Shown here in pieces: positions 1 through 64,000 of a stretch of 64,000 bases of DNA. The position numbers were made by a program, and so were the translations under genes. The notes beneath the pieces are model-generated. The model searched no databases. It worked only from the letters and a program-made list of their open reading frames with translations, and was not told the origin of the DNA. The DNA is from Alphaproteobacteria bacterium (lineage in GTDB: Bacteria; Pseudomonadota; Alphaproteobacteria; Micavibrionales; UBA2020): assembly GCA_016124645.1 (NCBI GenBank), contig WGNE01000017.1, forward strand, positions 1 to 64,000, given 5' to 3'. Position 1 is the first letter of the stretch, and every line of letters begins with the position of its first letter.

Positions 1-117
1 GGCCCCTTCACCGCGCGGCAATGGCACTGGCTGCTGCCCGTGCATTCGGGCATCCATTTGAAGCAGATCCGCGAAATCGCGAAAGAGCTGAAAAATCCGC
101 CTAAAAAAGCGTCCTGA
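1..117 (+). CDS. C-terminus of a DinB/DUF1569-like protein (5' end outside window)
   Basis: Only the last 38 codons are present; frame 1 is open from the first base to the TGA at 115-117. The peptide contains a W-x(7)-H-x(3)-HLKQI pattern and a lysine-rich end. A tryptophan followed by H-x3-H-x2-Q near the C-terminus is typical of DinB-like four-helix proteins such as DUF1569, where these histidines help bind a metal. The assignment rests on this short match only. It converges on the serine acetyltransferase gene with a 6-bp gap. Confidence 0.4.
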   Translation, partial: GPFTARQWHWLLPVHSGIHLKQIREIAKELKNPPKKAS

Positions 118-123
118 AAAAGA

Positions 124-879
124 TTATCCCACCACGCGCGCGGGCACCCCGGCCACGGTCTTGCCGGGCGGCACGTTTTCCAGCACCATGCTGCCCGCCG
201 CGACTTTCGACCCCGCGCCGACCTCGATGTTTCCGAGCACGGTCGCGCTCGCGCCGATGCTCGCGCCCTTGCGCACCTTGGGGTGGCGGTCGGTGTCGGT
301 GAAGTTGCGTCCGCCCAGCGTCACGCCGTGCCAGAGCAGCACGTCGTCTTCCACCACCGCCGTCTCGCCGATGACGATGCCGGTCGCATGGTCCAGCATC
401 ACGCCGCGGCCGATGCGCGCGGCGGGGTGGATATCGACCGCGAAAACGTCGGAGATGCGGTTTTGCAAATAAAGCGCGAGATGCCGCCGGTCCGCCGACC
501 AAAGGTAATGCGCCACGCGCGCGGCCTGAAGCGCGTGAAAGCCCTTGAAGAACAGGAAGGGCGCGACCCAGTCCTTCGCCGCCGGGTCGTTCTTCGTCAC
601 CGTGCAAAGATCGGCGGTGACGATATCGCCGAGTTCGGGCAGCGCGCTTTCGGTTTCGGCGTAAAGCTCCAGCAGCAAGCCTTCGGGCAGGTGGGGGGCG
701 GCGAGTTTTCCGGCCAGCAGCCGGCCCGTGGCCGCGGCCAGCCTGTCGCTTTGCAAAATGACGGATTGCAGCAGCGGGGCGAGGGCTTCGTCCCGCACCA
801 GTTTCTCCGCTTCCGCGCGCAGGGCGGGCCAGAGGGTTTCGGCGCAGGCGATCTCTTGCGGGGCGGGGTCGTTTTTCAT
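124..879 (-). CDS. cysE: Serine O-acetyltransferase
   Basis: Transfers acetyl from acetyl-CoA to L-serine to give O-acetylserine, the carbon acceptor for sulfide in cysteine synthesis (cytoplasmic). The 251-residue protein has the family layout: a helical N-terminal domain (about 1-140), then left-handed beta-helix hexapeptide repeats containing the D-H-A-T-G-I-V-I-G-E active-site segment and the W-H-G-V-T-L-G-G turn. It ends with the usual P-A-R-V-V-G. It lies on the opposite strand to the cystathionine genes, so this locus serves cysteine supply from both the sulfide and homocysteine sides. The ATG at 879 is the only start that retains the whole helical domain. Confidence 0.93.
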   Translation of the reverse strand: MKNDPAPQEIACAETLWPALRAEAEKLVRDEALAPLLQSVILQSDRLAAATGRLLAGKLAAPHLPEGLLLELYAETESALPELGDIVTADLCTVTKNDPAAKDWVAPFLFFKGFHALQAARVAHYLWSADRRHLALYLQNRISDVFAVDIHPAARIGRGVMLDHATGIVIGETAVVEDDVLLWHGVTLGGRNFTDTDRHPKVRKGASIGASATVLGNIEVGAGSKVAAGSMVLENVPPGKTVAGVPARVVG

Positions 880-1033
880 GCTCTCATCTTACCTGAAAAC
901 GGGGGGAAGTCACCCGGTTTATGCTTGTCTATCAGTGCTTTAATGGCGCGGAAGGCGTTATTTACATTTAGGGCGCTCATGGGGTAGCATCAAGCCCACT
1001 CTTTCAATATATGCAGAAAATGGGAAAACCGCC

Positions 1034-2416
1034 ATGAAACAGCACGCCCCCGGGGTTCTTCAGCTTATCGGCAACACGCCGCTGGTCGAGGTCACGCGGA
1101 TGGACACGGGCCCGTGCCAGCTTTTCCTGAAGCTTGAATCGCAAAACCCCGGCGGCTCGATCAAGGACCGCATCGCGCGCACGATGATCGAGGCGGCGGA
1201 AAACGACGGGCGCCTGAAGCCCGGCGGCACGATCGTGGAGGCGACGGCGGGCAATACCGGCCTCGGCCTCGCGCTCATCGGCGTCCTGAAGGGCTACAAG
1301 GTCATCCTCGTCGTGCCGGACAAGATGTCGCGCGAAAAGGTTTTGCACTGCAAGGCGCTGGGGGCGGAAGTTTTGATGGCCCGCTCCGACGTCGTGAAGG
1401 GCCACCCGGAATATTACCAGGAAGTGGCCGAGCGCATCGCCAAGGAAACAGGCGGCTATTACATCAACCAGTTCGCCAACCCCGCCAATGCGCTGGCGCA
1501 CGAGATTTCCACCGCGCCCGAGATCTGGGAGCAGATGCAGCACGACGTGGACGCCATCGTCTGCGGCGTGGGCTCCGGCGGCACGATGAGCGGCATCGGC
1601 AGGTTCTTCTCCCGCGTCAGCCCGCGGACGGAAATGGTGCTGGCCGATCCCGTCGGCTCCATCCTCGCCCCGCTGGTCAACAGCGGGGAGGAAGTCACGC
1701 CCGGCAGCTGGCTGGTCGAGGGCATCGGCGAGGATTTCGTGCCGGATATCCTGGACCTCAACCTCGTGCGCGGCGCCTATGCGATCAGCGACGAGGAAAG
1801 CCTCGCCACCGCGCGGCTTTTGCTGAAGCACGAGGGCATTCTGGGCGGCACCTCGACCGGCACGCTCATCGCCGCCGCGCTGCGCTATTGCCGCGAACAG
1901 GAAAAGCCCAAGCGCGTCGTCAGCTTCGTCTGCGACCGGGGCGACAAATACCTTTCCAAGACCTTCAGCGATTTCTGGATGACGGAGCAGGGCTTCGGCG
2001 AGCGCGCGGCGACCGGCACGGTCGAAGACCTCATCATCCGCCGCCACGACAGCGGGGATACGGTGGTGGTGCGCGCGGGCGATACGCTGAAAACGGCCTA
2101 CAAGCGCATGCGCGTGGCGGATGTTTCCCAGCTTCCCGTGCTGGACGACGAGGACAAGGTCATCGGCCTGCTGGACGAGAAAATGCTGCTCGACAGTCTG
2201 GGCGGCGGGGACAAGGACGTCTCCCTCGCCGCGCCCGTGACGAAGGTGATGCGCGAGGCCGCCCCGCAGCTGCCCAAGGAGACGGCGGTGGACGAAGTCG
2301 CCAAGGCGCTGCACCAGAACGCGCTGGTGCTGGTGACGGACAACGGGCGCTTTCTGGGCCTCGTCACCCGCGTCGATATGCTCAACAACCTCTACCTGAA
2401 AGGAAAGGCCGCCTGA
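1034..2416 (+). CDS. Cystathionine beta-synthase (PLP enzyme with C-terminal CBS pair)
   Basis: Fold type II PLP enzyme predicted to condense serine (or O-acetylserine) with homocysteine to cystathionine, the first step of reverse transsulfuration. The PLP lysine is K44 in the N-P-G-G-S-I-K-D-R motif; the cofactor phosphate loop is the E-A-T-A-G-N-T-G segment near residue 70; a G-S-G-G-T loop follows near 185. Residues about 335-455 hold two CBS repeats, the usual regulatory module of cystathionine beta-synthases, which plain cysteine synthases lack. The stop overlaps the start of the next gene (TGATG), so the two are translationally coupled. Cysteine synthase is the main alternative, but the CBS pair and the neighbour argue against it. 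Confidence 0.9.
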   Translation: MKQHAPGVLQLIGNTPLVEVTRMDTGPCQLFLKLESQNPGGSIKDRIARTMIEAAENDGRLKPGGTIVEATAGNTGLGLALIGVLKGYKVILVVPDKMSREKVLHCKALGAEVLMARSDVVKGHPEYYQEVAERIAKETGGYYINQFANPANALAHEISTAPEIWEQMQHDVDAIVCGVGSGGTMSGIGRFFSRVSPRTEMVLADPVGSILAPLVNSGEEVTPGSWLVEGIGEDFVPDILDLNLVRGAYAISDEESLATARLLLKHEGILGGTSTGTLIAAALRYCREQEKPKRVVSFVCDRGDKYLSKTFSDFWMTEQGFGERAATGTVEDLIIRRHDSGDTVVVRAGDTLKTAYKRMRVADVSQLPVLDDEDKVIGLLDEKMLLDSLGGGDKDVSLAAPVTKVMREAAPQLPKETAVDEVAKALHQNALVLVTDNGRFLGLVTRVDMLNNLYLKGKAA

Positions 2417-3600
2417 TGTCTTCCTCACCCAAGCGCAAGCCCGGCGAAAAGCACGGGTTTTCCACCCGCTGCATCCACGGCGGCCAGCACAACGACCCGC
2501 AGACCGGCGCCGTGAACGTGCCGATCTACGCGACCTCCACCTACGCCCAGAGCGCGCCCGGCGAGCACAAGGGCTTCGTCTATGCGCGCGGGCACAACCC
2601 CACGCGTTTCGCTTTCGAGCGCGCGCTGGCCGACCTCGAGGACGGCACGGCGGGTTTCGCCTTCGGTTCCGGCCTTGCCGCCATGTGCGCGGCGCTGGAC
2701 CTGCTGCCCGCGAACGCGCATATGATCGCCTCCGACGATCTCTACGGCGGCAGCTACCGCCTGTTCGAGCGCGTGCGCAAGCAGGCTGCGGGTCTCAACG
2801 TCACCTATGTCGATATGTCGAACCCGGAGAGCGTGAAGCAGGCCATCCGCCCCGACACGAAAATGGTCTGGATCGAAACGCCGACCAACCCGCTGCTGAA
2901 GCTGACGGACATCGAGGCCGTGGCCGGCATCGCGCGGCTGCACAAGCTGATTTCCGTCGTCGATAATACCTTCGCCACGCCCTGCCTGCAAAAGCCGCTG
3001 GCGCTGGGCGCGGATATCGTCGTGCATTCGGCGACCAAGTACATCGGCGGGCATTCCGACATCATCGGCGGCGTCGCCGTGGTGGGGGAGAACGCGGAGC
3101 TGGCCGAGCGGCTGAAGTTCATCCAGAATTCCACCGGCGGGATTCTGGGGCCCTTCGACAGCTTCCTCGCCCTGCGCGGGGTGAAGACGCTGGACGTGCG
3201 CATGGAGCGCCACTGCAAGAACGCGGAAAAAGTCGCGGAGTTCCTCGTCAGGCACAAGAAGGTCGAGAAGGTCTATTTCCCCGGCCTGTCTTCCCACCCC
3301 CAGCACGCGCTGGCGAAAAGGCAGATGGCGGGCTTCGGCGGCATGGTCACGGCGATCTTGAAGGGCGATATCGAATCCTCCCGCCGCATGCTTTCGGCCT
3401 GCACGGTCTTCACGCTGGCGGAAAGCCTCGGCGGGGTCGAAAGCCTCATCGAGCATCCGGCCATCATGACCCATGCTTCCGTGCCGAAAGAGCAGCGCGA
3501 GCAGCTGGGCATCAGCGACGGGCTCATCCGCCTCTCGGTCGGCATCGAGGCGGCGTCCGACCTCATCGACGACCTTGACGCCGCGCTGGCGAAGGCTTAA
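2416..3600 (+). CDS. Cystathionine gamma-lyase / gamma-synthase family PLP enzyme
   Basis: Fold type I PLP enzyme of the Cys/Met metabolism family, 394 residues. The PLP lysine is K208 in S-A-T-K-Y-I-G-G-H-S-D, with the preceding D-N-T-F-A-T-P cofactor aspartate motif and the Y-A-R-G-x-N-P-T-R substrate-site motif near residue 57. Next to cystathionine beta-synthase the most likely reaction is cleavage of cystathionine to cysteine, 2-oxobutyrate and ammonia. Gamma-synthase or homocysteine synthase activity cannot be excluded from motifs alone. The ATG at 2416 overlaps the upstream stop by one base; a longer in-frame extension upstream lies inside the beta-synthase gene and is rejected. Confidence 0.9.
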   Translation: MSSSPKRKPGEKHGFSTRCIHGGQHNDPQTGAVNVPIYATSTYAQSAPGEHKGFVYARGHNPTRFAFERALADLEDGTAGFAFGSGLAAMCAALDLLPANAHMIASDDLYGGSYRLFERVRKQAAGLNVTYVDMSNPESVKQAIRPDTKMVWIETPTNPLLKLTDIEAVAGIARLHKLISVVDNTFATPCLQKPLALGADIVVHSATKYIGGHSDIIGGVAVVGENAELAERLKFIQNSTGGILGPFDSFLALRGVKTLDVRMERHCKNAEKVAEFLVRHKKVEKVYFPGLSSHPQHALAKRQMAGFGGMVTAILKGDIESSRRMLSACTVFTLAESLGGVESLIEHPAIMTHASVPKEQREQLGISDGLIRLSVGIEAASDLIDDLDAALAKA

Positions 3601-3641
3601 AGGGGTACTTTACAATAACGTAATTCTGTTAAGGGTGCACC

Positions 3642-4580
3642 ATGACGAAACTGATCGCCGATATCGGCGCCACCAATGCCCGCTTCGCACTTGTCGAAAA
3701 CGCGCATATCGACCATATCGAGGTCCTGCCCTGCAACGATTACGCGACGCTGGCCGAGGCCGCGCAGGCCTACCTGCAAAAGAACGACCGCAAGGCCGAA
3801 AGCGGCGCCTTCGCCGTCGCGGTGCCGATGGACGGGTCGGACACGGTGGCCATGACCAACCACGGCTGGCAGTTCTCCATCGAGCAGACGCGCGAGAACA
3901 TCGGGCTGAAGCGGCTGAACGTCATCAACGATTTCGCGGCGCTGGCCTATGCCGTGCCCGCGCTGGCGGCGAACGATTACTACAAGATCGGCGAGGGCGA
4001 GCCGCGCCGGAACATGCCCGTCGGCATCATCGGGCCCGGCACGGGGCTGGGGGTCGCGGGCGTCGTCTTCACCGAGGCGGGCGCGCCGGTCGCGATCACG
4101 ACCGAGGGCGGCCATGTCACCATGCCCGCGCAGAACGCGCGCGAATTCGCCCTGTTCGAATACCTGAAGAAAACCAAGTACCACCATATATCGGCAGAGC
4201 GCGTGGTGTCCGGCAAGGGCATCGACAACCTCTATCACGCCGTTTGCGGCGTGGACGGTTTGAGCCTGCCCGAGCGCACGCCGGCGGAGGTGACCAGGGC
4301 CGCGCTGGAAAAATCATGCAAGACCTGCGAGGAGGTGCTGGACCTGTTCTGCCATTTCCTCGGCGTGGCGGCGGGCAACCTCGCGCTCAGCTACGGCGCG
4401 GCGGGCGGCATCTATATCGCCGGCGGCATCGTCCCGCAGCTTGGCGATTACTTCAAGACCTCGCGCTTTCGTGAAAGCTTCCTCGCCAAGGGGCGCTTCG
4501 GGGATTACCTCAACAATATCCCGACCTACGTCATCACCCATCCCTATCCGGGGCTGGAAGGCCTCAAGAACATCGCCTGA
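3642..4580 (+). CDS. glk: Glucokinase
   Basis: Phosphorylates glucose with ATP to glucose 6-phosphate in the cytoplasm. The 312 residues match the bacterial Glk family: N-terminal phosphate loop D-I-G-A-T-N-A-R-F-A-L (6-16), the V-I-N-D-F-A-A catalytic aspartate segment near residue 94, the G-P-G-T-G-L-G-V loop near 131, the E-G-G-H segment near 155, and I-A-G-G-I near the C-terminus. It faces a GH13 alpha-glucosidase gene with only 17 bp between the two stops. The glucose released by the neighbouring glucan enzymes would be its substrate. Confidence 0.95.
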   Translation: MTKLIADIGATNARFALVENAHIDHIEVLPCNDYATLAEAAQAYLQKNDRKAESGAFAVAVPMDGSDTVAMTNHGWQFSIEQTRENIGLKRLNVINDFAALAYAVPALAANDYYKIGEGEPRRNMPVGIIGPGTGLGVAGVVFTEAGAPVAITTEGGHVTMPAQNAREFALFEYLKKTKYHHISAERVVSGKGIDNLYHAVCGVDGLSLPERTPAEVTRAALEKSCKTCEEVLDLFCHFLGVAAGNLALSYGAAGGIYIAGGIVPQLGDYFKTSRFRESFLAKGRFGDYLNNIPTYVITHPYPGLEGLKNIA

Positions 4581-4597
4581 CGAAATCCGCCGTGTTA

Positions 4598-6223
4598 TTA
4601 CCTGCGACCGAAGAAGCCGCCGAAGCCGGGCAGGTGGATCAGCCCGTCATCGACGCTTGACTGCATGCCGTGGCCTTCCATCGCGCTGTAGCCTTCGGGC
4701 AGCGGCATGGTCAGCGGCTTGTTCTCGAGGTTGAAGACGCAGACGATGTCCTCCCCCTCGCCGTGGCGGGTGAAGGCCAGCAGGGGCTCCGGCACGTCGA
4801 GAAAGCGCATGTCGCCGGTTTTCATCGCGGGCTGCTGCTTGCGCCATTTCAGGAAGTTGCGGGTGAAATGCAGCGGCGAGTGGCCGTCGCGCTCCTCGTT
4901 CGAGACCGCCTTGTTCAGGTGCTCCAGCGGAATGGGCAGCCATGTGGTGGAGGCGGTGGAAAAACCGGCGTTGGCCTTTTCGCTGTCCCAGGGGAAGGGG
5001 GTGCGGCAGCCGTCGCGCCCCTTGTCTTCCGGCCAGAGGTAGATGCCGAAGGGGTCTTGCAGCATTTCATAGGGAATGTCCGCTTCGGTCAGGCCCAGTT
5101 CCTCGCCCTGATAGATGAAGGAGCTGCCGCGCAGGCTGGTGACGAGGGCGATGAGCATCTTCGCCTGCTGCATGTCCGGTTCCTCGTCGATCGCCCAGCG
5201 GGTCGCGACGCGCATGACGTCGTGGTTGGAAAAGGCCCATGACGGCCAGCTGTCGCCCGGCGCTTCAAGGAATTCCTCCACCACCGCGCGCAGCTTGCGC
5301 GCGTCGTAGATGTCCGGCCCCAGCAGGGCGAAGTTGTAGGAGGTGTGCAGCATCTCCGGCCCGTCGGTATAGGCCACGCTGGTCTTGACCTGAAAATCGT
5401 CGCCGATCTCCGCGACCATGAAGCGCTCGGGGTATTCGTCCGTCAGCTTGCGCAGGCGCTTGATGAAGTCCAGCGTTTCCGGCTGGGTCTTGTCGTAGAG
5501 GTGGCGTTGCCAGTAATAGGGGTGGGTCTGCCGCCCGCCGCGGCCCTTGCTGCGGTCGAAGCCTTCGAGCGGCGGGTTGTCGCGCAGCTGCGCGTCCTGG
5601 ATGAAGTGGTTCAGAACGTCGAGGCGGAAGCCGTCCACCCCGCGCTCCAGCCACCAGCGCGCCATGGCGAGCAGCGTGTCCTGCACCTCGGGGTTCCGCA
5701 CGTTGAGGTCGGGCTGTTCTTTGAGGAACTGGTGGTAATAATACTGGCCGCGCCGCGTGTCGAAGTGCCACGCCGGGCCGCCGAAGACGGAAAGCCAGTT
5801 GTTGGGCGGCGTGCCGTCGTCCTTCGGGTCGCTCCAGAGGTACCAGTCGGCCTTGGGGTTGTCGGTGTTCTGGCGGCTTTCCGAGAACCACGGGTGCTTG
5901 TCCGAGGTATGGTTCATCACGAGGTCGATGATGAGTTTCAGCCCGCGCGCGTGCATGCCTTTCAGCATCTCGTCGAAATCGTCGAGCGTGCCGAACATCG
6001 GGTCCACGTTCTGGTAGTCGGAAACGTCATAGCCGAAATCGACCATCGGCGAGGTGAAGAAGGGCGAGATCCACACGCCTTCCACGCCGAGCTGCGCGAT
6101 GTAGTCGAGCTTGGAGGTGATGCCTTTCAGGTCGCCGATGCCGTCGCCGTTGGCATCGCAAAAGCTGCGCGGATAGATCTGGTATATGACGCCGCCGCGC
6201 CACCATTCTTTTTTGTCGCTCAT
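4598..6223 (-). CDS. GH13 alpha-glucosidase (oligo-1,6-/alpha-1,4-glucosidase type)
   Basis: Retaining alpha-glucosidase of family GH13, 541 residues, no signal peptide, hence cytoplasmic. The (beta/alpha)8 barrel motifs are intact: D-L-V-M-N-H-T-S (100-107), the nucleophile D202 in G-F-R-L-D-V, the acid/base E272 in V-A-E-I-G, and D335 in S-N-H-D. An N-terminal calcium-like D-x-N-x-D-G-I-G-D loop (23-31) is present. It would release glucose from malto- or isomalto-oligosaccharides, or sucrose or trehalose. Substrate cannot be read from the motifs. It is divergent from another GH13 gene across a 217-bp AT-rich spacer. Confidence 0.9.
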   Translation of the reverse strand: MSDKKEWWRGGVIYQIYPRSFCDANGDGIGDLKGITSKLDYIAQLGVEGVWISPFFTSPMVDFGYDVSDYQNVDPMFGTLDDFDEMLKGMHARGLKLIIDLVMNHTSDKHPWFSESRQNTDNPKADWYLWSDPKDDGTPPNNWLSVFGGPAWHFDTRRGQYYYHQFLKEQPDLNVRNPEVQDTLLAMARWWLERGVDGFRLDVLNHFIQDAQLRDNPPLEGFDRSKGRGGRQTHPYYWQRHLYDKTQPETLDFIKRLRKLTDEYPERFMVAEIGDDFQVKTSVAYTDGPEMLHTSYNFALLGPDIYDARKLRAVVEEFLEAPGDSWPSWAFSNHDVMRVATRWAIDEEPDMQQAKMLIALVTSLRGSSFIYQGEELGLTEADIPYEMLQDPFGIYLWPEDKGRDGCRTPFPWDSEKANAGFSTASTTWLPIPLEHLNKAVSNEERDGHSPLHFTRNFLKWRKQQPAMKTGDMRFLDVPEPLLAFTRHGEGEDIVCVFNLENKPLTMPLPEGYSAMEGHGMQSSVDDGLIHLPGFGGFFGRR

Positions 6224-6365
6224 CGTGAAACACCACTCCGTGAAAGAAGAAAAGACGTCGAAAGGAAAAGCAGATTCTTGTGCGCCGCAGCATCGGAAAT
6301 TTCGCAGCCTAGTTCGTTATATAATCTAAAGGGTTATCCGTCAAAGGTTCAAAAGTTGCGCCGGA

Positions 6366-6387
6366 ATTTTCCAAAACGGTTGAAAAT
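6366..6387. promoter_or_regulatory. Candidate operator dyad between two GH13 genes
   Basis: Perfect 6-bp arms ATTTTC/GAAAAT flank a 10-bp centre containing AAAACGGTT. A TATATT hexamer follows at 6393-6398 and could be the -10 box of the rightward gene, which would place the dyad over its -35 region, as expected for a repressor site. The CG-containing centre resembles LacI-family operators. No regulator gene is visible in the window, so the match is only suggestive. Confidence 0.3.
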
Positions 6388-6440
6388 GGGGGTATATTCA
6401 GTAATATCTTTCCACATTTAAATAGACATGGGTAATTAAC

Positions 6441-8171
6441 TTGCCTGGGAAAAGAATTTATTACGTGCCCCCGCGGCTCGTCGGCTCCATCGCCGACTGG
6501 TCGGGGAAGGATGCGCCGGACGGCCGTTCCTGGCTGCTGGATCATGCGCAGCGCATGAACTTCAACGCCGTGTGGTTCAGCCCGTTTTTCGAAACCACGC
6601 GCCGCCAGACGGTTGACGGCAAGGGCCAAACCGTTTCCAACAGCCTTTACGCCACGCGCGACCACGGCGCCATCGACCCCGAATTCAGCGCGACGCAAAG
6701 CTTCGCCGACCGCGAGAAGATGACGGACGCCGAGCGCGCGGCGGTGGATGAGCTGGACCGCGAACACCTCGAGCATTTCACCAAGCAGGCGCATGCGCAG
6801 GGCATGAGCGTGATGGCCATGGCCGACCTCGTCTTCAACCACGTCGCCTCCGACCATCCGGCCGTGCTGCAGGAGAACGAGGAGGTCGAAGCCTTCCTGA
6901 AGGACGCGAAGGACCGCGGACTGAACGTGGTTCCCAGATACGCGCGCAAGCCCGACGGCAATCCCGGCCCCGTCATCGGCATGGCCGCCATGCCCGCCGA
7001 CGGCGGCCCGACGCCCGACAAGGAGATGTTCTTCAAGTTCGAGCGCGGCGAGCAGAACTTCGAGGTCTTGAACATCGGCCATACGCCGGGCTACGACACC
7101 GCGCAGATCAACTATGCCTCCCCCGCCGCGCGCGCCTTCTTCATCGACGGCGAGGACGGGGAGGAAGGCTACTGGAAAAAAGTCGTCGATTGGTGCATCG
7201 ACCGCGGGCTGAAGGATTTCCGCTGCGACATCGCCTACCGCCTGCCGCCCGACTGGTGGCAGGAGATCATCGAGCACGCGCGCTCCAAAAACCCGGAAGC
7301 CACCTTCATGGCCGAAACGCTGGGCGGCCCGGACGACGCGATCGAGCGCATGGCGCAGATCCGCACCAAGGATGCGAAAGGCAACGACCGCCCGGGCTTC
7401 GATCTTGGCATGTTCAGCAATTACTGGTGGAATTTCACCGACGACTGGCTGCCTTCCAGCGAGGCGCCGCGACTGGAGCGCATGGCCTTTTACGGCGGCG
7501 CGGCCTCGCCCGACAACCACGACACGCCCGAAACGCTGGCCGGACATTTTTCCAAGGCGCTGGCCCACCACAAGAACCGCGACAAGGCCGTGGCCGACAT
7601 CTGCCTTCGCAACTATGCGGTTTCCGCCTTCATGGGCAACTCGGTCTATATGCAGATGGGCTATGAATACTGCAAGGAAAAGCAGAACGGCGTTTTCAAG
7701 GGCGACGGCAGTCCCGCCGAATGGGCCGCGCTGGTTTCCGCGCGCGCGGGCGGCAAAAGCAAGCTCGACCTCAGCAAGCAGATCGCCGGGATCAATGCGA
7801 TCAAGGACGCGCTGGGCGTCGAGAACTGCCGCGTGCGCATCAAGGAGCACCGCGAGGAGCAGAGCGGCCGCCTGCTGCGCATGAGCTTCGAATATGTGGA
7901 CGTGGATACCGGGCAGCAAAAAGCCGCCGTCACCCTGTTGCTCAACAAGCGCCCGGAAGATTCAGCGGTGAAAGTGACGGATTCCACCCTCAACGGGCTC
8001 GGGGCCGAGGGGCTGCAGCGCAGCGGCGGCCGCGACAAGAACGGCCATGTGATGGTGGACAGCTTCGTCGTCTATCACACGCCGGTCAACGTGCCGTCGG
8101 TGGCCGACATCACGCCGCCCGTCGCGCCCGCACGCAAAAACCCGCCCAAGCCGCCGGCTGCCGCCGCCTGA
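6441..8171 (+). CDS. GH13-type glucan enzyme, unusual subfamily
   Basis: A 576-residue alpha-amylase-superfamily protein. Barrel motifs: A-D-L-V-F-N-H-V (128-135), putative nucleophile D263 in D-F-R-C-D-I-A-Y, acid/base E292 in F-M-A-E-T-L, and the D-N-H-D-T-P-E-T segment (358-365). The W-W-x-E-I-I-E-H-A and F-M-A-E-T blocks resemble GlgE-type maltosyltransferases and other non-hydrolytic GH13 enzymes more than the adjacent glucosidase, but the GlgE N-terminal domain is missing. The C-terminus is proline/alanine rich. The start is a TTG; the upstream ATG at 6428 hits a stop after two codons. Specific reaction unknown. Confidence 0.75.
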   Translation: MPGKRIYYVPPRLVGSIADWSGKDAPDGRSWLLDHAQRMNFNAVWFSPFFETTRRQTVDGKGQTVSNSLYATRDHGAIDPEFSATQSFADREKMTDAERAAVDELDREHLEHFTKQAHAQGMSVMAMADLVFNHVASDHPAVLQENEEVEAFLKDAKDRGLNVVPRYARKPDGNPGPVIGMAAMPADGGPTPDKEMFFKFERGEQNFEVLNIGHTPGYDTAQINYASPAARAFFIDGEDGEEGYWKKVVDWCIDRGLKDFRCDIAYRLPPDWWQEIIEHARSKNPEATFMAETLGGPDDAIERMAQIRTKDAKGNDRPGFDLGMFSNYWWNFTDDWLPSSEAPRLERMAFYGGAASPDNHDTPETLAGHFSKALAHHKNRDKAVADICLRNYAVSAFMGNSVYMQMGYEYCKEKQNGVFKGDGSPAEWAALVSARAGGKSKLDLSKQIAGINAIKDALGVENCRVRIKEHREEQSGRLLRMSFEYVDVDTGQQKAAVTLLLNKRPEDSAVKVTDSTLNGLGAEGLQRSGGRDKNGHVMVDSFVVYHTPVNVPSVADITPPVAPARKNPPKPPAAAA

Positions 8172-8199
8172 TATTCATTGTTTTTTCCGGGAGCGCCAA

Positions 8200-8322
8200 A
8201 AGCCCTCTCCCTCTGGGAGAGGGTTGGGTGAGGGTACTTTTAATTTAAGACGAAGCATTCGTTCTTGCCGCGCAGGGCAAGTCCCCTCATCCCGTCCTTT
8301 TCCCAAAGGGAGAAGGAGAAAG
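8200..8322. repeat. Dispersed-type palindromic intergenic repeat
   Basis: Two GC-rich hairpins face each other in the gap between two convergent genes. The left one, around CCCTCTCCCTCTGGGAGAGGG, begins at 8203; the right one pairs CCTTTTCCC with GGGAGAAGG near 8296-8316. The segments beside them, GGGTGAGGG (8226-8234) and CCCCTCATCCC (8283-8293), are inverted copies. This is the layout of a common family of bacterial intergenic repeats. It may also end transcription from both sides. Confidence 0.7.
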
Positions 8323-8331
8323 CGGATTTTA

Positions 8332-9363
8332 TCAGGCCGCCTTGGCGTAACCGTCAAGCTGGCCGAGCAGGGCTTCCTTGCCCACGGGGTCGAGGAAGCC
8401 GGCCTCGATGCCGTTGCGCGCGAGGGTGAGCAGCGCGTCCTTGTCGAGGTTCAGCGCATGGGCGACGGCCTTGTAATTCTCGTTCATGTAGCCGCCGAAA
8501 TAGGCGGGGTCGTCTGAATTGATCGTCGCCTTCAGGCCGAGGTCGAGCATTTTCTTCAGCGGATGGTCGTGCAAATCCTTCACCACGCAAAGCTTCAGGT
8601 TGCTCAAGGGGCAGACGGTCAGCGGCGTGCCGTCCTTCACCAGACGCGCGACGAGTTTTTCATCCTCCAGCGAGCGGTTGCCGTGGTCGATGCGATCGAC
8701 CTGCAGCTGGTCGAGGGCTTCCCAGACGTATTCCGGCGGCCCTTCCTCGCCCGCGTGGGCCATGATGCGGAATCCTTCCTCCCGCGCCTTTTCGAAGACG
8801 CGCGCGAATTTGGAGGGCGGGTGGCCCATCTCCGAACTGTCGAGCCCGACGCCGAGGATCTTGTCTTTATAGGGCAGCGCCTGTTCCAGCGTCTTCATCG
8901 CGTCTTCCTCGCTCAGGTGCCGCAGGAAGCACATGATGAGGCTGGAGGTGACGTAAAGCTTCGTGCGCCCGTCTTCCAGTGCGCGGGTGATGCCGTTCAG
9001 CACCGTCTCGAAAGGCACGCCGCGCTCGGTATGGCCCTGCGGGTCGAAGAAAATCTCGGTGTGCATCACGTTCTGTTTCGAGACCTGCGAGAGATAGGCG
9101 TAGGTGAGGTCGTAGAAGTCCTGTTCCTTCTGCAGCACGTTCATGCCTTGGTAATAGATATCGAGAAAATCCTGCAGGTTGCTGAAGTCGTAAGCCGCGC
9201 GCACTTCCTCCACCGACTTGAAGGGAATCTCGAGTTTGTTGCGCTGCGCAAGTTCGAACATCAGTTCCGGCTCAAGGCTGCCCTCTATATGCAGGTGAAG
9301 CTCCACCTTGGGCAGTCCTTCGATGAACAGGTCGATTTCATCCTGAGGTTCGGCTTTGGGCAT
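8332..9363 (-). CDS. Adenine deaminase (adenosine-deaminase-fold type)
   Basis: Predicted to hydrolyse adenine to hypoxanthine and ammonia with a catalytic zinc. The 343-residue protein has the metal motif H23-L-H25, the catalytic segment A-H-A-G-E-E-G-P-P, the R-I-D-H-G motif and the [12 protein letters not shown] loop. The phrases [18 protein letters not shown]-x-G-H-P-P and T-V-C-P-L-S-N-x-K-L-C-V fit the adenine-specific branch known from Pseudomonas and fungi better than adenosine deaminases. Divergence from the xanthine dehydrogenase genes supports this: its product hypoxanthine is their substrate. Confidence 0.88.
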
Positions 9364-9500
9364 AGAAAAAATCCTTTATTTTATAACGGGTAATTCAGGC
9401 CGACCATGCTAACATTTTTCGCGACATTTTGCATGACTCTCTCGGTCGAAAGGGCTATGTTTTTGACATTGTTTCAATCTTGGTAATTTTTCGGAAAAAC

Positions 9501-10940
9501 GTGACGGATAAAATCACATTCCTGCTCAACGGCGAACGCGTGACGGTCGAAGGCCTGCCGCCCACGACCACGCTGCTGCAATACCTGCGCGAGCGCAAGC
9601 GCATGACCGGCACGAAGGAAGGCTGCGCGGAGGGCGATTGCGGCGCCTGCACCGTCGCCGTCGGCAGCCTGCACGGCGGCAAAACCGGATACAAATCGCT
9701 CAACGCCTGCATCGCCCTGCTGCCGACGCTGGACGGGCGGGAGGTGATTACCGTCGAGCACCTGAAAAGCAAGACCGGCGCGCCGAACGCGGTGCAAAAA
9801 GCGATGGTGGACTGCCACGCCTCGCAATGCGGTTTTTGCACGCCGGGCTTCGTCATGTCGCTTTCCACGCTTTTGCACAACAAAAAACAGCCGGACGGGG
9901 AGGACGTGCAGGACGCGATCGCCGGCAACCTCTGCCGCTGCACGGGCTACCGCCCCATTCTCGACGCCGCGCACCAGGCCGCGCAAAGCGAAGACAACGC
10001 GATGGCGGTCTCGCCCGACGTGCTGAAGGAACTGGCGCGGGGCAAAATGTTCCGCTACGAAACGCCGGAAGGAAAATTTTTCGCCCCCGTCACGGTGGAA
10101 GAATTGGCCGGAGTGCTGGCCGAATACCCGGACGCCACCATGCTGGCGGGCGGCACGGACGTCGGGCTCTGGGTCACGAAATTCCACATGGACCTGCCGG
10201 TCATCGTCTATACCGCGAATATCTCCGCGCTGCGCGAGATCAAAAAGACGGATGCGGGGCTGGAAATCGGCGCGGCGGCCAGCTACGCGGACGCTTTCGC
10301 CGCGCTCGCGGATTACGATGCCAGCATGGAAACGCTGCTGCGCCGCTTCGCTTCGGTGCAAATCCGCAACGCGGGCACGGTCGGGGGGAACATCGCCAAC
10401 GGCTCGCCCATCGGCGACGGGCCGCCGCCGCTCATCGTTCTGGGCGCGCGCATCACGCTGCGTTCCAAATCCGGCGCGCGCGAATTGCCGTTGGAAGATT
10501 TTTTCCTTGAATACAAAAAACAGGACCGGCAGCCGGGCGAATTTCTTGAGAAGATTTTCGTGCCGGAAAAGCCGCAAACCGTGCTGTTCAAGACCTACAA
10601 GCTTTCCAAGCGTTTCGATCAGGATATCTCCGCCGTCTGCGCCGCCTATGCGCTGGATGTTCAGGGCGGCAAGATCGTCGCCGCCCGCATCGCCCACGGC
10701 GGCATGGCGGGCACGCCGCAACGCGCCAGCGAAACCGAAGCCTTTTTGCAAGGCCGCGACTGGAACGAGGAAACCGTGCGCGGCGCGCAGGCCTTGCTGG
10801 AAAAAGACTACCGGCCCATGACCGACATGCGCGCCAGCGCGCAATACCGCATGGACGCGGCGAAGGGGCTGCTCTATCGCTTCTTCCTCGAAACCACCGC
10901 CCCCGAAGCGCAAACGCAGGTGTACGGCTATGGCGGGTAA
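9501..10940 (+). CDS. xdhA: Xanthine dehydrogenase small subunit (2x[2Fe-2S] and FAD)
   Basis: Electron-transfer subunit of cytoplasmic xanthine dehydrogenase, 479 residues from the GTG at 9501. The plant-type cluster uses C42, C47, C50 and C70; the second cluster uses C110, C113, C145 and C147 (C-G-F-C and C-R-C-T-G-Y). Residues about 190-370 form the FAD-binding domain, with the G-G-T-D and N-A-G-T-V-G-G-N-I-A-N-G-S-P-x-G-D flavin motifs. A longer in-frame reading starts from a TTG at 9429 but adds non-conserved sequence. A TTGACA at 9463-9468 just upstream may belong to its promoter. It overlaps xdhB by 11 bp. Confidence 0.95.
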   Translation: MTDKITFLLNGERVTVEGLPPTTTLLQYLRERKRMTGTKEGCAEGDCGACTVAVGSLHGGKTGYKSLNACIALLPTLDGREVITVEHLKSKTGAPNAVQKAMVDCHASQCGFCTPGFVMSLSTLLHNKKQPDGEDVQDAIAGNLCRCTGYRPILDAAHQAAQSEDNAMAVSPDVLKELARGKMFRYETPEGKFFAPVTVEELAGVLAEYPDATMLAGGTDVGLWVTKFHMDLPVIVYTANISALREIKKTDAGLEIGAAASYADAFAALADYDASMETLLRRFASVQIRNAGTVGGNIANGSPIGDGPPPLIVLGARITLRSKSGARELPLEDFFLEYKKQDRQPGEFLEKIFVPEKPQTVLFKTYKLSKRFDQDISAVCAAYALDVQGGKIVAARIAHGGMAGTPQRASETEAFLQGRDWNEETVRGAQALLEKDYRPMTDMRASAQYRMDAAKGLLYRFFLETTAPEAQTQVYGYGG

Positions 10941-13251
10941 GGCGCAAAAAGAAATAAGCGGCGGCATGGGCCAGCCGCAGGCGCATGACAGCGCGAAACT
11001 GCATGTCTCGGGCGAGGCGGTCTATACCGACGATATCCGCGAGCCCGCGGGCTGCCTGCACGCCTGTATCCTCAAAAGCCCGCACGCCCATGCGAAAATA
11101 AAAAGCATCGACGTTTCCGCCTGCGCCATTCCCGGCGTCCATGCCGTGATGACGGCGAAGGACATTCCGGGCGCGAACGAAGTCGCGCCGGTTTTCGCGG
11201 GCGACCCGGTTTTCGCCACGGACGAGGTCTTTTATGCCGGCCAGTCCGTTCTGGCCGTCGCGGCGGAGAGCATCGGGATTGCGCGCAAGGCGGCGCATCT
11301 CGCGAAAATCGAATACGAGGAACTGCCGGCGATATTGAACGTGCATGACGCGATGAGGTCCGAAAAATACGTGGGCGATCCCTACGTCATGCAGCAGGGC
11401 GACAGCGCGGCGGGGCTTTCGGGCGCGCAGCATAAAATCTCCGGCGCGCTCGACATCGGCGGGCAGGACCATTTCTACCTCGAAGGGCAGATCGCCATGG
11501 CGACGCCGCAGGAAAACGGGGAGATGCACTGCTGGTCTTCCACCCAGCACCCGTCGGAGGTGCAGCACCTCATCGCCAAGGTGCTGGGCATCCGCGACCA
11601 TCTCGTCACCGTCGATGTGCGCCGCATGGGCGGCGGCTTCGGCGGCAAGGAAAGCCAGGCCTCGCTCATCGCCTGCGTCGCCGCGCTGCTGGCGAACAAA
11701 ACGGGCCGCCCCGTCAAGCTGCGGCTGGACCGCGACGACGACATGATCATGACCGGCAAGCGGCACGATTTCAACATCCGTTACGACGTCGGCTTCGACG
11801 ATACGGGGCTGATTGCGGGCATCGAGTTCACGCAGGCTTCCAACTGCGGGATGAGCGCGGACCTCTCCAATGCCATCGCGGACCGCGCGATGTTCCATGC
11901 CGACAATTGCTACTTTCTCGAAAACGCGAAAGTGACCAGCTACCGCTGCTTCACCCACAAGGTTTCCAACACCGCCTTTCGCGGTTTCGGCGGGCCGCAG
12001 GGGATGCTGGCGATGGAATACGTCATCGACGACATCGCCCGCAAGCTGGGCAAGGACCCGCTGGAGGTGCGCAAGGTCAATCTCTACGACGCGAAGGGCG
12101 CGCTGAAAAACCGCTGCACCACCCATTACGGCATGACGGTCGAGGACAACATCATTCGCGACATCTTCGCCGAAATCGAGAAAACCGGCGATTACGCCGC
12201 GCGCGTGAAGCAGGCGCGCGACTTCAATGCGAAAAGCCCGGTGCTGAAAAAAGGCATCGCGCTCACGCCCGTGAAATTCGGCATCAGCTTCACCCTCACC
12301 ATGCTCAATCAGGCGGGGGCGCTGGTGCATGTCTATAAGGACGGCACGGTGCAGCTCAACCACGGCGGCACGGAAATGGGGCAGGGACTGCACACCAAGG
12401 TCTGCCAGGTGGTGGCGGACGAATTCCAGATCGATATTTCCGACGTGCGCATCACCGCGACCAGCACGGGCAAGGTGCCCAATACCTCGGCCACCGCCGC
12501 TTCCAGCGGCTCCGACCTCAACGGCATGGCGGCGCAGGCGGCGGCGCGCACCATCAAGCAACGCCTCGTCTCCTTCGCGGCGCAGCATTTCAATTGCGCG
12601 GAAATCGCCGTGTCCTTCCACGGCGGCATGGTGACGGCGGGCGAGGAGACGATGAGCTTCGCGCAGATGGTCTCGCTCGCCTACGTCAACCGCGTCTCGC
12701 TCTCCTCTACCGGTTTTTACAGCACGCCGAAAATCGACTGGGACAGGCCGAAGGCCAAGGGCCGCCCGTTCTTCTACTTCGCCTATGGCGCGGCGATTTC
12801 GGAGGTCATCGTCGATACGCTGACCGGCGAATACAATATATTGCGCACGGATATCCTGCATGACGCGGGCCGCGCGCTCAACCCCGCCATCGACATCGGG
12901 CAGGTGGAGGGCGGCTTCGTGCAGGGCACGGGCTGGCTGACATCGGAAGAGCTCTGGTGGAACGAAAAGGGCGAGCTGAAGACCCACGCGCCCAGCACCT
13001 ACAAGATCCCGACCGGCCGCGACATCCCCAAGGATTTCCGCGTCGCGCTGTTCGAAAACGAAAACAGCGAGCAGACCATCTACCGCTCCAAGGCGGTGGG
13101 CGAGCCGCCGCTGATGCTGGGCATTTCCGTCTTCCTCGCCCTGCGCGACGCTGTCGCGGCCTGCGGCCCGGAAGGCTGCCTGCCCCCGCTGCAGGCGCCC
13201 GCCACGCCGGAAAACGTGCTGAAGGCCGTTCAGGCGGTGCGGAAATCATGA
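10930..13251 (+). CDS. xdhB: Xanthine dehydrogenase molybdenum-binding large subunit
   Basis: Catalytic subunit, 773 residues, oxidising hypoxanthine and xanthine to urate at a molybdopterin centre. Visible landmarks: the G-E-A-V-Y-T-D-D-I N-terminal motif, the cofactor loop G-G-G-F-G-G-K-E, the substrate-binding arginine in N-T-A-F-R-G-F-G-G-P-Q, the Q-x-N-H-G-G-T-E-M-G-Q-G-L cofactor segment, and the catalytic glutamate in V-G-E-P-P near the C-terminus. All key residues expected of XdhB are present. It overlaps both neighbours, so xdhABC is one operon. Confidence 0.95.
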   Translation: MAGKAQKEISGGMGQPQAHDSAKLHVSGEAVYTDDIREPAGCLHACILKSPHAHAKIKSIDVSACAIPGVHAVMTAKDIPGANEVAPVFAGDPVFATDEVFYAGQSVLAVAAESIGIARKAAHLAKIEYEELPAILNVHDAMRSEKYVGDPYVMQQGDSAAGLSGAQHKISGALDIGGQDHFYLEGQIAMATPQENGEMHCWSSTQHPSEVQHLIAKVLGIRDHLVTVDVRRMGGGFGGKESQASLIACVAALLANKTGRPVKLRLDRDDDMIMTGKRHDFNIRYDVGFDDTGLIAGIEFTQASNCGMSADLSNAIADRAMFHADNCYFLENAKVTSYRCFTHKVSNTAFRGFGGPQGMLAMEYVIDDIARKLGKDPLEVRKVNLYDAKGALKNRCTTHYGMTVEDNIIRDIFAEIEKTGDYAARVKQARDFNAKSPVLKKGIALTPVKFGISFTLTMLNQAGALVHVYKDGTVQLNHGGTEMGQGLHTKVCQVVADEFQIDISDVRITATSTGKVPNTSATAASSGSDLNGMAAQAAARTIKQRLVSFAAQHFNCAEIAVSFHGGMVTAGEETMSFAQMVSLAYVNRVSLSSTGFYSTPKIDWDRPKAKGRPFFYFAYGAAISEVIVDTLTGEYNILRTDILHDAGRALNPAIDIGQVEGGFVQGTGWLTSEELWWNEKGELKTHAPSTYKIPTGRDIPKDFRVALFENENSEQTIYRSKAVGEPPLMLGISVFLALRDAVAACGPEGCLPPLQAPATPENVLKAVQAVRKS

Positions 13252-14072
13252 GCGGCGGCACGAACCACGACTGGCTGCCGGTGCTGACCGGGCTGACGGA
13301 AAAGGGAACGCCCTGCGTGCTCATCACCGTGATGGAGGCGAAGGGTTCCACCCCGCGCGAGGCGGGGGTGAAGATGATTGCGACGGCGGGGGAGCAATTC
13401 GGCACCATCGGCGGCGGCAACCTCGAATTTCAGGCGGTGGAAGCCGCGCGCGCATTGCTGCAATCCGCCACGGGGCCGCAGGTGAAGGATTACCCGCTGG
13501 GCCCCAAGCTGGCGCAATGCTGCGGCGGCGCGGTCACGGTCTTTCTGGAGCCTTTCGTGGCGAATGATAAAACCCTCTATCTTTTCGGCGCGGGCCATGT
13601 CGGTCGCGAGGTCGTGAAGGTGCTGGACGGGCTGCCGGTCAAAGTGAAATGGATTGACGCGCGCGCGGATGAATTCCCCGGCGAAGCGCCGAAGAACTGC
13701 GAAAAGATTTTGACCAACGCGCCCGCCGCGGAGCTGCGCGATATCGACGAAAATTCCTTCATCGTCATCATGACCCACAGCCATGACCTCGATTACGAAC
13801 TGGTGCGCGGCGCATCCAAAAACGGGAAATTCGCCTACCTCGGCCTCATCGGCTCCGCGACCAAGCGCGCGAAGTTCGAAAAACGCCTGAAGGCGGAAGG
13901 CGTGTCGCCCGAAGACCTTTTGCGCCTCGTCTGCCCCATCGGCGTCGGCGGGGTGACGGGCAAGCACCCGCGCGAAATTGCCATCGCCGTGGCGGCGCAG
14001 CTGCTCGGCCTCGGCCTTGCCCGCGCCGTGAAGCAACAAGAAGAAAATCCGAAAGAAAGGGATATCGCATGA
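13248..14072 (+). CDS. xdhC: Xanthine dehydrogenase accessory protein XdhC
   Basis: Binds molybdenum cofactor, protects it while it is sulfurated, and hands it to XdhB. The 274-residue protein has the N-terminal E-x-x-G-S-T-P-R-E-A-G motif, the G-T-I-G-G-G-N-L-E motif, the Q-C-C-G-G motif and a C-terminal Rossmann-like domain (L-F-G-A-G-H-V-G-R-E). The ATG at 13248 overlaps the xdhB stop as ATGA; in-frame codons upstream of it lie inside xdhB. It overlaps the following desulfurase gene by 4 bp. Confidence 0.93.
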   Translation: MSGGTNHDWLPVLTGLTEKGTPCVLITVMEAKGSTPREAGVKMIATAGEQFGTIGGGNLEFQAVEAARALLQSATGPQVKDYPLGPKLAQCCGGAVTVFLEPFVANDKTLYLFGAGHVGREVVKVLDGLPVKVKWIDARADEFPGEAPKNCEKILTNAPAAELRDIDENSFIVIMTHSHDLDYELVRGASKNGKFAYLGLIGSATKRAKFEKRLKAEGVSPEDLLRLVCPIGVGGVTGKHPREIAIAVAAQLLGLGLARAVKQQEENPKERDIA

Positions 14073-15244
14073 CCGTCCAGCGTCCGCTCTACCTCGATTA
14101 CCATTCCACCACGCCCTGCGACCCCGCGGCGCTGGAGGCCATGCTGCCCTATTTCGGGCCGGAAAAATTCGGCAATCCGGGGGCGAAGGCCCATGCCCAC
14201 GGCCGCCGCGCGGCGGCGGAGCTGGAAGCGGCCAAGGCGCGCATCGCCGCCCTCGTCGGCGCGACGGCTGAATCGCTGACGGTGACGAGCGGCGCCACGG
14301 AGTCGAACAACCTCGCCCTGCTGGGCACGGCGGCAGCGGCGGCGGAAGCGAAGACCGGCCGCAATGAAATCCTGGTGGGCGCGCTGGAACACGACTGCGT
14401 GCGCAAAACCTTCGAGCATCTGGGAAAAAAGGGCTTTGCGGTGATAACCGTACCCGCGACCTCCGAAGGTTTCATCACGGCGGCGGCGGTGAAGGAGCGC
14501 GTGTCCGACAAGACCCTGCTCGTTTCCGTCATGGCGGCGAACCATGAAATCGGCACCGTGCAGCCGGTGGCGGAAATCGCGAAGGTCGCGCATGATGCGG
14601 GCGCGCTGTTTCATTCGGACGCGGCGCAGGCGGCGGGGAAAATCCCGCTCGACGTCGCGGCGATGGATATCGATATGCTCAGCTTTTGCAGTCATAAGAT
14701 TTACGGGCCTTCGGGCATCGGCGCGCTTTACGTGCGCCAGAAACCGCCGGTCGCGATCGATTCCGTTTTTCACGGCGGCTCGCAGCAAAGCCTGCGCCCC
14801 GGCACAGTGCCCCTCGCGCTCGCCGTCGGCTTCGGCGCGGCCTGCGATATCGCGCGGGAAAAGATGGAAGAACAGGCAAGGCATCTTTCCGCGCGCGCGG
14901 AACTCCTCTTGAAAACGCTGGAAGAGGCGGGGGCGGGCCATGCCGTCAACGGCGCGCTGTCGCCGCGCCTGCCGGGCTCGCTCAACCTGCGCTTCGAAGG
15001 CGTGATGGCGGAAGACTTGATGCTCGACCTCGCGGAGGAGCTTTGCATGTCCACCGGCGCGGCCTGCGCCTCGGCCGCGAAGAAGCCCTCCCCGGTTTTG
15101 AAGGCCATCGGCCTTTCGGACGAGCAAATCGCGGGCAGCGTGCGCATCTCGCTGGGACGTAAGACGACGGAAGAAGACGTGATTTTTGCCGCCCGGACGC
15201 TGGCCGATGCCGCCAAACGCCTGCGCAAAAGCGCCGCTGCCTGA
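14069..15244 (+). CDS. Cysteine desulfurase (NifS/IscS type) of the xdh operon
   Basis: PLP enzyme releasing sulfur from cysteine as a persulfide. The PLP lysine is K210 in C-S-H-K-I-Y-G-P and the persulfide cysteine is C333 in S-T-G-A-A-C-A-S; an N-terminal G-A-T-E-S-N-N motif is also present. At 391 residues it is full length. Translational overlap with xdhC points to a dedicated role: in Rhodobacter capsulatus an NifS-like protein works with XdhC to sulfurate the molybdenum cofactor of xanthine dehydrogenase. A general iron-sulfur role is the alternative. Confidence 0.9.
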   Translation: MTVQRPLYLDYHSTTPCDPAALEAMLPYFGPEKFGNPGAKAHAHGRRAAAELEAAKARIAALVGATAESLTVTSGATESNNLALLGTAAAAAEAKTGRNEILVGALEHDCVRKTFEHLGKKGFAVITVPATSEGFITAAAVKERVSDKTLLVSVMAANHEIGTVQPVAEIAKVAHDAGALFHSDAAQAAGKIPLDVAAMDIDMLSFCSHKIYGPSGIGALYVRQKPPVAIDSVFHGGSQQSLRPGTVPLALAVGFGAACDIAREKMEEQARHLSARAELLLKTLEEAGAGHAVNGALSPRLPGSLNLRFEGVMAEDLMLDLAEELCMSTGAACASAAKKPSPVLKAIGLSDEQIAGSVRISLGRKTTEEDVIFAARTLADAAKRLRKSAAA

Positions 15245-15289
15245 AAATATTCAGGCAAATCAGGCGTGTAAAACACGGCTGGACAGGTC

Positions 15290-15295
15290 TATAAT
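15290..15295 (+). promoter_or_regulatory. Candidate -10 box (TATAAT) of the copper ATPase gene
   Basis: A perfect TATAAT lies 33 bp before the start codon at 15329, in the 84-bp gap after the desulfurase gene. No good -35 hexamer sits 17 bp upstream. That is common for promoters driven by MerR-type copper activators, but I see no clear CueR dyad. Confidence 0.35.
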
Positions 15296-15328
15296 GCCCC
15301 CTATCTGTTATTAAGGCAGGGGGTTCTC

Positions 15329-17587
15329 ATGGCGGATCATCAACATGACGGCGAAAAACCGAAAACTGAAGGCGGGTGCTGCCATCATCACCACGCGCCT
15401 TCCGGCCTGCCGCCGCTGAAGGTCATCGACCGCCCCGGCGGCGCGAAGCCGCCGCCCGTCGCGCATGAAGGCGAGAGCGTCATATATATATGCCCCATGC
15501 ACCCCGAGGTTCGCAAGGAAGGCCCGGGCAATTGCCCCATCTGCGGCATGGCGCTGGAACCCGAAATCGTCACCGCCGAAGCGCCGAAGAACCACGAGCT
15601 GGAAGACATGTGGCGCCGCCTGCAGGGCGCGGCTTTGCTGACCCTGCCGGTCTTCCTGCTCGCCATGGTGCTGCCGATGTTCGACCGCAGCCATTTTCTT
15701 TCCCCCGCCGCGGCGCAGCACCTGCAGATGGTTCTGGCGACCCCCGTCGTGCTCTGGGCGGGCTGGCCTTTCTTCCTGCGCGGCTGGCAGTCGCTGCGCG
15801 GGTTCAACCTCAACATGTTCACCCTCATCGCCATCGGCACGGGCACGGCATGGCTTTACAGCATGGCGGCGACGCTGGCGCCGGGGCTGTTCCCCGAAGC
15901 CTTCCGCGCGAAGGACGGGGGCGTGGCGGTTTATTTCGACGCGGCCGCCATGATCACGACGCTGGTCCTCATCGGACAGGTGCTGGAACTGCGCGCAAGG
16001 GAAAAAACGGGGGACGCGATCCGCGCCCTCATGGGCCTCGCGCCCAAGACCGCGCGGCGCGTCGGCAAGGACGGTGGCGAGCAGGACGTGCCGCTGGAAG
16101 AGATCGAGGCGGGCGACCTGCTGCGCGTGCGCCCCGGCGAGAAAGTGCCGGTGGACGGCGAGGTGACGGAGGGCAAAAGCGCCATCGACGCCGCCATGGT
16201 GACGGGGGAGCCGATGCCGGTTTCCATCGGGCCGGGCGACAAGGTTATCGGCGCGACGCTCAACCAGACGGGCAGCTTCGTCATGCGCGCGGAAAAAGTC
16301 GGGCGCGATACGCTGCTTTCCCAGATCGTCTCCATGGTGGCGGAAGCGCAGCGCAGCCGCGCGCCCATGCAGAAACTGGCGGACAAGGTGGCGTCATATT
16401 TCGTGCCCGCCGTCATCGCTTGCGCGGTTTTCAGCGCGGTTCTCTGGGCGCTCTTCGGTCCCGCGCCGGCGGCGGCCCATGCGCTGCTGGCGGCGGTTTC
16501 AGTGCTCATCATCGCCTGCCCCTGCGCGCTGGGGCTGGCGACGCCGGTCTCGGTCATGGTCGGCATCGGGCGCGGCGCGCGCGCGGGCGTTCTCATCCGC
16601 AACGCGGAATCGCTCGAGCGCATGGAAAAGGCCGATACGCTGGTGGTCGATAAAACCGGCACGCTGACCGAGGGCAAGCCGAAGGTGACGCAGGTCGCCG
16701 CCGCCTACGGCTTTGATGAAAACAGGGTTCTGGAACTCGCCGCCGCGCTCGAAAAAGGCAGCGAGCACCCGCTGGCGCAGGCCGTGCTGGCAGCCGCGAA
16801 GGAAAGAAACATCGCACCGCAAGACTGCGAAGATTTCGCCGCCGTGACCGGCAAGGGCGTGACGGCGCGCGTGGGCGGCAAAGCCGTCGCCCTCGGCAAC
16901 GCCGCGCTGATGGCGGACCAGAACGCCGATACGGACAAGCTTTCGGCGGAGGCCGAAAGGCTGCGCGGGGAGGCGGCGACAGTCGTCTTCCTTGCCGTGG
17001 ACGGCAAGGCGGCGGGGCTCATCGCCATTTCCGACCCGGTCAAGGGCAACGCGGGCGAAAGCATCCGCGCGCTCAAAAAAAGCGGCCTGCGCGTCGTGAT
17101 GCTGACGGGGGACGATGAAACCACGGCGAAAGCGGTCGCGCAAAAACTCGGCATCGAAGACGTCACCGCCGGGGTGCTGCCCGCCGACAAGGCGCGCATC
17201 GTGAAGGAACTGCAGGAAAAAGGCGCGGTCGTCGCCATGGCGGGGGACGGCACCAACGACGCCCCCGCGCTCGCCGCCGCCGACATCGGCATCGCCATGG
17301 GCACCGGCACGGACGTTGCGATGCAAAGCGCGGGGGTCACGCTTTTGCACGGCGACCTTGCGGGGATTTTAAGGGCGCGGCGGCTCTCGCGCGCGGTCAT
17401 GGGCAATATCCGCCAGAACCTGTTTTTCGCCTTCGTCTATAACATGGCGGGGGTGCCGGTGGCGGCGGGGCTGCTCTACCCCTTCTTCGGCATCCTGCTC
17501 AGCCCGGTCATCGCGGCGGCGGCCATGTCGCTGAGCTCGGTCTCCGTCATCTCCAATGCCCTGCGGCTGAAATGGGCGCGGCTGTAA
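15329..17587 (+). CDS. copA: Copper/silver-exporting P1B-type ATPase
   Basis: ATP-driven export of Cu(I)/Ag(I) across the inner membrane, 752 residues. The N-terminus has an HHHH stretch and a C-P-M-H-P-E ... C-P-I-C-G-M heavy-metal-binding domain (about residues 53-75) instead of the usual HMA domain. Then come the transmembrane segments, the T-G-E-P phosphatase motif, the C-P-C-A-L-G-L metal site in the membrane, the D-K-T-G-T-L-T-E-G phosphorylation site, an S-E-H-P-L motif in the nucleotide domain and G-D-G-T-N-D-A-P. The CPC site marks the Cu(I)/Ag(I) class. The ATG is preceded by a GGGGG-rich ribosome site. Confidence 0.94.
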
Positions 17588-17713
17588 GAGGGGGCTGACA
17601 GCGGCTTGAAATATCACTATATTTTATCAGTTGTTTTCGGGCCTAATATTACATATTATTAGAGTATCCGAATTTTTTATATCAACCTTCAGGAATATCG
17701 AGGTTTCAAACAC

Positions 17714-19864
17714 ATGGCCAAAACACCCGAGACGCCCGCGGACCTGACCGGCAACCCGCTCATCAACCCGCCCGAAGCGCCCCACGGCGCGCCCCCGCTC
17801 GACAGCGTGAAGCCCGAGCATTTCCTGCCTGCGCAGGCCTATGCCCTGACCAAGGCCCGTCAGCAGATCGAGGACATCAAGGCCAACCGCGCCGCCCCGA
17901 GTTTTGAAAACACCATCGTCGCGCTCGAGCTTTCGGGCCAGCTGGCGGGGCGGGTCATGAACCTTTTCGGCAACATCCTGGGCGCCAACGGCAACGACGC
18001 GCTGCGCGCGATCGAGGACGACCTCGAGCTCGCCGCCGTGAAGTTCGGCAACGACATCTCGCTCGACGAAGACCTGTTCAAGCGCGTGAAGGCGGTCTAT
18101 GACCAGAAGGACAAGCTGAACCTGACGACCGAGCAGCAAACCCTGCTCGACCGCACCTATAAAGGCTTCGTGCGCAACGGCGCGAACCTCGACGATACCG
18201 CCAAGACCGAGCTGCGCGACATCAACGAGAAGCTGGCCAAGCTCTACACCGCCTTCGAGAAGAACGTGGTGAAATCCACCGCCGAATACAAAAAGGTCAT
18301 CGACAACGAAGACGACCTGAAAGGCCTGCCGGGCCGCGTGAAGGCGATGTACGCCCATTTCGCGGAAGAGGAAGGGCTGCAGGGCAAATGGCTCATCAAG
18401 CTGTCCCCGCCGCCGATCGACATTTTCGAATACGCCGAGAACCGCGAGCTGCGCGAGGAAATCTACCGCGCCCGCACCAACGTGGCCGCCGGCGGCGACC
18501 AGTACGACAACCACCAGAACGTGCTCGACATGGTCGCCCTGCGCCAGCGCAAGGCGGAACTGATGGGCTTCGACAACTTCGCGGCCTATATCCTCGACGA
18601 CCGCATGGCGAAAACGCCGGACGCGGTCATGGACTTCCTGCAGAAGAACCAGGACGTCTATCGCCCCGCGGCCGAGGAATACTTGGACAAGGTGAAGGAC
18701 TACGCCGAGAAGAACGACGGCGTGAAGGACTTCCAGAGCTGGGATTTCATGTACTACAGCCGCAAGCTGAAGGAAGAGACCTTCCAGATGAGCATGGAGG
18801 AGGTCCGCCCCTATTTCGACCTCGAAAAGGTTCTCGAAGGCCTGCGCCAGCACGCCGAGAAGCTGTTCAACATCGAGCTGACCGAGACCAAGGACAAATA
18901 CCCCGTCTATCACGAGGACGTGAAGGTCTATGAAGTCAAGGACAAGCAAAGCGGCGAGATGATCGGGCTGTTCTACGCGGACTACTACGCCCGCGCCGGC
19001 GCCAAGAACAACGGCGCCTGGATGAACACCATGCGCAAGCGCGGGCTGACGGACGAGGGCGAGAACGAGTTTTCCATCGTCACCAACGTCTGCAACTTCC
19101 CGAAACCGACGAAGGACCACCCCACGCTGCTTTCGCTCGACGACGTGCGCACGGTCTTCCACGAATTCGGCCACGGGCTGCACGCGTTGCTGGCGGAGGG
19201 CAACTACCGCTCGCTCACCTGCACCAGCGTGAAGCGCGACTTCGTCGAGCTGCCCTCGCAGCTGCAGGAGAACTGGGTGCGCGAGAAGGAGGTGCTGGAC
19301 ACCTTCGCCAAGCACAAGGACACCGGCGCGCCCATCCCGGACGAGTTGATCCAGAAAATCCAGGACATGGAGAATTTCGACGCGGGCTATCGCGGCCTTC
19401 GCCAGACCTTCTTCGGCCTGCTTGATATGAAATGGCACACGACCGACCCCGCGACGATCAAGAGCGTTGAGGACTTCGAGGACGCTGTCATCGACGAAAC
19501 CGGCGTGCCCGCGCGCGTCGCCGGCCCGCAGACGACGGCCTTCGGCCACCTTTTCGCGGGCGAGGGCTATTCCGCCGGCTACTACGGCTACAAATGGGCG
19601 GAAGCGCTGGACGCCGACGTCTTCTCCGAATTCGAGAAGAAGGGGCTCTACGACAAGGAAAGCGCCGACCGCCTGCGCGAGACCATCTATTCCAAGGGCG
19701 GCACGCAGGACCCGATGGAGCTGTTCAAGGCGATGATGGGCCGCGAGCCCGACCCCGCCGCGCTGTTCCGCCGCGAAGGCCTGTTGAAGGAAGACAAGAA
19801 ACCTGCGAACACCAACGACGCCAGGCCGTCCGGGAAGAAGCCGCCGAAAAGCGGCAATTCCTGA
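17714..19864 (+). CDS. M3-family zinc metallopeptidase (peptidyl-dipeptidase Dcp / oligopeptidase A type)
   Basis: Degrades short peptides, probably in the cytoplasm since no signal peptide is seen. The thimet oligopeptidase zinc motif H483-E-F-G-H487 is intact in V-F-H-E-F-G-H-G-L-H, followed by the third-ligand region V-E-L-P-S-Q about 25 residues on. The later G-Y-Y-G-Y-K-W-A block is the substrate-tyrosine motif of Dcp-like members. Length 716 residues is in the range for the family. The last 30 residues are rich in lysine and asparagine and look disordered. A strong terminator follows. Confidence 0.9.
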   Translation: MAKTPETPADLTGNPLINPPEAPHGAPPLDSVKPEHFLPAQAYALTKARQQIEDIKANRAAPSFENTIVALELSGQLAGRVMNLFGNILGANGNDALRAIEDDLELAAVKFGNDISLDEDLFKRVKAVYDQKDKLNLTTEQQTLLDRTYKGFVRNGANLDDTAKTELRDINEKLAKLYTAFEKNVVKSTAEYKKVIDNEDDLKGLPGRVKAMYAHFAEEEGLQGKWLIKLSPPPIDIFEYAENRELREEIYRARTNVAAGGDQYDNHQNVLDMVALRQRKAELMGFDNFAAYILDDRMAKTPDAVMDFLQKNQDVYRPAAEEYLDKVKDYAEKNDGVKDFQSWDFMYYSRKLKEETFQMSMEEVRPYFDLEKVLEGLRQHAEKLFNIELTETKDKYPVYHEDVKVYEVKDKQSGEMIGLFYADYYARAGAKNNGAWMNTMRKRGLTDEGENEFSIVTNVCNFPKPTKDHPTLLSLDDVRTVFHEFGHGLHALLAEGNYRSLTCTSVKRDFVELPSQLQENWVREKEVLDTFAKHKDTGAPIPDELIQKIQDMENFDAGYRGLRQTFFGLLDMKWHTTDPATIKSVEDFEDAVIDETGVPARVAGPQTTAFGHLFAGEGYSAGYYGYKWAEALDADVFSEFEKKGLYDKESADRLRETIYSKGGTQDPMELFKAMMGREPDPAALFRREGLLKEDKKPANTNDARPSGKKPPKSGNS

Positions 19865-19883
19865 CCGGCCGCTATAGAGACGT

Positions 19884-19924
19884 TAAAAAATGCGCTCCCG
19901 TAAAAAGGAGCGCATTTTTCTTTG
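19884..19924 (+). terminator. Rho-independent terminator after the M3 peptidase gene
   Basis: The stem pairs AAAAATGCGCTCC with GGAGCGCATTTTT around a short CGTAAAAA loop. It begins 20 bp after the peptidase stop and ends in a T run. The A tract before the stem means it can also work for the leftward small gene. Confidence 0.9.
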
Positions 19925-19963
19925 TTCGCCTTGGGGGCAATATCTCGTTTGAAGCGCGCGCTT

Positions 19964-20116
19964 TCAGTCGGTCGCGCGGCAGCAGCATTCCTGCTCTTTT
20001 TTCAGCAGGGGCGGGCGCTTGACCGGCTTGGTGTAAAAGCTCTGCGCGCTCGTGATCTTCGTTTTTTCTTCGGTTTGCTTCTTGGCGGCGTTGGTGTGCG
20101 TGTTGTTCCGTGACAT
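19964..20116 (-). CDS. Small basic protein of unknown function
   Basis: A 50-residue reading frame, rich in lysine and threonine, ending with a Glu-Cys-Cys-Cys-Arg stretch. The ATG at 20116 is preceded by AGGAGAGG at good spacing; an upstream in-frame ATG at 20149 has no such site. It lies between the M3 peptidase terminator and a 268-bp AT-rich gap. The strong ribosome site is the main reason to believe it is real. No family is recognised; the cysteine triplet could bind metal, but that is a guess. Confidence 0.45.
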   Translation of the reverse strand: MSRNNTHTNAAKKQTEEKTKITSAQSFYTKPVKRPPLLKKEQECCCRATD

Positions 20117-20384
20117 CCTCTCCTGCCTTTCTGTCCTGAACGGACGCATTTTAAAAAATCAGTGCTCAAATAAACGGTGGTGAAAAATACAACGTTGATA
20201 AAGGATAAACGTTCCCTTCGATTCTTGTCACGTTTTTGGCGGGTGAAAAACGCTTAATTATATTGCTTTTTTGCGTATGGATGTTTCAAAAGCGCCGTTA
20301 AATCGGTGATATCGCCCGATTGGTGCAATGCAATTGCCGGGGTGCAGCAATTTTCATTTATGTCCAAGCGGAGGGGCCGAAAGC

Positions 20385-21293
20385 CTATTGCGCGCCGTCG
20401 ATGAAATGGGCGATGAAATGCTGCGTCGCCGCATCCTCGAGCGCGGGAACATGGCCCGCGCCTGCGCGGATATGCACGCGGGCCTCGGGGTGGCCGGCCT
20501 TCAGCGCGTCGATTTCCGCCGCCGTGCAAAGGTCCGATACGCCGCCCGCGACGAGGGCGACGGGGCAGGAAATCTTCGCCATGCCGGATGAAAGATCGAC
20601 GCCTTTTTCCAGCGCGGGTCTCGCCGCGCGCGCGATGAGTGGGTCGAAGTGGAAGGTGAGGCCGCCCTGCGTCTCCACCAGCTGGTGCTGCGCGTAATGC
20701 TCCCAGACTTCCTCCGGCACGTCGTCGCCGAGGGGCAGGTTGAGCTTCAGCAGTTCCGCGTATTGCGCGCGGCTGGAAAAGACCGGCATGGTCTCGGTCA
20801 CGTATTGGGCGATGCGCGCGAGGCCCGCGGCATTGGGCGCGGGCGTGATGTCAACGAGGGTGAGGGACTGCAGCATGGCGGCATTCCCCTTTTCCGCCAT
20901 GGTCATGGCGATGAGCCCGCCCATGGAGGTGCCGATCCAGTGCGCGCTGTCCAGCCCCATGCCCTTCATGAAGCCGGTGAAGATATCGGCATAGACCTCG
21001 AGGTCGTAGAGCGCGGCGTCCTTCAGCCAGTCGCTTCCCCCGCGGCCCGGCGCGTCCGCCGCGATGACGCGCCAGCCCTCGCGCGCGAGATGCGCGGCGA
21101 CGAAATCGAAATCGCGCTTTTGCCGCGTCAGCCCGTGCACGGCGACCACGGTGCCCAGCGGCGTCTTGTCCTGCGGCTGCCAGAGCGCATAGGCGATGCA
21201 ACAGGGCGCGCCGCCCAGCGCGTCGATCCCTTCCACGGTGGCGGTCAGGATCTGCGGCTGCATGGTTTCGGGCGTGGCGGCGGCGGGCTGCAT
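20385..21293 (-). CDS. Alpha/beta-hydrolase fold protein
   Basis: A 302-residue serine-hydrolase-like enzyme. It shows V-V-A-V-H-G-L-T as the oxyanion segment, D-A-P-G-R-G-G-S-D as the usual strand-4 motif, the nucleophile elbow G-T-S-M-G-G, and a late G-A-G-H with the catalytic histidine. The substrate is unknown; esterase or lactonase are possible. The ATG at 21293 has GGAG about 10 bp upstream. The long in-frame extension to 21512 encodes arginine-rich, low-complexity sequence and is rejected. It is divergent from the FadL-type porin gene. Confidence 0.85.
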   Translation of the reverse strand: MQPAAATPETMQPQILTATVEGIDALGGAPCCIAYALWQPQDKTPLGTVVAVHGLTRQKRDFDFVAAHLAREGWRVIAADAPGRGGSDWLKDAALYDLEVYADIFTGFMKGMGLDSAHWIGTSMGGLIAMTMAEKGNAAMLQSLTLVDITPAPNAAGLARIAQYVTETMPVFSSRAQYAELLKLNLPLGDDVPEEVWEHYAQHQLVETQGGLTFHFDPLIARAARPALEKGVDLSSGMAKISCPVALVAGGVSDLCTAAEIDALKAGHPEARVHIRAGAGHVPALEDAATQHFIAHFIDGAQ

Positions 21294-21609
21294 CTTCGTG
21301 CGCTCCTTTAAATTGTCACATAAATCGTCACGGGTTTGTCTTCTTCCTCTATCCATAGCACGAATGCGGGGGATGGTGAAAACCCGATGAAGGGAGAAGC
21401 ATCGGACGGGCGGTTTTCGTAATCTGCCCGTTTGACGCGCCGCGCGGCGGCAACGGGGCGGCGCTGCCACAGTCGTGGATTTATCGGCGGGTTGCTGCGG
21501 CGCACAAGCCATCTATTGATTGACCTGCGGGGGCACGGCGCGTTTTAATCGTTACTGGCGACATTCACGGTCCCTGCGCGCCGGGGGATTTTTCCGAGGA
21601 GACATTTTC
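21294..21609. other. Divergent intergenic region, hydrolase/FadL-type porin
   Basis: 316 bp without a convincing gene. It should hold both promoters, but I find no clear -35/-10 pair, riboswitch or repeat. On the right side GAGGAG at 21594-21599 is the ribosome site of the porin gene. On the left side AAAGGAG serves the hydrolase gene. Confidence 0.6.
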
Positions 21610-22890
21610 ATGAACATCAGGTCGAAATTTTTTGCAACCGCCGCCGCCTGCGCCCTCGCGCTGGGGATGAGCGCCTCCGCGCAGGCCGCGGGCTTCTACA
21701 TTCAGGAGCAAAGCGTGGCGGGGCAGGGCGCCGCTTTCGCGGGCGTTCAGGCCAACGCGCAGGATGCATCCGTATTGTTCAACAACCCGGCGGCCATCAC
21801 CAGCCTCGACGGGCCGGTCGCGACGGTCGGCGTCAGCCTGCTGCTTCCCTATTCCTCGATGAAGAACACCGGCAGCACGACCGGCAACGACGGCGGCAAC
21901 CCCTTCGACCCGACGCCGGTGCCGAGCCTTTATTTCGCAACCCCGCTGAAGAACGACCGCTACTGGGTCGGCGTTTCGCTGACGGCGCCCTTCGGCCTGT
22001 CGAACGACTACGGCAACACCTGGTTCGGCCGCTATGATTCGACCAAGAGCGAGCTGCAGACCTACGACATCTCGCCCGTGTTTTCGATGAAGATCAACGA
22101 CCACCTCTCCATCGGCGGCGGGCCGGACATCCAGTTCGCCAACGCGACGCTGGAAAGCGCGGTCAACGCCGCCGCCCCTCCGGGCTCGCCCGCGACCGAC
22201 CTGCACTCCAAGCTGGACGGCGACAGCGTGACGGCGGGCTACAACATCGGCCTGCTGTGGAAGATCAACAACAACGACAAGGTCGGCCTGCACTACCGTT
22301 CGGCCATCACGCAGAACCTTGGCGGCACGGCCAGCCTGACGAACGCGGCGGGCGGGGCCATCGCCACCTATCCCTATGCGGCGCACGCCAAGCTGAAGCT
22401 GCCCGATATCGTCGAGCTGGGCGGCTCGCACAAGGTCAACGACAAGCTGACGCTGCTGGGCAGTTTCGACTGGTTCGGCTGGCAGAACTTCGACAACATC
22501 ACGGTCACGGATGATACCGGCGTGCACGCCGCGAGCGTGACGACGGAAGCCTACCGCAACAGCTTCGCCGTGGCGCTGGGCGCGACGTGGAAACAGAACG
22601 ACCGCTGGACCTATCGCGGCGGCTTCCAGTTCGACCGCACGCCGACGACCAACTTCGCGCGCACCACGCGCGTGGCGGACGGCGACCGCTACTGGCTGTC
22701 GCTGGGCGCGGGCTACAAGCTGAACGCGGCGACGAGCATCGACCTTGCCGCCACCCACATCTTCGTGCGCGACGGCAACATCAGCCGGACCGCCCCCGGC
22801 GCCGCCCCTCCGGGCACGAGCCTGACGACCAGCGCCAAGGCGTCCAGCCATATCGACCTGATCTCGGCCAGCGTCTCCTATAAATTCTAG
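21610..22890 (+). CDS. OmpP1/FadL/TodX-family outer-membrane channel
   Basis: Predicted 14-strand beta-barrel that lets long-chain fatty acids or other hydrophobic molecules through the outer membrane. The 426-residue precursor has a signal peptide of about 27 residues ending A-S-A-Q-A-A, and the mature protein starts G-F-Y-I-Q-E-Q, the typical FadL plug start. An N-P-A-A motif follows near residue 60, and the protein ends in alternating residues with C-terminal phenylalanine, as barrel proteins do. The ATG at 21610 is chosen because it begins the signal peptide and has GAGGAG upstream. Confidence 0.92.
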   Translation: MNIRSKFFATAAACALALGMSASAQAAGFYIQEQSVAGQGAAFAGVQANAQDASVLFNNPAAITSLDGPVATVGVSLLLPYSSMKNTGSTTGNDGGNPFDPTPVPSLYFATPLKNDRYWVGVSLTAPFGLSNDYGNTWFGRYDSTKSELQTYDISPVFSMKINDHLSIGGGPDIQFANATLESAVNAAAPPGSPATDLHSKLDGDSVTAGYNIGLLWKINNNDKVGLHYRSAITQNLGGTASLTNAAGGAIATYPYAAHAKLKLPDIVELGGSHKVNDKLTLLGSFDWFGWQNFDNITVTDDTGVHAASVTTEAYRNSFAVALGATWKQNDRWTYRGGFQFDRTPTTNFARTTRVADGDRYWLSLGAGYKLNAATSIDLAATHIFVRDGNISRTAPGAAPPGTSLTTSAKASSHIDLISASVSYKF

Positions 22891-22903
22891 GGAGCGCGGC
22901 CGT

Positions 22904-22941
22904 CAAAAAAACCGCCGGTCTTAAGGGCCGGCGGGTTTTTT
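22904..22941. terminator. Bidirectional rho-independent terminator
   Basis: CCGCCGG and CCGGCGG form the stem, with an A run on the left and a T run on the right. It serves the convergent porin gene (+) and the MscS gene (-). Confidence 0.88.
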
Positions 22942-22962
22942 GCGTCCTGAAGGAAAGCGGGG

Positions 22963-23823
22963 TTACGCGGCCGCCTGCTTCTTCTCCTTGTTGCCGTCCT
23001 CCACCATGTGCAGCGTGCGGGTGGGGAAGGGGATGGTGATGCCGTTGGCGTCCAGCGCTTCCTTGATCGCCTTGGTCAGGTCCCATTTCAGGTTCCAGTA
23101 GTCGTCCTTGGAGCACCAGAAGCGGGCGATGAGGTCGATGGAGAAATCGCCCATGTTGCTGGCCATGACCTGCGGCTTGCGGTCGTCCGGCGCCTGCTTC
23201 ACGCGTTCGTCGGCGTTGAGCACGCCCAGCACGATCTCGCGCGCGCGGCCGATGTTGTCGTCGTAGCTGATGCCGAAGTTGATGTCCTGCCGCCGCTCGC
23301 CGTTGCGCGAGTAGTTCCAGATGTCGCCGTCCCAGATCTTGCCGTTGGGCACGAAGATATAGACGTTGTCGGGCGTCGCCAGCTCGGTCCCGAAAAGCCC
23401 CAGCGCCTTGACCGTGCCGCCGATGCTGCCGGAGGTGATGTAGTCGCCGATGTTGAAGGGACGCAGGATGAGGATCATCATCCCCGCCGCCACGTTGGAC
23501 AGCGTGCCCTGCATGGCCAGGCCGATGGCCAGGCCGGCGGCGCCCAGCACCGCCAGCAGGCTGGCCGTCTGCACCCCGAACTGCCCCAGCACGGTGATGA
23601 TGGCGATGGCCTGAATGGTGTATTTCAAAAAGCCGCCGAGGAAGACGCGCAGCGTGGCGTCCAGACGGTTGATGGCGGCGACGCGGTTATGCGCCCAGTT
23701 GCCGATGACGCGGCCCGCGATGATGATAGCCGCCGCGCTGATGAGCCGCAGCCCCCAGCTGATGAACATGGGCATGTTTTCCTGCGCGACCTTGATGTAA
23801 TCGGCGATCTGGTGTTCCGTCAT
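22963..23823 (-). CDS. MscS-family mechanosensitive channel (small)
   Basis: Inner-membrane channel that opens under turgor to release solutes. The 286-residue protein has an N-terminal hydrophobic helix pair and the pore helix region with the [12 protein letters not shown] repeat and A-A-G-M-M-I, followed by the beta domain starting F-N-I-G-D-Y-I. The length matches E. coli MscS. The end is lysine/alanine rich. A second, longer MscS homologue is encoded at 38959-40011. Confidence 0.93.
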
Positions 23824-24043
23824 TTTTAATTCCTCTTGTCTCTGCTGTTTTCCGCAACCGCGGGTCGGGCCCGGCGGCGGGCAAGAGGGTTATAGCGTCA
23901 TTTTCGCCCGCCGGACAAGGTGCAAAAGCCGAATATGGCAATTTTCCAAGGTTCATTCTTGAATTTATAGAGGATTTTCTGATAGCTTCTGTGGACTCGG
24001 GGCACGGGAACACGACTATTCACTCCTTTTTTCACAGGCTGTT

Positions 24044-25840
24044 ATGACTAAAAAGGCCGCCAGTGCCGCTCAACCGGATGCGCTTCCCTCCACGGAAGGC
24101 GACGTCATTCTTTCCGCCGCCGCCATGCTGGCGCTGGCCTTCGTCGTGGGGGTCGTCGGCGGTTTCGGCTCCATCATCTTCAAGTCCATCATCGCGTTCT
24201 TCCACAACCTGTTCTTCCTGGGCTCCTTCGGGCTTTATTTCGACCAGGACGTCTATATGCCCGCCACGCATTACGCCTGGCTGGTCATCCTCGTGCCCGT
24301 CGTCGGCTCCGTCATCGTCACATGGGTCACCAAGACCTTCGCGCCCGAGGCGCGGGGACACGGGGTGCCCGAGGTGCTGGACGCGATCTATTACCGCGAC
24401 GGCAAGATCCGCCCCGTCATCGTCTTCGCCAAGGCCATCGTCTCGGCCATCTCCATCGGCACCGGCGGCTCCGTCGGGCGCGAGGGGCCGATCGTGCAGG
24501 TCGGCTCGGCCTTCGGCTCCTTCCTCGGCCAGTTCTTCAGCATGCCGGCGCGCCAGCGCAACATCCTCATCGCCGCGGGGGCGGCGGCGGGCATCGCGGC
24601 CACCTTCAACGCGCCCATCGGCGGGCTGTCCTTCGCGGTCGAGCTCTTGCTGGTCTCCAGTTCCGCGCGCACCGTCACCCTCGTCGCCGTCGCCACGGTC
24701 ACGGCGACCTATATCGGCCGCATCTACAGCGGCCTCGCGCCTTCCTTCGACGTGCCCAAGCTGGCGATGTTCGAGGACCATATCTCCGTGCTTTACTCGC
24801 TGCTGTTCTGCATTCCGCTGGGGATGATGACCGGGCTGGCCGCCGCGGGCTTCATCCAGTCCATCTATTTTTCCGAGGACTGGTTCGAGGAGCGGGTGAA
24901 GAACGAATACCTGCGCCACGGCATCGGCATGCTGGGTATCGGCGTCATGCTCTATTTCTTCATGCGCTACAGCGGCCATTACTATGTGGAGGGCGTGGGC
25001 TACGCCACCGTGCTGGACGTTTTGCGCGGCACATTGTCGAACCCGTGGTTCCTCGGCCTCCTGTTCTTCGCCAAACTGCTGGCGACGGACGTCACCATCG
25101 GCTCCGGCGCCTCGGGCGGGGTCTTCTCCCCCTCGCTGTTCCTGGGCGCGACGATGGGCGCGGCCTTCGGCAACTTCATCGCCATGCTGTTCCCGTCCTT
25201 AAGCCTCAACCCCGTCATCTACACCATCGCGGGCATGGCGGCCATGGTGGGCGGCACGACGGGCGCGGTCTTGACCGCCATCACCATGACCTTCGAGCAG
25301 ACGCGCGATTACAGCGTGATGCTGCCCATCATCCTCACCGTCTCCCTCTCGCACATCGTGCGGGTGCGCTTCTGCCCGGAAAGCATCTATACCCTAAAGC
25401 TCGTGCGGCGCGGCAACTACGTGCCGCAAGGGCTGCAGGCCGCGATTTCCGGCCGCAGCAACGCGAAGAAGATGATGAGCACCAGCTTCAACCTCGTCGA
25501 TATCTCCAACTTCAGCCAATGGCTGGCCGAGCACAGCCCGGCGGGCGATCCGCGCTATTCGCTCATCACCCGCGAGGGCGAGGTCATCGGCCTTGCCAAG
25601 GACGAGCTGATGTACCTGCTGCGCGACGAGCAGCCCGAGCGCGTCATCGAGCAGAACTTCTTCCTCGTCACCGGCCGCACCAGCTGGGCCGTCATCATGC
25701 GCGGGATGCGGCGCAAGAAGACCGAGACGGTCATCGTCACCCGCCGCCAGAACAGCCTGAAGGAAAAGGACATCATCGGCGTCATCACCCCGCACGAGCT
25801 GGTCGAGCACGCGGGGCTGGACGCGGAGCTGATGGACTGA
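24044..25840 (+). CDS. ClC-family chloride channel/transporter with C-terminal regulatory region
   Basis: Membrane protein of 598 residues. The gating glutamate motif G-R-E-G-P-I-V-Q is present, as is the S-G-G-V-F-S-P-S-L-F-L-G ion-path segment. The first selectivity segment reads G-H-G-V-P-E instead of G-S-G-I-P, so the usual anion-coordinating serine is a histidine. After the membrane domain, residues about 470-598 look like a degraded CBS-type domain. A second ClC gene with the classical G-S-G-I-P lies at 31187-32650. Confidence 0.9.
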   Translation: MTKKAASAAQPDALPSTEGDVILSAAAMLALAFVVGVVGGFGSIIFKSIIAFFHNLFFLGSFGLYFDQDVYMPATHYAWLVILVPVVGSVIVTWVTKTFAPEARGHGVPEVLDAIYYRDGKIRPVIVFAKAIVSAISIGTGGSVGREGPIVQVGSAFGSFLGQFFSMPARQRNILIAAGAAAGIAATFNAPIGGLSFAVELLLVSSSARTVTLVAVATVTATYIGRIYSGLAPSFDVPKLAMFEDHISVLYSLLFCIPLGMMTGLAAAGFIQSIYFSEDWFEERVKNEYLRHGIGMLGIGVMLYFFMRYSGHYYVEGVGYATVLDVLRGTLSNPWFLGLLFFAKLLATDVTIGSGASGGVFSPSLFLGATMGAAFGNFIAMLFPSLSLNPVIYTIAGMAAMVGGTTGAVLTAITMTFEQTRDYSVMLPIILTVSLSHIVRVRFCPESIYTLKLVRRGNYVPQGLQAAISGRSNAKKMMSTSFNLVDISNFSQWLAEHSPAGDPRYSLITREGEVIGLAKDELMYLLRDEQPERVIEQNFFLVTGRTSWAVIMRGMRRKKTETVIVTRRQNSLKEKDIIGVITPHELVEHAGLDAELMD

Positions 25841-25958
25841 TGTTTTTAAGCACCCGTTAAAGCAAGATTAAAACTTACCTGATAGGGTCAACGAAGTGCT
25901 GCGCCATCCCGGCGCGCACGCGCGCGAGCGCGAGATTCGTTACAAACCGTCGGGCGGA

Positions 25959-27404
25959 ATGAAGATACCGGTCAAATACCTGAATTTATACAGGAATATC
26001 AAGGGTCGCTACGACCTGATGATGTTCCTGTACAAATGGGATCCCGATTACCGCAAGGATTTGCTCATCACCGGGCTGACCTTCGGTCTTTTTACGTATT
26101 CGCTTTTTACGTGGAACACGGTCTTCGACATCATCGCCATGGCGGTGGAGGCCAGCATCATCATGGTCGAGCTGGGCGGGGAGATGTCGATTTTGCCGGC
26201 GGACTACCGGCCCTCGCACGGCGGGGTGCGCTATTCGGTCCAGCCCAGCACCCATATCGCCTACAAGGAGCTGAGCTTCCTGATGTCCCACGTCCTTCCC
26301 CCGCATGAGGAGGACGCGCTGGGTTTTGCGAACCCGCTCATCGGCACCGGGCTGTGCCGGGAAAGCCCGCTGGTCAGCTCGGGCGTGGACGACAAGCTGA
26401 TGCTGCGCGACGCCGTTCCCTTCTTCATCGACGAGGAAGAGAAATGCTACATCCGCTCCCGCCACCAGCTGCGCTACATCGCCATCCGCGTCGCCAACAA
26501 GCGCGAGCACACGACCAACGGCGTCAAGCTGGCGATGCAGGACATGGCCGACGCGCTTTCGGGCGAGCGGCCCGTGACGGTGCGCAAGTCCTATTACTTC
26601 GACGCGCTTTTGACGGCGGAGGCTTTCCGCAGCCGCATCTTCCGCAACAACATCACCGGGGAGAAAGAGGTCTATACCGACCTCACCACCTATTTTCCCG
26701 TGCGGCAGGAGCGCGGCGGCGATTCCCAGGGCGTGCGCCTGCGCGAGGATTTCTTCTACAAGGTTTCCGGCCATATCGGCATCACCACCCTGCTGGTGAC
26801 GGAGAACCGTCGCGTCGCCATGCTGCACCAGGGCGAGACCAAGGCGATCGGCTCGCGCACGGTCACGCTGGGCGGCTCGGGCTCGCTTGATTTCGCGGAG
26901 ATCGAGCGTTCGGGCAACGCGACCGACCTTCGCAAGGTAGTCATGCACGGCATGGCGCGCGAGATGAGCGAGGAGACGGGGATGCAGGACTGGTTCGAAT
27001 CCATCCTGCACAACACCATGCTGACCGGCTTCTTCCGCTGGATCGACCGCTGCGGCAAGCCCGAGTTCGTCGGCATCACCCGCGCGGGCGACGTGCCCTT
27101 TTCGCGCAGCCAGTCCATCGACGGCGACGAGGTGGTGAAATACGACGAGATCCCCGTCACCATCAACACGCTGAAGGATTTTCACAAGGTGCTGGACTAT
27201 GTGCGCGACAACAACATCAACCTCGCGCTTTCCTCGCTCATGGCGCTGCACCGCATGACGGTCATCGCCGATTACGCGGACGGGCAGGCGACGGAGGAGC
27301 AGCGCGCTGTGCATCGCATTGTTTCCGAATTCCTTTTCGGCTCCTTGGCCTATCTTGACAACAGCGTGGCGAAACCCTATTCTCTGGAAAATAAATTCGC
27401 ATAG
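25959..27404 (+). CDS. Membrane-anchored protein of unknown function with Nudix-like box
   Basis: 481 residues from the ATG at 25959, which has GGGCGGA upstream; a GTG at 25896 would add 21 arginine-rich residues. A hydrophobic stretch (about 36-73) suggests one or two membrane helices, and the rest is soluble. Residues 334-342, R-E-M-S-E-E-T-G-M, match the core R-E-U-x-E-E-x-G-U of the Nudix box, but the upstream glycine and glutamate of the full box are not at the right spacing. I recognise no family. It lies between a ClC channel and a HAD-like gene, same strand. Confidence 0.7.
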   Translation: MKIPVKYLNLYRNIKGRYDLMMFLYKWDPDYRKDLLITGLTFGLFTYSLFTWNTVFDIIAMAVEASIIMVELGGEMSILPADYRPSHGGVRYSVQPSTHIAYKELSFLMSHVLPPHEEDALGFANPLIGTGLCRESPLVSSGVDDKLMLRDAVPFFIDEEEKCYIRSRHQLRYIAIRVANKREHTTNGVKLAMQDMADALSGERPVTVRKSYYFDALLTAEAFRSRIFRNNITGEKEVYTDLTTYFPVRQERGGDSQGVRLREDFFYKVSGHIGITTLLVTENRRVAMLHQGETKAIGSRTVTLGGSGSLDFAEIERSGNATDLRKVVMHGMAREMSEETGMQDWFESILHNTMLTGFFRWIDRCGKPEFVGITRAGDVPFSRSQSIDGDEVVKYDEIPVTINTLKDFHKVLDYVRDNNINLALSSLMALHRMTVIADYADGQATEEQRAVHRIVSEFLFGSLAYLDNSVAKPYSLENKFA

Positions 27405-27433
27405 AACCGCAGCGGACCAGAGGGTACAAGGCC

Positions 27434-28243
27434 ATGGCCAAGCAGAAACAGCACAAGCTTCTCATCATTTTCGACCTCGTTTCCACGCTGACGGACGCGG
27501 GGCCGCGCTATGCCAAGGCCTTTCAGGAGGTCTGCGCGCAAAACGGCATCGCCCCGCCGACGGCGGAGGAGGTGCTGGAGCAGCTGGGCAACAAGAACCT
27601 GAAGGAAATCACCGGTCTTTTCGCCCCCGGCCTCGATGCCGAAGGGCGGAAGGATTTCATGTCCTCCTGCAACAACGCCTGCGACGCGCTGCTCAACCGC
27701 CCCGGCTGGCATGAAGGCCTGTTCCCCAACGTGCGCGAGGCGGTGGAAACGCTGGCCCTGCGCGGCGTGACCCTCGGCATCTATACCGGCACGCGCGAGG
27801 ATGCGATGCAGCAGCAACTCGAATACCACGGGCTCGAAAGCCTTTTCGACCCGCGCTACCGCAGCGGCAAGGACAACGAACGCGACGCCGGCAAGTCCAG
27901 CGACGTCCTGAAGGCCGAACAACTGCGCGAGATCGTGGCGCAGTTTCGGGCGGATGCGGGCGATGAAAACGCGCCCGTCGTCGTCATCGGCGATTCCTCG
28001 GCGGATGCGAAGGCGGCGGCCGCGCAGGGCTTGCTGTTCATCGGCTTCGCGGCGGACGAGAAGAAAAAACAAAAGCTGGAAGCCGCGGGCGTCACCGGGT
28101 TCATCAGTGATTTCGGGCAGATGCCCGATCTTGCGCAACGCCTTATCCGTCCCCCGTCGAACGACAACGCGGCGGCGGAAAAGCCGCAACCCGGCCCGCG
28201 TCCGGGGATATTGGACAAGGCGCGCCGCCGCCCGTCCCCCTGA
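27434..28243 (+). CDS. HAD-superfamily hydrolase-like protein with altered motif I
   Basis: 269 residues with the HAD fold order: motif I near the N-terminus (F-D14-L-V-S-T), cap domain, a threonine motif II in Y-T-G-T-R, and motif IV as V-I-G-D-S-S-A-D. In motif I the second catalytic aspartate (position +2) is valine. That residue is the acid/base of HAD phosphatases; phosphonatases and dehalogenases also differ here. The protein may therefore not be a simple phosphatase. The C-terminus is proline and arginine rich. It starts 29 bp after the preceding unknown gene and may be co-transcribed with it. Confidence 0.75.
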   Translation: MAKQKQHKLLIIFDLVSTLTDAGPRYAKAFQEVCAQNGIAPPTAEEVLEQLGNKNLKEITGLFAPGLDAEGRKDFMSSCNNACDALLNRPGWHEGLFPNVREAVETLALRGVTLGIYTGTREDAMQQQLEYHGLESLFDPRYRSGKDNERDAGKSSDVLKAEQLREIVAQFRADAGDENAPVVVIGDSSADAKAAAAQGLLFIGFAADEKKKQKLEAAGVTGFISDFGQMPDLAQRLIRPPSNDNAAAEKPQPGPRPGILDKARRRPSP

Positions 28244-28325
28244 GACAAGCCGCCGCGTTATCGCAATAGGTAGATAAATCATTGTAATTCAAAACTAATT
28301 TTTTGTTCCGCGGGCAAGGATATCC

Positions 28326-28354
28326 TTGACTTGAACAAGCGGTCTTCGTAATCT
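28326..28354 (+). promoter_or_regulatory. Sigma-70-type promoter of the M16 protease gene
   Basis: TTGACT at 28326-28331 and TAATCT at 28349-28354 are separated by 17 bp. Transcription would start near 28361, about 100 bp before the ATG at 28464, with an AAAGGA ribosome site just before it. Confidence 0.5.
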
Positions 28355-28463
28355 TTTTTCATATCTTTTAAAGAAATCGCACCGCGCGGAAGGCTTTCGG
28401 CCTCCCGCGGATACGGGTTGCACAAGAACAAGCGCATACGAACAAGAAAGGAACTCCGCCGCC

Positions 28464-31190
28464 ATGACAAAAGTTTTCCGCCTGCCCAACGGTGTCACAG
28501 GGGTTTGCGAGGAACGTCCGCAATCGGGCAAGGTTTCCATGCAGATACACGTGAAGCTGGGCTCGGGCGACGAGGCGGCGGATGAAAACGGCCTGACGAA
28601 CCTCATGCAGGAAGCCTGCTTCGGCGGCACGGCCACGCGCTCGCGCACCGAAATCGCGCAGGGCATCGAGGACAAGGGCGGCTCCGTCGGCAGCTCCACC
28701 GGGCGCGGCAAGACCAGCTTCAGCGCGCTGTCCCTCGCGCGCCATGCGAAAGAAACCTTCGAGACGCTGGCCGACGTGGTGCGCAACCCCGCCTTCGACG
28801 ACGCGGAAATCGAAAAGACCCGCCAGCAGCTCGTCCAGATCATCACCCATGAGGAAGAAGACGCGCGCAAGCAGGCGGTGGACAAGCTCTTCGCCGCCGT
28901 CTTCGCGGGCCAGCCGCTGGGCGCCTCGCCCGACGGCACGGTGCAAAGCGTCTCCGGCTTCACGGCGGAGCAGATCCGCGAAAAGCACGCCGCGCTGCTC
29001 GCGCATCCTGAAAACATCGTCGTTTCCTTCGCGGGCGACATCGACGCGAAAACGGCGGAGGACCTCGTCAAGCAGGCCTTCGGCGACCTCGTCCCCGCGC
29101 CCGCGCCCGCCAGAACGCCCGTGACCTTCGCGGGCGGGGACCTGCGCGAGGACCGCAACAACGAGCAGCTCAACCTCTACTTCGGCTTTCCCGCCCCCGC
29201 GCGCGGCGACGACGACAAATACGCCGCCATGCTGTTCGAGGAACTGCTTTCGGGCGGCATGTCCGCGCCGCTGTTCCAGGAAATTCGCGAAAAGCGCGGG
29301 CTGGTCTATACCGTCGGCGCGGAATACGCGGACATGGACGACACCGGCTTGTTCCTCATCGGGGCGGGCACCGGCAAGGGCAACGCGGGCGAGCTGATGC
29401 AGGTCACCTTCGATCTGCTCTCCTCCATGGCGCGCGACGGTTTCGACGACGAGGCGCGCGAGCGCGTCGCCGACCGCATCATCCGCCAGATGAAGGACGC
29501 GGAGGAAAAGGCGAGCGGCATGGCCTCCGACAACGCGGCCGAGCTGTTGAACGAAGGCCGCCTCGTCCCGCTGGCGGAGATCGAGGCGCGACTGCGCGCG
29601 GTCACCTCCGACGACATCCGCCGCGTCTGCATCAACATGCTCAAGGACGGGGTCTATGGCCTCGGCGCCGTCGGCCCGCAGGATACGCTGCCGGACGCGA
29701 AAGACATCAAGGCCATGATGCAGGACGCGGTGAAAGGACTGACCGCGCCCGCCGCCACGGCGTCATCGCAGGCGACTTTCACCGCCGCCGCCACTTCCGC
29801 GCCGAGCGCGCCCGCGGCGGAGGAAATCAAGATGACGGTCCTGAAGAACGGCATGACCGTCGTCACGCTCGAGCGTCCCGGCAACCTGTCCTGCGGGGCA
29901 TGGGTGGGCGCGGGCTCCGACCATGAAACGCCCGAGCTGAACGGCGCGACCCACATGAACGAGCACATGATGTTCAAGGGCACGCCCTCCTACGGCCCCG
30001 GCGAGATCGACCATATCGTCGAGAACGAGCTGCGCGGCAACCTCAACGCCTATACCACGCGCGACAAGACCTGCTATTACTTCTACAGCCTCAAGCCCGA
30101 CGCGCTGGAGAAGGTCGTCGATATCTGCGGCGAGATGGTCTTCAAGGCCAACCTCGACCACGCGGAATTCGACGGCAAGACGGTGGTGAAGCCCGACGGC
30201 ACGAAAGTGAAGAACAAGGGCGAGCGCGACGTCGTCATCGAGGAGCTGCGCAAGTCCAACGACAAGGTGGAAAACCGCGCCGTCGATATCCTGATGGAAG
30301 CGGCCTACCCGAACCAGCCGCACGGCTGGACCATCCTCGGCCCCGAAAGCACGCTGCGCGCGCTGACCGTCGAGCAGCTGGCCGCCTACCGCGACGAGTT
30401 CTACGTGCCCAACAACGTCATCTTTTCCGCCGTCGGCCCGGTGAAGCACGAGGATTTCGTCGCCATCGTGGAAAAGAAATACGGTTCCATGCCGTCCTCG
30501 CCCTTCCCGCCGCTGCCCGCCGCCACCTATCAGGGCGGCACGGTCAGCGCGGAGGCGGACAGCGCGAAGCTTTGCACCATCATCCTCGCCGCGCCGGGGG
30601 TCGAAAAGACCAGCCCGGACACCTACGCCTATGCCGCGCTCTCGACCATATTGGGCGGCGGCATGTCGTCGCGCCTGTACCGGCGCGTGGTGGACGAGGA
30701 CCAGCTTTCCGCCGACATCGACACCTACAACATGGATTTTCGCAACGCGGGTACCTTCATGGTCTTCGCGACGGCGGCGGCGGAAAACGTGAAGCCGCTC
30801 ATCGGCGCGGTCTATGACGTGCTGCGCGACGCGGCCGTCAACCTGACGCAGGAGGAACTCGACAAGGCCAAGGCAAAGATGGAAATGGCCCTGCTGCGCA
30901 ACATGGAAACCAACGGCGGCGCCTGCGACGAGATCGCGGTCGATGTGCAGGACCACGGCAAGATCGTGACCGCGGCCGATGTTTCCGCCGCCATCGCCAA
31001 GCTGACGCTGGCCGACGTGAAGCGCGCGGCGCAGGAAATCCTTTCCCACAACCCGACCGCCGCCATGGTCGTGCCGCCCGGCACCGATCCCGCGCTGCTG
31101 CCCAAGCATACGGAGGTGGTCGCGCTGCGTGACGGAAAAAAGTCTTCACCGAAAGCGGCGCCCAAGGCGCCGAAACCGCCGGGGCTTTAA
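28464..31190 (+). CDS. M16-family (pitrilysin/insulinase type) protease, fused two-half form
   Basis: 908 residues made of two M16 halves. In the second half the zinc motif is intact (H497-M-N-E500-H501, in T-H-M-N-E-H-M-M-F-K-G-T) and a downstream E-N-E-L-R-G-N-L-N-A-Y supplies the third ligand. In the first half the matching stretch reads L-T-N-L-M-Q-E-A-C-F-G-G-T, so both histidines and the glutamate are lost. Most fused M16 proteins keep the active site in the first half, so the order here is reversed. No clear signal peptide is seen. The stop overlaps the convergent ClC gene by 4 bp. Confidence 0.88.
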   Translation: MTKVFRLPNGVTGVCEERPQSGKVSMQIHVKLGSGDEAADENGLTNLMQEACFGGTATRSRTEIAQGIEDKGGSVGSSTGRGKTSFSALSLARHAKETFETLADVVRNPAFDDAEIEKTRQQLVQIITHEEEDARKQAVDKLFAAVFAGQPLGASPDGTVQSVSGFTAEQIREKHAALLAHPENIVVSFAGDIDAKTAEDLVKQAFGDLVPAPAPARTPVTFAGGDLREDRNNEQLNLYFGFPAPARGDDDKYAAMLFEELLSGGMSAPLFQEIREKRGLVYTVGAEYADMDDTGLFLIGAGTGKGNAGELMQVTFDLLSSMARDGFDDEARERVADRIIRQMKDAEEKASGMASDNAAELLNEGRLVPLAEIEARLRAVTSDDIRRVCINMLKDGVYGLGAVGPQDTLPDAKDIKAMMQDAVKGLTAPAATASSQATFTAAATSAPSAPAAEEIKMTVLKNGMTVVTLERPGNLSCGAWVGAGSDHETPELNGATHMNEHMMFKGTPSYGPGEIDHIVENELRGNLNAYTTRDKTCYYFYSLKPDALEKVVDICGEMVFKANLDHAEFDGKTVVKPDGTKVKNKGERDVVIEELRKSNDKVENRAVDILMEAAYPNQPHGWTILGPESTLRALTVEQLAAYRDEFYVPNNVIFSAVGPVKHEDFVAIVEKKYGSMPSSPFPPLPAATYQGGTVSAEADSAKLCTIILAAPGVEKTSPDTYAYAALSTILGGGMSSRLYRRVVDEDQLSADIDTYNMDFRNAGTFMVFATAAAENVKPLIGAVYDVLRDAAVNLTQEELDKAKAKMEMALLRNMETNGGACDEIAVDVQDHGKIVTAADVSAAIAKLTLADVKRAAQEILSHNPTAAMVVPPGTDPALLPKHTEVVALRDGKKSSPKAAPKAPKPPGL

Positions 31191-32650
31191 GCTGAGGTCT
31201 CTTGCGGGGCCGTTTCAGGCTCCGGCGGGATTTCCGCGGCTGTTTTCGGTTCCGGTTCCGGTACAGGCTCCGGCGGTGCGGCGAATTTGCGCGCGTCGAT
31301 CAGGAAGCGGTGCGCCAGCACGTGGTAGAGCGGCATCGGCATCAACAGGCGCGACACGGCGGCGGCCAGCACGGCGGCGGCGATCAGCGGGGCGGGCATC
31401 ACGCCCTTGCCGGTCACTTCCAGCACGATGACGAAGGAGGTGATGGGCGCCTGCGTCACGCCTGCGAAATAGGCGCACATGCCAAGTAAAATGACCCCCT
31501 GCATCGGCGTATGCCCCAGCCACGGCGAAAGGGCGGAGCCCACCGCCGCGCCGACCGAAAGGCTGGGCGAGAAGATGCCGCCCGGCACGCCCGAGAAGCC
31601 CGAAAAGACCGTCGCCAGCAGTTTCGCGCCGACATAGCCCCATGACACGCTGGTGCGCTCGTGCAGCAGGTCGTTGGCCAGCGTATAGCCGGTGCCATAG
31701 GTCGCGCCGTGGGTGGCGAGGCCCAGCAGCGCGATGATGAGGCCGCAAAAGGCCGCGAACCACAGCGGGTGGCGGCTGCCCATGCCGTGCAGCTTGTCGC
31801 GCAGGTATTTCCCGCCCTTGGTCAGGAAAAGGCTGAACAGCGCGCCCAGAAAGCCGCCGACCACGCCGGTCACGACGATCGCCGTGCTGTCGCGCGCGAG
31901 GTCGAAGACCGTATCTGCGTAGCCGAAGTAATTGTAGTTGCCCAGCACCGACATGGAGGCCGCGCCGGACAGCACGATGGCCATCAAAACCACGCCGCTG
32001 CTGCGGTGGTGAAAGCCGCGCGCCATTTCCTCGATCGCGAAGATGATGCCGGCCAGCGGGGTGTTGAAAGCGGCGGCTACGCCCGCGGCGGCGCCGGCCA
32101 GCACGATGTCGCGCTCGCCCGTCATGCGGCCGAAGCGCGCGCTCAGCATCATCAGCGCCGCGCCGACCTGCACCGTCGGCCCCTCCCGTCCGATGGAGCC
32201 GCCGCCCAGCAGGGCGAGGAAGGTCAGCAGCATCTTGCCCGCGATGACGCGCGGACCCAGCAGGTATTTGCGTTCCTTCTCGCCTTGCAGCGCATGGGCG
32301 GCGATGGCCTGCGGAATGCCGCTGCCCGGGGTGGAAGGGCAATAGCGCGCCACCAGCCAGGCGGAGAGGAAGAACATCAGCGGGCTCATCGCCAGCGGCA
32401 GCAGCGGCAGGCGCGTGGAAAGCGTGGCGAAGATGTCCTGCACCTTGTCGGCGAAAAGCGCGAAATAGACGGAAACGACGCCCACGCAGATCGCGCCGGT
32501 CCAGAAGACCAGCCTGCGCCTCCACATCTTGGGCGAAAGCATCAGGGCGTGAATGCGGCGGAACCGCTTGGCGTTGTCGTGCATGGCGTATCGTCGGGGG
32601 AGGCCTGAAGGTCCGGCGGGCGCGGCTTTGCGGGCGGGGTCTTCGGTCAT
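31187..32650 (-). CDS. ClC-family chloride channel/transporter
   Basis: 487-residue membrane protein with all classic ClC signatures: G-S-G-I-P (anion-site serine), G-R-E-G-P-T-V-Q (gating glutamate) and G-I-F-S-P-S-L-S-V-G. The length matches transporter-type bacterial ClC proteins without CBS domains. The C-terminal 35 residues are proline and glutamate rich. It converges on the M16 gene with stops interleaved (31187-31190). Confidence 0.92.
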   Translation of the reverse strand: MTEDPARKAAPAGPSGLPRRYAMHDNAKRFRRIHALMLSPKMWRRRLVFWTGAICVGVVSVYFALFADKVQDIFATLSTRLPLLPLAMSPLMFFLSAWLVARYCPSTPGSGIPQAIAAHALQGEKERKYLLGPRVIAGKMLLTFLALLGGGSIGREGPTVQVGAALMMLSARFGRMTGERDIVLAGAAAGVAAAFNTPLAGIIFAIEEMARGFHHRSSGVVLMAIVLSGAASMSVLGNYNYFGYADTVFDLARDSTAIVVTGVVGGFLGALFSLFLTKGGKYLRDKLHGMGSRHPLWFAAFCGLIIALLGLATHGATYGTGYTLANDLLHERTSVSWGYVGAKLLATVFSGFSGVPGGIFSPSLSVGAAVGSALSPWLGHTPMQGVILLGMCAYFAGVTQAPITSFVIVLEVTGKGVMPAPLIAAAVLAAAVSRLLMPMPLYHVLAHRFLIDARKFAAPPEPVPEPEPKTAAEIPPEPETAPQETSA

Positions 32651-32836
32651 GTCCTGCGGCGCAGATTCTCACAGGCGGCCTTGGCGTTCAAGCGCATCAT
32701 GGAGATATTTTATTTTTCGTAATGTTAAAAAAGGAGATTCTTTGCCGATTGACGGCATGGGGGAAAGGTGATGAGATTCCACGCAGGGCAAAATCATTCT
32801 CTTTTCACCGTTTTAAAAATTCAGGGAGTACTTCTC

Positions 32837-33364
32837 ATGTTTACACGCAAATCCGTCATCGCTTTCGCGCTCGCCGCTTTTCTTTCACTGGGGCTGGCCG
32901 CCGCGCCCGCCGATGCCGCCGGCACGCATATGATGAAGGGCGGCAAGACCGGCTGTCCGATGATGAAGAAAAAAGGCTGTCCCATGTCGGACGCCCATAT
33001 GAAGATGATGCACGAGGCGATGAAAAAGGCCTTCGCTGAAAACAAGCCGCTGATGAAGCAGGCGGGCGATCTTCATAAACAAATGGACGCCGTGATGACG
33101 GCGAAGAAATTCGACGCCAAGGCCTATCTCTCCCTCAGCGACAAGATGGGCGCGCTGCACGACAAGATGATGCGCAACCACGCCAAGGCCTTCGCTTCCG
33201 TCGCGGGCAAGCTCTCGCAGGACGAGCGCAAGGACATGGCCGCGCACCGCATGATGGGCATGCAGCATGGCATGCACGGCAAAATGCACGGGGGCATGAT
33301 GCACGGCTGGGGCGCAATGCACGATGGCGGCCGGAAAAGCTGGTTCAGCCACCTCAACCAGTAA
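32837..33364 (+). CDS. Secreted Met/His-rich small protein (periplasmic metal-binding type)
   Basis: 175-residue precursor with a signal peptide of about 26 residues (A-A-A-P-A-D-A-A end). The mature part begins with cysteine-, methionine- and lysine-rich repeats (C-P-M-M-K-K-K-G-C-P-M), has a helical middle resembling CpxP/Spy or heavy-metal-sensor proteins, and ends in repeated M-H-G-x-M-H-G units. Met and His clusters of this sort bind Cu(I)/Cu(II) or Ni. The ATG at 32837 begins the signal sequence and has GGGAG upstream; the longer frame from 32768 is rejected. Binding metal is inferred from composition. Confidence 0.75.
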   Translation: MFTRKSVIAFALAAFLSLGLAAAPADAAGTHMMKGGKTGCPMMKKKGCPMSDAHMKMMHEAMKKAFAENKPLMKQAGDLHKQMDAVMTAKKFDAKAYLSLSDKMGALHDKMMRNHAKAFASVAGKLSQDERKDMAAHRMMGMQHGMHGKMHGGMMHGWGAMHDGGRKSWFSHLNQ

Positions 33365-33385
33365 CCCGTACCCGTCTTCAGTTTG

Positions 33386-33421
33386 AAAAACCGGCGCCGC
33401 ATATGCAGGCGCCGGTTTTTT
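33386..33421 (+). terminator. Rho-independent terminator after the Met/His-rich gene
   Basis: CCGGCGCC pairs with GGCGCCGG around a 9-nt loop, flanked by AAAAA and TTTTTT, beginning about 22 bp after the stop. Confidence 0.9.
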
Positions 33422-33447
33422 CACCTGTGCCGTTTTCCACTACAGTC

Positions 33448-33476
33448 TTGATTAATCAATAAAAACCCGTGATGAT
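33448..33476 (+). promoter_or_regulatory. Candidate promoter of the Mla-type operon
   Basis: TTGATT (33448-33453) and GATGAT (33471-33476) are 17 bp apart. The -35 is part of a perfect 12-bp palindrome TTGATTAATCAA (33448-33459). The palindrome resembles an FNR box but its centre is two bases too short. Confidence 0.3.
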
Positions 33477-33523
33477 AGGCCATGCCTGTCCGTTGAAAAC
33501 GCAACTCCCGGGGAACGGCCTGA

Positions 33524-34657
33524 ATGGCAACCTATTACACGATTCGCAAGGAAGACGGAAAAGAAGGCGCGCTGGCCTTCGACCTTTCCGGCGCGTGGAC
33601 GGTGGGGGCGCTCAGCGAGATCGACGATGATTTTTCGGGCGACTGCTTCGCGGATGCGCGGCGCGTTTCCTTCGACGGGCGCGGCCTTGCGGATTTCGAC
33701 ACTTCCGCCGCATGGTACCTCAACGACCTCGTCATCCGCCTGAAGGGGCGGGGCGTCGAGGCTGCCGTCGGCAATCTTTCCGACCATCACCGCCTGATCT
33801 TCGAGCGCGTCTCCAACCTGCCGCAGGAAAAGGAAGAGAGGCGCGAAGAGCCGGGGCCGCTGCACCAGGCGCTGAAGAACATCGGCGCGGAAGCGGTGGA
33901 GCTGACGAATGAAATGACGCAGGGCGTCTCGTTCTTCGGCGAATTTGCCGCCTTTTTGCCGCGTATCTTGCTGTCGGCCAAGAACCTGCGCTTTCGCAGC
34001 ATCATCTTCCACATCAACGAGGTCGGCATCAAGGCGCTGCCCATCATCTCGCTCATGGCCTTTTCCATCTCGCTCGTCACGGGCTATCAGGGCGCGTTCC
34101 AGCTGGGCAAGTTCGGGGCGAAGATATTCACCATCGACCTCATCACCATTTCCACCCTGCGCGAGATGGGCGTGCTGCTCACCGCCATCATGCTGGCCGG
34201 GCGCTCGGGCAGCGCCTTCGCCGCGCAGCTGGGCACCATGAAGCTGAACGAGGAGGTGGACGCGCTGAAGACGATGGGCGTTTCGCCCTTCACGGTGCTG
34301 GTCATGCCGCGGGTGCTGGCCATCCTCATCGCCCTGCCGTTGCTTACGCTGGTGGCGGACGGCATGGGGCTGATGGGCGGCTATGTCTTCTCCAAGATGT
34401 TCCTGGGCTACAGTTACGTGCAGTTTCTGGGCCGCATGCAGCAGGCGGCGGATCTTGCGCAGCTCGGCGTCGGCATGCTCAAGGCGCCGTTTTTCGCCGT
34501 CATCATCGGCATCGTCGGCTGCATGCAGGGGCTTTCCGTGCGCGGCTCGGCGGAGGAAGTGGGGCGGCGCACCACGGCGGCCGTGGTGCAGTCCATCTTC
34601 CTCGTCATCATCGCCGACGCGCTGTTTTCCATCCTGTTCACGAGGCTGGGGATATGA
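33524..34657 (+). CDS. mlaE: Lipid ABC transporter permease with N-terminal STAS-like domain
   Basis: Inner-membrane permease of the MlaE/Ttg2B family, part of the system that moves phospholipids between inner and outer membrane. Of its 377 residues, the first ~105 form a STAS-like domain and the rest the MlaE permease with the conserved E-x-G-V-L-L-T-A-I and G-S-A-F-A-A-Q-L-G-T-M motifs. In E. coli the STAS part (MlaB) is a separate protein; here the two are fused. It overlaps the ATPase gene by 4 bp. Confidence 0.9.
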   Translation: MATYYTIRKEDGKEGALAFDLSGAWTVGALSEIDDDFSGDCFADARRVSFDGRGLADFDTSAAWYLNDLVIRLKGRGVEAAVGNLSDHHRLIFERVSNLPQEKEERREEPGPLHQALKNIGAEAVELTNEMTQGVSFFGEFAAFLPRILLSAKNLRFRSIIFHINEVGIKALPIISLMAFSISLVTGYQGAFQLGKFGAKIFTIDLITISTLREMGVLLTAIMLAGRSGSAFAAQLGTMKLNEEVDALKTMGVSPFTVLVMPRVLAILIALPLLTLVADGMGLMGGYVFSKMFLGYSYVQFLGRMQQAADLAQLGVGMLKAPFFAVIIGIVGCMQGLSVRGSAEEVGRRTTAAVVQSIFLVIIADALFSILFTRLGI

Positions 34658-35445
34658 ACGCGGCGAAAAAACAGGCGCGGGAGAAAAAACCCGTCATCAC
34701 GGCCAAGGGCATCGTCAACCGCTTCGGCGACCACGTTGTGCACGACGGGCTGGATTTCGAGATTTTGCCGGGCGAGGTCATCGGCGTCGTCGGCGGCTCG
34801 GGCAGCGGCAAGTCCGTCCTGCTGCGCACGATCATCGGGCTCAACCGCCCGGCGGCGGGCACGGTCGCCATTCAGGGGCGCGACATTTTCAAGCTTTCGC
34901 CCGACGAATTTTTTCAGGCCCAGCATCTCTGGGGCGTTTTGTTCCAGCAGGGCGCGCTGTTTTCCAACCTCACCGTCATCGAGAACATCGCCTTCCAGCT
35001 GCACGAGATGACGGATTTGCCCGACGACATCATCCACCGCCTCGCGCGCATGAAGGTCGAGCTGGTGGGGCTGCCCGCCAACGCGGGGCCGAAATACCCG
35101 GCGGAGCTTTCGGGCGGGATGATCAAGCGCGCCGCGCTCGCCCGCGCGATGGCGCTGGACCCCAAGGTGCTCTTCCTCGACGAGCCGACCTCGGGCCTCG
35201 ACCCCATTTCGGCCGAAGGGTTCGACAAGCTCATCCGCGACCTCGTCGATTACCTCGGCATCTCGGTCTTCATGATCACGCACGACCTCGACAGCCTGTT
35301 TTCCATCTGCGACCGCGTGGCGGTGCTGGTGGACAAGAAGATCAAGCTGGGCACGCTGCAGGAGCAGCTGGACGACCCGCACCCGTGGCTGCGGGAATAT
35401 TTCCACGGGGCGCGGGCGCGCGCCGCCGGGCACAAGAAAGCATGA
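34654..35445 (+). CDS. mlaF: Lipid ABC transporter ATP-binding protein
   Basis: Cytoplasmic ATPase of the Mla-type importer/exporter, 263 residues. It has Walker A G-G-S-G-S-G-K-S, the ABC signature L-S-G-G-M-I-K-R (the MlaF variant of LSGGQ), Walker B V-L-F-L-D-E-P-T-S-G-L-D-P and the switch H of I-T-H-D. It starts inside the permease stop codon and is followed 23 bp later by the MCE gene. Confidence 0.93.
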   Translation: MNAAKKQAREKKPVITAKGIVNRFGDHVVHDGLDFEILPGEVIGVVGGSGSGKSVLLRTIIGLNRPAAGTVAIQGRDIFKLSPDEFFQAQHLWGVLFQQGALFSNLTVIENIAFQLHEMTDLPDDIIHRLARMKVELVGLPANAGPKYPAELSGGMIKRAALARAMALDPKVLFLDEPTSGLDPISAEGFDKLIRDLVDYLGISVFMITHDLDSLFSICDRVAVLVDKKIKLGTLQEQLDDPHPWLREYFHGARARAAGHKKA

Positions 35446-35468
35446 GAGAAAAGGGGGACGGATAGGAC

Positions 35469-36161
35469 ATGGAAACCGAAAAGTATTATTTCAGGGTGGG
35501 GTTCTTCTGCCTTGCCGTGCTCATCGGTCTGGTCTGGCTGCTCTTCGCCTTCGGCGGCGGGCACGACAGCAAGAACTTCGTGCGCTACGCGATCTATTTC
35601 GACAACTCTGTCAGCGGCCTCGCGCGCGGCGCGCCGGTGAAGCTGCGCGGCATCGAGGTCGGGCTGGTGGATGACCTGCACTTCGTCTCGCGCGACAACG
35701 ACCGCATCGTCGCCGTCGTCGATATCGTCGATAACGCGCCGATCCGCGAGGATACGGTGGCTTCCATCGACTTTCAGGGCATCACCGGCACGTCCTACAT
35801 CAGCCTCGACAATACAGAGTCGAACGCGCCGCCCGCCTTCCTGAGGAAAAAGCCGGGGCAGGAATTTCCCGTCATCCAGTCCAAGAAGTCGGGCCTGCAG
35901 AACGTGCTGTCCAACGCGCCGGAGCTGATGGGCAAGCTGGCGCTGACCAACCAGCAGCTGCAAAAGCTGCTCAGCGACCAGAACATCGGCGCGCTGCAGG
36001 GCTTGTTCGTGCAGGCGCATGACCTGATGCTGGAATCGACCGCGACCATGCGCGAGATCAGGATGCTGGCCCGCACCCTGCGCGAAGACCCCGCCGTGGT
36101 GCTGCACGGCGACAAGTACCGGGGCTACAAGGTGAAGGACGGCGCGCAGGTGACGAAATGA
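35469..36161 (+). CDS. mlaD: MCE-domain substrate-binding protein of the Mla-type system
   Basis: 230 residues: a short cytoplasmic start, one transmembrane helix (about 13-32), then an MCE domain with the typical V-x-G-L-x-x-G-A-P-V-K-L-R-G-I-E-V-G segment (near 50-66), and a helical tail. MCE proteins form rings that pass lipids through the periplasm. The end of the gene overlaps the next by 4 bp. Confidence 0.92.
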   Translation: METEKYYFRVGFFCLAVLIGLVWLLFAFGGGHDSKNFVRYAIYFDNSVSGLARGAPVKLRGIEVGLVDDLHFVSRDNDRIVAVVDIVDNAPIREDTVASIDFQGITGTSYISLDNTESNAPPAFLRKKPGQEFPVIQSKKSGLQNVLSNAPELMGKLALTNQQLQKLLSDQNIGALQGLFVQAHDLMLESTATMREIRMLARTLREDPAVVLHGDKYRGYKVKDGAQVTK

Positions 36162-36829
36162 GGAAAAGAACGGTTTTAATGGTTTTCGCGCTGCTCGCGG
36201 TTCTTGCGGGCTGTCATTTGACGCCGGTGGACACGGGGCGGTCCTATATGTTCGCCCTGCGGCCCGACTTCGCGCCGCCCGCGCCAGCGTCAAAGGCGGT
36301 GGCGGCCAGCCTGACGGTCGGCCTGCCCGTCGCGCCGGACGCGCTGGACACCTACCGCGTCGCCCTGCTGCGCGGCGGCGGCGTCTGGGATTATTACGCG
36401 GGCGCGCGCTGGGCGGACTTCTTGACGGGCATGGTGCAGGACAGCCTCGTGAAATCCATCGAAACGACGCAGGTCTTCGACAACGTGGCATCGGACGCGG
36501 CGGGGCTGACCGGGGGGCTGATCCTGAAGCCCGAAATCCGCGCCTTCAACGCCGAATACGGACCGGGCGGCGACCGGCCTGTCATCCACGTGCGCATCGT
36601 GGCGACGCTGATGACGGGCATATCGCGCGAGAATATCGCGAGCATTGACGCCAGCGACGACCGCAGGGCGGCGGACGACAGCCTGCCCGCCATTCAGGCC
36701 GCCTTCCGCAAGGCCTATCTTGCCGTGGAAAAGAAACTGGTGGCCCGGTTGCTGGCGGCGGCGCGCGCGGGGGCGGCCGACTTGCAAAAGCCCGCCACGC
36801 CCGTCAAGCAGACGCAAGAAACGCCTTGA
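36158..36829 (+). CDS. ABC-transport auxiliary lipoprotein (PqiC/ABC_trans_aux type)
   Basis: 223-residue lipoprotein. The signal peptide ends in the lipobox L-A-G-C (cysteine at about residue 19), so the protein is anchored in a membrane facing the periplasm. The body has the layout of the auxiliary lipoprotein that accompanies MCE systems, with the A-R-W-A-D motif near residue 85 that is typical of the family. It completes the operon permease-ATPase-MCE-lipoprotein. Confidence 0.85.
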   Translation: MRKRTVLMVFALLAVLAGCHLTPVDTGRSYMFALRPDFAPPAPASKAVAASLTVGLPVAPDALDTYRVALLRGGGVWDYYAGARWADFLTGMVQDSLVKSIETTQVFDNVASDAAGLTGGLILKPEIRAFNAEYGPGGDRPVIHVRIVATLMTGISRENIASIDASDDRRAADDSLPAIQAAFRKAYLAVEKKLVARLLAAARAGAADLQKPATPVKQTQETP

Positions 36830-36830
36830 C

Positions 36831-38924
36831 CTAAGTGCCGGTGATGGCTTTCGGCCTGTCGCGGTGGCGCGTGACCTGCGTCTTCACTTTCCCGCCCTCG
36901 CGGGTGAATTTCATGTCGAAGGCGGCATCGCCCACGCGCAGATTCCCGATCTCGATATGCTCCAGCCAGTCCGGCAATTGCGGGTTTTGCGCGCTGACCG
37001 TGCCGTTGAACCCGTCGATGCGGATGCCGAGCATGGACTGCAAAAGCATCGATTCCGACGCGCTGGCCCAGGCCTGCGGGCTGCAGGCGACGGGATAGGG
37101 CACGGGCGCTTCGCCGTCCCTGCGCGGCAGGCCGCCGAAAAGCTCGGGCAGGCGGTGCTGGGGGAATTGCCGCGCGGCCTCGAACAGCGCGGTCATGACG
37201 GCGGCGGCCTTGTCTTCCATGCCGTAGCGCATGAAGCCGGCGGCGCAGATTGCGCTGTCATGCACCCAGACGGTGCCGTTGTGGTAGCCGCGCGGCGGCT
37301 TGACCGGCTCGTAGCGCTTTTCCTTTTCCGACAGGGTGCGGATGCCCCAGCCGCTGAACATGTCGGGCGCCATCAGCCGCCCGGCCACTTTTTGCGCGCG
37401 TTCTTCCGGCACGATGCCCGAATAAAGCAGGTGCCCGGGGTTGGATGTGGAGACGCGGCAGGGGTTCTTCTTCCCGTCCAGCGCCAGCGCATAGGTGCCG
37501 AGATCCTCCGACCAGAAATCCGCGTTGAATTTTTCCTTCAGCGTTTCGGCTTCGCGTGCCAGTCTTTCGGCGTCCTCCTTTTTGCCGAGCGCGGCGGCGA
37601 TGCGGGCGGCGGATTTCTTCGCGTCATAGACGTAGCCCTGTACCTCGCAAAGCGCGATCGCGCCTTCGGCCAGCGTGCCGTCGGCGTGGGAGGTTGAATC
37701 GATCGAATCCTTCCAGCCCTGGTTGCCAAGGCCGGTTTCCTCCCCGCGCAGGTATTCGACGAAGCCGTCGCCGTCCTTGTCGCCGTATTTGTCTATCCAT
37801 TCCAGCGCGCGCTCGATGTTCGGCCAGAGGGCGGCGAGGAAGACGTGGTCGTCGGTGCGGTCGAAATAAGCCCCCGCAAGGCTGATGAACAGCGGCGTCG
37901 CATCCGCCGTGCCGTAATAGGGGATATAGGGGATTTCCCTGCAGGCGGCCATCTCGCCGAGGCGCAGCTCGTGCATGATCTTGCCGGGCTCGCTGTCGAG
38001 GAAGGTGCTGGTCTCGTTCGCCTGATAATGCGCGAGCGTGGCGAGCACGCCCTTGGCCAGTGCGGGGTCCTGCCAGAGCAGCTGCAGCGCGGTGATGATG
38101 GCGTCGCGTCCGAAGGCGGCGTTGAAGCGCGGAATGCCGGCATAGGGGAACAGTCCCGTTTCCAGCCTTGTCGTGAGCAGGGCGACGTCGCGCGCGTTCA
38201 GCTTCACCCAGTCGTCGAAGGCGGGGTTCGAGGACGAAATGCGCGGGCGGCGGGCGAGATGCGCTTCCACGTCATCCGTCGCGGCCTTCTTCGCGTGTTC
38301 GAAGGCGGCTTCGCTTGCGGGTTCCGGCTTTCCGTCCGCGCAGGTGCGGACGTAGAGGACCGCCTGCGCTGCGGGGGGGAGGGAGAGATTGAAGGCGAAA
38401 TGCGTACCGTCCGCGCTGTCCGGCTCCCGAGAGAAGGTGACGGCGGTGCGGTAATCGCGACCATCGAGGCCGGTATAGCCAAGGGTGACGCCGCGCGCGC
38501 CGGCTTCTGGCGCGTGCATTTTCCCGCGCGCCTTGCGCTCCATGCCGCGCAGCTCGAAGAGGTCGAGGAAGTCGTTCGAGATTTCATACGCCAGCGAAAC
38601 CGCCGTGGGCGCGCCGCCGGTATTGGTGACGGCGGTTTTCTCGTAAAGCGCGTCGCCGTAAAGGAATATCTCGCGCCGAATGTCCAGCAGACTGCCCGGC
38701 GCGTCGGCGGTGAGGACGGCGTGGAAGACGGCGCGGTTCTCGTCCGTCCCGCTGCGCTCCACCTTGGGCGCGGCGCCGTCCACGGTCAGGCGGCAGATGG
38801 CGAGCATCCGCGTGTCGCGGGTCACGAGCCCGCCCGCGAAGCCGTGGGTTTTCTCCGTCTGCCCGTGCAGGTCGCCTGCGGCGTCGAGGATGGTGAAAGT
38901 ATCATTGTGCTTGAGGACGAACAT
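36831..38924 (-). CDS. Glycogen-debranching-enzyme-like amylo-alpha-1,6-glucosidase
   Basis: 697-residue cytoplasmic protein. The first ~200 residues match the N-terminal domain of bacterial debranching-like enzymes (T-R-D-T-R-M-L region). The rest is an (alpha/alpha)6 barrel with F-N-A-A-F-G-R-D-A, G-D-K-D-G-D-G-F-V-E-Y and the catalytic-region motif N-Q-G-W-K-D-S-I-D-S. It would act on branched or oligomeric glucans together with the GH13 enzymes at 4.6-8.2 kb. Some family members act on other glycosides. Its stop lies 1 bp from that of the convergent lipoprotein gene. Confidence 0.85.
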   Translation of the reverse strand: MFVLKHNDTFTILDAAGDLHGQTEKTHGFAGGLVTRDTRMLAICRLTVDGAAPKVERSGTDENRAVFHAVLTADAPGSLLDIRREIFLYGDALYEKTAVTNTGGAPTAVSLAYEISNDFLDLFELRGMERKARGKMHAPEAGARGVTLGYTGLDGRDYRTAVTFSREPDSADGTHFAFNLSLPPAAQAVLYVRTCADGKPEPASEAAFEHAKKAATDDVEAHLARRPRISSSNPAFDDWVKLNARDVALLTTRLETGLFPYAGIPRFNAAFGRDAIITALQLLWQDPALAKGVLATLAHYQANETSTFLDSEPGKIMHELRLGEMAACREIPYIPYYGTADATPLFISLAGAYFDRTDDHVFLAALWPNIERALEWIDKYGDKDGDGFVEYLRGEETGLGNQGWKDSIDSTSHADGTLAEGAIALCEVQGYVYDAKKSAARIAAALGKKEDAERLAREAETLKEKFNADFWSEDLGTYALALDGKKNPCRVSTSNPGHLLYSGIVPEERAQKVAGRLMAPDMFSGWGIRTLSEKEKRYEPVKPPRGYHNGTVWVHDSAICAAGFMRYGMEDKAAAVMTALFEAARQFPQHRLPELFGGLPRRDGEAPVPYPVACSPQAWASASESMLLQSMLGIRIDGFNGTVSAQNPQLPDWLEHIEIGNLRVGDAAFDMKFTREGGKVKTQVTRHRDRPKAITGT

Positions 38925-38958
38925 GTCAAAAACCTTTGCTGAAATAAATGGTTGCCGG

Positions 38959-40011
38959 TCAGGCGGCGTTTTTGGTGATTTCGGCGCGTGTGCGCGGCAA
39001 TGCGTCCGGGAATTCGCGCTGGATGAAATCGACCATCTTCTCGCGGATCAGGCAGCGCAGGTCCCAGGCGTCGGAAGCGTTGCGGGCGCTGATGAGCACG
39101 CGCGCCTCCACCGTGTCCTGCTTGCATTCCACCAGCTGGATGTTGCTGACCTTTTCATCCCAGAGCGGCGTGTCCTTCAAAATCTCGTCCAGCTTCGCGC
39201 GCAGCCTGTCGAGCGGCACGGTGTAATCCGTGAACAGGCTGACGGTGCCCAGAATGTCGGCCGAGGTGCGCGTCCAGTTCTGGAAGGGTTTTTCGATGAA
39301 GTAGCTGATAGGCACGACCAGCCGCCGCAAATCCCAGATGCGCACGACGACGTAGGTGAGGGTGATTTCCTCGATCTTGCCCCATTCGCCCTCCACGATC
39401 ACGACGTCGTCGATGCGGATGGGCTGGGTGAGGGCGATCTGGATGCCCGCCAGCAGGTTGCCCAGTATCTTCTGCGCCGACAGGCCGATGACGAGGCCGG
39501 CGACGCCCGCGGAAGCCAGCAGGCTCATCCCGAAGCCGCGCAGCGCGTCCGACATCATGAAGAGCGAGGCGACGCCGATGACGAAAATGATGAAGTGGAC
39601 GAGGCGGCGGATGATGGAGATTTGCGTGTGGATGCGCCGCGCGCGCAGGTTGTTGGCCGTATTGACGTCGAAATGCGACTGCAATATGTCCGCCGTCGCG
39701 CTGGCTGCGCGCATCGCAATCCAGACGGCGGCGATGACGGCCAGAACCCGCATGCTGCCCGACAGCGGCGCCTCCGCCAGCGCGGGCGGGCGGTAATAGT
39801 GCATGGCGGTGAAATAAAAGATCGTCGGCATCAGCAGGACGAGGGGCGCGCGCATCCGCCGCGCCAGCAGGTTGTCCAGCCGGTATTCGGTCTGTTGCGC
39901 GATTTTTTCCGCGAGGAAGGAAAACAGCCAGCCGCACAGCGCGCCCCCGGCGAAAATCGCCATCAGGTAGCCGGTGGCGTAAAGAATATCCTGCCAGTGG
40001 ATGTGGGGCAT
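38959..40011 (-). CDS. MscS-family mechanosensitive channel (extended N-terminus)
   Basis: 350 residues: about four transmembrane helices, then the MscS pore helix and beta domain (A-S-A-G-V-A-G-L-V-I-G-L-S-A-Q, P-I-R-I-D-D-V-V). It is longer than E. coli MscS at the N-terminus and belongs to the YnaI/YbdG-like branch. A GAGGAG ribosome site precedes the ATG at 40011. It follows the RND permease gene on the same strand after a gap containing a short tandem repeat. Confidence 0.9.
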   Translation of the reverse strand: MPHIHWQDILYATGYLMAIFAGGALCGWLFSFLAEKIAQQTEYRLDNLLARRMRAPLVLLMPTIFYFTAMHYYRPPALAEAPLSGSMRVLAVIAAVWIAMRAASATADILQSHFDVNTANNLRARRIHTQISIIRRLVHFIIFVIGVASLFMMSDALRGFGMSLLASAGVAGLVIGLSAQKILGNLLAGIQIALTQPIRIDDVVIVEGEWGKIEEITLTYVVVRIWDLRRLVVPISYFIEKPFQNWTRTSADILGTVSLFTDYTVPLDRLRAKLDEILKDTPLWDEKVSNIQLVECKQDTVEARVLISARNASDAWDLRCLIREKMVDFIQREFPDALPRTRAEITKNAA

Positions 40012-40027
40012 GTCTTACACTCCTCTT

Positions 40028-40056
40028 TTTTTATTTATCGTCTTTTTATTTATCGT
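40028..40056. repeat. Two-copy 14-bp tandem repeat
   Basis: TTTTTATTTATCGT occurs at 40028-40041 and 40043-40056, separated by one base. It lies in the AT-rich spacer upstream of the MscS ribosome site. It may be a regulator site or a slippage product. Confidence 0.6.
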
Positions 40057-40070
40057 TTGGGCGCCTGCCG

Positions 40071-43000
40071 TCAGGCGGGCCGCGCGGATTCTTCTTCCCC
40101 GCCGTCCTCTTCGTCCCGGCGCAGCCAGTCGGAGAACTTCTCGAGGTAAAGATAGACCACCGGGGTGATGAACAGGGTGAGCAGCTGCGAAGTCAGCAAG
40201 CCGCCCACCACCGCGACGCCCAGCGGCTGGCGCAGCTCCGAGCCCGTGCCGAGCGCGAGGGCGATGGGCAGGGTGCCGAAAATGGCGGCCATGGTCGTCA
40301 TCATGATGGGGCGGAAGCGCAGGATGCAGGCCTCGAAGATCGCGTCGTGCGCGCTCGCCCCTTCCTTGCGCGCGTTGATCGCGAAATCGACCATCATGAT
40401 GGAGTTCTTCTTCACGATGCCGATGAGCAGCACGATGCCGATGACGGAAATGACGCTGACGTCCATGTGGAAGATCATCAGCGTGATGACGGCCCCGAGC
40501 CCGGCGGAGGGCAGGCCGGACAAAATCGTGACCGGGTGCAAAAAGCTTTCGTAGAGCATGCCGAGGATGATGAAGATGACCACGATGGTAAAGCCCAGCA
40601 GCGCGCCCTGCCCGGCCAGCGATTCCTGGAAGACCTGCGCCGTGCCCTGGAAGCTGCCGGTGATGTTGGCGGGCATGTGCATGCCGTTTTGCACCTGCGT
40701 CATGCGTGTGACCGCCTGCCCGAGCGAGATGCCGTCCGCGAGGTTGAAGGAAATGGTCACGGCGGGCATCTGGCCCTGGTGGTTGATGGACAGGGGCGCG
40801 GTGCCGCGGGTGATGGTCGCGATGTTGTCGAGCGGCACCACGTGGCCGGGGTTGCCCGCCGCCGTGCCCGCGACGTAGATGCGGCTCATGTCCTCGATGG
40901 AGGTCTGGAACTTCGGCGCGACCTCGAAGATGACGGCGTAATCGTCGCTGCTGGTGTAAAGGCTGGCGATTTGCGAATTACCGTAGGCGCTGTAGAGCGC
41001 CTGCCGCACGTCGTCGTAGGTGATGCCGAGGCTGGCGGCCTTTTGCTGATCGACGGTCACCACGGCCTCGAGGCTGTCAAGCTGCATGTCGGATGTCACG
41101 TCCTCGAACCACGGCTGCTTGGAGAGCGCGTCCATCAGCTTTTGCGCCAATGAATAGAGCCCGTCGATGTCGGTGCTTTGCAGCGTGTACTGGTACATGC
41201 TCTTGCTCGACCGCCCGCCGATCTGGATGTTCTGCAGCGGCTGCATATAGACCTTCAGCCCCTCGATGGAGGCCAGCTGCTTGCGCAGGTCCTGCACGAT
41301 GTCGAAAACGGAGGGCCGCTGCGCGCGGGGCTTCAAGCCGAAGAACATGAAGCCGGTATTGGCCGTGTGCCCGCCGCCGCCGGTGCGGGAAAAGACGGTT
41401 TCGACATAGGGGTTGTCCTGTATCATCTTTTGCGCGCGGCGCTGCTTTTCCAGCATGGCGTCGAAGGAAACGTCCTGCGCGGCTTCGGTGCTGACGCGCA
41501 CGAAGCCGGTGTCTTCGAGCGGGAAGAAGCCCTTGGGCGCGGCCTCGAAAGCGAAGATGCTGGCGCCCAGCAAGGCGAAGGTGACGATGAGGGTCAGCAG
41601 CCGGTGGTCCAGCACCACGCGCAGCGCGGCCTCGTAGCCGGCGCGCAGCCTGTTGAAGCCGCCTTCCAGCAAGTGGTCGAATTTCCCCTTGTGCTCGTGA
41701 CCTTTCAAAAGCTTGCTGCACAGCATGGGGGTGAGGGTGAGGGCGATGAGGCCGGAGAACAGGACCGTCATGCTGATGGTGACGGCGAACTCGCGGAAGG
41801 TGCGCCCGACGATGCCGCCCATGAAGAGGACCGGGATGAAGACGGTGATGAGCGAGGCGGTCATGGAGACGATGGTGAAGCCGATCTCCCGCGCGCCGCG
41901 CAGGGCGGCGGCGAAGGGTTTTTCCCCCGCCTCGATATGGCGCACGATGTTTTCCAGCATCACGATGGCGTCGTCCACCACGAAGCCCACGCAAAGCGTG
42001 AGGGCCAGCAGGGAGATATTGTTGATGGAGAAATGCAAAAGCGCCATGCCCGCATAGGTCGCGATGATGGAAAGCGGTACGGCCAGCGCGGGGATCAGCG
42101 TCGCCCGCGCGCTGCGCAGGAAGAAGAAAATGACGAGAACGACGAGCCCGAAGGTGACGAGTAGCGTTTCCTGCACGTCCGTGACGGAGTTGCGGATGGC
42201 GACCGAGCGGTCGAAGAGCGGCGTGATTTTAATGGACGCGGGCACCTGCGTGCGGAACTGGGGCAGCAGGTCGCGCACCTGCCTGACGACCTCGATGGTA
42301 TTCGCGTCCGGCTGGCGCTGGATGGCGATGACCACGGCGGGCTTGCCGTTCAGTGAGGCGGATTCATGCAAATCCTCCACGCTGTCCACCACGCTGCCGA
42401 GGTCGCCGAGGCGTATCGGCGCGCCGTTCTTCCAAAGGGCGATGAGGCGGCGGAAACCCGCGGCGTCGGTCGGCTGGCCCTTCAGGTCGATGTTGAACAG
42501 CTGGCGCGGGCCGTAGATGCTGCCCAGCGGCGCGTTGGAGGCGGCGGCGGCCACGGCCTGCTGCACCTCGTTGAAGCCGAGATCCTGCGCCGCCATCTTG
42601 TCGGGGTTGACCTGAATGCGCAGGGCGTATTTCTGCTCCCCGTAGATCAGCGCCTGCGCCACGCCGTTGACCATGGAGATGCGCTGGGCCATCACGGTAT
42701 CGGCGTATTGATCGACTTTCGAAAGCGGCAGCGTGTCGGACGAGACGGCGATGTAAAGCACGGGCGCGTCCGCCGGGTTGACCTTGCGGAAGGAGGGCGG
42801 GGTGGTCATCTCCTTGGGCAGGCGGCGCAGGGTGGTCGAAATCGCCGTCTGCACGTCGAGCGCCGCGCCGTCGATGTTGCGGCCGAGGTCGAATTGCAGC
42901 GTGATGCTCGTCCGGCCCAGCGTGCTGGAGGAGGTCATGGATGAAATGCCGGAAATGGTCGAGAATTCACGTTCCAGCGGCGTGGCGACGGTGGAGGCCA

Positions 43001-43175
43001 TGGTCTCCGGGCTCGCGCCCTCGAGGTTGGCGGAAACCTGTATCGTCGGGAAATCGACGTTCGGCAGCGCGCTGACGGGCAGCGTGCGGTAGCCTGCCAT
43101 GCCCGCGACGAGCAGCGCCGCCATCAGCAACGTGGTGAAAACGGGGCGGCGGATGCAGAATTCGGAAAGTCCCAT
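40071..43175 (-). CDS. RND multidrug efflux permease (HAE1 / MdtB-C type)
   Basis: Proton-driven inner-membrane pump of a tripartite efflux system, 1034 residues with the usual two sets of transmembrane helices and two large periplasmic loops. The proton-relay aspartates are seen in V-G-F-V-V-D-D-A-I-V-M-L-E-N in helix 4. The start M-x-L-S-E-F-C-I-R-R-P-V-F is typical of the MdtB/MdtC/MuxB group. I choose the ATG at 43175, two bases after the adaptor stop; a TTG at 43181 would add two residues. No outer-membrane channel gene is adjacent. Confidence 0.93.
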   Translation of the reverse strand: MGLSEFCIRRPVFTTLLMAALLVAGMAGYRTLPVSALPNVDFPTIQVSANLEGASPETMASTVATPLEREFSTISGISSMTSSSTLGRTSITLQFDLGRNIDGAALDVQTAISTTLRRLPKEMTTPPSFRKVNPADAPVLYIAVSSDTLPLSKVDQYADTVMAQRISMVNGVAQALIYGEQKYALRIQVNPDKMAAQDLGFNEVQQAVAAAASNAPLGSIYGPRQLFNIDLKGQPTDAAGFRRLIALWKNGAPIRLGDLGSVVDSVEDLHESASLNGKPAVVIAIQRQPDANTIEVVRQVRDLLPQFRTQVPASIKITPLFDRSVAIRNSVTDVQETLLVTFGLVVLVIFFFLRSARATLIPALAVPLSIIATYAGMALLHFSINNISLLALTLCVGFVVDDAIVMLENIVRHIEAGEKPFAAALRGAREIGFTIVSMTASLITVFIPVLFMGGIVGRTFREFAVTISMTVLFSGLIALTLTPMLCSKLLKGHEHKGKFDHLLEGGFNRLRAGYEAALRVVLDHRLLTLIVTFALLGASIFAFEAAPKGFFPLEDTGFVRVSTEAAQDVSFDAMLEKQRRAQKMIQDNPYVETVFSRTGGGGHTANTGFMFFGLKPRAQRPSVFDIVQDLRKQLASIEGLKVYMQPLQNIQIGGRSSKSMYQYTLQSTDIDGLYSLAQKLMDALSKQPWFEDVTSDMQLDSLEAVVTVDQQKAASLGITYDDVRQALYSAYGNSQIASLYTSSDDYAVIFEVAPKFQTSIEDMSRIYVAGTAAGNPGHVVPLDNIATITRGTAPLSINHQGQMPAVTISFNLADGISLGQAVTRMTQVQNGMHMPANITGSFQGTAQVFQESLAGQGALLGFTIVVIFIILGMLYESFLHPVTILSGLPSAGLGAVITLMIFHMDVSVISVIGIVLLIGIVKKNSIMMVDFAINARKEGASAHDAIFEACILRFRPIMMTTMAAIFGTLPIALALGTGSELRQPLGVAVVGGLLTSQLLTLFITPVVYLYLEKFSDWLRRDEEDGGEEESARPA

Positions 43176-43177
43176 GC

Positions 43178-44329
43178 TCAAGGCGCCCGCTTCTGGGCGG
43201 CGTCCGGCGCCACGGAAACTGCGGCGCCGTCCGTCAGCAGCAGCATGCCGTCGGTCGCGACCTGCTCGCCTGCCTTCAGCCCGCCGCCGACAAGGGCGAT
43301 GTCGCCCTGAATGCGCGTCACGGTCACCGGTCGCCGTTCCGCCTTGCCGTTCTTGATGACGAAGACGAAGTCGCGGCCCGCCGTGCTTTGCACCGCGACC
43401 TCGGGGATGACCAGCGCGTGTTCGTCCGTGCCGGTGCGGATGACGATGGGCACCAGCATGCCGGGCCAGAGCTTTTCATCCGGGTTGTCGAAGGTCGCGC
43501 GGGTGGCGTAGGTGCCCGTGCCCTGATCGACCATGTTGTCGATGTATTTCAGCGTGCCTGAAACGTCCTCGCCGTCGGGCTTCACGCGCGCCGTCACGGG
43601 CACGGGGCCCGCCTGCATCGCGGCGCGCAGCTCCGTGAAGGTTTTTTGCGGCAGGGAGGCCTGCACGAGGATGGGGCGGATCTGGTTGATGGTGACCAGC
43701 GCGCCGGTGTCGTTCGCCTTCACGTTGTTGCCGAGGGTGACGTTGATCGTGCCCGTCCGCCCGTCGATGGGTGCGGTGATGGTGGTATAGCCGATCTGCA
43801 CGTTCAGGTTCGAAATCGCCGCCTCGTCCGCCTGCACGCTGGCGGCCTGCGCGTCCGCCGCGGCCTTGCTGGACTTGAAGGCCTGCTCGCTGATCGCCTT
43901 CTGGCCGATGAGCTGCTTGTTGCGGTCCAGCTGCCATTTGAGGTTCTCAAGCTGGGCCTGGTCGCGGGCGAGGTCGGCCTGCGCCTGCGCCAGCTGGGCC
44001 TTCAGCGCGCGGTCGTCGAGCTGGAAGAGCACGTCGCCCTTTTTCACCTCGTCCCCGTCGTGAAAGCGGATCGCCATGATCTGGCTGTCCAGCCGCGACT
44101 TGATATTGACGGTCTGGAAGGGCACCACGGTGCCGACGGAGGATATCGTCACCGGCACGTCCTGCCGTTTCGCTGCGGCGATGGTGACGGGCACGGGCAG
44201 GTCATCGTGCTTGTCTTTTTCGGCATTTCCCGCACCGCGCATGTAGAGCCAGCCGCCAAGGGCGCAGGCGGCCAGGACGACCGCGCTGGCCAGCAGTTTT
44301 TTCGGGGCGGAGGATTTCTTGGCGGTCAT
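43178..44329 (-). CDS. RND efflux periplasmic adaptor (membrane fusion protein)
   Basis: 383 residues with one N-terminal membrane anchor, a lipoyl-like half motif V-P-F-Q-T-V-N-I-K-S-R (near 68), a coiled-coil hairpin rich in alanine and glutamine (about 105-170), the second lipoyl half Y-T-T-I-T-A-P-I-D-G-R-T-G, and beta-barrel and membrane-proximal domains. It links the permease at 40071-43175 to an outer-membrane channel encoded elsewhere. The closest type is MdtA. Confidence 0.92.
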   Translation of the reverse strand: MTAKKSSAPKKLLASAVVLAACALGGWLYMRGAGNAEKDKHDDLPVPVTIAAAKRQDVPVTISSVGTVVPFQTVNIKSRLDSQIMAIRFHDGDEVKKGDVLFQLDDRALKAQLAQAQADLARDQAQLENLKWQLDRNKQLIGQKAISEQAFKSSKAAADAQAASVQADEAAISNLNVQIGYTTITAPIDGRTGTINVTLGNNVKANDTGALVTINQIRPILVQASLPQKTFTELRAAMQAGPVPVTARVKPDGEDVSGTLKYIDNMVDQGTGTYATRATFDNPDEKLWPGMLVPIVIRTGTDEHALVIPEVAVQSTAGRDFVFVIKNGKAERRPVTVTRIQGDIALVGGGLKAGEQVATDGMLLLTDGAAVSVAPDAAQKRAP

Positions 44330-44367
44330 GCGGGGGCGGTCCTTGGAATCGGCGTGTAACGGTCCTG

Positions 44368-44397
44368 ATTATATAGATTTCACGCACGGGATGACCA
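44368..44397 (-). promoter_or_regulatory. Candidate promoter of the RND efflux operon
   Basis: On the minus strand a perfect TATAAT (44373-44368) is preceded at 18 bp by TGGTCA (44397-44392). Transcription would start near 44361, 32 bp before the adaptor ATG. Confidence 0.4.
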
Positions 44398-44441
44398 CCA
44401 TCCGGCGCGGGAAAGATAAAAAAACTATCTTTTACGTAACG

Positions 44442-45686
44442 TTATTCCGGCGCGGGCGTGACGCCGAAGGCCTGCCCGTGCTTTTCCGCGCCCAGCCACG
44501 TGATAACGGTCAGCAGCACGGCCACGCAGCCCGCCACCAGCGCCAGCGCAAAGCCGTAATCGCCGTTGTGGCGGGTGGCGATATCCGCCTGCATCGTCGC
44601 ATTGCCCGAGGCGATGAGGTTGCCCAGCTGATAGACGACGCCCGGGAAGGTGCCGCGCACGGCGTCCGGCGAAATCTCGTTGAGGTGCGCGGGTACCACG
44701 CCCCATGCCCCCTGCACGAAGAACTGCACCGCGAAGGCGCCGCAGGCAAGGCCGACGGGGGTCAGCGCGTGCACCCAGAAGGGAATGGCGGGCAGCACCA
44801 GCCGGGCGGCCAGCACGATGGCCTTGCGCCGTCCGATCTTTTCCGAGAGCGTGCCGAAGAACAGCCCGCCCAGAATGGCGCCGATGTTATAGACGATGGC
44901 GATGCCGCCCACCTGGTCATGCGTCAGGTGCCGCTGCTGTTGCAGGAAGGTGGGATAGACGTCCTGCGTGCCGTGGCTGAGGAAGTTGAACCCCGCCATC
45001 ATGACGGCGGCCCAGAGGAAGAGGCCCGCGTGATCCTTGACCATTTTGACGATATCCACGCGCTCCTTGCGGTGCCTGCGCGCCGTGAAGACCGGGGATT
45101 CCTCGGTGAAGCGGCGGATGTAGAGCACCAGCAGCGCGGGCGCGGCCCCCGCCATGAACATCACGCGCCATGCGTAATGCGGGTCGATATGCGGGTAGAG
45201 GAAATAAAAGACGAGCGAGGCCAGCAGGTAGCCCGAGGGATATCCCGCCTGCAACAGGCCGGAAACCGTGCCGCGCAGCTTTTCGGGTATCGTCTCCATG
45301 ACCAGCGAGGCGCCGACGCCCCATTCCCCGCCCATCGCCACGCCGTAAAGCGCGCGCAGGGCGATGAGGGCGGAAAGAGAGGGCGCGAAGCCCGAGGCAA
45401 GCTCCATCACCGAATAGAACAGCACGTTGGCCATCAGCACCGGGCGGCGGCCGAAACGGTCGGCCAGCGCGCCGAAAATGAGCGCGCCCAGCGGCCGCAT
45501 GGCCAGCGTGAGGGTAATGGCATAGGTCACCGCCTTGACCGTGGTGGTGAATTCGGCCGCGATGTCCTTCATCACGAAGACGAGGACGAAGAAATCGAAG
45601 GCGTCCAGCGTCCAGCCCAGATAGCCGGCGATGATGACATGGCGCTGGCGCGGGGTCAGCTCCCGCAGGGCGGCGCGAAGGGACAT
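44442..45686 (-). CDS. MFS transporter (SHS / organic-acid or sialate type)
   Basis: 414 residues with 12 predicted membrane helices. It begins with a cytoplasmic T-P-R-Q-R-H segment, then G-Y-L-G-W-T-L-D-A-F-D-F-F, which is typical of lactate/pyruvate and sialic-acid:proton symporters. The loop 2-3 motif G-A-L-A-D-R-F-G-R-R and the later G-T-L-S-E-K-I-G-R-R repeat are the MFS A-motifs. Substrate is uncertain; a monocarboxylate is the best guess. The ATG at 45686 has GAGGAG upstream, whereas the longer frame from 45743 does not. Confidence 0.87.
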   Translation of the reverse strand: MSLRAALRELTPRQRHVIIAGYLGWTLDAFDFFVLVFVMKDIAAEFTTTVKAVTYAITLTLAMRPLGALIFGALADRFGRRPVLMANVLFYSVMELASGFAPSLSALIALRALYGVAMGGEWGVGASLVMETIPEKLRGTVSGLLQAGYPSGYLLASLVFYFLYPHIDPHYAWRVMFMAGAAPALLVLYIRRFTEESPVFTARRHRKERVDIVKMVKDHAGLFLWAAVMMAGFNFLSHGTQDVYPTFLQQQRHLTHDQVGGIAIVYNIGAILGGLFFGTLSEKIGRRKAIVLAARLVLPAIPFWVHALTPVGLACGAFAVQFFVQGAWGVVPAHLNEISPDAVRGTFPGVVYQLGNLIASGNATMQADIATRHNGDYGFALALVAGCVAVLLTVITWLGAEKHGQAFGVTPAPE

Positions 45687-45850
45687 GGGAAAACTCCTCG
45701 AAGACTGGCCTTTTTCCTGTTTTAGCACGGGTAGGGGCGGCAAAATACCCCGCGAAAGGCTTTTATCTTCCTCTATTTAACCTTTTCATTTTGATGTTTT
45801 TTTCCGTATGATGTGCCGCTGTTACAGGACTTTGAGACAGGATTCCCCCA

Positions 45851-49528
<3,678 letters not shown>

Positions 49529-49555
49529 GCGGATTTAAAACCAGACTTGCAAACG

Positions 49556-49658
49556 CACGTCATGCCCGCCTTGCGCGGGCATCCGGTCAGCCTGTCCGTA
49601 TATATACCGGACGGCGGCTTGCAGCGGCCCCGGACCCCCGCGCAGGGCGGGGGTGACG
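49556..49658. repeat. Dispersed palindromic repeat (CGTCATGCCCGC...TGACG type)
   Basis: The left part CGTCATGCCCGC-CTTG-CGCGGGCATCC and the right part GGACCCCCGC-GCAG-GGCGGGGGTGACG are each hairpins. Their outer ends CGTCA and TGACG are complementary, and a third hairpin TCCGTATATATACCGGA sits between them. This layout is a well-known intergenic repeat style of alphaproteobacteria. It lies between metH and a convergent small gene. Confidence 0.75.
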
Positions 49659-49708
49659 AATTTTTATTGGAACTTGGGGGGCAGGCAACGTTGCGCGAAG
49701 ACGGGCGT

Positions 49709-49948
49709 TTACTTCTCGCCCGCCGCGAAGGTGACGGCGACGCCGCGCTTCTTGAAATAGGACTGCATCATCTTGCGCCCGGCGCGGTTGTTCTGGGCGA
49801 GGCGCGCGGGCTCGACCTCCACGCTTTTCTTGCCCTCGGCCGCCATCGCCGATTTCAGCGCGTCGATATGCAGGTCGATGTCATGGTTGTCGTTGATGAG
49901 CGAGGCATAGACGTTTTCAAGGGCCTGTTCGATGGAAGGTTTTGTCAT
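49709..49948 (-). CDS. Small soluble protein of unknown function
   Basis: 79 residues, mostly helical, starting M-T-K-P-S-I-E-Q-A-L and ending with a basic segment (N-N-R-A-G-R-K-M-M-Q-S-Y-F-K-K-R). It has no signal peptide or cysteine. The ATG at 49948 has GGAAAG upstream; the 51-residue in-frame extension to 50101 crosses the AT-rich intergenic DNA and is not credible. Codon usage fits the neighbours. I recognise no family. Confidence 0.65.
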   Translation of the reverse strand: MTKPSIEQALENVYASLINDNHDIDLHIDALKSAMAAEGKKSVEVEPARLAQNNRAGRKMMQSYFKKRGVAVTFAAGEK

Positions 49949-50138
49949 GTCGTGTCGTTCTTTCCGGTTAAGCGATGCTGATTCATAATATATGGACGCG
50001 CGAAAAAACACAAAAAATCGGAAGGCAGCAGCCGCGTTTGACATAGTCCATCCAGGCGAAGGAATTCCCGCGCGGCTCTTGAATCCGTAACGGAACGGCA
50101 TATCTTTCAGCAGGTTCTTTTTTCAACAGGAGGATGTG

Positions 50139-51182
50139 ATGGAATTCAGACAGCTTGGCAAATCGGGACTGAAGGTGCCGGTCCTCAGCCTTGGCACCGG
50201 AACCTTCGGCGGCTCGAACGAGTTTTTCAAAAAATGGGGCGCGACGGACGCGAAGGAGGCGACGCGCCTTGTGGACATCTGCCTTGAGGCGGGCGTCAAT
50301 TTCTTCGACACGGCGGATATCTATTCGCAGGGCATGGCGGAAGAAGTCCTCGGCGCCGCGATCAAGGGCCGCCGCGACGACGTGCTGATCTCCACCAAGG
50401 CGACTTTCGCCACGGGCGAGGGGCCGAACGACAAGGGCTCTTCGCGCTATCATCTCATCCGCGCGTGCGAGGCGAGCCTGAAACGCCTCGGCACCGACCA
50501 TATCGACGTTTACTTCATGCACGGTTTCGACGCGCTGACGCCGGTCGAGGAAACGCTCATGGCGCTCGACGATCTCGTGCGTTCGGGAAAGGTGCGTTAT
50601 ATCGGCTGCTCCAATTTTTCGGGCTGGCATGTCATGAAATCGCTGGCGGCATCGGAAAAACACGGGCTGTCGCGCTATGTGAGCTATCAGGGCTATTACT
50701 CCCTCGTCGGCCGCGACTACGAGGAAGAGCTGATGCCGCTGGGGCTCGACCAGGGGCTCGGCCTCATGGTCTGGAGCCCGCTGGGCTGGGGCCGCCTGAC
50801 CGGCAAGATCCGCCGCGGCCAGCCGCTGCCCGAGGGACGCATCAAGCAGGGCGGCGACGTCGGCGGCCCGCTCGTCGAGGATGAATATCTCTATGCCGTC
50901 GTGGACGCGCTGGACGAAGTGGCGAAGGAAACGGAAAAGACCGTGCCGCAGGTGGCGCTCAACTGGCTGCTGCAGCGTCCCGGCGTTTCGAACGTCGTCG
51001 TCGGCGCGCGCAACGAGGAACAGCTGCGCCAGAACCTCGGCGCCGTGGGCTGGAACCTGACGGCGGCGCAGGTGGCGAAGCTGGATGCCGCCAGCGCCCG
51101 CCACCCCGTCTATCCCTACTGGCACCAGCGCGGTTTCGGCGAACGCAACCCGGCGCCCGTGCCGCTGGCGGAAGCGGCCTGA
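50139..51182 (+). CDS. Aldo/keto reductase
   Basis: NADPH-dependent oxidoreductase of the AKR fold, 347 residues. The catalytic tetrad region is visible: the aspartate and tyrosine in F-D-T-A-D-I-Y near residue 50 and the lysine in L-I-S-T-K-A-T near 86, followed by the I-D-V-Y-F-M-H-G substrate strand. The C-terminal cofactor phosphate site reads V-V-G-A-R-N-x-x-Q-L. AGGAGG sits five bases before the ATG at 50139, which fixes the start. The substrate is unknown. Confidence 0.9.
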   Translation: MEFRQLGKSGLKVPVLSLGTGTFGGSNEFFKKWGATDAKEATRLVDICLEAGVNFFDTADIYSQGMAEEVLGAAIKGRRDDVLISTKATFATGEGPNDKGSSRYHLIRACEASLKRLGTDHIDVYFMHGFDALTPVEETLMALDDLVRSGKVRYIGCSNFSGWHVMKSLAASEKHGLSRYVSYQGYYSLVGRDYEEELMPLGLDQGLGLMVWSPLGWGRLTGKIRRGQPLPEGRIKQGGDVGGPLVEDEYLYAVVDALDEVAKETEKTVPQVALNWLLQRPGVSNVVVGARNEEQLRQNLGAVGWNLTAAQVAKLDAASARHPVYPYWHQRGFGERNPAPVPLAEAA

Positions 51183-51236
51183 AAACCCGCCTTTGCGTTT
51201 CTTTAAGTAAAAGAACCGCTTTTCGTGCGGGTTTTT
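51182..51236 (+). terminator. Likely terminator after the aldo/keto reductase gene
   Basis: AAAACCCGC and GCGGGTTTT pair across a loop that contains a smaller TTCTTT/AAAGAA hairpin, followed by Ts. Its end touches the FNR-type box at 51235, so upstream transcription is closed off just before the ATPase promoter. Confidence 0.55.
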
Positions 51237-51248
51237 GACCTTCATCAA
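51235..51248 (+). promoter_or_regulatory. FNR/Dnr-type box upstream of the N-ATPase operon
   Basis: TTGAC-CTTC-ATCAA matches the FNR consensus TTGAT-N4-ATCAA in 9 of 10 defined bases. A TATATT at 51275-51280 lies about 33 bp after its centre, close to the class II activator arrangement (box near -41.5). The first gene starts at 51354. Confidence 0.65.
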
Positions 51249-51335
51249 GGATAGAAACCCCTCACATTTGCGAGTATATTCGATATGGCAGCCCGTTTTT
51301 CAGCGGGCGCGCGGGCAGGCGCGTGGATTGAATGA

Positions 51336-53140
<1,805 letters not shown>

Positions 53141-53141
53141 C

Positions 53142-53423
53142 ATGTCCGAGCAGGAAGAGCTGGAAAAACAGGTCGCGCGCCAGGCCGGGCGCATGAAGCA
53201 GGCGGAAAAAGACCGCCCGACGCTGCTGGCGCAGACCTCCTATATCGGCACGCTGGGCCTCGTCTTCGTGCTGCCGGTCATCGCCGGCGCCTATTTCGGC
53301 AACTGGCTGGATGAAAAATTCTCCGGCTATTCGGTGCGCTGGACGCTGGGGTTTTTGCTGCTGGGCGCCATCTGCGGCGGGTTCAACGTCTATTTCCTGA
53401 TCGGCAAGGGGGATAAATCATGA
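53142..53423 (+). CDS. atpQ: N-type ATPase AtpQ (AtpI-like membrane protein)
   Basis: 93 residues with a charged start (about 30 residues) and two transmembrane helices, matching the small AtpI-like protein that N-type operons carry between atpC and atpB. The G-A-Y-F-G-N-W-L-D motif is that of the AtpI/AtpQ family. AtpI proteins help assemble the c-ring. The usual partner gene atpR is absent, and this gene runs straight into atpB with a 4-bp overlap. Confidence 0.8.
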   Translation: MSEQEELEKQVARQAGRMKQAEKDRPTLLAQTSYIGTLGLVFVLPVIAGAYFGNWLDEKFSGYSVRWTLGFLLLGAICGGFNVYFLIGKGDKS

Positions 53424-54112
53424 CGGGTCAGGATACGGGCATTTCCGCGCATCTCGTCTGGCAGCTGGGGCCGGTGCATATCACCGATACGGTGGTGACG
53501 ACATGGGGCATCATGCTTTTCATGCTCGTCGCGGGCCTGCTGCTCACCCGCAACCTCAAAGAGGAGCCGGGGCCGGTGCAGACCGCGATGGAAGGCGTCG
53601 TCACCGCGATCGAGAACGCGATCAAGGCCGTGATGCCCGAAGGTTCGCGCGCGATTCTGCCCTTTATTCTTTCGCTCTGGATATTCCTCGTCGTCGCCAA
53701 CCTCGTGGGCGTCATTCCGGGGCTGCATTCGCCCACGCGCGATTTGTCCTGCACCACGGCGCTGGCCATACTCGTCTTTCTCTCCACGCATTGGTACGGC
53801 ATCCGCATCGCGGGGCTGAAGAATTACCTGCATCATTACCTCACCCCCAGCCCCATCATGCTGCCCTTCGAGATCATCAGCGAAATCTCCCGCACCGTCG
53901 CGCTCGCCGTGCGCCTGTTCGGCAACATCATGAGCATGGAGATGATCGCGCTTTTGCTGCTGATGATCGCGGGCTTTCTGGTGCCGGTGCCGATTTTGAT
54001 GCTGCACATCGTCGAGGCGCTGTTGCAGGCCTATATCTTCGGCATGCTGGCGCTTATATATATTACCGGCGGCATACAGTCGCAGCAACTCAGTCAACAA
54101 AAAGAGGAGTAG
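53420..54112 (+). CDS. atpB: N-type F-ATPase subunit a
   Basis: Membrane stator subunit forming the ion half-channels, 230 residues with five to six helices. The essential arginine lies in A-L-A-V-R-L-F-G-N-I-M, the strictly conserved subunit a motif. It overlaps atpQ by 4 bp and is followed by atpE after 7 bp. Confidence 0.93.
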   Translation: MTGQDTGISAHLVWQLGPVHITDTVVTTWGIMLFMLVAGLLLTRNLKEEPGPVQTAMEGVVTAIENAIKAVMPEGSRAILPFILSLWIFLVVANLVGVIPGLHSPTRDLSCTTALAILVFLSTHWYGIRIAGLKNYLHHYLTPSPIMLPFEIISEISRTVALAVRLFGNIMSMEMIALLLLMIAGFLVPVPILMLHIVEALLQAYIFGMLALIYITGGIQSQQLSQQKEE

Positions 54113-54119
54113 TCGCAAA

Positions 54120-54383
54120 ATGGAAATCCACGGATTCGTAACGGCCTCGACGCTGGTGGCGGCCATCGCCATCGCCATCGGCGTGCTGGGGCCGGCGCTC
54201 GCCATGGGCAAGGCCATCAGCCAGGCACTCGACTCGCTGGCGCGCCAGCCGGAGGCGGAAAAATCCATCACCCGCACGCTGTTCATCGGCCTCGCGATGA
54301 TCGAATCTCTCGCCATTTACTGTCTTGCGGTGGTGCTCATCATCCTGTTCCGCAACCCGCTGCTTGAATACATGCTGAAATAG
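54120..54383 (+). CDS. atpE: N-type F-ATPase subunit c
   Basis: Rotor-ring subunit, 87 residues, two helices joined by the A-R-Q-P-E loop. The ion-carrying carboxylate is E62 in M-I-E62-S63-L-A-I-Y67. Aligned to sodium-type c subunits, the helix-1 glutamine ligand is M29 and the threonine after E-S is L64, while E62, S63 and Y67 remain. The sodium site is thus incomplete, which favours protons. Spacing to atpF is 8 bp. Confidence 0.93.
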   Translation: MEIHGFVTASTLVAAIAIAIGVLGPALAMGKAISQALDSLARQPEAEKSITRTLFIGLAMIESLAIYCLAVVLIILFRNPLLEYMLK

Positions 54384-54391
54384 GAAAAGCC

Positions 54392-55156
54392 ATGGATTTC
54401 GATTTATCGACATTCCTGCTGGAAATGTTCAACTTCCTCGTGCTGGTCTGGATATTGAAGCGGTTCTTCTACAAGCCGGTGCGCAAGGCCATCGACCAGC
54501 GGCAGCAGGCGATCGAGAAAAGCATCGCCGACGCGAAGGGGACGCAGGCGCAGGCCGACGCGCTCAAGGCGCAGTACGAAGCGCGCCTGACCGACTGGGA
54601 AGACGAAAAGCGCGACGCGCGCCACAAGCTGCAGGAGGACATGGAGGCGGAAAAGACCCGCCAGATGGACGCGCTGAAAAAATCGCTCGACGCCGAACGC
54701 CAGCGCAGCGCCGTGCTGGACGCGCGCAAGCAGGAGGACGCCGCGCGCGAAAGCGAAGTGACCGCCCTCGCGCAGGCCGCCACTTTCGCCGCAGAGCTGC
54801 TGAAGCGCGTTTCCGGCCCCGGGCTCAACGAGAAACTGGCCGAAGCCTTCGTCGAAGACCTGAAAAACATGCCCGCCGACCAGAAAAAATCGCTGCAAAA
54901 AGTCTGCGCCGAAAACAAGACGGCCGAGGCGCTGACCGCCTATGCGCTGGAAAAGCCGCAGCAGGAGGCGGTGAAGAAAGCGCTTGCGGATCTCGCCGGG
55001 CACAAGATCGACTGCAGCTTCAAGGTGGACGAAAAAGTCATCGCGGGCTTGCGCGTCAGCATCGGCTCCTACGCCCTGCAGGCCAGCGTGAAGGACGAGT
55101 TGCAGTTCTTCGCCCGCGCCGCGCAGGCGGCCATGCCGCAGGAGGACGCGGCGTAG
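54392..55156 (+). CDS. atpF: N-type F-ATPase subunit b with C-terminal delta-like domain
   Basis: 254 residues, about 100 longer than a standard b. One membrane helix (about 5-25) and a long charged coiled coil (about 40-135) are followed by a domain resembling the C-terminal part of delta (F-K-V-D-E-K-V-I-A-G-L-R-V-S-I-G). No separate atpH is present in the operon. This joins membrane stalk and delta functions in one protein, as in other N-ATPases. atpA starts at the next base. Confidence 0.87.
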   Translation: MDFDLSTFLLEMFNFLVLVWILKRFFYKPVRKAIDQRQQAIEKSIADAKGTQAQADALKAQYEARLTDWEDEKRDARHKLQEDMEAEKTRQMDALKKSLDAERQRSAVLDARKQEDAARESEVTALAQAATFAAELLKRVSGPGLNEKLAEAFVEDLKNMPADQKKSLQKVCAENKTAEALTAYALEKPQQEAVKKALADLAGHKIDCSFKVDEKVIAGLRVSIGSYALQASVKDELQFFARAAQAAMPQEDAA

Positions 55157-56656
55157 ATGGCGAAGCTTCTGGACAGGCAGGCCGACTGGCTGAAATCCTA
55201 CAAGATGTCGCTGCGCGTGGCCGAGCAGGGGCGCGTCGCCTCCGTCGGCGACGGCATCGCATGGGTCGAAGGCCTGCCCTCCGCCGCGGTGGACGACGTG
55301 CTGAGCTTCGCCGACGGCAGCCGCGCCGTGGTCTTCGACCTCGCGGCGGAGCGCATCGGCGCGGTCATGCTGCATCAGACCGAAAACCTTTGCGCCGGCA
55401 CGCCCGCCATGCTTTCCGTCGGCCAACTCAGCATTCCCGCGGGCGACCAGATGCTGGGGCGTGTGGTCGATCCGCTGGGCTTCCCGCTCGACGGCCGCCC
55501 GCTGGAGCGCGGCACGAGCCTGCAACGGCTCGACGTTCTCTCCCCGCCCATCATCGCGCGCGACTACGTGAAGGAGCCGCTCTACAGCGGCATCCGCATC
55601 CTCGATACCATGATCCCGATGGGCAAGGGCCAGCGCCAGCTGATCATCGGCGACATGGGGCTGGGGCGCAGCTCCATCGCGCTCGATACCGTCATCAACC
55701 AGCGCGGCAAGAACGTGAACTGCGTCTATGTGCTCGTCGCGCAAAAACGCTCCACCGTCATCAACACCCTCGATCTCTTGCGCGACAACGGCGCGCTGGA
55801 ATACACCACGCTGGTGGTGGGCGAGGCGAACGCGCTGCCCGGCCTCGTCTATCTCGCCCCCTTCGCGGGCGCGGCGCTGGCCGAGGGCTGGATGGCGCAG
55901 GGCAAGGACACGCTGGTGGTCTATGACGACCTGACCGCCCATGCGGAAACCTACCGCGCGCTTTCCCTTTTGTTGCGCCGCCCGCCGGGGCGCGAGGCGT
56001 ACCCGGGCGACATCTTCTACCTCCACTCGCGCCTGCTGGAGCGCGCCACCTGCCTTTCGCGCGAGAGGGGCGGGGGCAGCATGACGGCGCTGCCCATCGT
56101 CGAGACGCGGCAGGGCGAGATCGCGGCCTATATCCCGACCAACCTCATTTCCATCACCGACGGGCAGATATATCTCGATCAGGACCTGTTCGCCTCCGGC
56201 TTCCGCCCCGCCATTGACATCGCGCGATCCGTCTCGCGCATCGGCGGCAAGGCGCAGCATGAAAGCGTGCGCAGGGAAGCGGGGCGCATGAAGCTGGATT
56301 ACCTGCAGTTCCTCGAACTCGAGGTCTTCACCCGCTTCGGCACCAAGCTGGACAAGGCGATGGAAGAGAAAATCCACCACGGCCGCGCCCTGCGCGAGGT
56401 GCTGAAGCAGGACCGGCTGCACCCGCTGCCCATCACCTGCCAGATGGCCTGGATGATTGCCTTCAACGAGCGCTTGTTCGACAAGCTGGATCCCGCCGAT
56501 ATCCCGAAGGCTCTGGCGACGCTTGAAACGAAAGCCGCCGCCAGCGAATTCACGCTCGACGACCCGCGCGAGCAATGGGTGAAGGCGGTCGAGGGCTGGC
56601 TGGCCGAATGGCTGCCGAAAGAAGACGCAAAGCCGGAAGCGGGACAAGCCGCATGA
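55157..56656 (+). CDS. atpA: N-type F-ATPase alpha subunit
   Basis: 499-residue non-catalytic nucleotide-binding subunit that supplies the arginine finger. The arginine finger motif S-V-S-R-I-G-G and the [12 protein letters not shown] stretch are intact. The P-loop reads G165-D-M-G-L-G-R171-S-S, so the invariant lysine is arginine. That should weaken nucleotide binding at the non-catalytic site. It overlaps atpG by 4 bp. Confidence 0.93.
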
Positions 56657-57501
56657 GCCGCCGCCGCGAAGTTCTGGGCCGCTTGAAGACCCTGCGCGAG
56701 ATCAGCAGCATCATGAATTCGCTGAAGAACATCTCCATGATGGAAACGCGCAAGATCACGCGGTTTTTGTCCAGCCAGCAGCAGGTGGTGGCGAATATCG
56801 AGGCCGCGGCGGGCGATTTCCTGCACTTTTATCCCGCCCTGCGCCCCGCGCCCGACCACGCCGCGCGGGTCTGGCTGCTCATCGGCTCCGAGCGCGGGTT
56901 CTGCGGCGACTTCAACCAGTCCCTGCTGGCGGATTTCGAGCGGCGCGTGCCGCCCGAAGCGCGGGAAAACGGCCATATCATCGCCGTCGGGCGCAAGCTC
57001 TGCCTTGAGGTGGAGCATAAATACCCGGACGCGGCTCTTTTCGACGGACCGGGCGTGGCGGACGAGGTGCATGGGATGCTCTCCTCCCTCGTCGGCGCGC
57101 TCGATAAAATGCGCGAGGAACGTGGTGCCTGCGCGCTGGTCATGCTGCACAAGGTGGAAGGGCAGGACGGCGCGCGCGCCACGCCCCTGCTGCCGCCTTT
57201 CGAGGGCAGGGAGACGGATGGAAAAGCGGGCGGCGCGGGTTTCGCCTTTCCGCCGCGCCTGACGCTGGAGCCGGAGGTTTTCTTCACCGAGCTGGTGCGG
57301 CACTATCTTTTCGCCGCGCTGCACGCGGGCTTTTTCACCTCGCTGATGGCCGAGCACCAGCAGCGCGTCAAGCATCTCGAAAACGCGACGCGCAGGCTGG
57401 ACGAGCAGGCGGCGGGACTGCTGCAGAAAAGCAACGTGCTGCGGCAAGAGGAAATCACCGAGGAAATCGAGGAAATCATGCTGGGATCGACCGGTCTTTA
57501 G
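56653..57501 (+). CDS. atpG: N-type F-ATPase gamma subunit
   Basis: 282-residue rotating shaft. The N-terminal helix ([16 protein letters not shown]) and C-terminal coiled-coil helix match gamma, with the [11 protein letters not shown] motif in the middle; the region between is divergent and contains a glycine-rich insert. The ATG at 56653 overlaps the atpA stop. The next gene follows after 20 bp on the same strand. Confidence 0.9.
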
Positions 57502-57521
57502 CGGCCTACAGGGGGATGTGA

Positions 57522-58928
57522 ATGAACGACGACATGCTGGAAAACGTCACTTTCGACGAATTGAAGATCGGCCGCAAGGCCAGCCTCACACGCACGCTGA
57601 CGCAAAAGGACATCGACCTTTTCGCCGCCGTCTCCGGCGACGTCAACCCCGCGCATATGGACCCGGAATACGCGAAGAACGACGCTTTCCACGGCGTCAT
57701 CGGCCACGGCATGTGGCCGGGCGCGCTGATCTCGAGCGTGCTGGGCACGATCCTGCCGGGGCCGGGCACGATCTACCTCGAGCAGGACATCCGCTTCAAA
57801 AAGCCTGTGCGCATCGGCGACCGGCTGACGGTTTCCGTCACCGTCGCGAAAAAACGCGAGGACAAGCCCGTCGTCACCCTCGACTGCCTCTGCGTGAACG
57901 AGAACGGCGAGACGGTGGTGGAGGGCAAGGCAGTGGTGCTGGCGCCGGTGAAGAAGGTCACGGTCATGCGCCACGCCCTGCCGGACGTCGAGATCCAGAC
58001 CCACGACTTTTACCGCGACATCATCGACCAGGCGCAGAAGATGCAGTCCGTGCGCACGGCCATCGTGCATCCGGTGCATGAAAACGTCATCCGCGCGGCG
58101 GTCGAGGCGGCGGAGGAAAACCTCATCGTGCCGGTTCTGGTCGGCCCGCGCGCCCGCATCGAGGAAGCGGCGAAGGCGGCCGGGGCCGATATTTCCGGCT
58201 GGGAGCTGGTGGAGACGGAGCACAGCGACGCCGCCGCCGTGAAAGCCGTCGAGATGGCGGCGGCGGGGGACGTTGACGCGCTGATGAAGGGCGCGCTGCA
58301 TACGGACGAGCTGATGGCCGCCGTGGCCCCGCACGAGGCGGGGCTACGCACCAAATACCGCATGAGCCACGTCTTCGTCATGTCGGTGCCGGGCTACGCC
58401 AAGCCCTTGATGGTGACGGACGCGGCGATCAACATCGCGCCCGACCTTGCGGCCAAGGCCGACATCTGCCAGAACGCCATCAACCTCTGGCGCGTGCTTT
58501 TCGGCGGGGAGCGGCAGCCCAAGGTCGCGATACTGGCCGCGACGGAAACCGTGAACGCCAAGATGCAGGTGACGGTGGATGCCGCAGCCCTGTGCAAAAT
58601 GGCCGACCGCGGGCAGATCACCGGCGGGTTGCTTGACGGCCCGCTGGCCTTCGACAACGCCATCAGCCCCGCGGCGGCGAAGGAAAAGGGCATCGTCTCC
58701 GCCGTGGCGGGCGACGCGGACATCCTGCTGGTGCCGGAAATCGAGTCGGGCAATATGCTGGCCAAGCAGCTCGCCTTCCTCGGCAACGCGGATTCGGCGG
58801 GCATCGTGCTGGGCGCGCGGGTGCCGATCATCCTGACCAGCCGGGCGGACAACCTGCGCTCGCGCCTCATGTCCTGCGCGCTGGCGGTCAAGATGGCTTC
58901 GGCGCGGCGCGAGGGGAAGGTGAAATGA
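57522..58928 (+). CDS. MaoC-like hydratase / phosphate acetyltransferase fusion
   Basis: 468 residues in two modules. Residues 1-150 form a MaoC hot-dog domain with the hydratase residues D40-x4-H45 (A-V-S-G-D-V-N-P-A-H) and G-H-G-M. Residues about 155-468 are a phosphate acetyl/butyryltransferase, interconverting acetyl-CoA (or another acyl-CoA) and acyl phosphate. The fusion suggests channelling of enoyl- or hydroxyacyl-CoA intermediates into acyl phosphates. It sits 20 bp after atpG and overlaps acetate kinase by 4 bp (ATGA). Confidence 0.9.
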   Translation: MNDDMLENVTFDELKIGRKASLTRTLTQKDIDLFAAVSGDVNPAHMDPEYAKNDAFHGVIGHGMWPGALISSVLGTILPGPGTIYLEQDIRFKKPVRIGDRLTVSVTVAKKREDKPVVTLDCLCVNENGETVVEGKAVVLAPVKKVTVMRHALPDVEIQTHDFYRDIIDQAQKMQSVRTAIVHPVHENVIRAAVEAAEENLIVPVLVGPRARIEEAAKAAGADISGWELVETEHSDAAAVKAVEMAAAGDVDALMKGALHTDELMAAVAPHEAGLRTKYRMSHVFVMSVPGYAKPLMVTDAAINIAPDLAAKADICQNAINLWRVLFGGERQPKVAILAATETVNAKMQVTVDAAALCKMADRGQITGGLLDGPLAFDNAISPAAAKEKGIVSAVAGDADILLVPEIESGNMLAKQLAFLGNADSAGIVLGARVPIILTSRADNLRSRLMSCALAVKMASARREGKVK

Positions 58929-60031
58929 GGGATTGCATCATCGTCGTCAATGCGGGTTCCTCCAGCGTCAAGTTCAGCCTTTTCTCGAAAACGGAAAAGC
59001 TGGATCTTCTCGCCACGGGCAAGGTCGCCGACATCGGCGACGCGCCGGTCTTCAGCGCGACATCCGCCGAGACGGAGCGGGAAACGCGTGAAAGCCTGCC
59101 CGCCGCCAGCACGCACGAGCAGGCGTTGCGGCATATATTGCAGTACATAGAGGCGCAAAAACACGGCGCGGTTTCCCTTGCCGCGCACCGCATCGTGCAC
59201 GGCGGCACGGTTTTCGCGAAACCGTGCGCGATCACGCCGGAGGTGCTGGAACAGTTGCGCGCGCTGGTTCCGCTGGCCCCGCTGCACCAGCCGCATAACA
59301 TCGCGGCGGTGGAGATACTGGGCAGGCTGATGCCGGACATGCCGCAAATCGCCTGTTTCGACACCGGCTTTCACGCCGGGCGCTCCGCGCTTTTCGACAG
59401 CTACGCCGTGCCGGAAAGCCTGCGGGAAAAGGGCATCCGGCGTTACGGCTTTCACGGTTTGTCTTACGAGTGGATCGCGCAGGCGCTGGCGCGCGACTAT
59501 CCCGCGCTCGCGAAGGGCAGGGTGGTCGCGGCGCATCTGGGCAACGGCGCGAGCCTTTGCGCCATGAAGGACGGCAAAAGCGTCGATACCACCATGGGCA
59601 TGACCGCGCTGGAAGGCCTGCCCATGGGCACGCGCAGCGGCAGCATCGACCCCGGCGCGGTCGTCTTCATGCTGCGCGAACTGGGCATGAGCGCGGATGA
59701 AGCGGAACACGCGCTCTATCACGATTGCGGGTTGCTGGGGCTTTCCGGCCTGTCGAACGACGTGAAGAAACTGCTGGAGGACGGCGGGGAAAGGCCGCGC
59801 TTCGCGCTCGATTATTTCAGCCTGAAAACCGCGCAGTTCATTTGCGCCATGGCGGCTTCGCTGGGCGGGCTGGAAACGCTGGTCTTCACCGGCGGCATCG
59901 GCGAGAACGCGGCGCCGGTGCGCGACGCCATCCTGCGCCGCCTGTCCTTCCTGCCCTCCTTCGAGATGCTGGTCATCCCCGCCAACGAGGAGCGGGTGAT
60001 GGCGCAGCACGCGCTGGCAAACGTAAAATAG
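58925..60031 (+). CDS. ackA: Acetate kinase
   Basis: Transfers the phosphate of acetyl phosphate to ADP, making ATP and acetate (reversible). 368 residues with the N-A-G-S-S-S-V-K-F-S start, the H-R-I-V-H-G-G segment, the catalytic D-T-G-F-H motif, H-L-G-N-G-A-S and F-T-G-G-I-G-E-N. It is about 30 residues shorter than E. coli AckA, mostly in loops. With the upstream phosphotransacetylase it forms the Pta-Ack pathway, here translationally coupled and in the same run as the N-ATPase. Confidence 0.94.
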   Translation: MRDCIIVVNAGSSSVKFSLFSKTEKLDLLATGKVADIGDAPVFSATSAETERETRESLPAASTHEQALRHILQYIEAQKHGAVSLAAHRIVHGGTVFAKPCAITPEVLEQLRALVPLAPLHQPHNIAAVEILGRLMPDMPQIACFDTGFHAGRSALFDSYAVPESLREKGIRRYGFHGLSYEWIAQALARDYPALAKGRVVAAHLGNGASLCAMKDGKSVDTTMGMTALEGLPMGTRSGSIDPGAVVFMLRELGMSADEAEHALYHDCGLLGLSGLSNDVKKLLEDGGERPRFALDYFSLKTAQFICAMAASLGGLETLVFTGGIGENAAPVRDAILRRLSFLPSFEMLVIPANEERVMAQHALANVK

Positions 60032-60033
60032 CC

Positions 60034-60690
60034 TTACCCCTGCCGGGCAGACCTTAAGATTGCGGAGACGGCATCTTCAGTTTGTGATTGGGCATTTAAA
60101 TGGAATTCGCAATATGGGGCTCTGCTTTTTTTAAGGCTTATTTTTTGGTATGGATGGCGAGTTTGATCTGCCTTCACTGATACCAAAAATTGCTTGTTTC
60201 GATTTTGGATTGTAATTGCCAAAAAGTTATTTGGGCTGGTTGTCCATTTCCTTCCCTTGCCTTCAATAAGCTTGTCCTTATGTTCTTTTCTAACAGTGCA
60301 CAGGACTTGTTGGACAAGCCTGATCATATCGTTTGGCATTTTTTCTGATATACAGGCTTCAATGAATGGTTGGTCGAGGGATGAAGCTATCCCCAAGTCT
60401 GGAGCTTCGTGTTTTTCATTTTCTGTCCTTAAAGATTGCGGCTCGCTCCCAAGGTCAACAATTACCGATTGGTGTTGCATACCAATGTTGAAGGGAAAAA
60501 TGGAGTCGACTGGGATGGAGAGCGTCTGTTTTGTAGAGTCATATTGTGGGTTATTGACGCCAATGACGCTCCTATTACCTTTTGTAAGTATGTGGCCTTT
60601 TGCAAAATGTCGCACTTCTGATTGAGTCAGACTGACAATCCATGTTCCTGGTCCGACAGGCAAAACTTGGGAAAAAGTAATCATAATCAC
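60034..60690 (-). CDS. Unknown protein in an AT-rich insert
   Basis: 218 residues, no membrane segment or signal peptide, no family recognised. The DNA is much richer in A/T than the rest of the window and its codon use differs, which suggests recent transfer. The start is uncertain: AGGAG abuts the ATG at 60696, lies six bases before the GTG at 60690 (chosen) and twelve before the ATG at 60684. A TATAAT on the minus strand (60742-60737) could be its -10 box. Its stop is 2 bp from that of ackA. Confidence 0.65.
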   Translation of the reverse strand: MIMITFSQVLPVGPGTWIVSLTQSEVRHFAKGHILTKGNRSVIGVNNPQYDSTKQTLSIPVDSIFPFNIGMQHQSVIVDLGSEPQSLRTENEKHEAPDLGIASSLDQPFIEACISEKMPNDMIRLVQQVLCTVRKEHKDKLIEGKGRKWTTSPNNFLAITIQNRNKQFLVSVKADQTRHPYQKISLKKSRAPYCEFHLNAQSQTEDAVSAILRSARQG

Positions 60691-61028
60691 GCGCATCTCC
60701 TAATTTTTCAGTAAAACTCTGAATAATAATACTGAAATTATACTGAAAGGGCAATGGCTAAACTATTTAAAATATTTCAATTATTTGAGGCGTAAGGCTT
60801 GCTAGTTTTGCGTCTTCTCAGATTTTTTTTCAGCCCTCTTAATTGTGAGCGCATTTCAGATGTTGCTTGATGTTGGTCAAGGCGAGGGTCGTGTAATACG
60901 AATAAAGCTTCGTATTAAGTATTTGTAATTCTTTAATATCCTCCCGGCGCGCATCATTTTAGCCGCATGCCGGACTTGTCTAAAAGCCGGATACGGCTAG
61001 AATACGCGCCGAAGGATATTGCATTGCG
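60691..61028. other. AT-rich intergenic region before the Crp/Fnr regulator gene
   Basis: About 335 bp with no convincing gene. The left half is very AT-rich, carries two ACTGAAA copies and the likely promoter of the leftward unknown gene. The right half holds the FNR-type box at 60867-60880 and returns to normal composition near 60950, so one border of the AT-rich insert lies here. Confidence 0.6.
60867..60880 (+). promoter_or_regulatory. FNR/Dnr-type box upstream of the Crp/Fnr gene
   Basis: TTGAT-GTTG-GTCAA, 9 of 10 consensus bases. It lies 149 bp before the regulator's start codon. TAATAC at 60894-60899 could be the -10 element, but the spacing is short. Autoregulation is the simplest reading. 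Confidence 0.55.
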
Positions 61029-61817
61029 ATGAAAGCGACCGATCACCATACCGGACAGTTTTTGAGCGGCCTGCCGTTTTTCACCCGGCTGCCGGAAGAG
61101 GATATCGACGGCTTCCTGAAGGCGGGCGCCCTGCACGCCTATGATAAAAACGACAAGCTTTTCCTGCGCGGCGATGCGGCCGACAGGTTCTTCGTCATCG
61201 TCAACGGCTGGGTCAAGCTGTTCCGTGAAACGCCCGAGGGCGAGGAGGCCGTCGTGGCGCTCTTCACCCGCGGCGACGTTTTCGGCGAGGCCGCGATTTT
61301 CGGCGGGGCGGATTACCCGTTCTCCGCCGCCGCGGTCGAGAAAAGCCGGCTGCTGGAAATTCCCGCCGCCGTTCTCAAAGACGCGGCGCGCGCCAATCCC
61401 GACATCATGCAGCGCGTCATGGCCTCCATGTCGCGCGAAATGCACCAGTTGCAGATGGAAACCGAGCACCTATCGCTCATGAGCGCGCCGCAGCGCGTGG
61501 GCTGCCTTATCCTGCAGCTTTCCTCCGGCATGATCGGCAAGGGCGGCACCTTCACCCTTCCTTACGACAAGTCGCTGGCCGCCCAGCGCCTCGGCATGAA
61601 GCCGGAAACCTTTTCGCGCGCGCTGGCGCAGCTGAAACCCGCGGGGGTCAGCGTCAGCGGCTCGGAAATCAGCGTGGAAAGCTTCGATGCCCTCATCGCC
61701 TTCAGCTGCAGCCATTGCTCTTCCCTGCCCGGCGAATGCAAGGGCAGCCGCACGGAAGGGGGCTGCGTGCCCTCCGCCGCCTGCATCGGCCACAGGGCGA
61801 AAATCAACGAGGAATGA
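61029..61817 (+). CDS. Crp/Fnr-family transcription regulator with cysteine-rich tail
   Basis: 262 residues: cyclic-nucleotide-type sensor domain (about 15-120), dimer helix, winged helix-turn-helix (about 150-222). The recognition helix contains E193-T-F-S196-R197, the E-xx-SR pattern by which FNR reads TTGA half-sites. No cysteines occur near the N-terminus, so it is not a classic [4Fe-4S] FNR. Instead a tail of about 40 residues carries C227, C230, C237, C246 and C252, which could bind a metal or cluster or sense redox state. Four matching boxes occur in this region. Confidence 0.9.
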   Translation: MKATDHHTGQFLSGLPFFTRLPEEDIDGFLKAGALHAYDKNDKLFLRGDAADRFFVIVNGWVKLFRETPEGEEAVVALFTRGDVFGEAAIFGGADYPFSAAAVEKSRLLEIPAAVLKDAARANPDIMQRVMASMSREMHQLQMETEHLSLMSAPQRVGCLILQLSSGMIGKGGTFTLPYDKSLAAQRLGMKPETFSRALAQLKPAGVSVSGSEISVESFDALIAFSCSHCSSLPGECKGSRTEGGCVPSAACIGHRAKINEE

Positions 61818-62249
61818 TCAGAACCACAGCATTTCGCTGAGCTGCTGGCGCAGCGCGAGCTCGCCGAGTTCCGGCAGGTCGTCGCGGCCGGTCTCGGCGA
61901 TGATGCGCGTATAGACGGGTTTTTCCATGCACCGGCGCAGCGCGTCCAGCATCTCCGCACTCGCCACGATGACGAGGCGGTCGAAGGCGTCGTCCTTGAC
62001 CGATTCTTCGAGCCACAGCGACAGCTTGCGCGCGAAGCCGTCGCAGTTTCCGGGGGCGTCGGGCGTAAATTCGGCGACTTTCCGCAAATGCCCCGCGCTT
62101 TTGCCGAAGACGCGCGCCTGCGCGGAGCCCGCGGCCAGAACCCAGATGCGCGGCATCCGGTTCCTGCCGGAAGGACGCTGTTTTTCATCCATCTTTTTCC
62201 GGCCTTTCAGGTTCGGGTCTTCCGGGGCGGTTTTTTCGATGAGGGGCAT
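61818..62249 (-). CDS. Host-attachment-family (PF10116-like) protein
   Basis: 143-residue soluble protein. After a basic start, the core W-V-L-A-A-G-S-A-Q-A-R-V-F-G opens a Rossmann-like fold, followed by D-R-L-V-I-V-A-S-A-E-M-L-D-A-L-R and a D-L-P-E-L-G-E-L end, as in proteins annotated as required for attachment to host cells. Their biochemical role is unclear; relatives resemble tRNA-release-factor folds. The ATG at 62249 has AAGGA at good spacing; a GTG at 62255 would abut the ribosome site. It is divergent from the FabI-like gene across two FNR-type boxes. Confidence 0.75.
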   Translation of the reverse strand: MPLIEKTAPEDPNLKGRKKMDEKQRPSGRNRMPRIWVLAAGSAQARVFGKSAGHLRKVAEFTPDAPGNCDGFARKLSLWLEESVKDDAFDRLVIVASAEMLDALRRCMEKPVYTRIIAETGRDDLPELGELALRQQLSEMLWF

Positions 62250-62312
62250 TTCCACCTTCCTTGCCGCGTTCTTTGCACAGGTTCATTTCATCACGACCGA
62301 CCCGGGAAAGCT

Positions 62313-62326
62313 TTGACCAAAGTCAA
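62313..62326 (-). promoter_or_regulatory. FNR/Dnr-type box, placed for the leftward gene
   Basis: TTGAC-CAAA-GTCAA, a perfect dyad with 8 of 10 FNR-consensus bases. On the minus strand a TGAAAT (62290-62285) begins 29.5 bp from its centre, the class II activator distance, so this box probably drives the host-attachment gene. Confidence 0.6.
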
Positions 62327-62357
62327 GGAAACCCATATTCCATGCTTTTACCGGAAG

Positions 62358-62371
62358 TTGACAAAAGTCAA
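62358..62371 (+). promoter_or_regulatory. FNR/Dnr-type box, placed for the rightward gene
   Basis: TTGAC-AAAA-GTCAA, 45 bp downstream of its twin. A CATCAT at 62394-62399 begins 29.5 bp after its centre, the class II activator distance, so it probably drives the FabI-like gene starting at 62444. Confidence 0.65.
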
Positions 62372-62443
62372 CGACAGGACGAATCTGGCATGCCATCATG
62401 AAAAAACATGGTTTTGTTAGCGGCGGAGAAGGGGGCGGTTGTG

Positions 62444-63202
62444 ATGATGAAGGGAAAAAAGGGGCTTGTCGTCGGCGTGGCGAACGCGCATTCCATCGCC
62501 TGGGGCTGCGCGCAGGCATTGCATGACGCGGGGGCGGAGCTGGCGCTGACCTACCTGAACGACAAGGCGAAGCCCTATGTCGCGCCGCTGGCGGCGGCGG
62601 TGGACGCGCCCGTCTTCATGCCGCTGGACGTGACGGATGCCGCGCAGTCCGCCGCGCTCTTCGCCGAAATCGACAAACGCTGGGGGCGGCTGGATTTCCT
62701 GCTGCATTCCATCGCCTTCGCGCCCAAGGACGATTTGCACGGGCGGGTGACGGATTCTTCCGGCGCGGGTTTCGCCACGGCGATGGACATTTCCTGTCAT
62801 TCCCTCGTCCGCCTGACCAAAGCGGCGGAACCGCTGATGGCGGAGGGCGGCACCGTGCTGACCATGAGTTATTACGGCTCGGAAAAAGTCGTGCCGCGCT
62901 ACGGCATCATGGGGCCGGTGAAGGCTGCGCTGGAAGCCACGGTGCGCTATCTCGCGATGGAGCTGGGACCGCAGGGCATAAGGGTCAACGCGCTCTCCCC
63001 CGGTCCGGTGAAGACCCGCGCGGCCTCGGGACTTGCCGCCTTCGACGAACTGATGGAGAGCGTGGCGCGGGAAGCGCCGCTGCACGAGCTGGTGACGATC
63101 GACCAGATCGGGGAAACGGCGGCCTTTCTGGCGTCTGACAAGGCGCGGCATATCACCGGGCAGGTGATTTACATCGACAACGGCTACAATATCCGGGGAT
63201 GA
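62444..63202 (+). CDS. Enoyl-[acyl-carrier-protein] reductase, FabI-like
   Basis: NADH-dependent short-chain reductase of the FabI branch, 252 residues. The cofactor loop G-V-A-N-A-H-S-I-A-W (11-20) and the catalytic Y153-x6-K160 with the extra tyrosines at 143-144 match FabI. It reduces the enoyl double bond in fatty acid synthesis; placed among acyl-CoA genes it may be a second, condition-specific copy. The ATG at 62444 has AAGGGGG about eight bases upstream; the longer frame from 62408 lacks a ribosome site. The next gene follows after 91 bp. Confidence 0.87.
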   Translation: MMKGKKGLVVGVANAHSIAWGCAQALHDAGAELALTYLNDKAKPYVAPLAAAVDAPVFMPLDVTDAAQSAALFAEIDKRWGRLDFLLHSIAFAPKDDLHGRVTDSSGAGFATAMDISCHSLVRLTKAAEPLMAEGGTVLTMSYYGSEKVVPRYGIMGPVKAALEATVRYLAMELGPQGIRVNALSPGPVKTRAASGLAAFDELMESVAREAPLHELVTIDQIGETAAFLASDKARHITGQVIYIDNGYNIRG

Positions 63203-63293
63203 CGCGGGGGGCTTGACGGGCCGCCGCCTTCGGGCGACTCTGGCGTGAGGGCGGGAAAAAGAAAACGACGAAAAAGAATGAACGGGGAACGAC

Positions 63294-64000
63294 ATGAAAC
63301 TCAGCTTTCTGGGCGCGACAGGCACCGTCACCGGCTCCAAGTACCTGCTGGAGGACGGCGGAAAGAAATACCTCATCGACTGCGGGCTGTTTCAGGGCTT
63401 GAAGGAACTTCGCCTGCGCAACTGGAACCCGCTGCCCGTCAATGCCGCCGAGATCGACGCGGTCTTGCTGACCCATGCGCACCTCGACCACAGCGGCTAC
63501 CTGCCGCGGCTGGTGAAGGAGGGGTTCCGGGGGCATATCTATTGTTCCGAGGCGACCTTCGACCTTTGCAAGATCATCCTGCCCGACAGCGGGCACATCC
63601 AGGAAGAAGACGCGGAGCGCGCCAACCGTTACGGCTATACCAAGCACAAGCCCGCCCTGCCGCTCTATACGGCGGACGAGGCGCGCGACAGCCTGAAATA
63701 TTTCCGCCCGCTGGACTTCGGGCCCGCGCACAAGCTGGGTGAATTCCTGTCCTTCACGCTGCACCGCGCGGGGCATATCCTCGGCGCGTCCCTCATCCGC
63801 GTGACGGACGGCAAGACCTCGGTGCTGTTTTCCGGCGACATCGGCCGGCTGAACGACCCGGTCATGAAGCCGCCGGTCGCGATCGAGCAGGCGGACTACC
63901 TGCTGGTGGAATCGACCTACGGCGACCGGCTGCACGACAAGTCCGATCCGATGGGCGACCTCGAGGCCGTCATCAACAAGACCACGCAGCGCGGCGGCAC
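63294..64000 (+). CDS. Metallo-beta-lactamase-fold RNase (beta-CASP type), 3' end outside window
   Basis: Partial gene; 235 complete codons are visible. The zinc motif H61-A-H63-L-D65-H66 is intact, followed by A-G-H-I-L-G-A-S (third histidine) and F-S-G-D-I-G-R (bridging aspartate). The V-E-S-T-Y-G-D-R segment is the entry to the beta-CASP domain found in CPSF-73-like RNases. Such RNases (bacterial RNA-processing exonucleases) cut or trim RNA. It lies 91 bp after the FabI-like gene on the same strand and may share its FNR-type promoter. Confidence 0.88.
   Translation, partial: MKLSFLGATGTVTGSKYLLEDGGKKYLIDCGLFQGLKELRLRNWNPLPVNAAEIDAVLLTHAHLDHSGYLPRLVKEGFRGHIYCSEATFDLCKIILPDSGHIQEEDAERANRYGYTKHKPALPLYTADEARDSLKYFRPLDFGPAHKLGEFLSFTLHRAGHILGASLIRVTDGKTSVLFSGDIGRLNDPVMKPPVAIEQADYLLVESTYGDRLHDKSDPMGDLEAVINKTTQRGG

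Follow-up and report, generated by a model that had tools for sequence, protein, structure and literature searches.

The 64,000-nucleotide stretch of DNA analyzed here (the window) encodes a 262-residue CRP/FNR-family regulator at positions 61029..61817 (+), identified from its open reading frame (ORF) and translation. Two Pfam domains score above cut-off, a cNMP-binding-type sensor domain (PF00027, cNMP_binding; residues 37–121, positions 61137..61391 (+), E 8.6e-22) and an HTH_Crp_2 DNA-binding domain (PF13545; residues 155–224, positions 61491..61700 (+), E 1.8e-8). AlphaFold2 gave a confident CRP/FNR fold (pLDDT 87, and 91 for a short-tailed relative) that matches CRP/FNR structures, and the domains and fold match place the protein in the CRP/FNR superfamily. 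In the model, a helix (residues 219–226) runs into a cysteine motif behind the DNA-binding domain. Confidence in the motif is moderate (pLDDT 69 for the block 231–240), which counts against a four-cysteine site, and the chain is disordered past residue 245 (pLDDT <50 for 245–261).

An N-ATPase-type F1F0 operon (beta, epsilon, AtpQ-like, a, c, b, alpha, gamma) occupies positions 51354..57501 (+); the ORFs were assigned by domain for epsilon and by reading the sequence for the other subunits. The epsilon subunit falls under every NCBIfam cut-off (45 bits vs 100 for alt_F1F0_F1_eps). Downstream of the operon are a maoC-pta fusion and ackA (57522..60031 (+); domain and NCBIfam search), genes of acetate/acyl-phosphate fermentation. 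A 220-residue ORF with no Pfam match (60034-60696 (-)) lies in a stretch markedly more AT-rich than its GC-rich neighbors and was possibly acquired. Next to the regulator is the gene for a baeRF12/Host_attach protein (61818..62255 (-); domain search), which neighborhood comparison also places beside the regulator in many relatives, and then a gene for a fabI-type enoyl-ACP reductase (62408..63202 (+); domain and NCBIfam search).

The translated regulator contains six cysteines: C159, located in the first DNA-binding-domain helix (codon 61503..61505 (+)), the tail motif C227-x2-C230-x6-C237 (61707..61739 (+)), and C246 and C252 in the disordered end of the tail (61764..61784 (+)). The original prediction described a protein that lacks N-terminal cysteines and carries C227, C230, C237, C246, C252 and H229 in its tail. 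The translation bears this out, the first cysteine being C159, which that prediction overlooked. At a cysteine rate of 1%, the chance of at least five cysteines in 36 residues is 2.9e-5 and the tail is common to homologues, so it is neither a chance occurrence nor the product of a frameshift.

Homologues were collected from contigs of the genome, the order and the class. Of the 158 family members obtained, 84 have a CxxC-x5/6/7-C motif behind the helix-turn-helix and the other 74 do not match the strict pattern. The proteins with x5 or x6 spacing have a median pairwise identity of 36%, and C159, C227, C230 and C237 occur in 60/60 of them. Just 15 columns are invariant in this set (G60, G71, E146, C159, P178, K181, A185, L188, E193, S196, R197, L202, C227, C230 and C237). 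They include E193, S196 and R197 of the recognition helix E193-T-F-S196-R197 (61605..61619 (+)), which carries the E..SR feature of canonical FNR. Four of the regulator's six cysteines are thus as fixed as the recognition helix, while the tail positions between them vary. C246 and C252 are conserved in only 28% and 23% of the 60 proteins, and we rejected the five-cysteine site on this basis. Lack of conservation of the tail cysteines had been named as the refuting result for the original prediction; C227, C230 and C237 withstand this check, and C246 and C252 fail it. The originally predicted replacement of the N-terminal FNR site by a cysteine site behind the helix-turn-helix is well supported, but the site comprises three tail cysteines plus C159 rather than five tail cysteines. 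H229 is present in 23/30 proteins of the closest type and 5/30 of the next type.

These conservation data also bear on the idea that the tail is non-sensory and only stabilizes the fold, the regulator sensing a ligand in its cNMP-type pocket. Some relatives with this recognition helix have no tail (a clade of 65 rows), so such regulators can manage without one. Against this, conservation of the tail cysteines is 100% over deep divergence while the remaining tail drifts, and we regard a purely structural tail as very unlikely.

C159 is present in 60/60 proteins of the x5 and x6 types, in 0/24 of the x7 type and in 9/74 of the rest. In the x7 sister clade (n=24), where C159 is absent, an additional conserved tail cysteine is found in 24/24 proteins. 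This exchange of C159 for an extra tail cysteine suggests a four-cysteine site. A tree of the 158 rows separates a tailed group of 93 (9 of them with odd or lost tails) from 65 tailless proteins, with weak support for the deepest split. On this tree the tail, C159 and the x7 swap have very few origins each (too few changes for an independent-pairs test), so the associations among them reflect conserved states and not many independent events.

Several family members depart from the common pattern. Two proteins keep C159 with the tail motif gone, probably through recent losses, and three have unusual cysteine-rich tails (CxxxC pattern, 5-7 cysteines), one of them without C159. The two proteins with C159 only and the cysteine-rich one that lacks it count, like the few origins on the tree, against the four-cysteine site. 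Tandem pairs of tailed regulators were seen at three loci, in several genomes of one genus.

The identity of the fourth ligand can be weighed against a second candidate position, E146-H147 at the end of the dimerization helix (codons 61464..61469 (+)). In this alternative, the three tail cysteines and E146 or H147 would ligate a [4Fe-4S] cluster, a direct counterpart of the Cys3-Asp site in B. subtilis Fnr, and C159 would be structural. In an alignment of the two proteins, C227 and C230 of B. subtilis Fnr coincide with C227 and C230 of the regulator, and D141, at the end of the dimerization helix, falls on H147. The B. subtilis sequence used was checked only against the published D141/C227/C230/C235 numbering, so this alignment is a lead. 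By the same alignment, the regulator lacks the aspartate and has H147 in its place, with the invariant E146 before it; C159 is absent from the B. subtilis sequence used. All tailed proteins (84/84), among them those of the x7 type without C159, have an acidic residue 146 (E146 in 60/60 of the x5 and x6 types), and H147 is found in 52/60 of the x5 and x6 types. E146 is also frequent in tailless relatives, however (E in 48/74), and H147 is replaced by Q or R in the other 8/60 and is mostly Q in the x7 type, a looser conservation than that of C159. We consider a ligand from E146 or H147 unlikely, although it stands ahead of the other alternatives discussed here.

The gene for the regulator lies on contig C38. 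The draft genome measures 2.85 Mb, is 91% complete and has Micavibrio and other metagenome assemblies of Alphaproteobacteria as its closest named relatives. A paralogue with 57% identity and the same tail motif is encoded on contig C12, and these two tailed proteins are the only HTH_Crp_2 regulators above cut-off in the genome. Of the two further cNMP proteins, one is an EAL fusion and the other has no recognizable helix-turn-helix. Canonical FNR was not found in the 91% complete genome, where an FNR gene on the missing stretch is possible. Across 108 genomes from the order, nothing scored as high as the cut-off of the FNR model NF008365 (228 bits; the regulator scores 70), and among 30 loci read from these genomes just one encodes the N-terminal FNR cysteines. 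The tailed regulator appears to stand in for the usual FNR oxygen sensor in this bacterial group. In a phylum-wide search, clear tailed proteins were found solely in Alphaproteobacteria among the loci read. Plasmid matches mostly covered the core only, with no characterized tailed relative among them. One x7-tailed regulator comes from an assembly labeled Gammaproteobacteria, and a mislabeled bin or a transfer is possible.

Sites matching TTGAY-N4-RTCAA occur 19 times genome-wide, compared with once for the reversed control pattern, and six of them lie on the regulator's 76 kb contig (P = 7e-6). The relaxed pattern TTGA-N6-TCAA gives just four sites in the window, all intergenic by position against the ORFs. 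By pattern search, FNR-type boxes are found in the regulator's own promoter region (TTGATGTTGGTCAA, 60867..60880), before the N-ATPase-type operon (TTGACCTTCATCAA, 51235..51248), between baeRF12/Host_attach and fabI (TTGACCAAAGTCAA, 62313..62326) and before fabI (TTGACAAAAGTCAA, 62358..62371). The predicted targets, among them the ATPase operon, baeRF12/Host_attach and fabI, thus carry the boxes of an FNR-type regulon as a sequence pattern. Outside the window, one box precedes phaC, and on contig C12 one lies between the tailed paralogue and a dienelactone-hydrolase gene. In the 448 kb surrounding 40 tailed relatives we counted 103 TTGAY-N4-RTCAA sites vs 0 control sites, boxes that other regulators there could share. 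At one further locus, on contig C8, an FNR-type box lies between a GmrSD-type endonuclease gene and one whose product looks Cas9-like from its sequence, which may be chance.

Genes of anaerobic metabolism adjoin the tailed regulators of several relatives: those for cbb3 oxidase (ccoN/ccoO) at three loci, and nrdD, nrdG and hemN at another. In the Micavibrio group the recurring neighbors encode baeRF12/Host_attach, Hsp20, universal stress and CBS-domain proteins. At two loci, L028 (L028:5098-6723) and L033, a NIT (nitrate/nitrite-sensing) domain precedes an x7-tailed CRP/FNR protein (confirmed by Pfam in L028). Near the L028 fusion are an MFS transporter (NarK-like) and a U32 protein (UbiV-like), both by sequence likeness. 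The fusion is possibly a nitrate-plus-oxygen sensor in one protein.

What the four cysteines bind could in principle differ. Four thiolates and a CxxC motif are equally typical of zinc sites, and with zinc bound the cysteines would either be structural or form a thiol-redox switch, not an iron-sulfur sensor. The nearest characterized design, Bacillus Fnr, holds a [4Fe-4S] cluster, and the FNR boxes and anaerobic neighborhoods fit an oxygen sensor, which leaves zinc rather improbable. A metal-free dithiol/disulfide switch, in which tail cysteines pair when oxidized, would resemble the control of other CRP/FNR proteins, such as FixK2, by oxidizable cysteines. Redox-active cysteines have also been discussed for PrfA (PMC12937710). 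The strict conservation of four cysteines, the CxxC-x5-7-C spacing and the exchange of C159 for a fourth tail cysteine agree better with four ligands than with a cysteine pair, and the disulfide switch is the least probable of the alternatives.

We think it probable that the protein is a CRP/FNR activator with an oxygen-labile [4Fe-4S] cluster held between C159 and C227/C230/C237 and switched off in the manner of Bacillus Fnr. The protein itself, the invariance of its four cysteines, the boxes with their enrichment and the anaerobic surroundings of relatives are computed results; cluster binding, the ligand set, the response to oxygen and activation rather than repression are what we infer. 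By analogy with the CRP/FNR family, the regulator would be a dimer. The cluster would sit between C159, on the DNA-binding domain's first helix, and the three tail cysteines, near the end of the dimerization helix (E146/H147). It would be oxygen-labile and possibly also reactive toward NO. Under anaerobic conditions, the cluster would hold the tail clamped against the DNA-binding domain, allowing binding to TTGAY-N4-RTCAA boxes. The regulator itself, the N-ATPase operon with pta/ackA downstream, baeRF12/fabI and phaC would then be switched on. Oxygen would destroy the cluster and turn the regulator off, and, as in Bacillus Fnr, the dimer need not fall apart.

A broader reading extends this model to a large alphaproteobacterial clade. 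In some of its lineages, FNR would have been replaced by sensors with a [4Fe-4S] cluster on C159 and the tail cysteines, so that the cluster would gate the DNA-binding domain directly, the fourth cysteine having shifted into the tail in the sister branch, where some members are NIT-fused. We consider this plausible, if somewhat short of probable. Oxygen sensing in Alphaproteobacteria has so far been described through FnrN/FnrL, with an N-terminal cluster, and the cluster-free FixK. If the C-terminal-cluster sensor is real, many alphaproteobacterial anaerobic regulons (cbb3 oxidase, NrdDG, HemN, N-ATPase) would have an unrecognized regulator, and FNR searches keyed on N-terminal cysteines would miss the clade. 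The clade would also offer a test of cluster control over DNA binding from inside the DNA-binding domain.

The regulator shares with canonical FNR, FnrN and FnrL the E..SR recognition helix, TTGA-type boxes and anaerobic neighbor genes. It differs in lacking their N-terminal motif and central cysteine, with no cysteine before residue 159. With the cluster-free FNR-like proteins FixK2 and DNR it shares the fold, the HTH_Crp_2 domain and a similar DNA motif, but a conserved C-terminal four-cysteine site is not described for them in the literature compared. A comparative study of Alphaproteobacteria describes two kinds only, FnrN with an N-terminal cluster and FixK types that lack cluster cysteines (PMC4999443), and a search of the open-access literature returned no description of the tailed clade. 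The closest solved structures are the structural-genomics CRP-like proteins 3fx3/3h3z of Ruegeria pomeroyi (37-38% identity). The sequence match to them stops at about residue 222, so they do not cover the tail. Two candidate assignments were set aside: FtrB, the best NCBIfam match, reaches 107 bits where the cut-off is 211, and passages on RedB of Rhodobacter capsulatus mention no cysteine cluster.

Placing a sensor behind the helix-turn-helix, which the original prediction called an uncommon design, has a precedent in the Fnr proteins of B. subtilis and B. cereus (PMC3520743; PMC12937710). In Bacillus Fnr, C227/C230/C235 and D141 ligate an oxygen-labile C-terminal [4Fe-4S] cluster (PMC3520743), which a 2026 review sets against the N-terminal cluster of Gram-negative FNR (PMC12937710). 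Like the regulator, B. subtilis and B. cereus Fnr are CRP/FNR proteins with no N-terminal cluster cysteines and a C-terminal motif of three cysteines. The Bacillus motif CxxC-x4-C appears in the regulator as CxxC-x6-C, two residues longer, and its three cysteines are found in 60/60 of the proteins with x5 or x6 spacing. The regulator further differs in its longer tail, in belonging to an alphaproteobacterial sequence group and in that its cluster is only predicted. The C-terminal cluster design itself is known from Bacillus Fnr, whereas a ligand set of C159 and three tail cysteines is undescribed for the CRP/FNR family in the literature compared. Taken together, the regulator is most likely an anaerobic [4Fe-4S] sensor-regulator, and it would be a new alphaproteobacterial version of the Bacillus Fnr design built on four cysteines.
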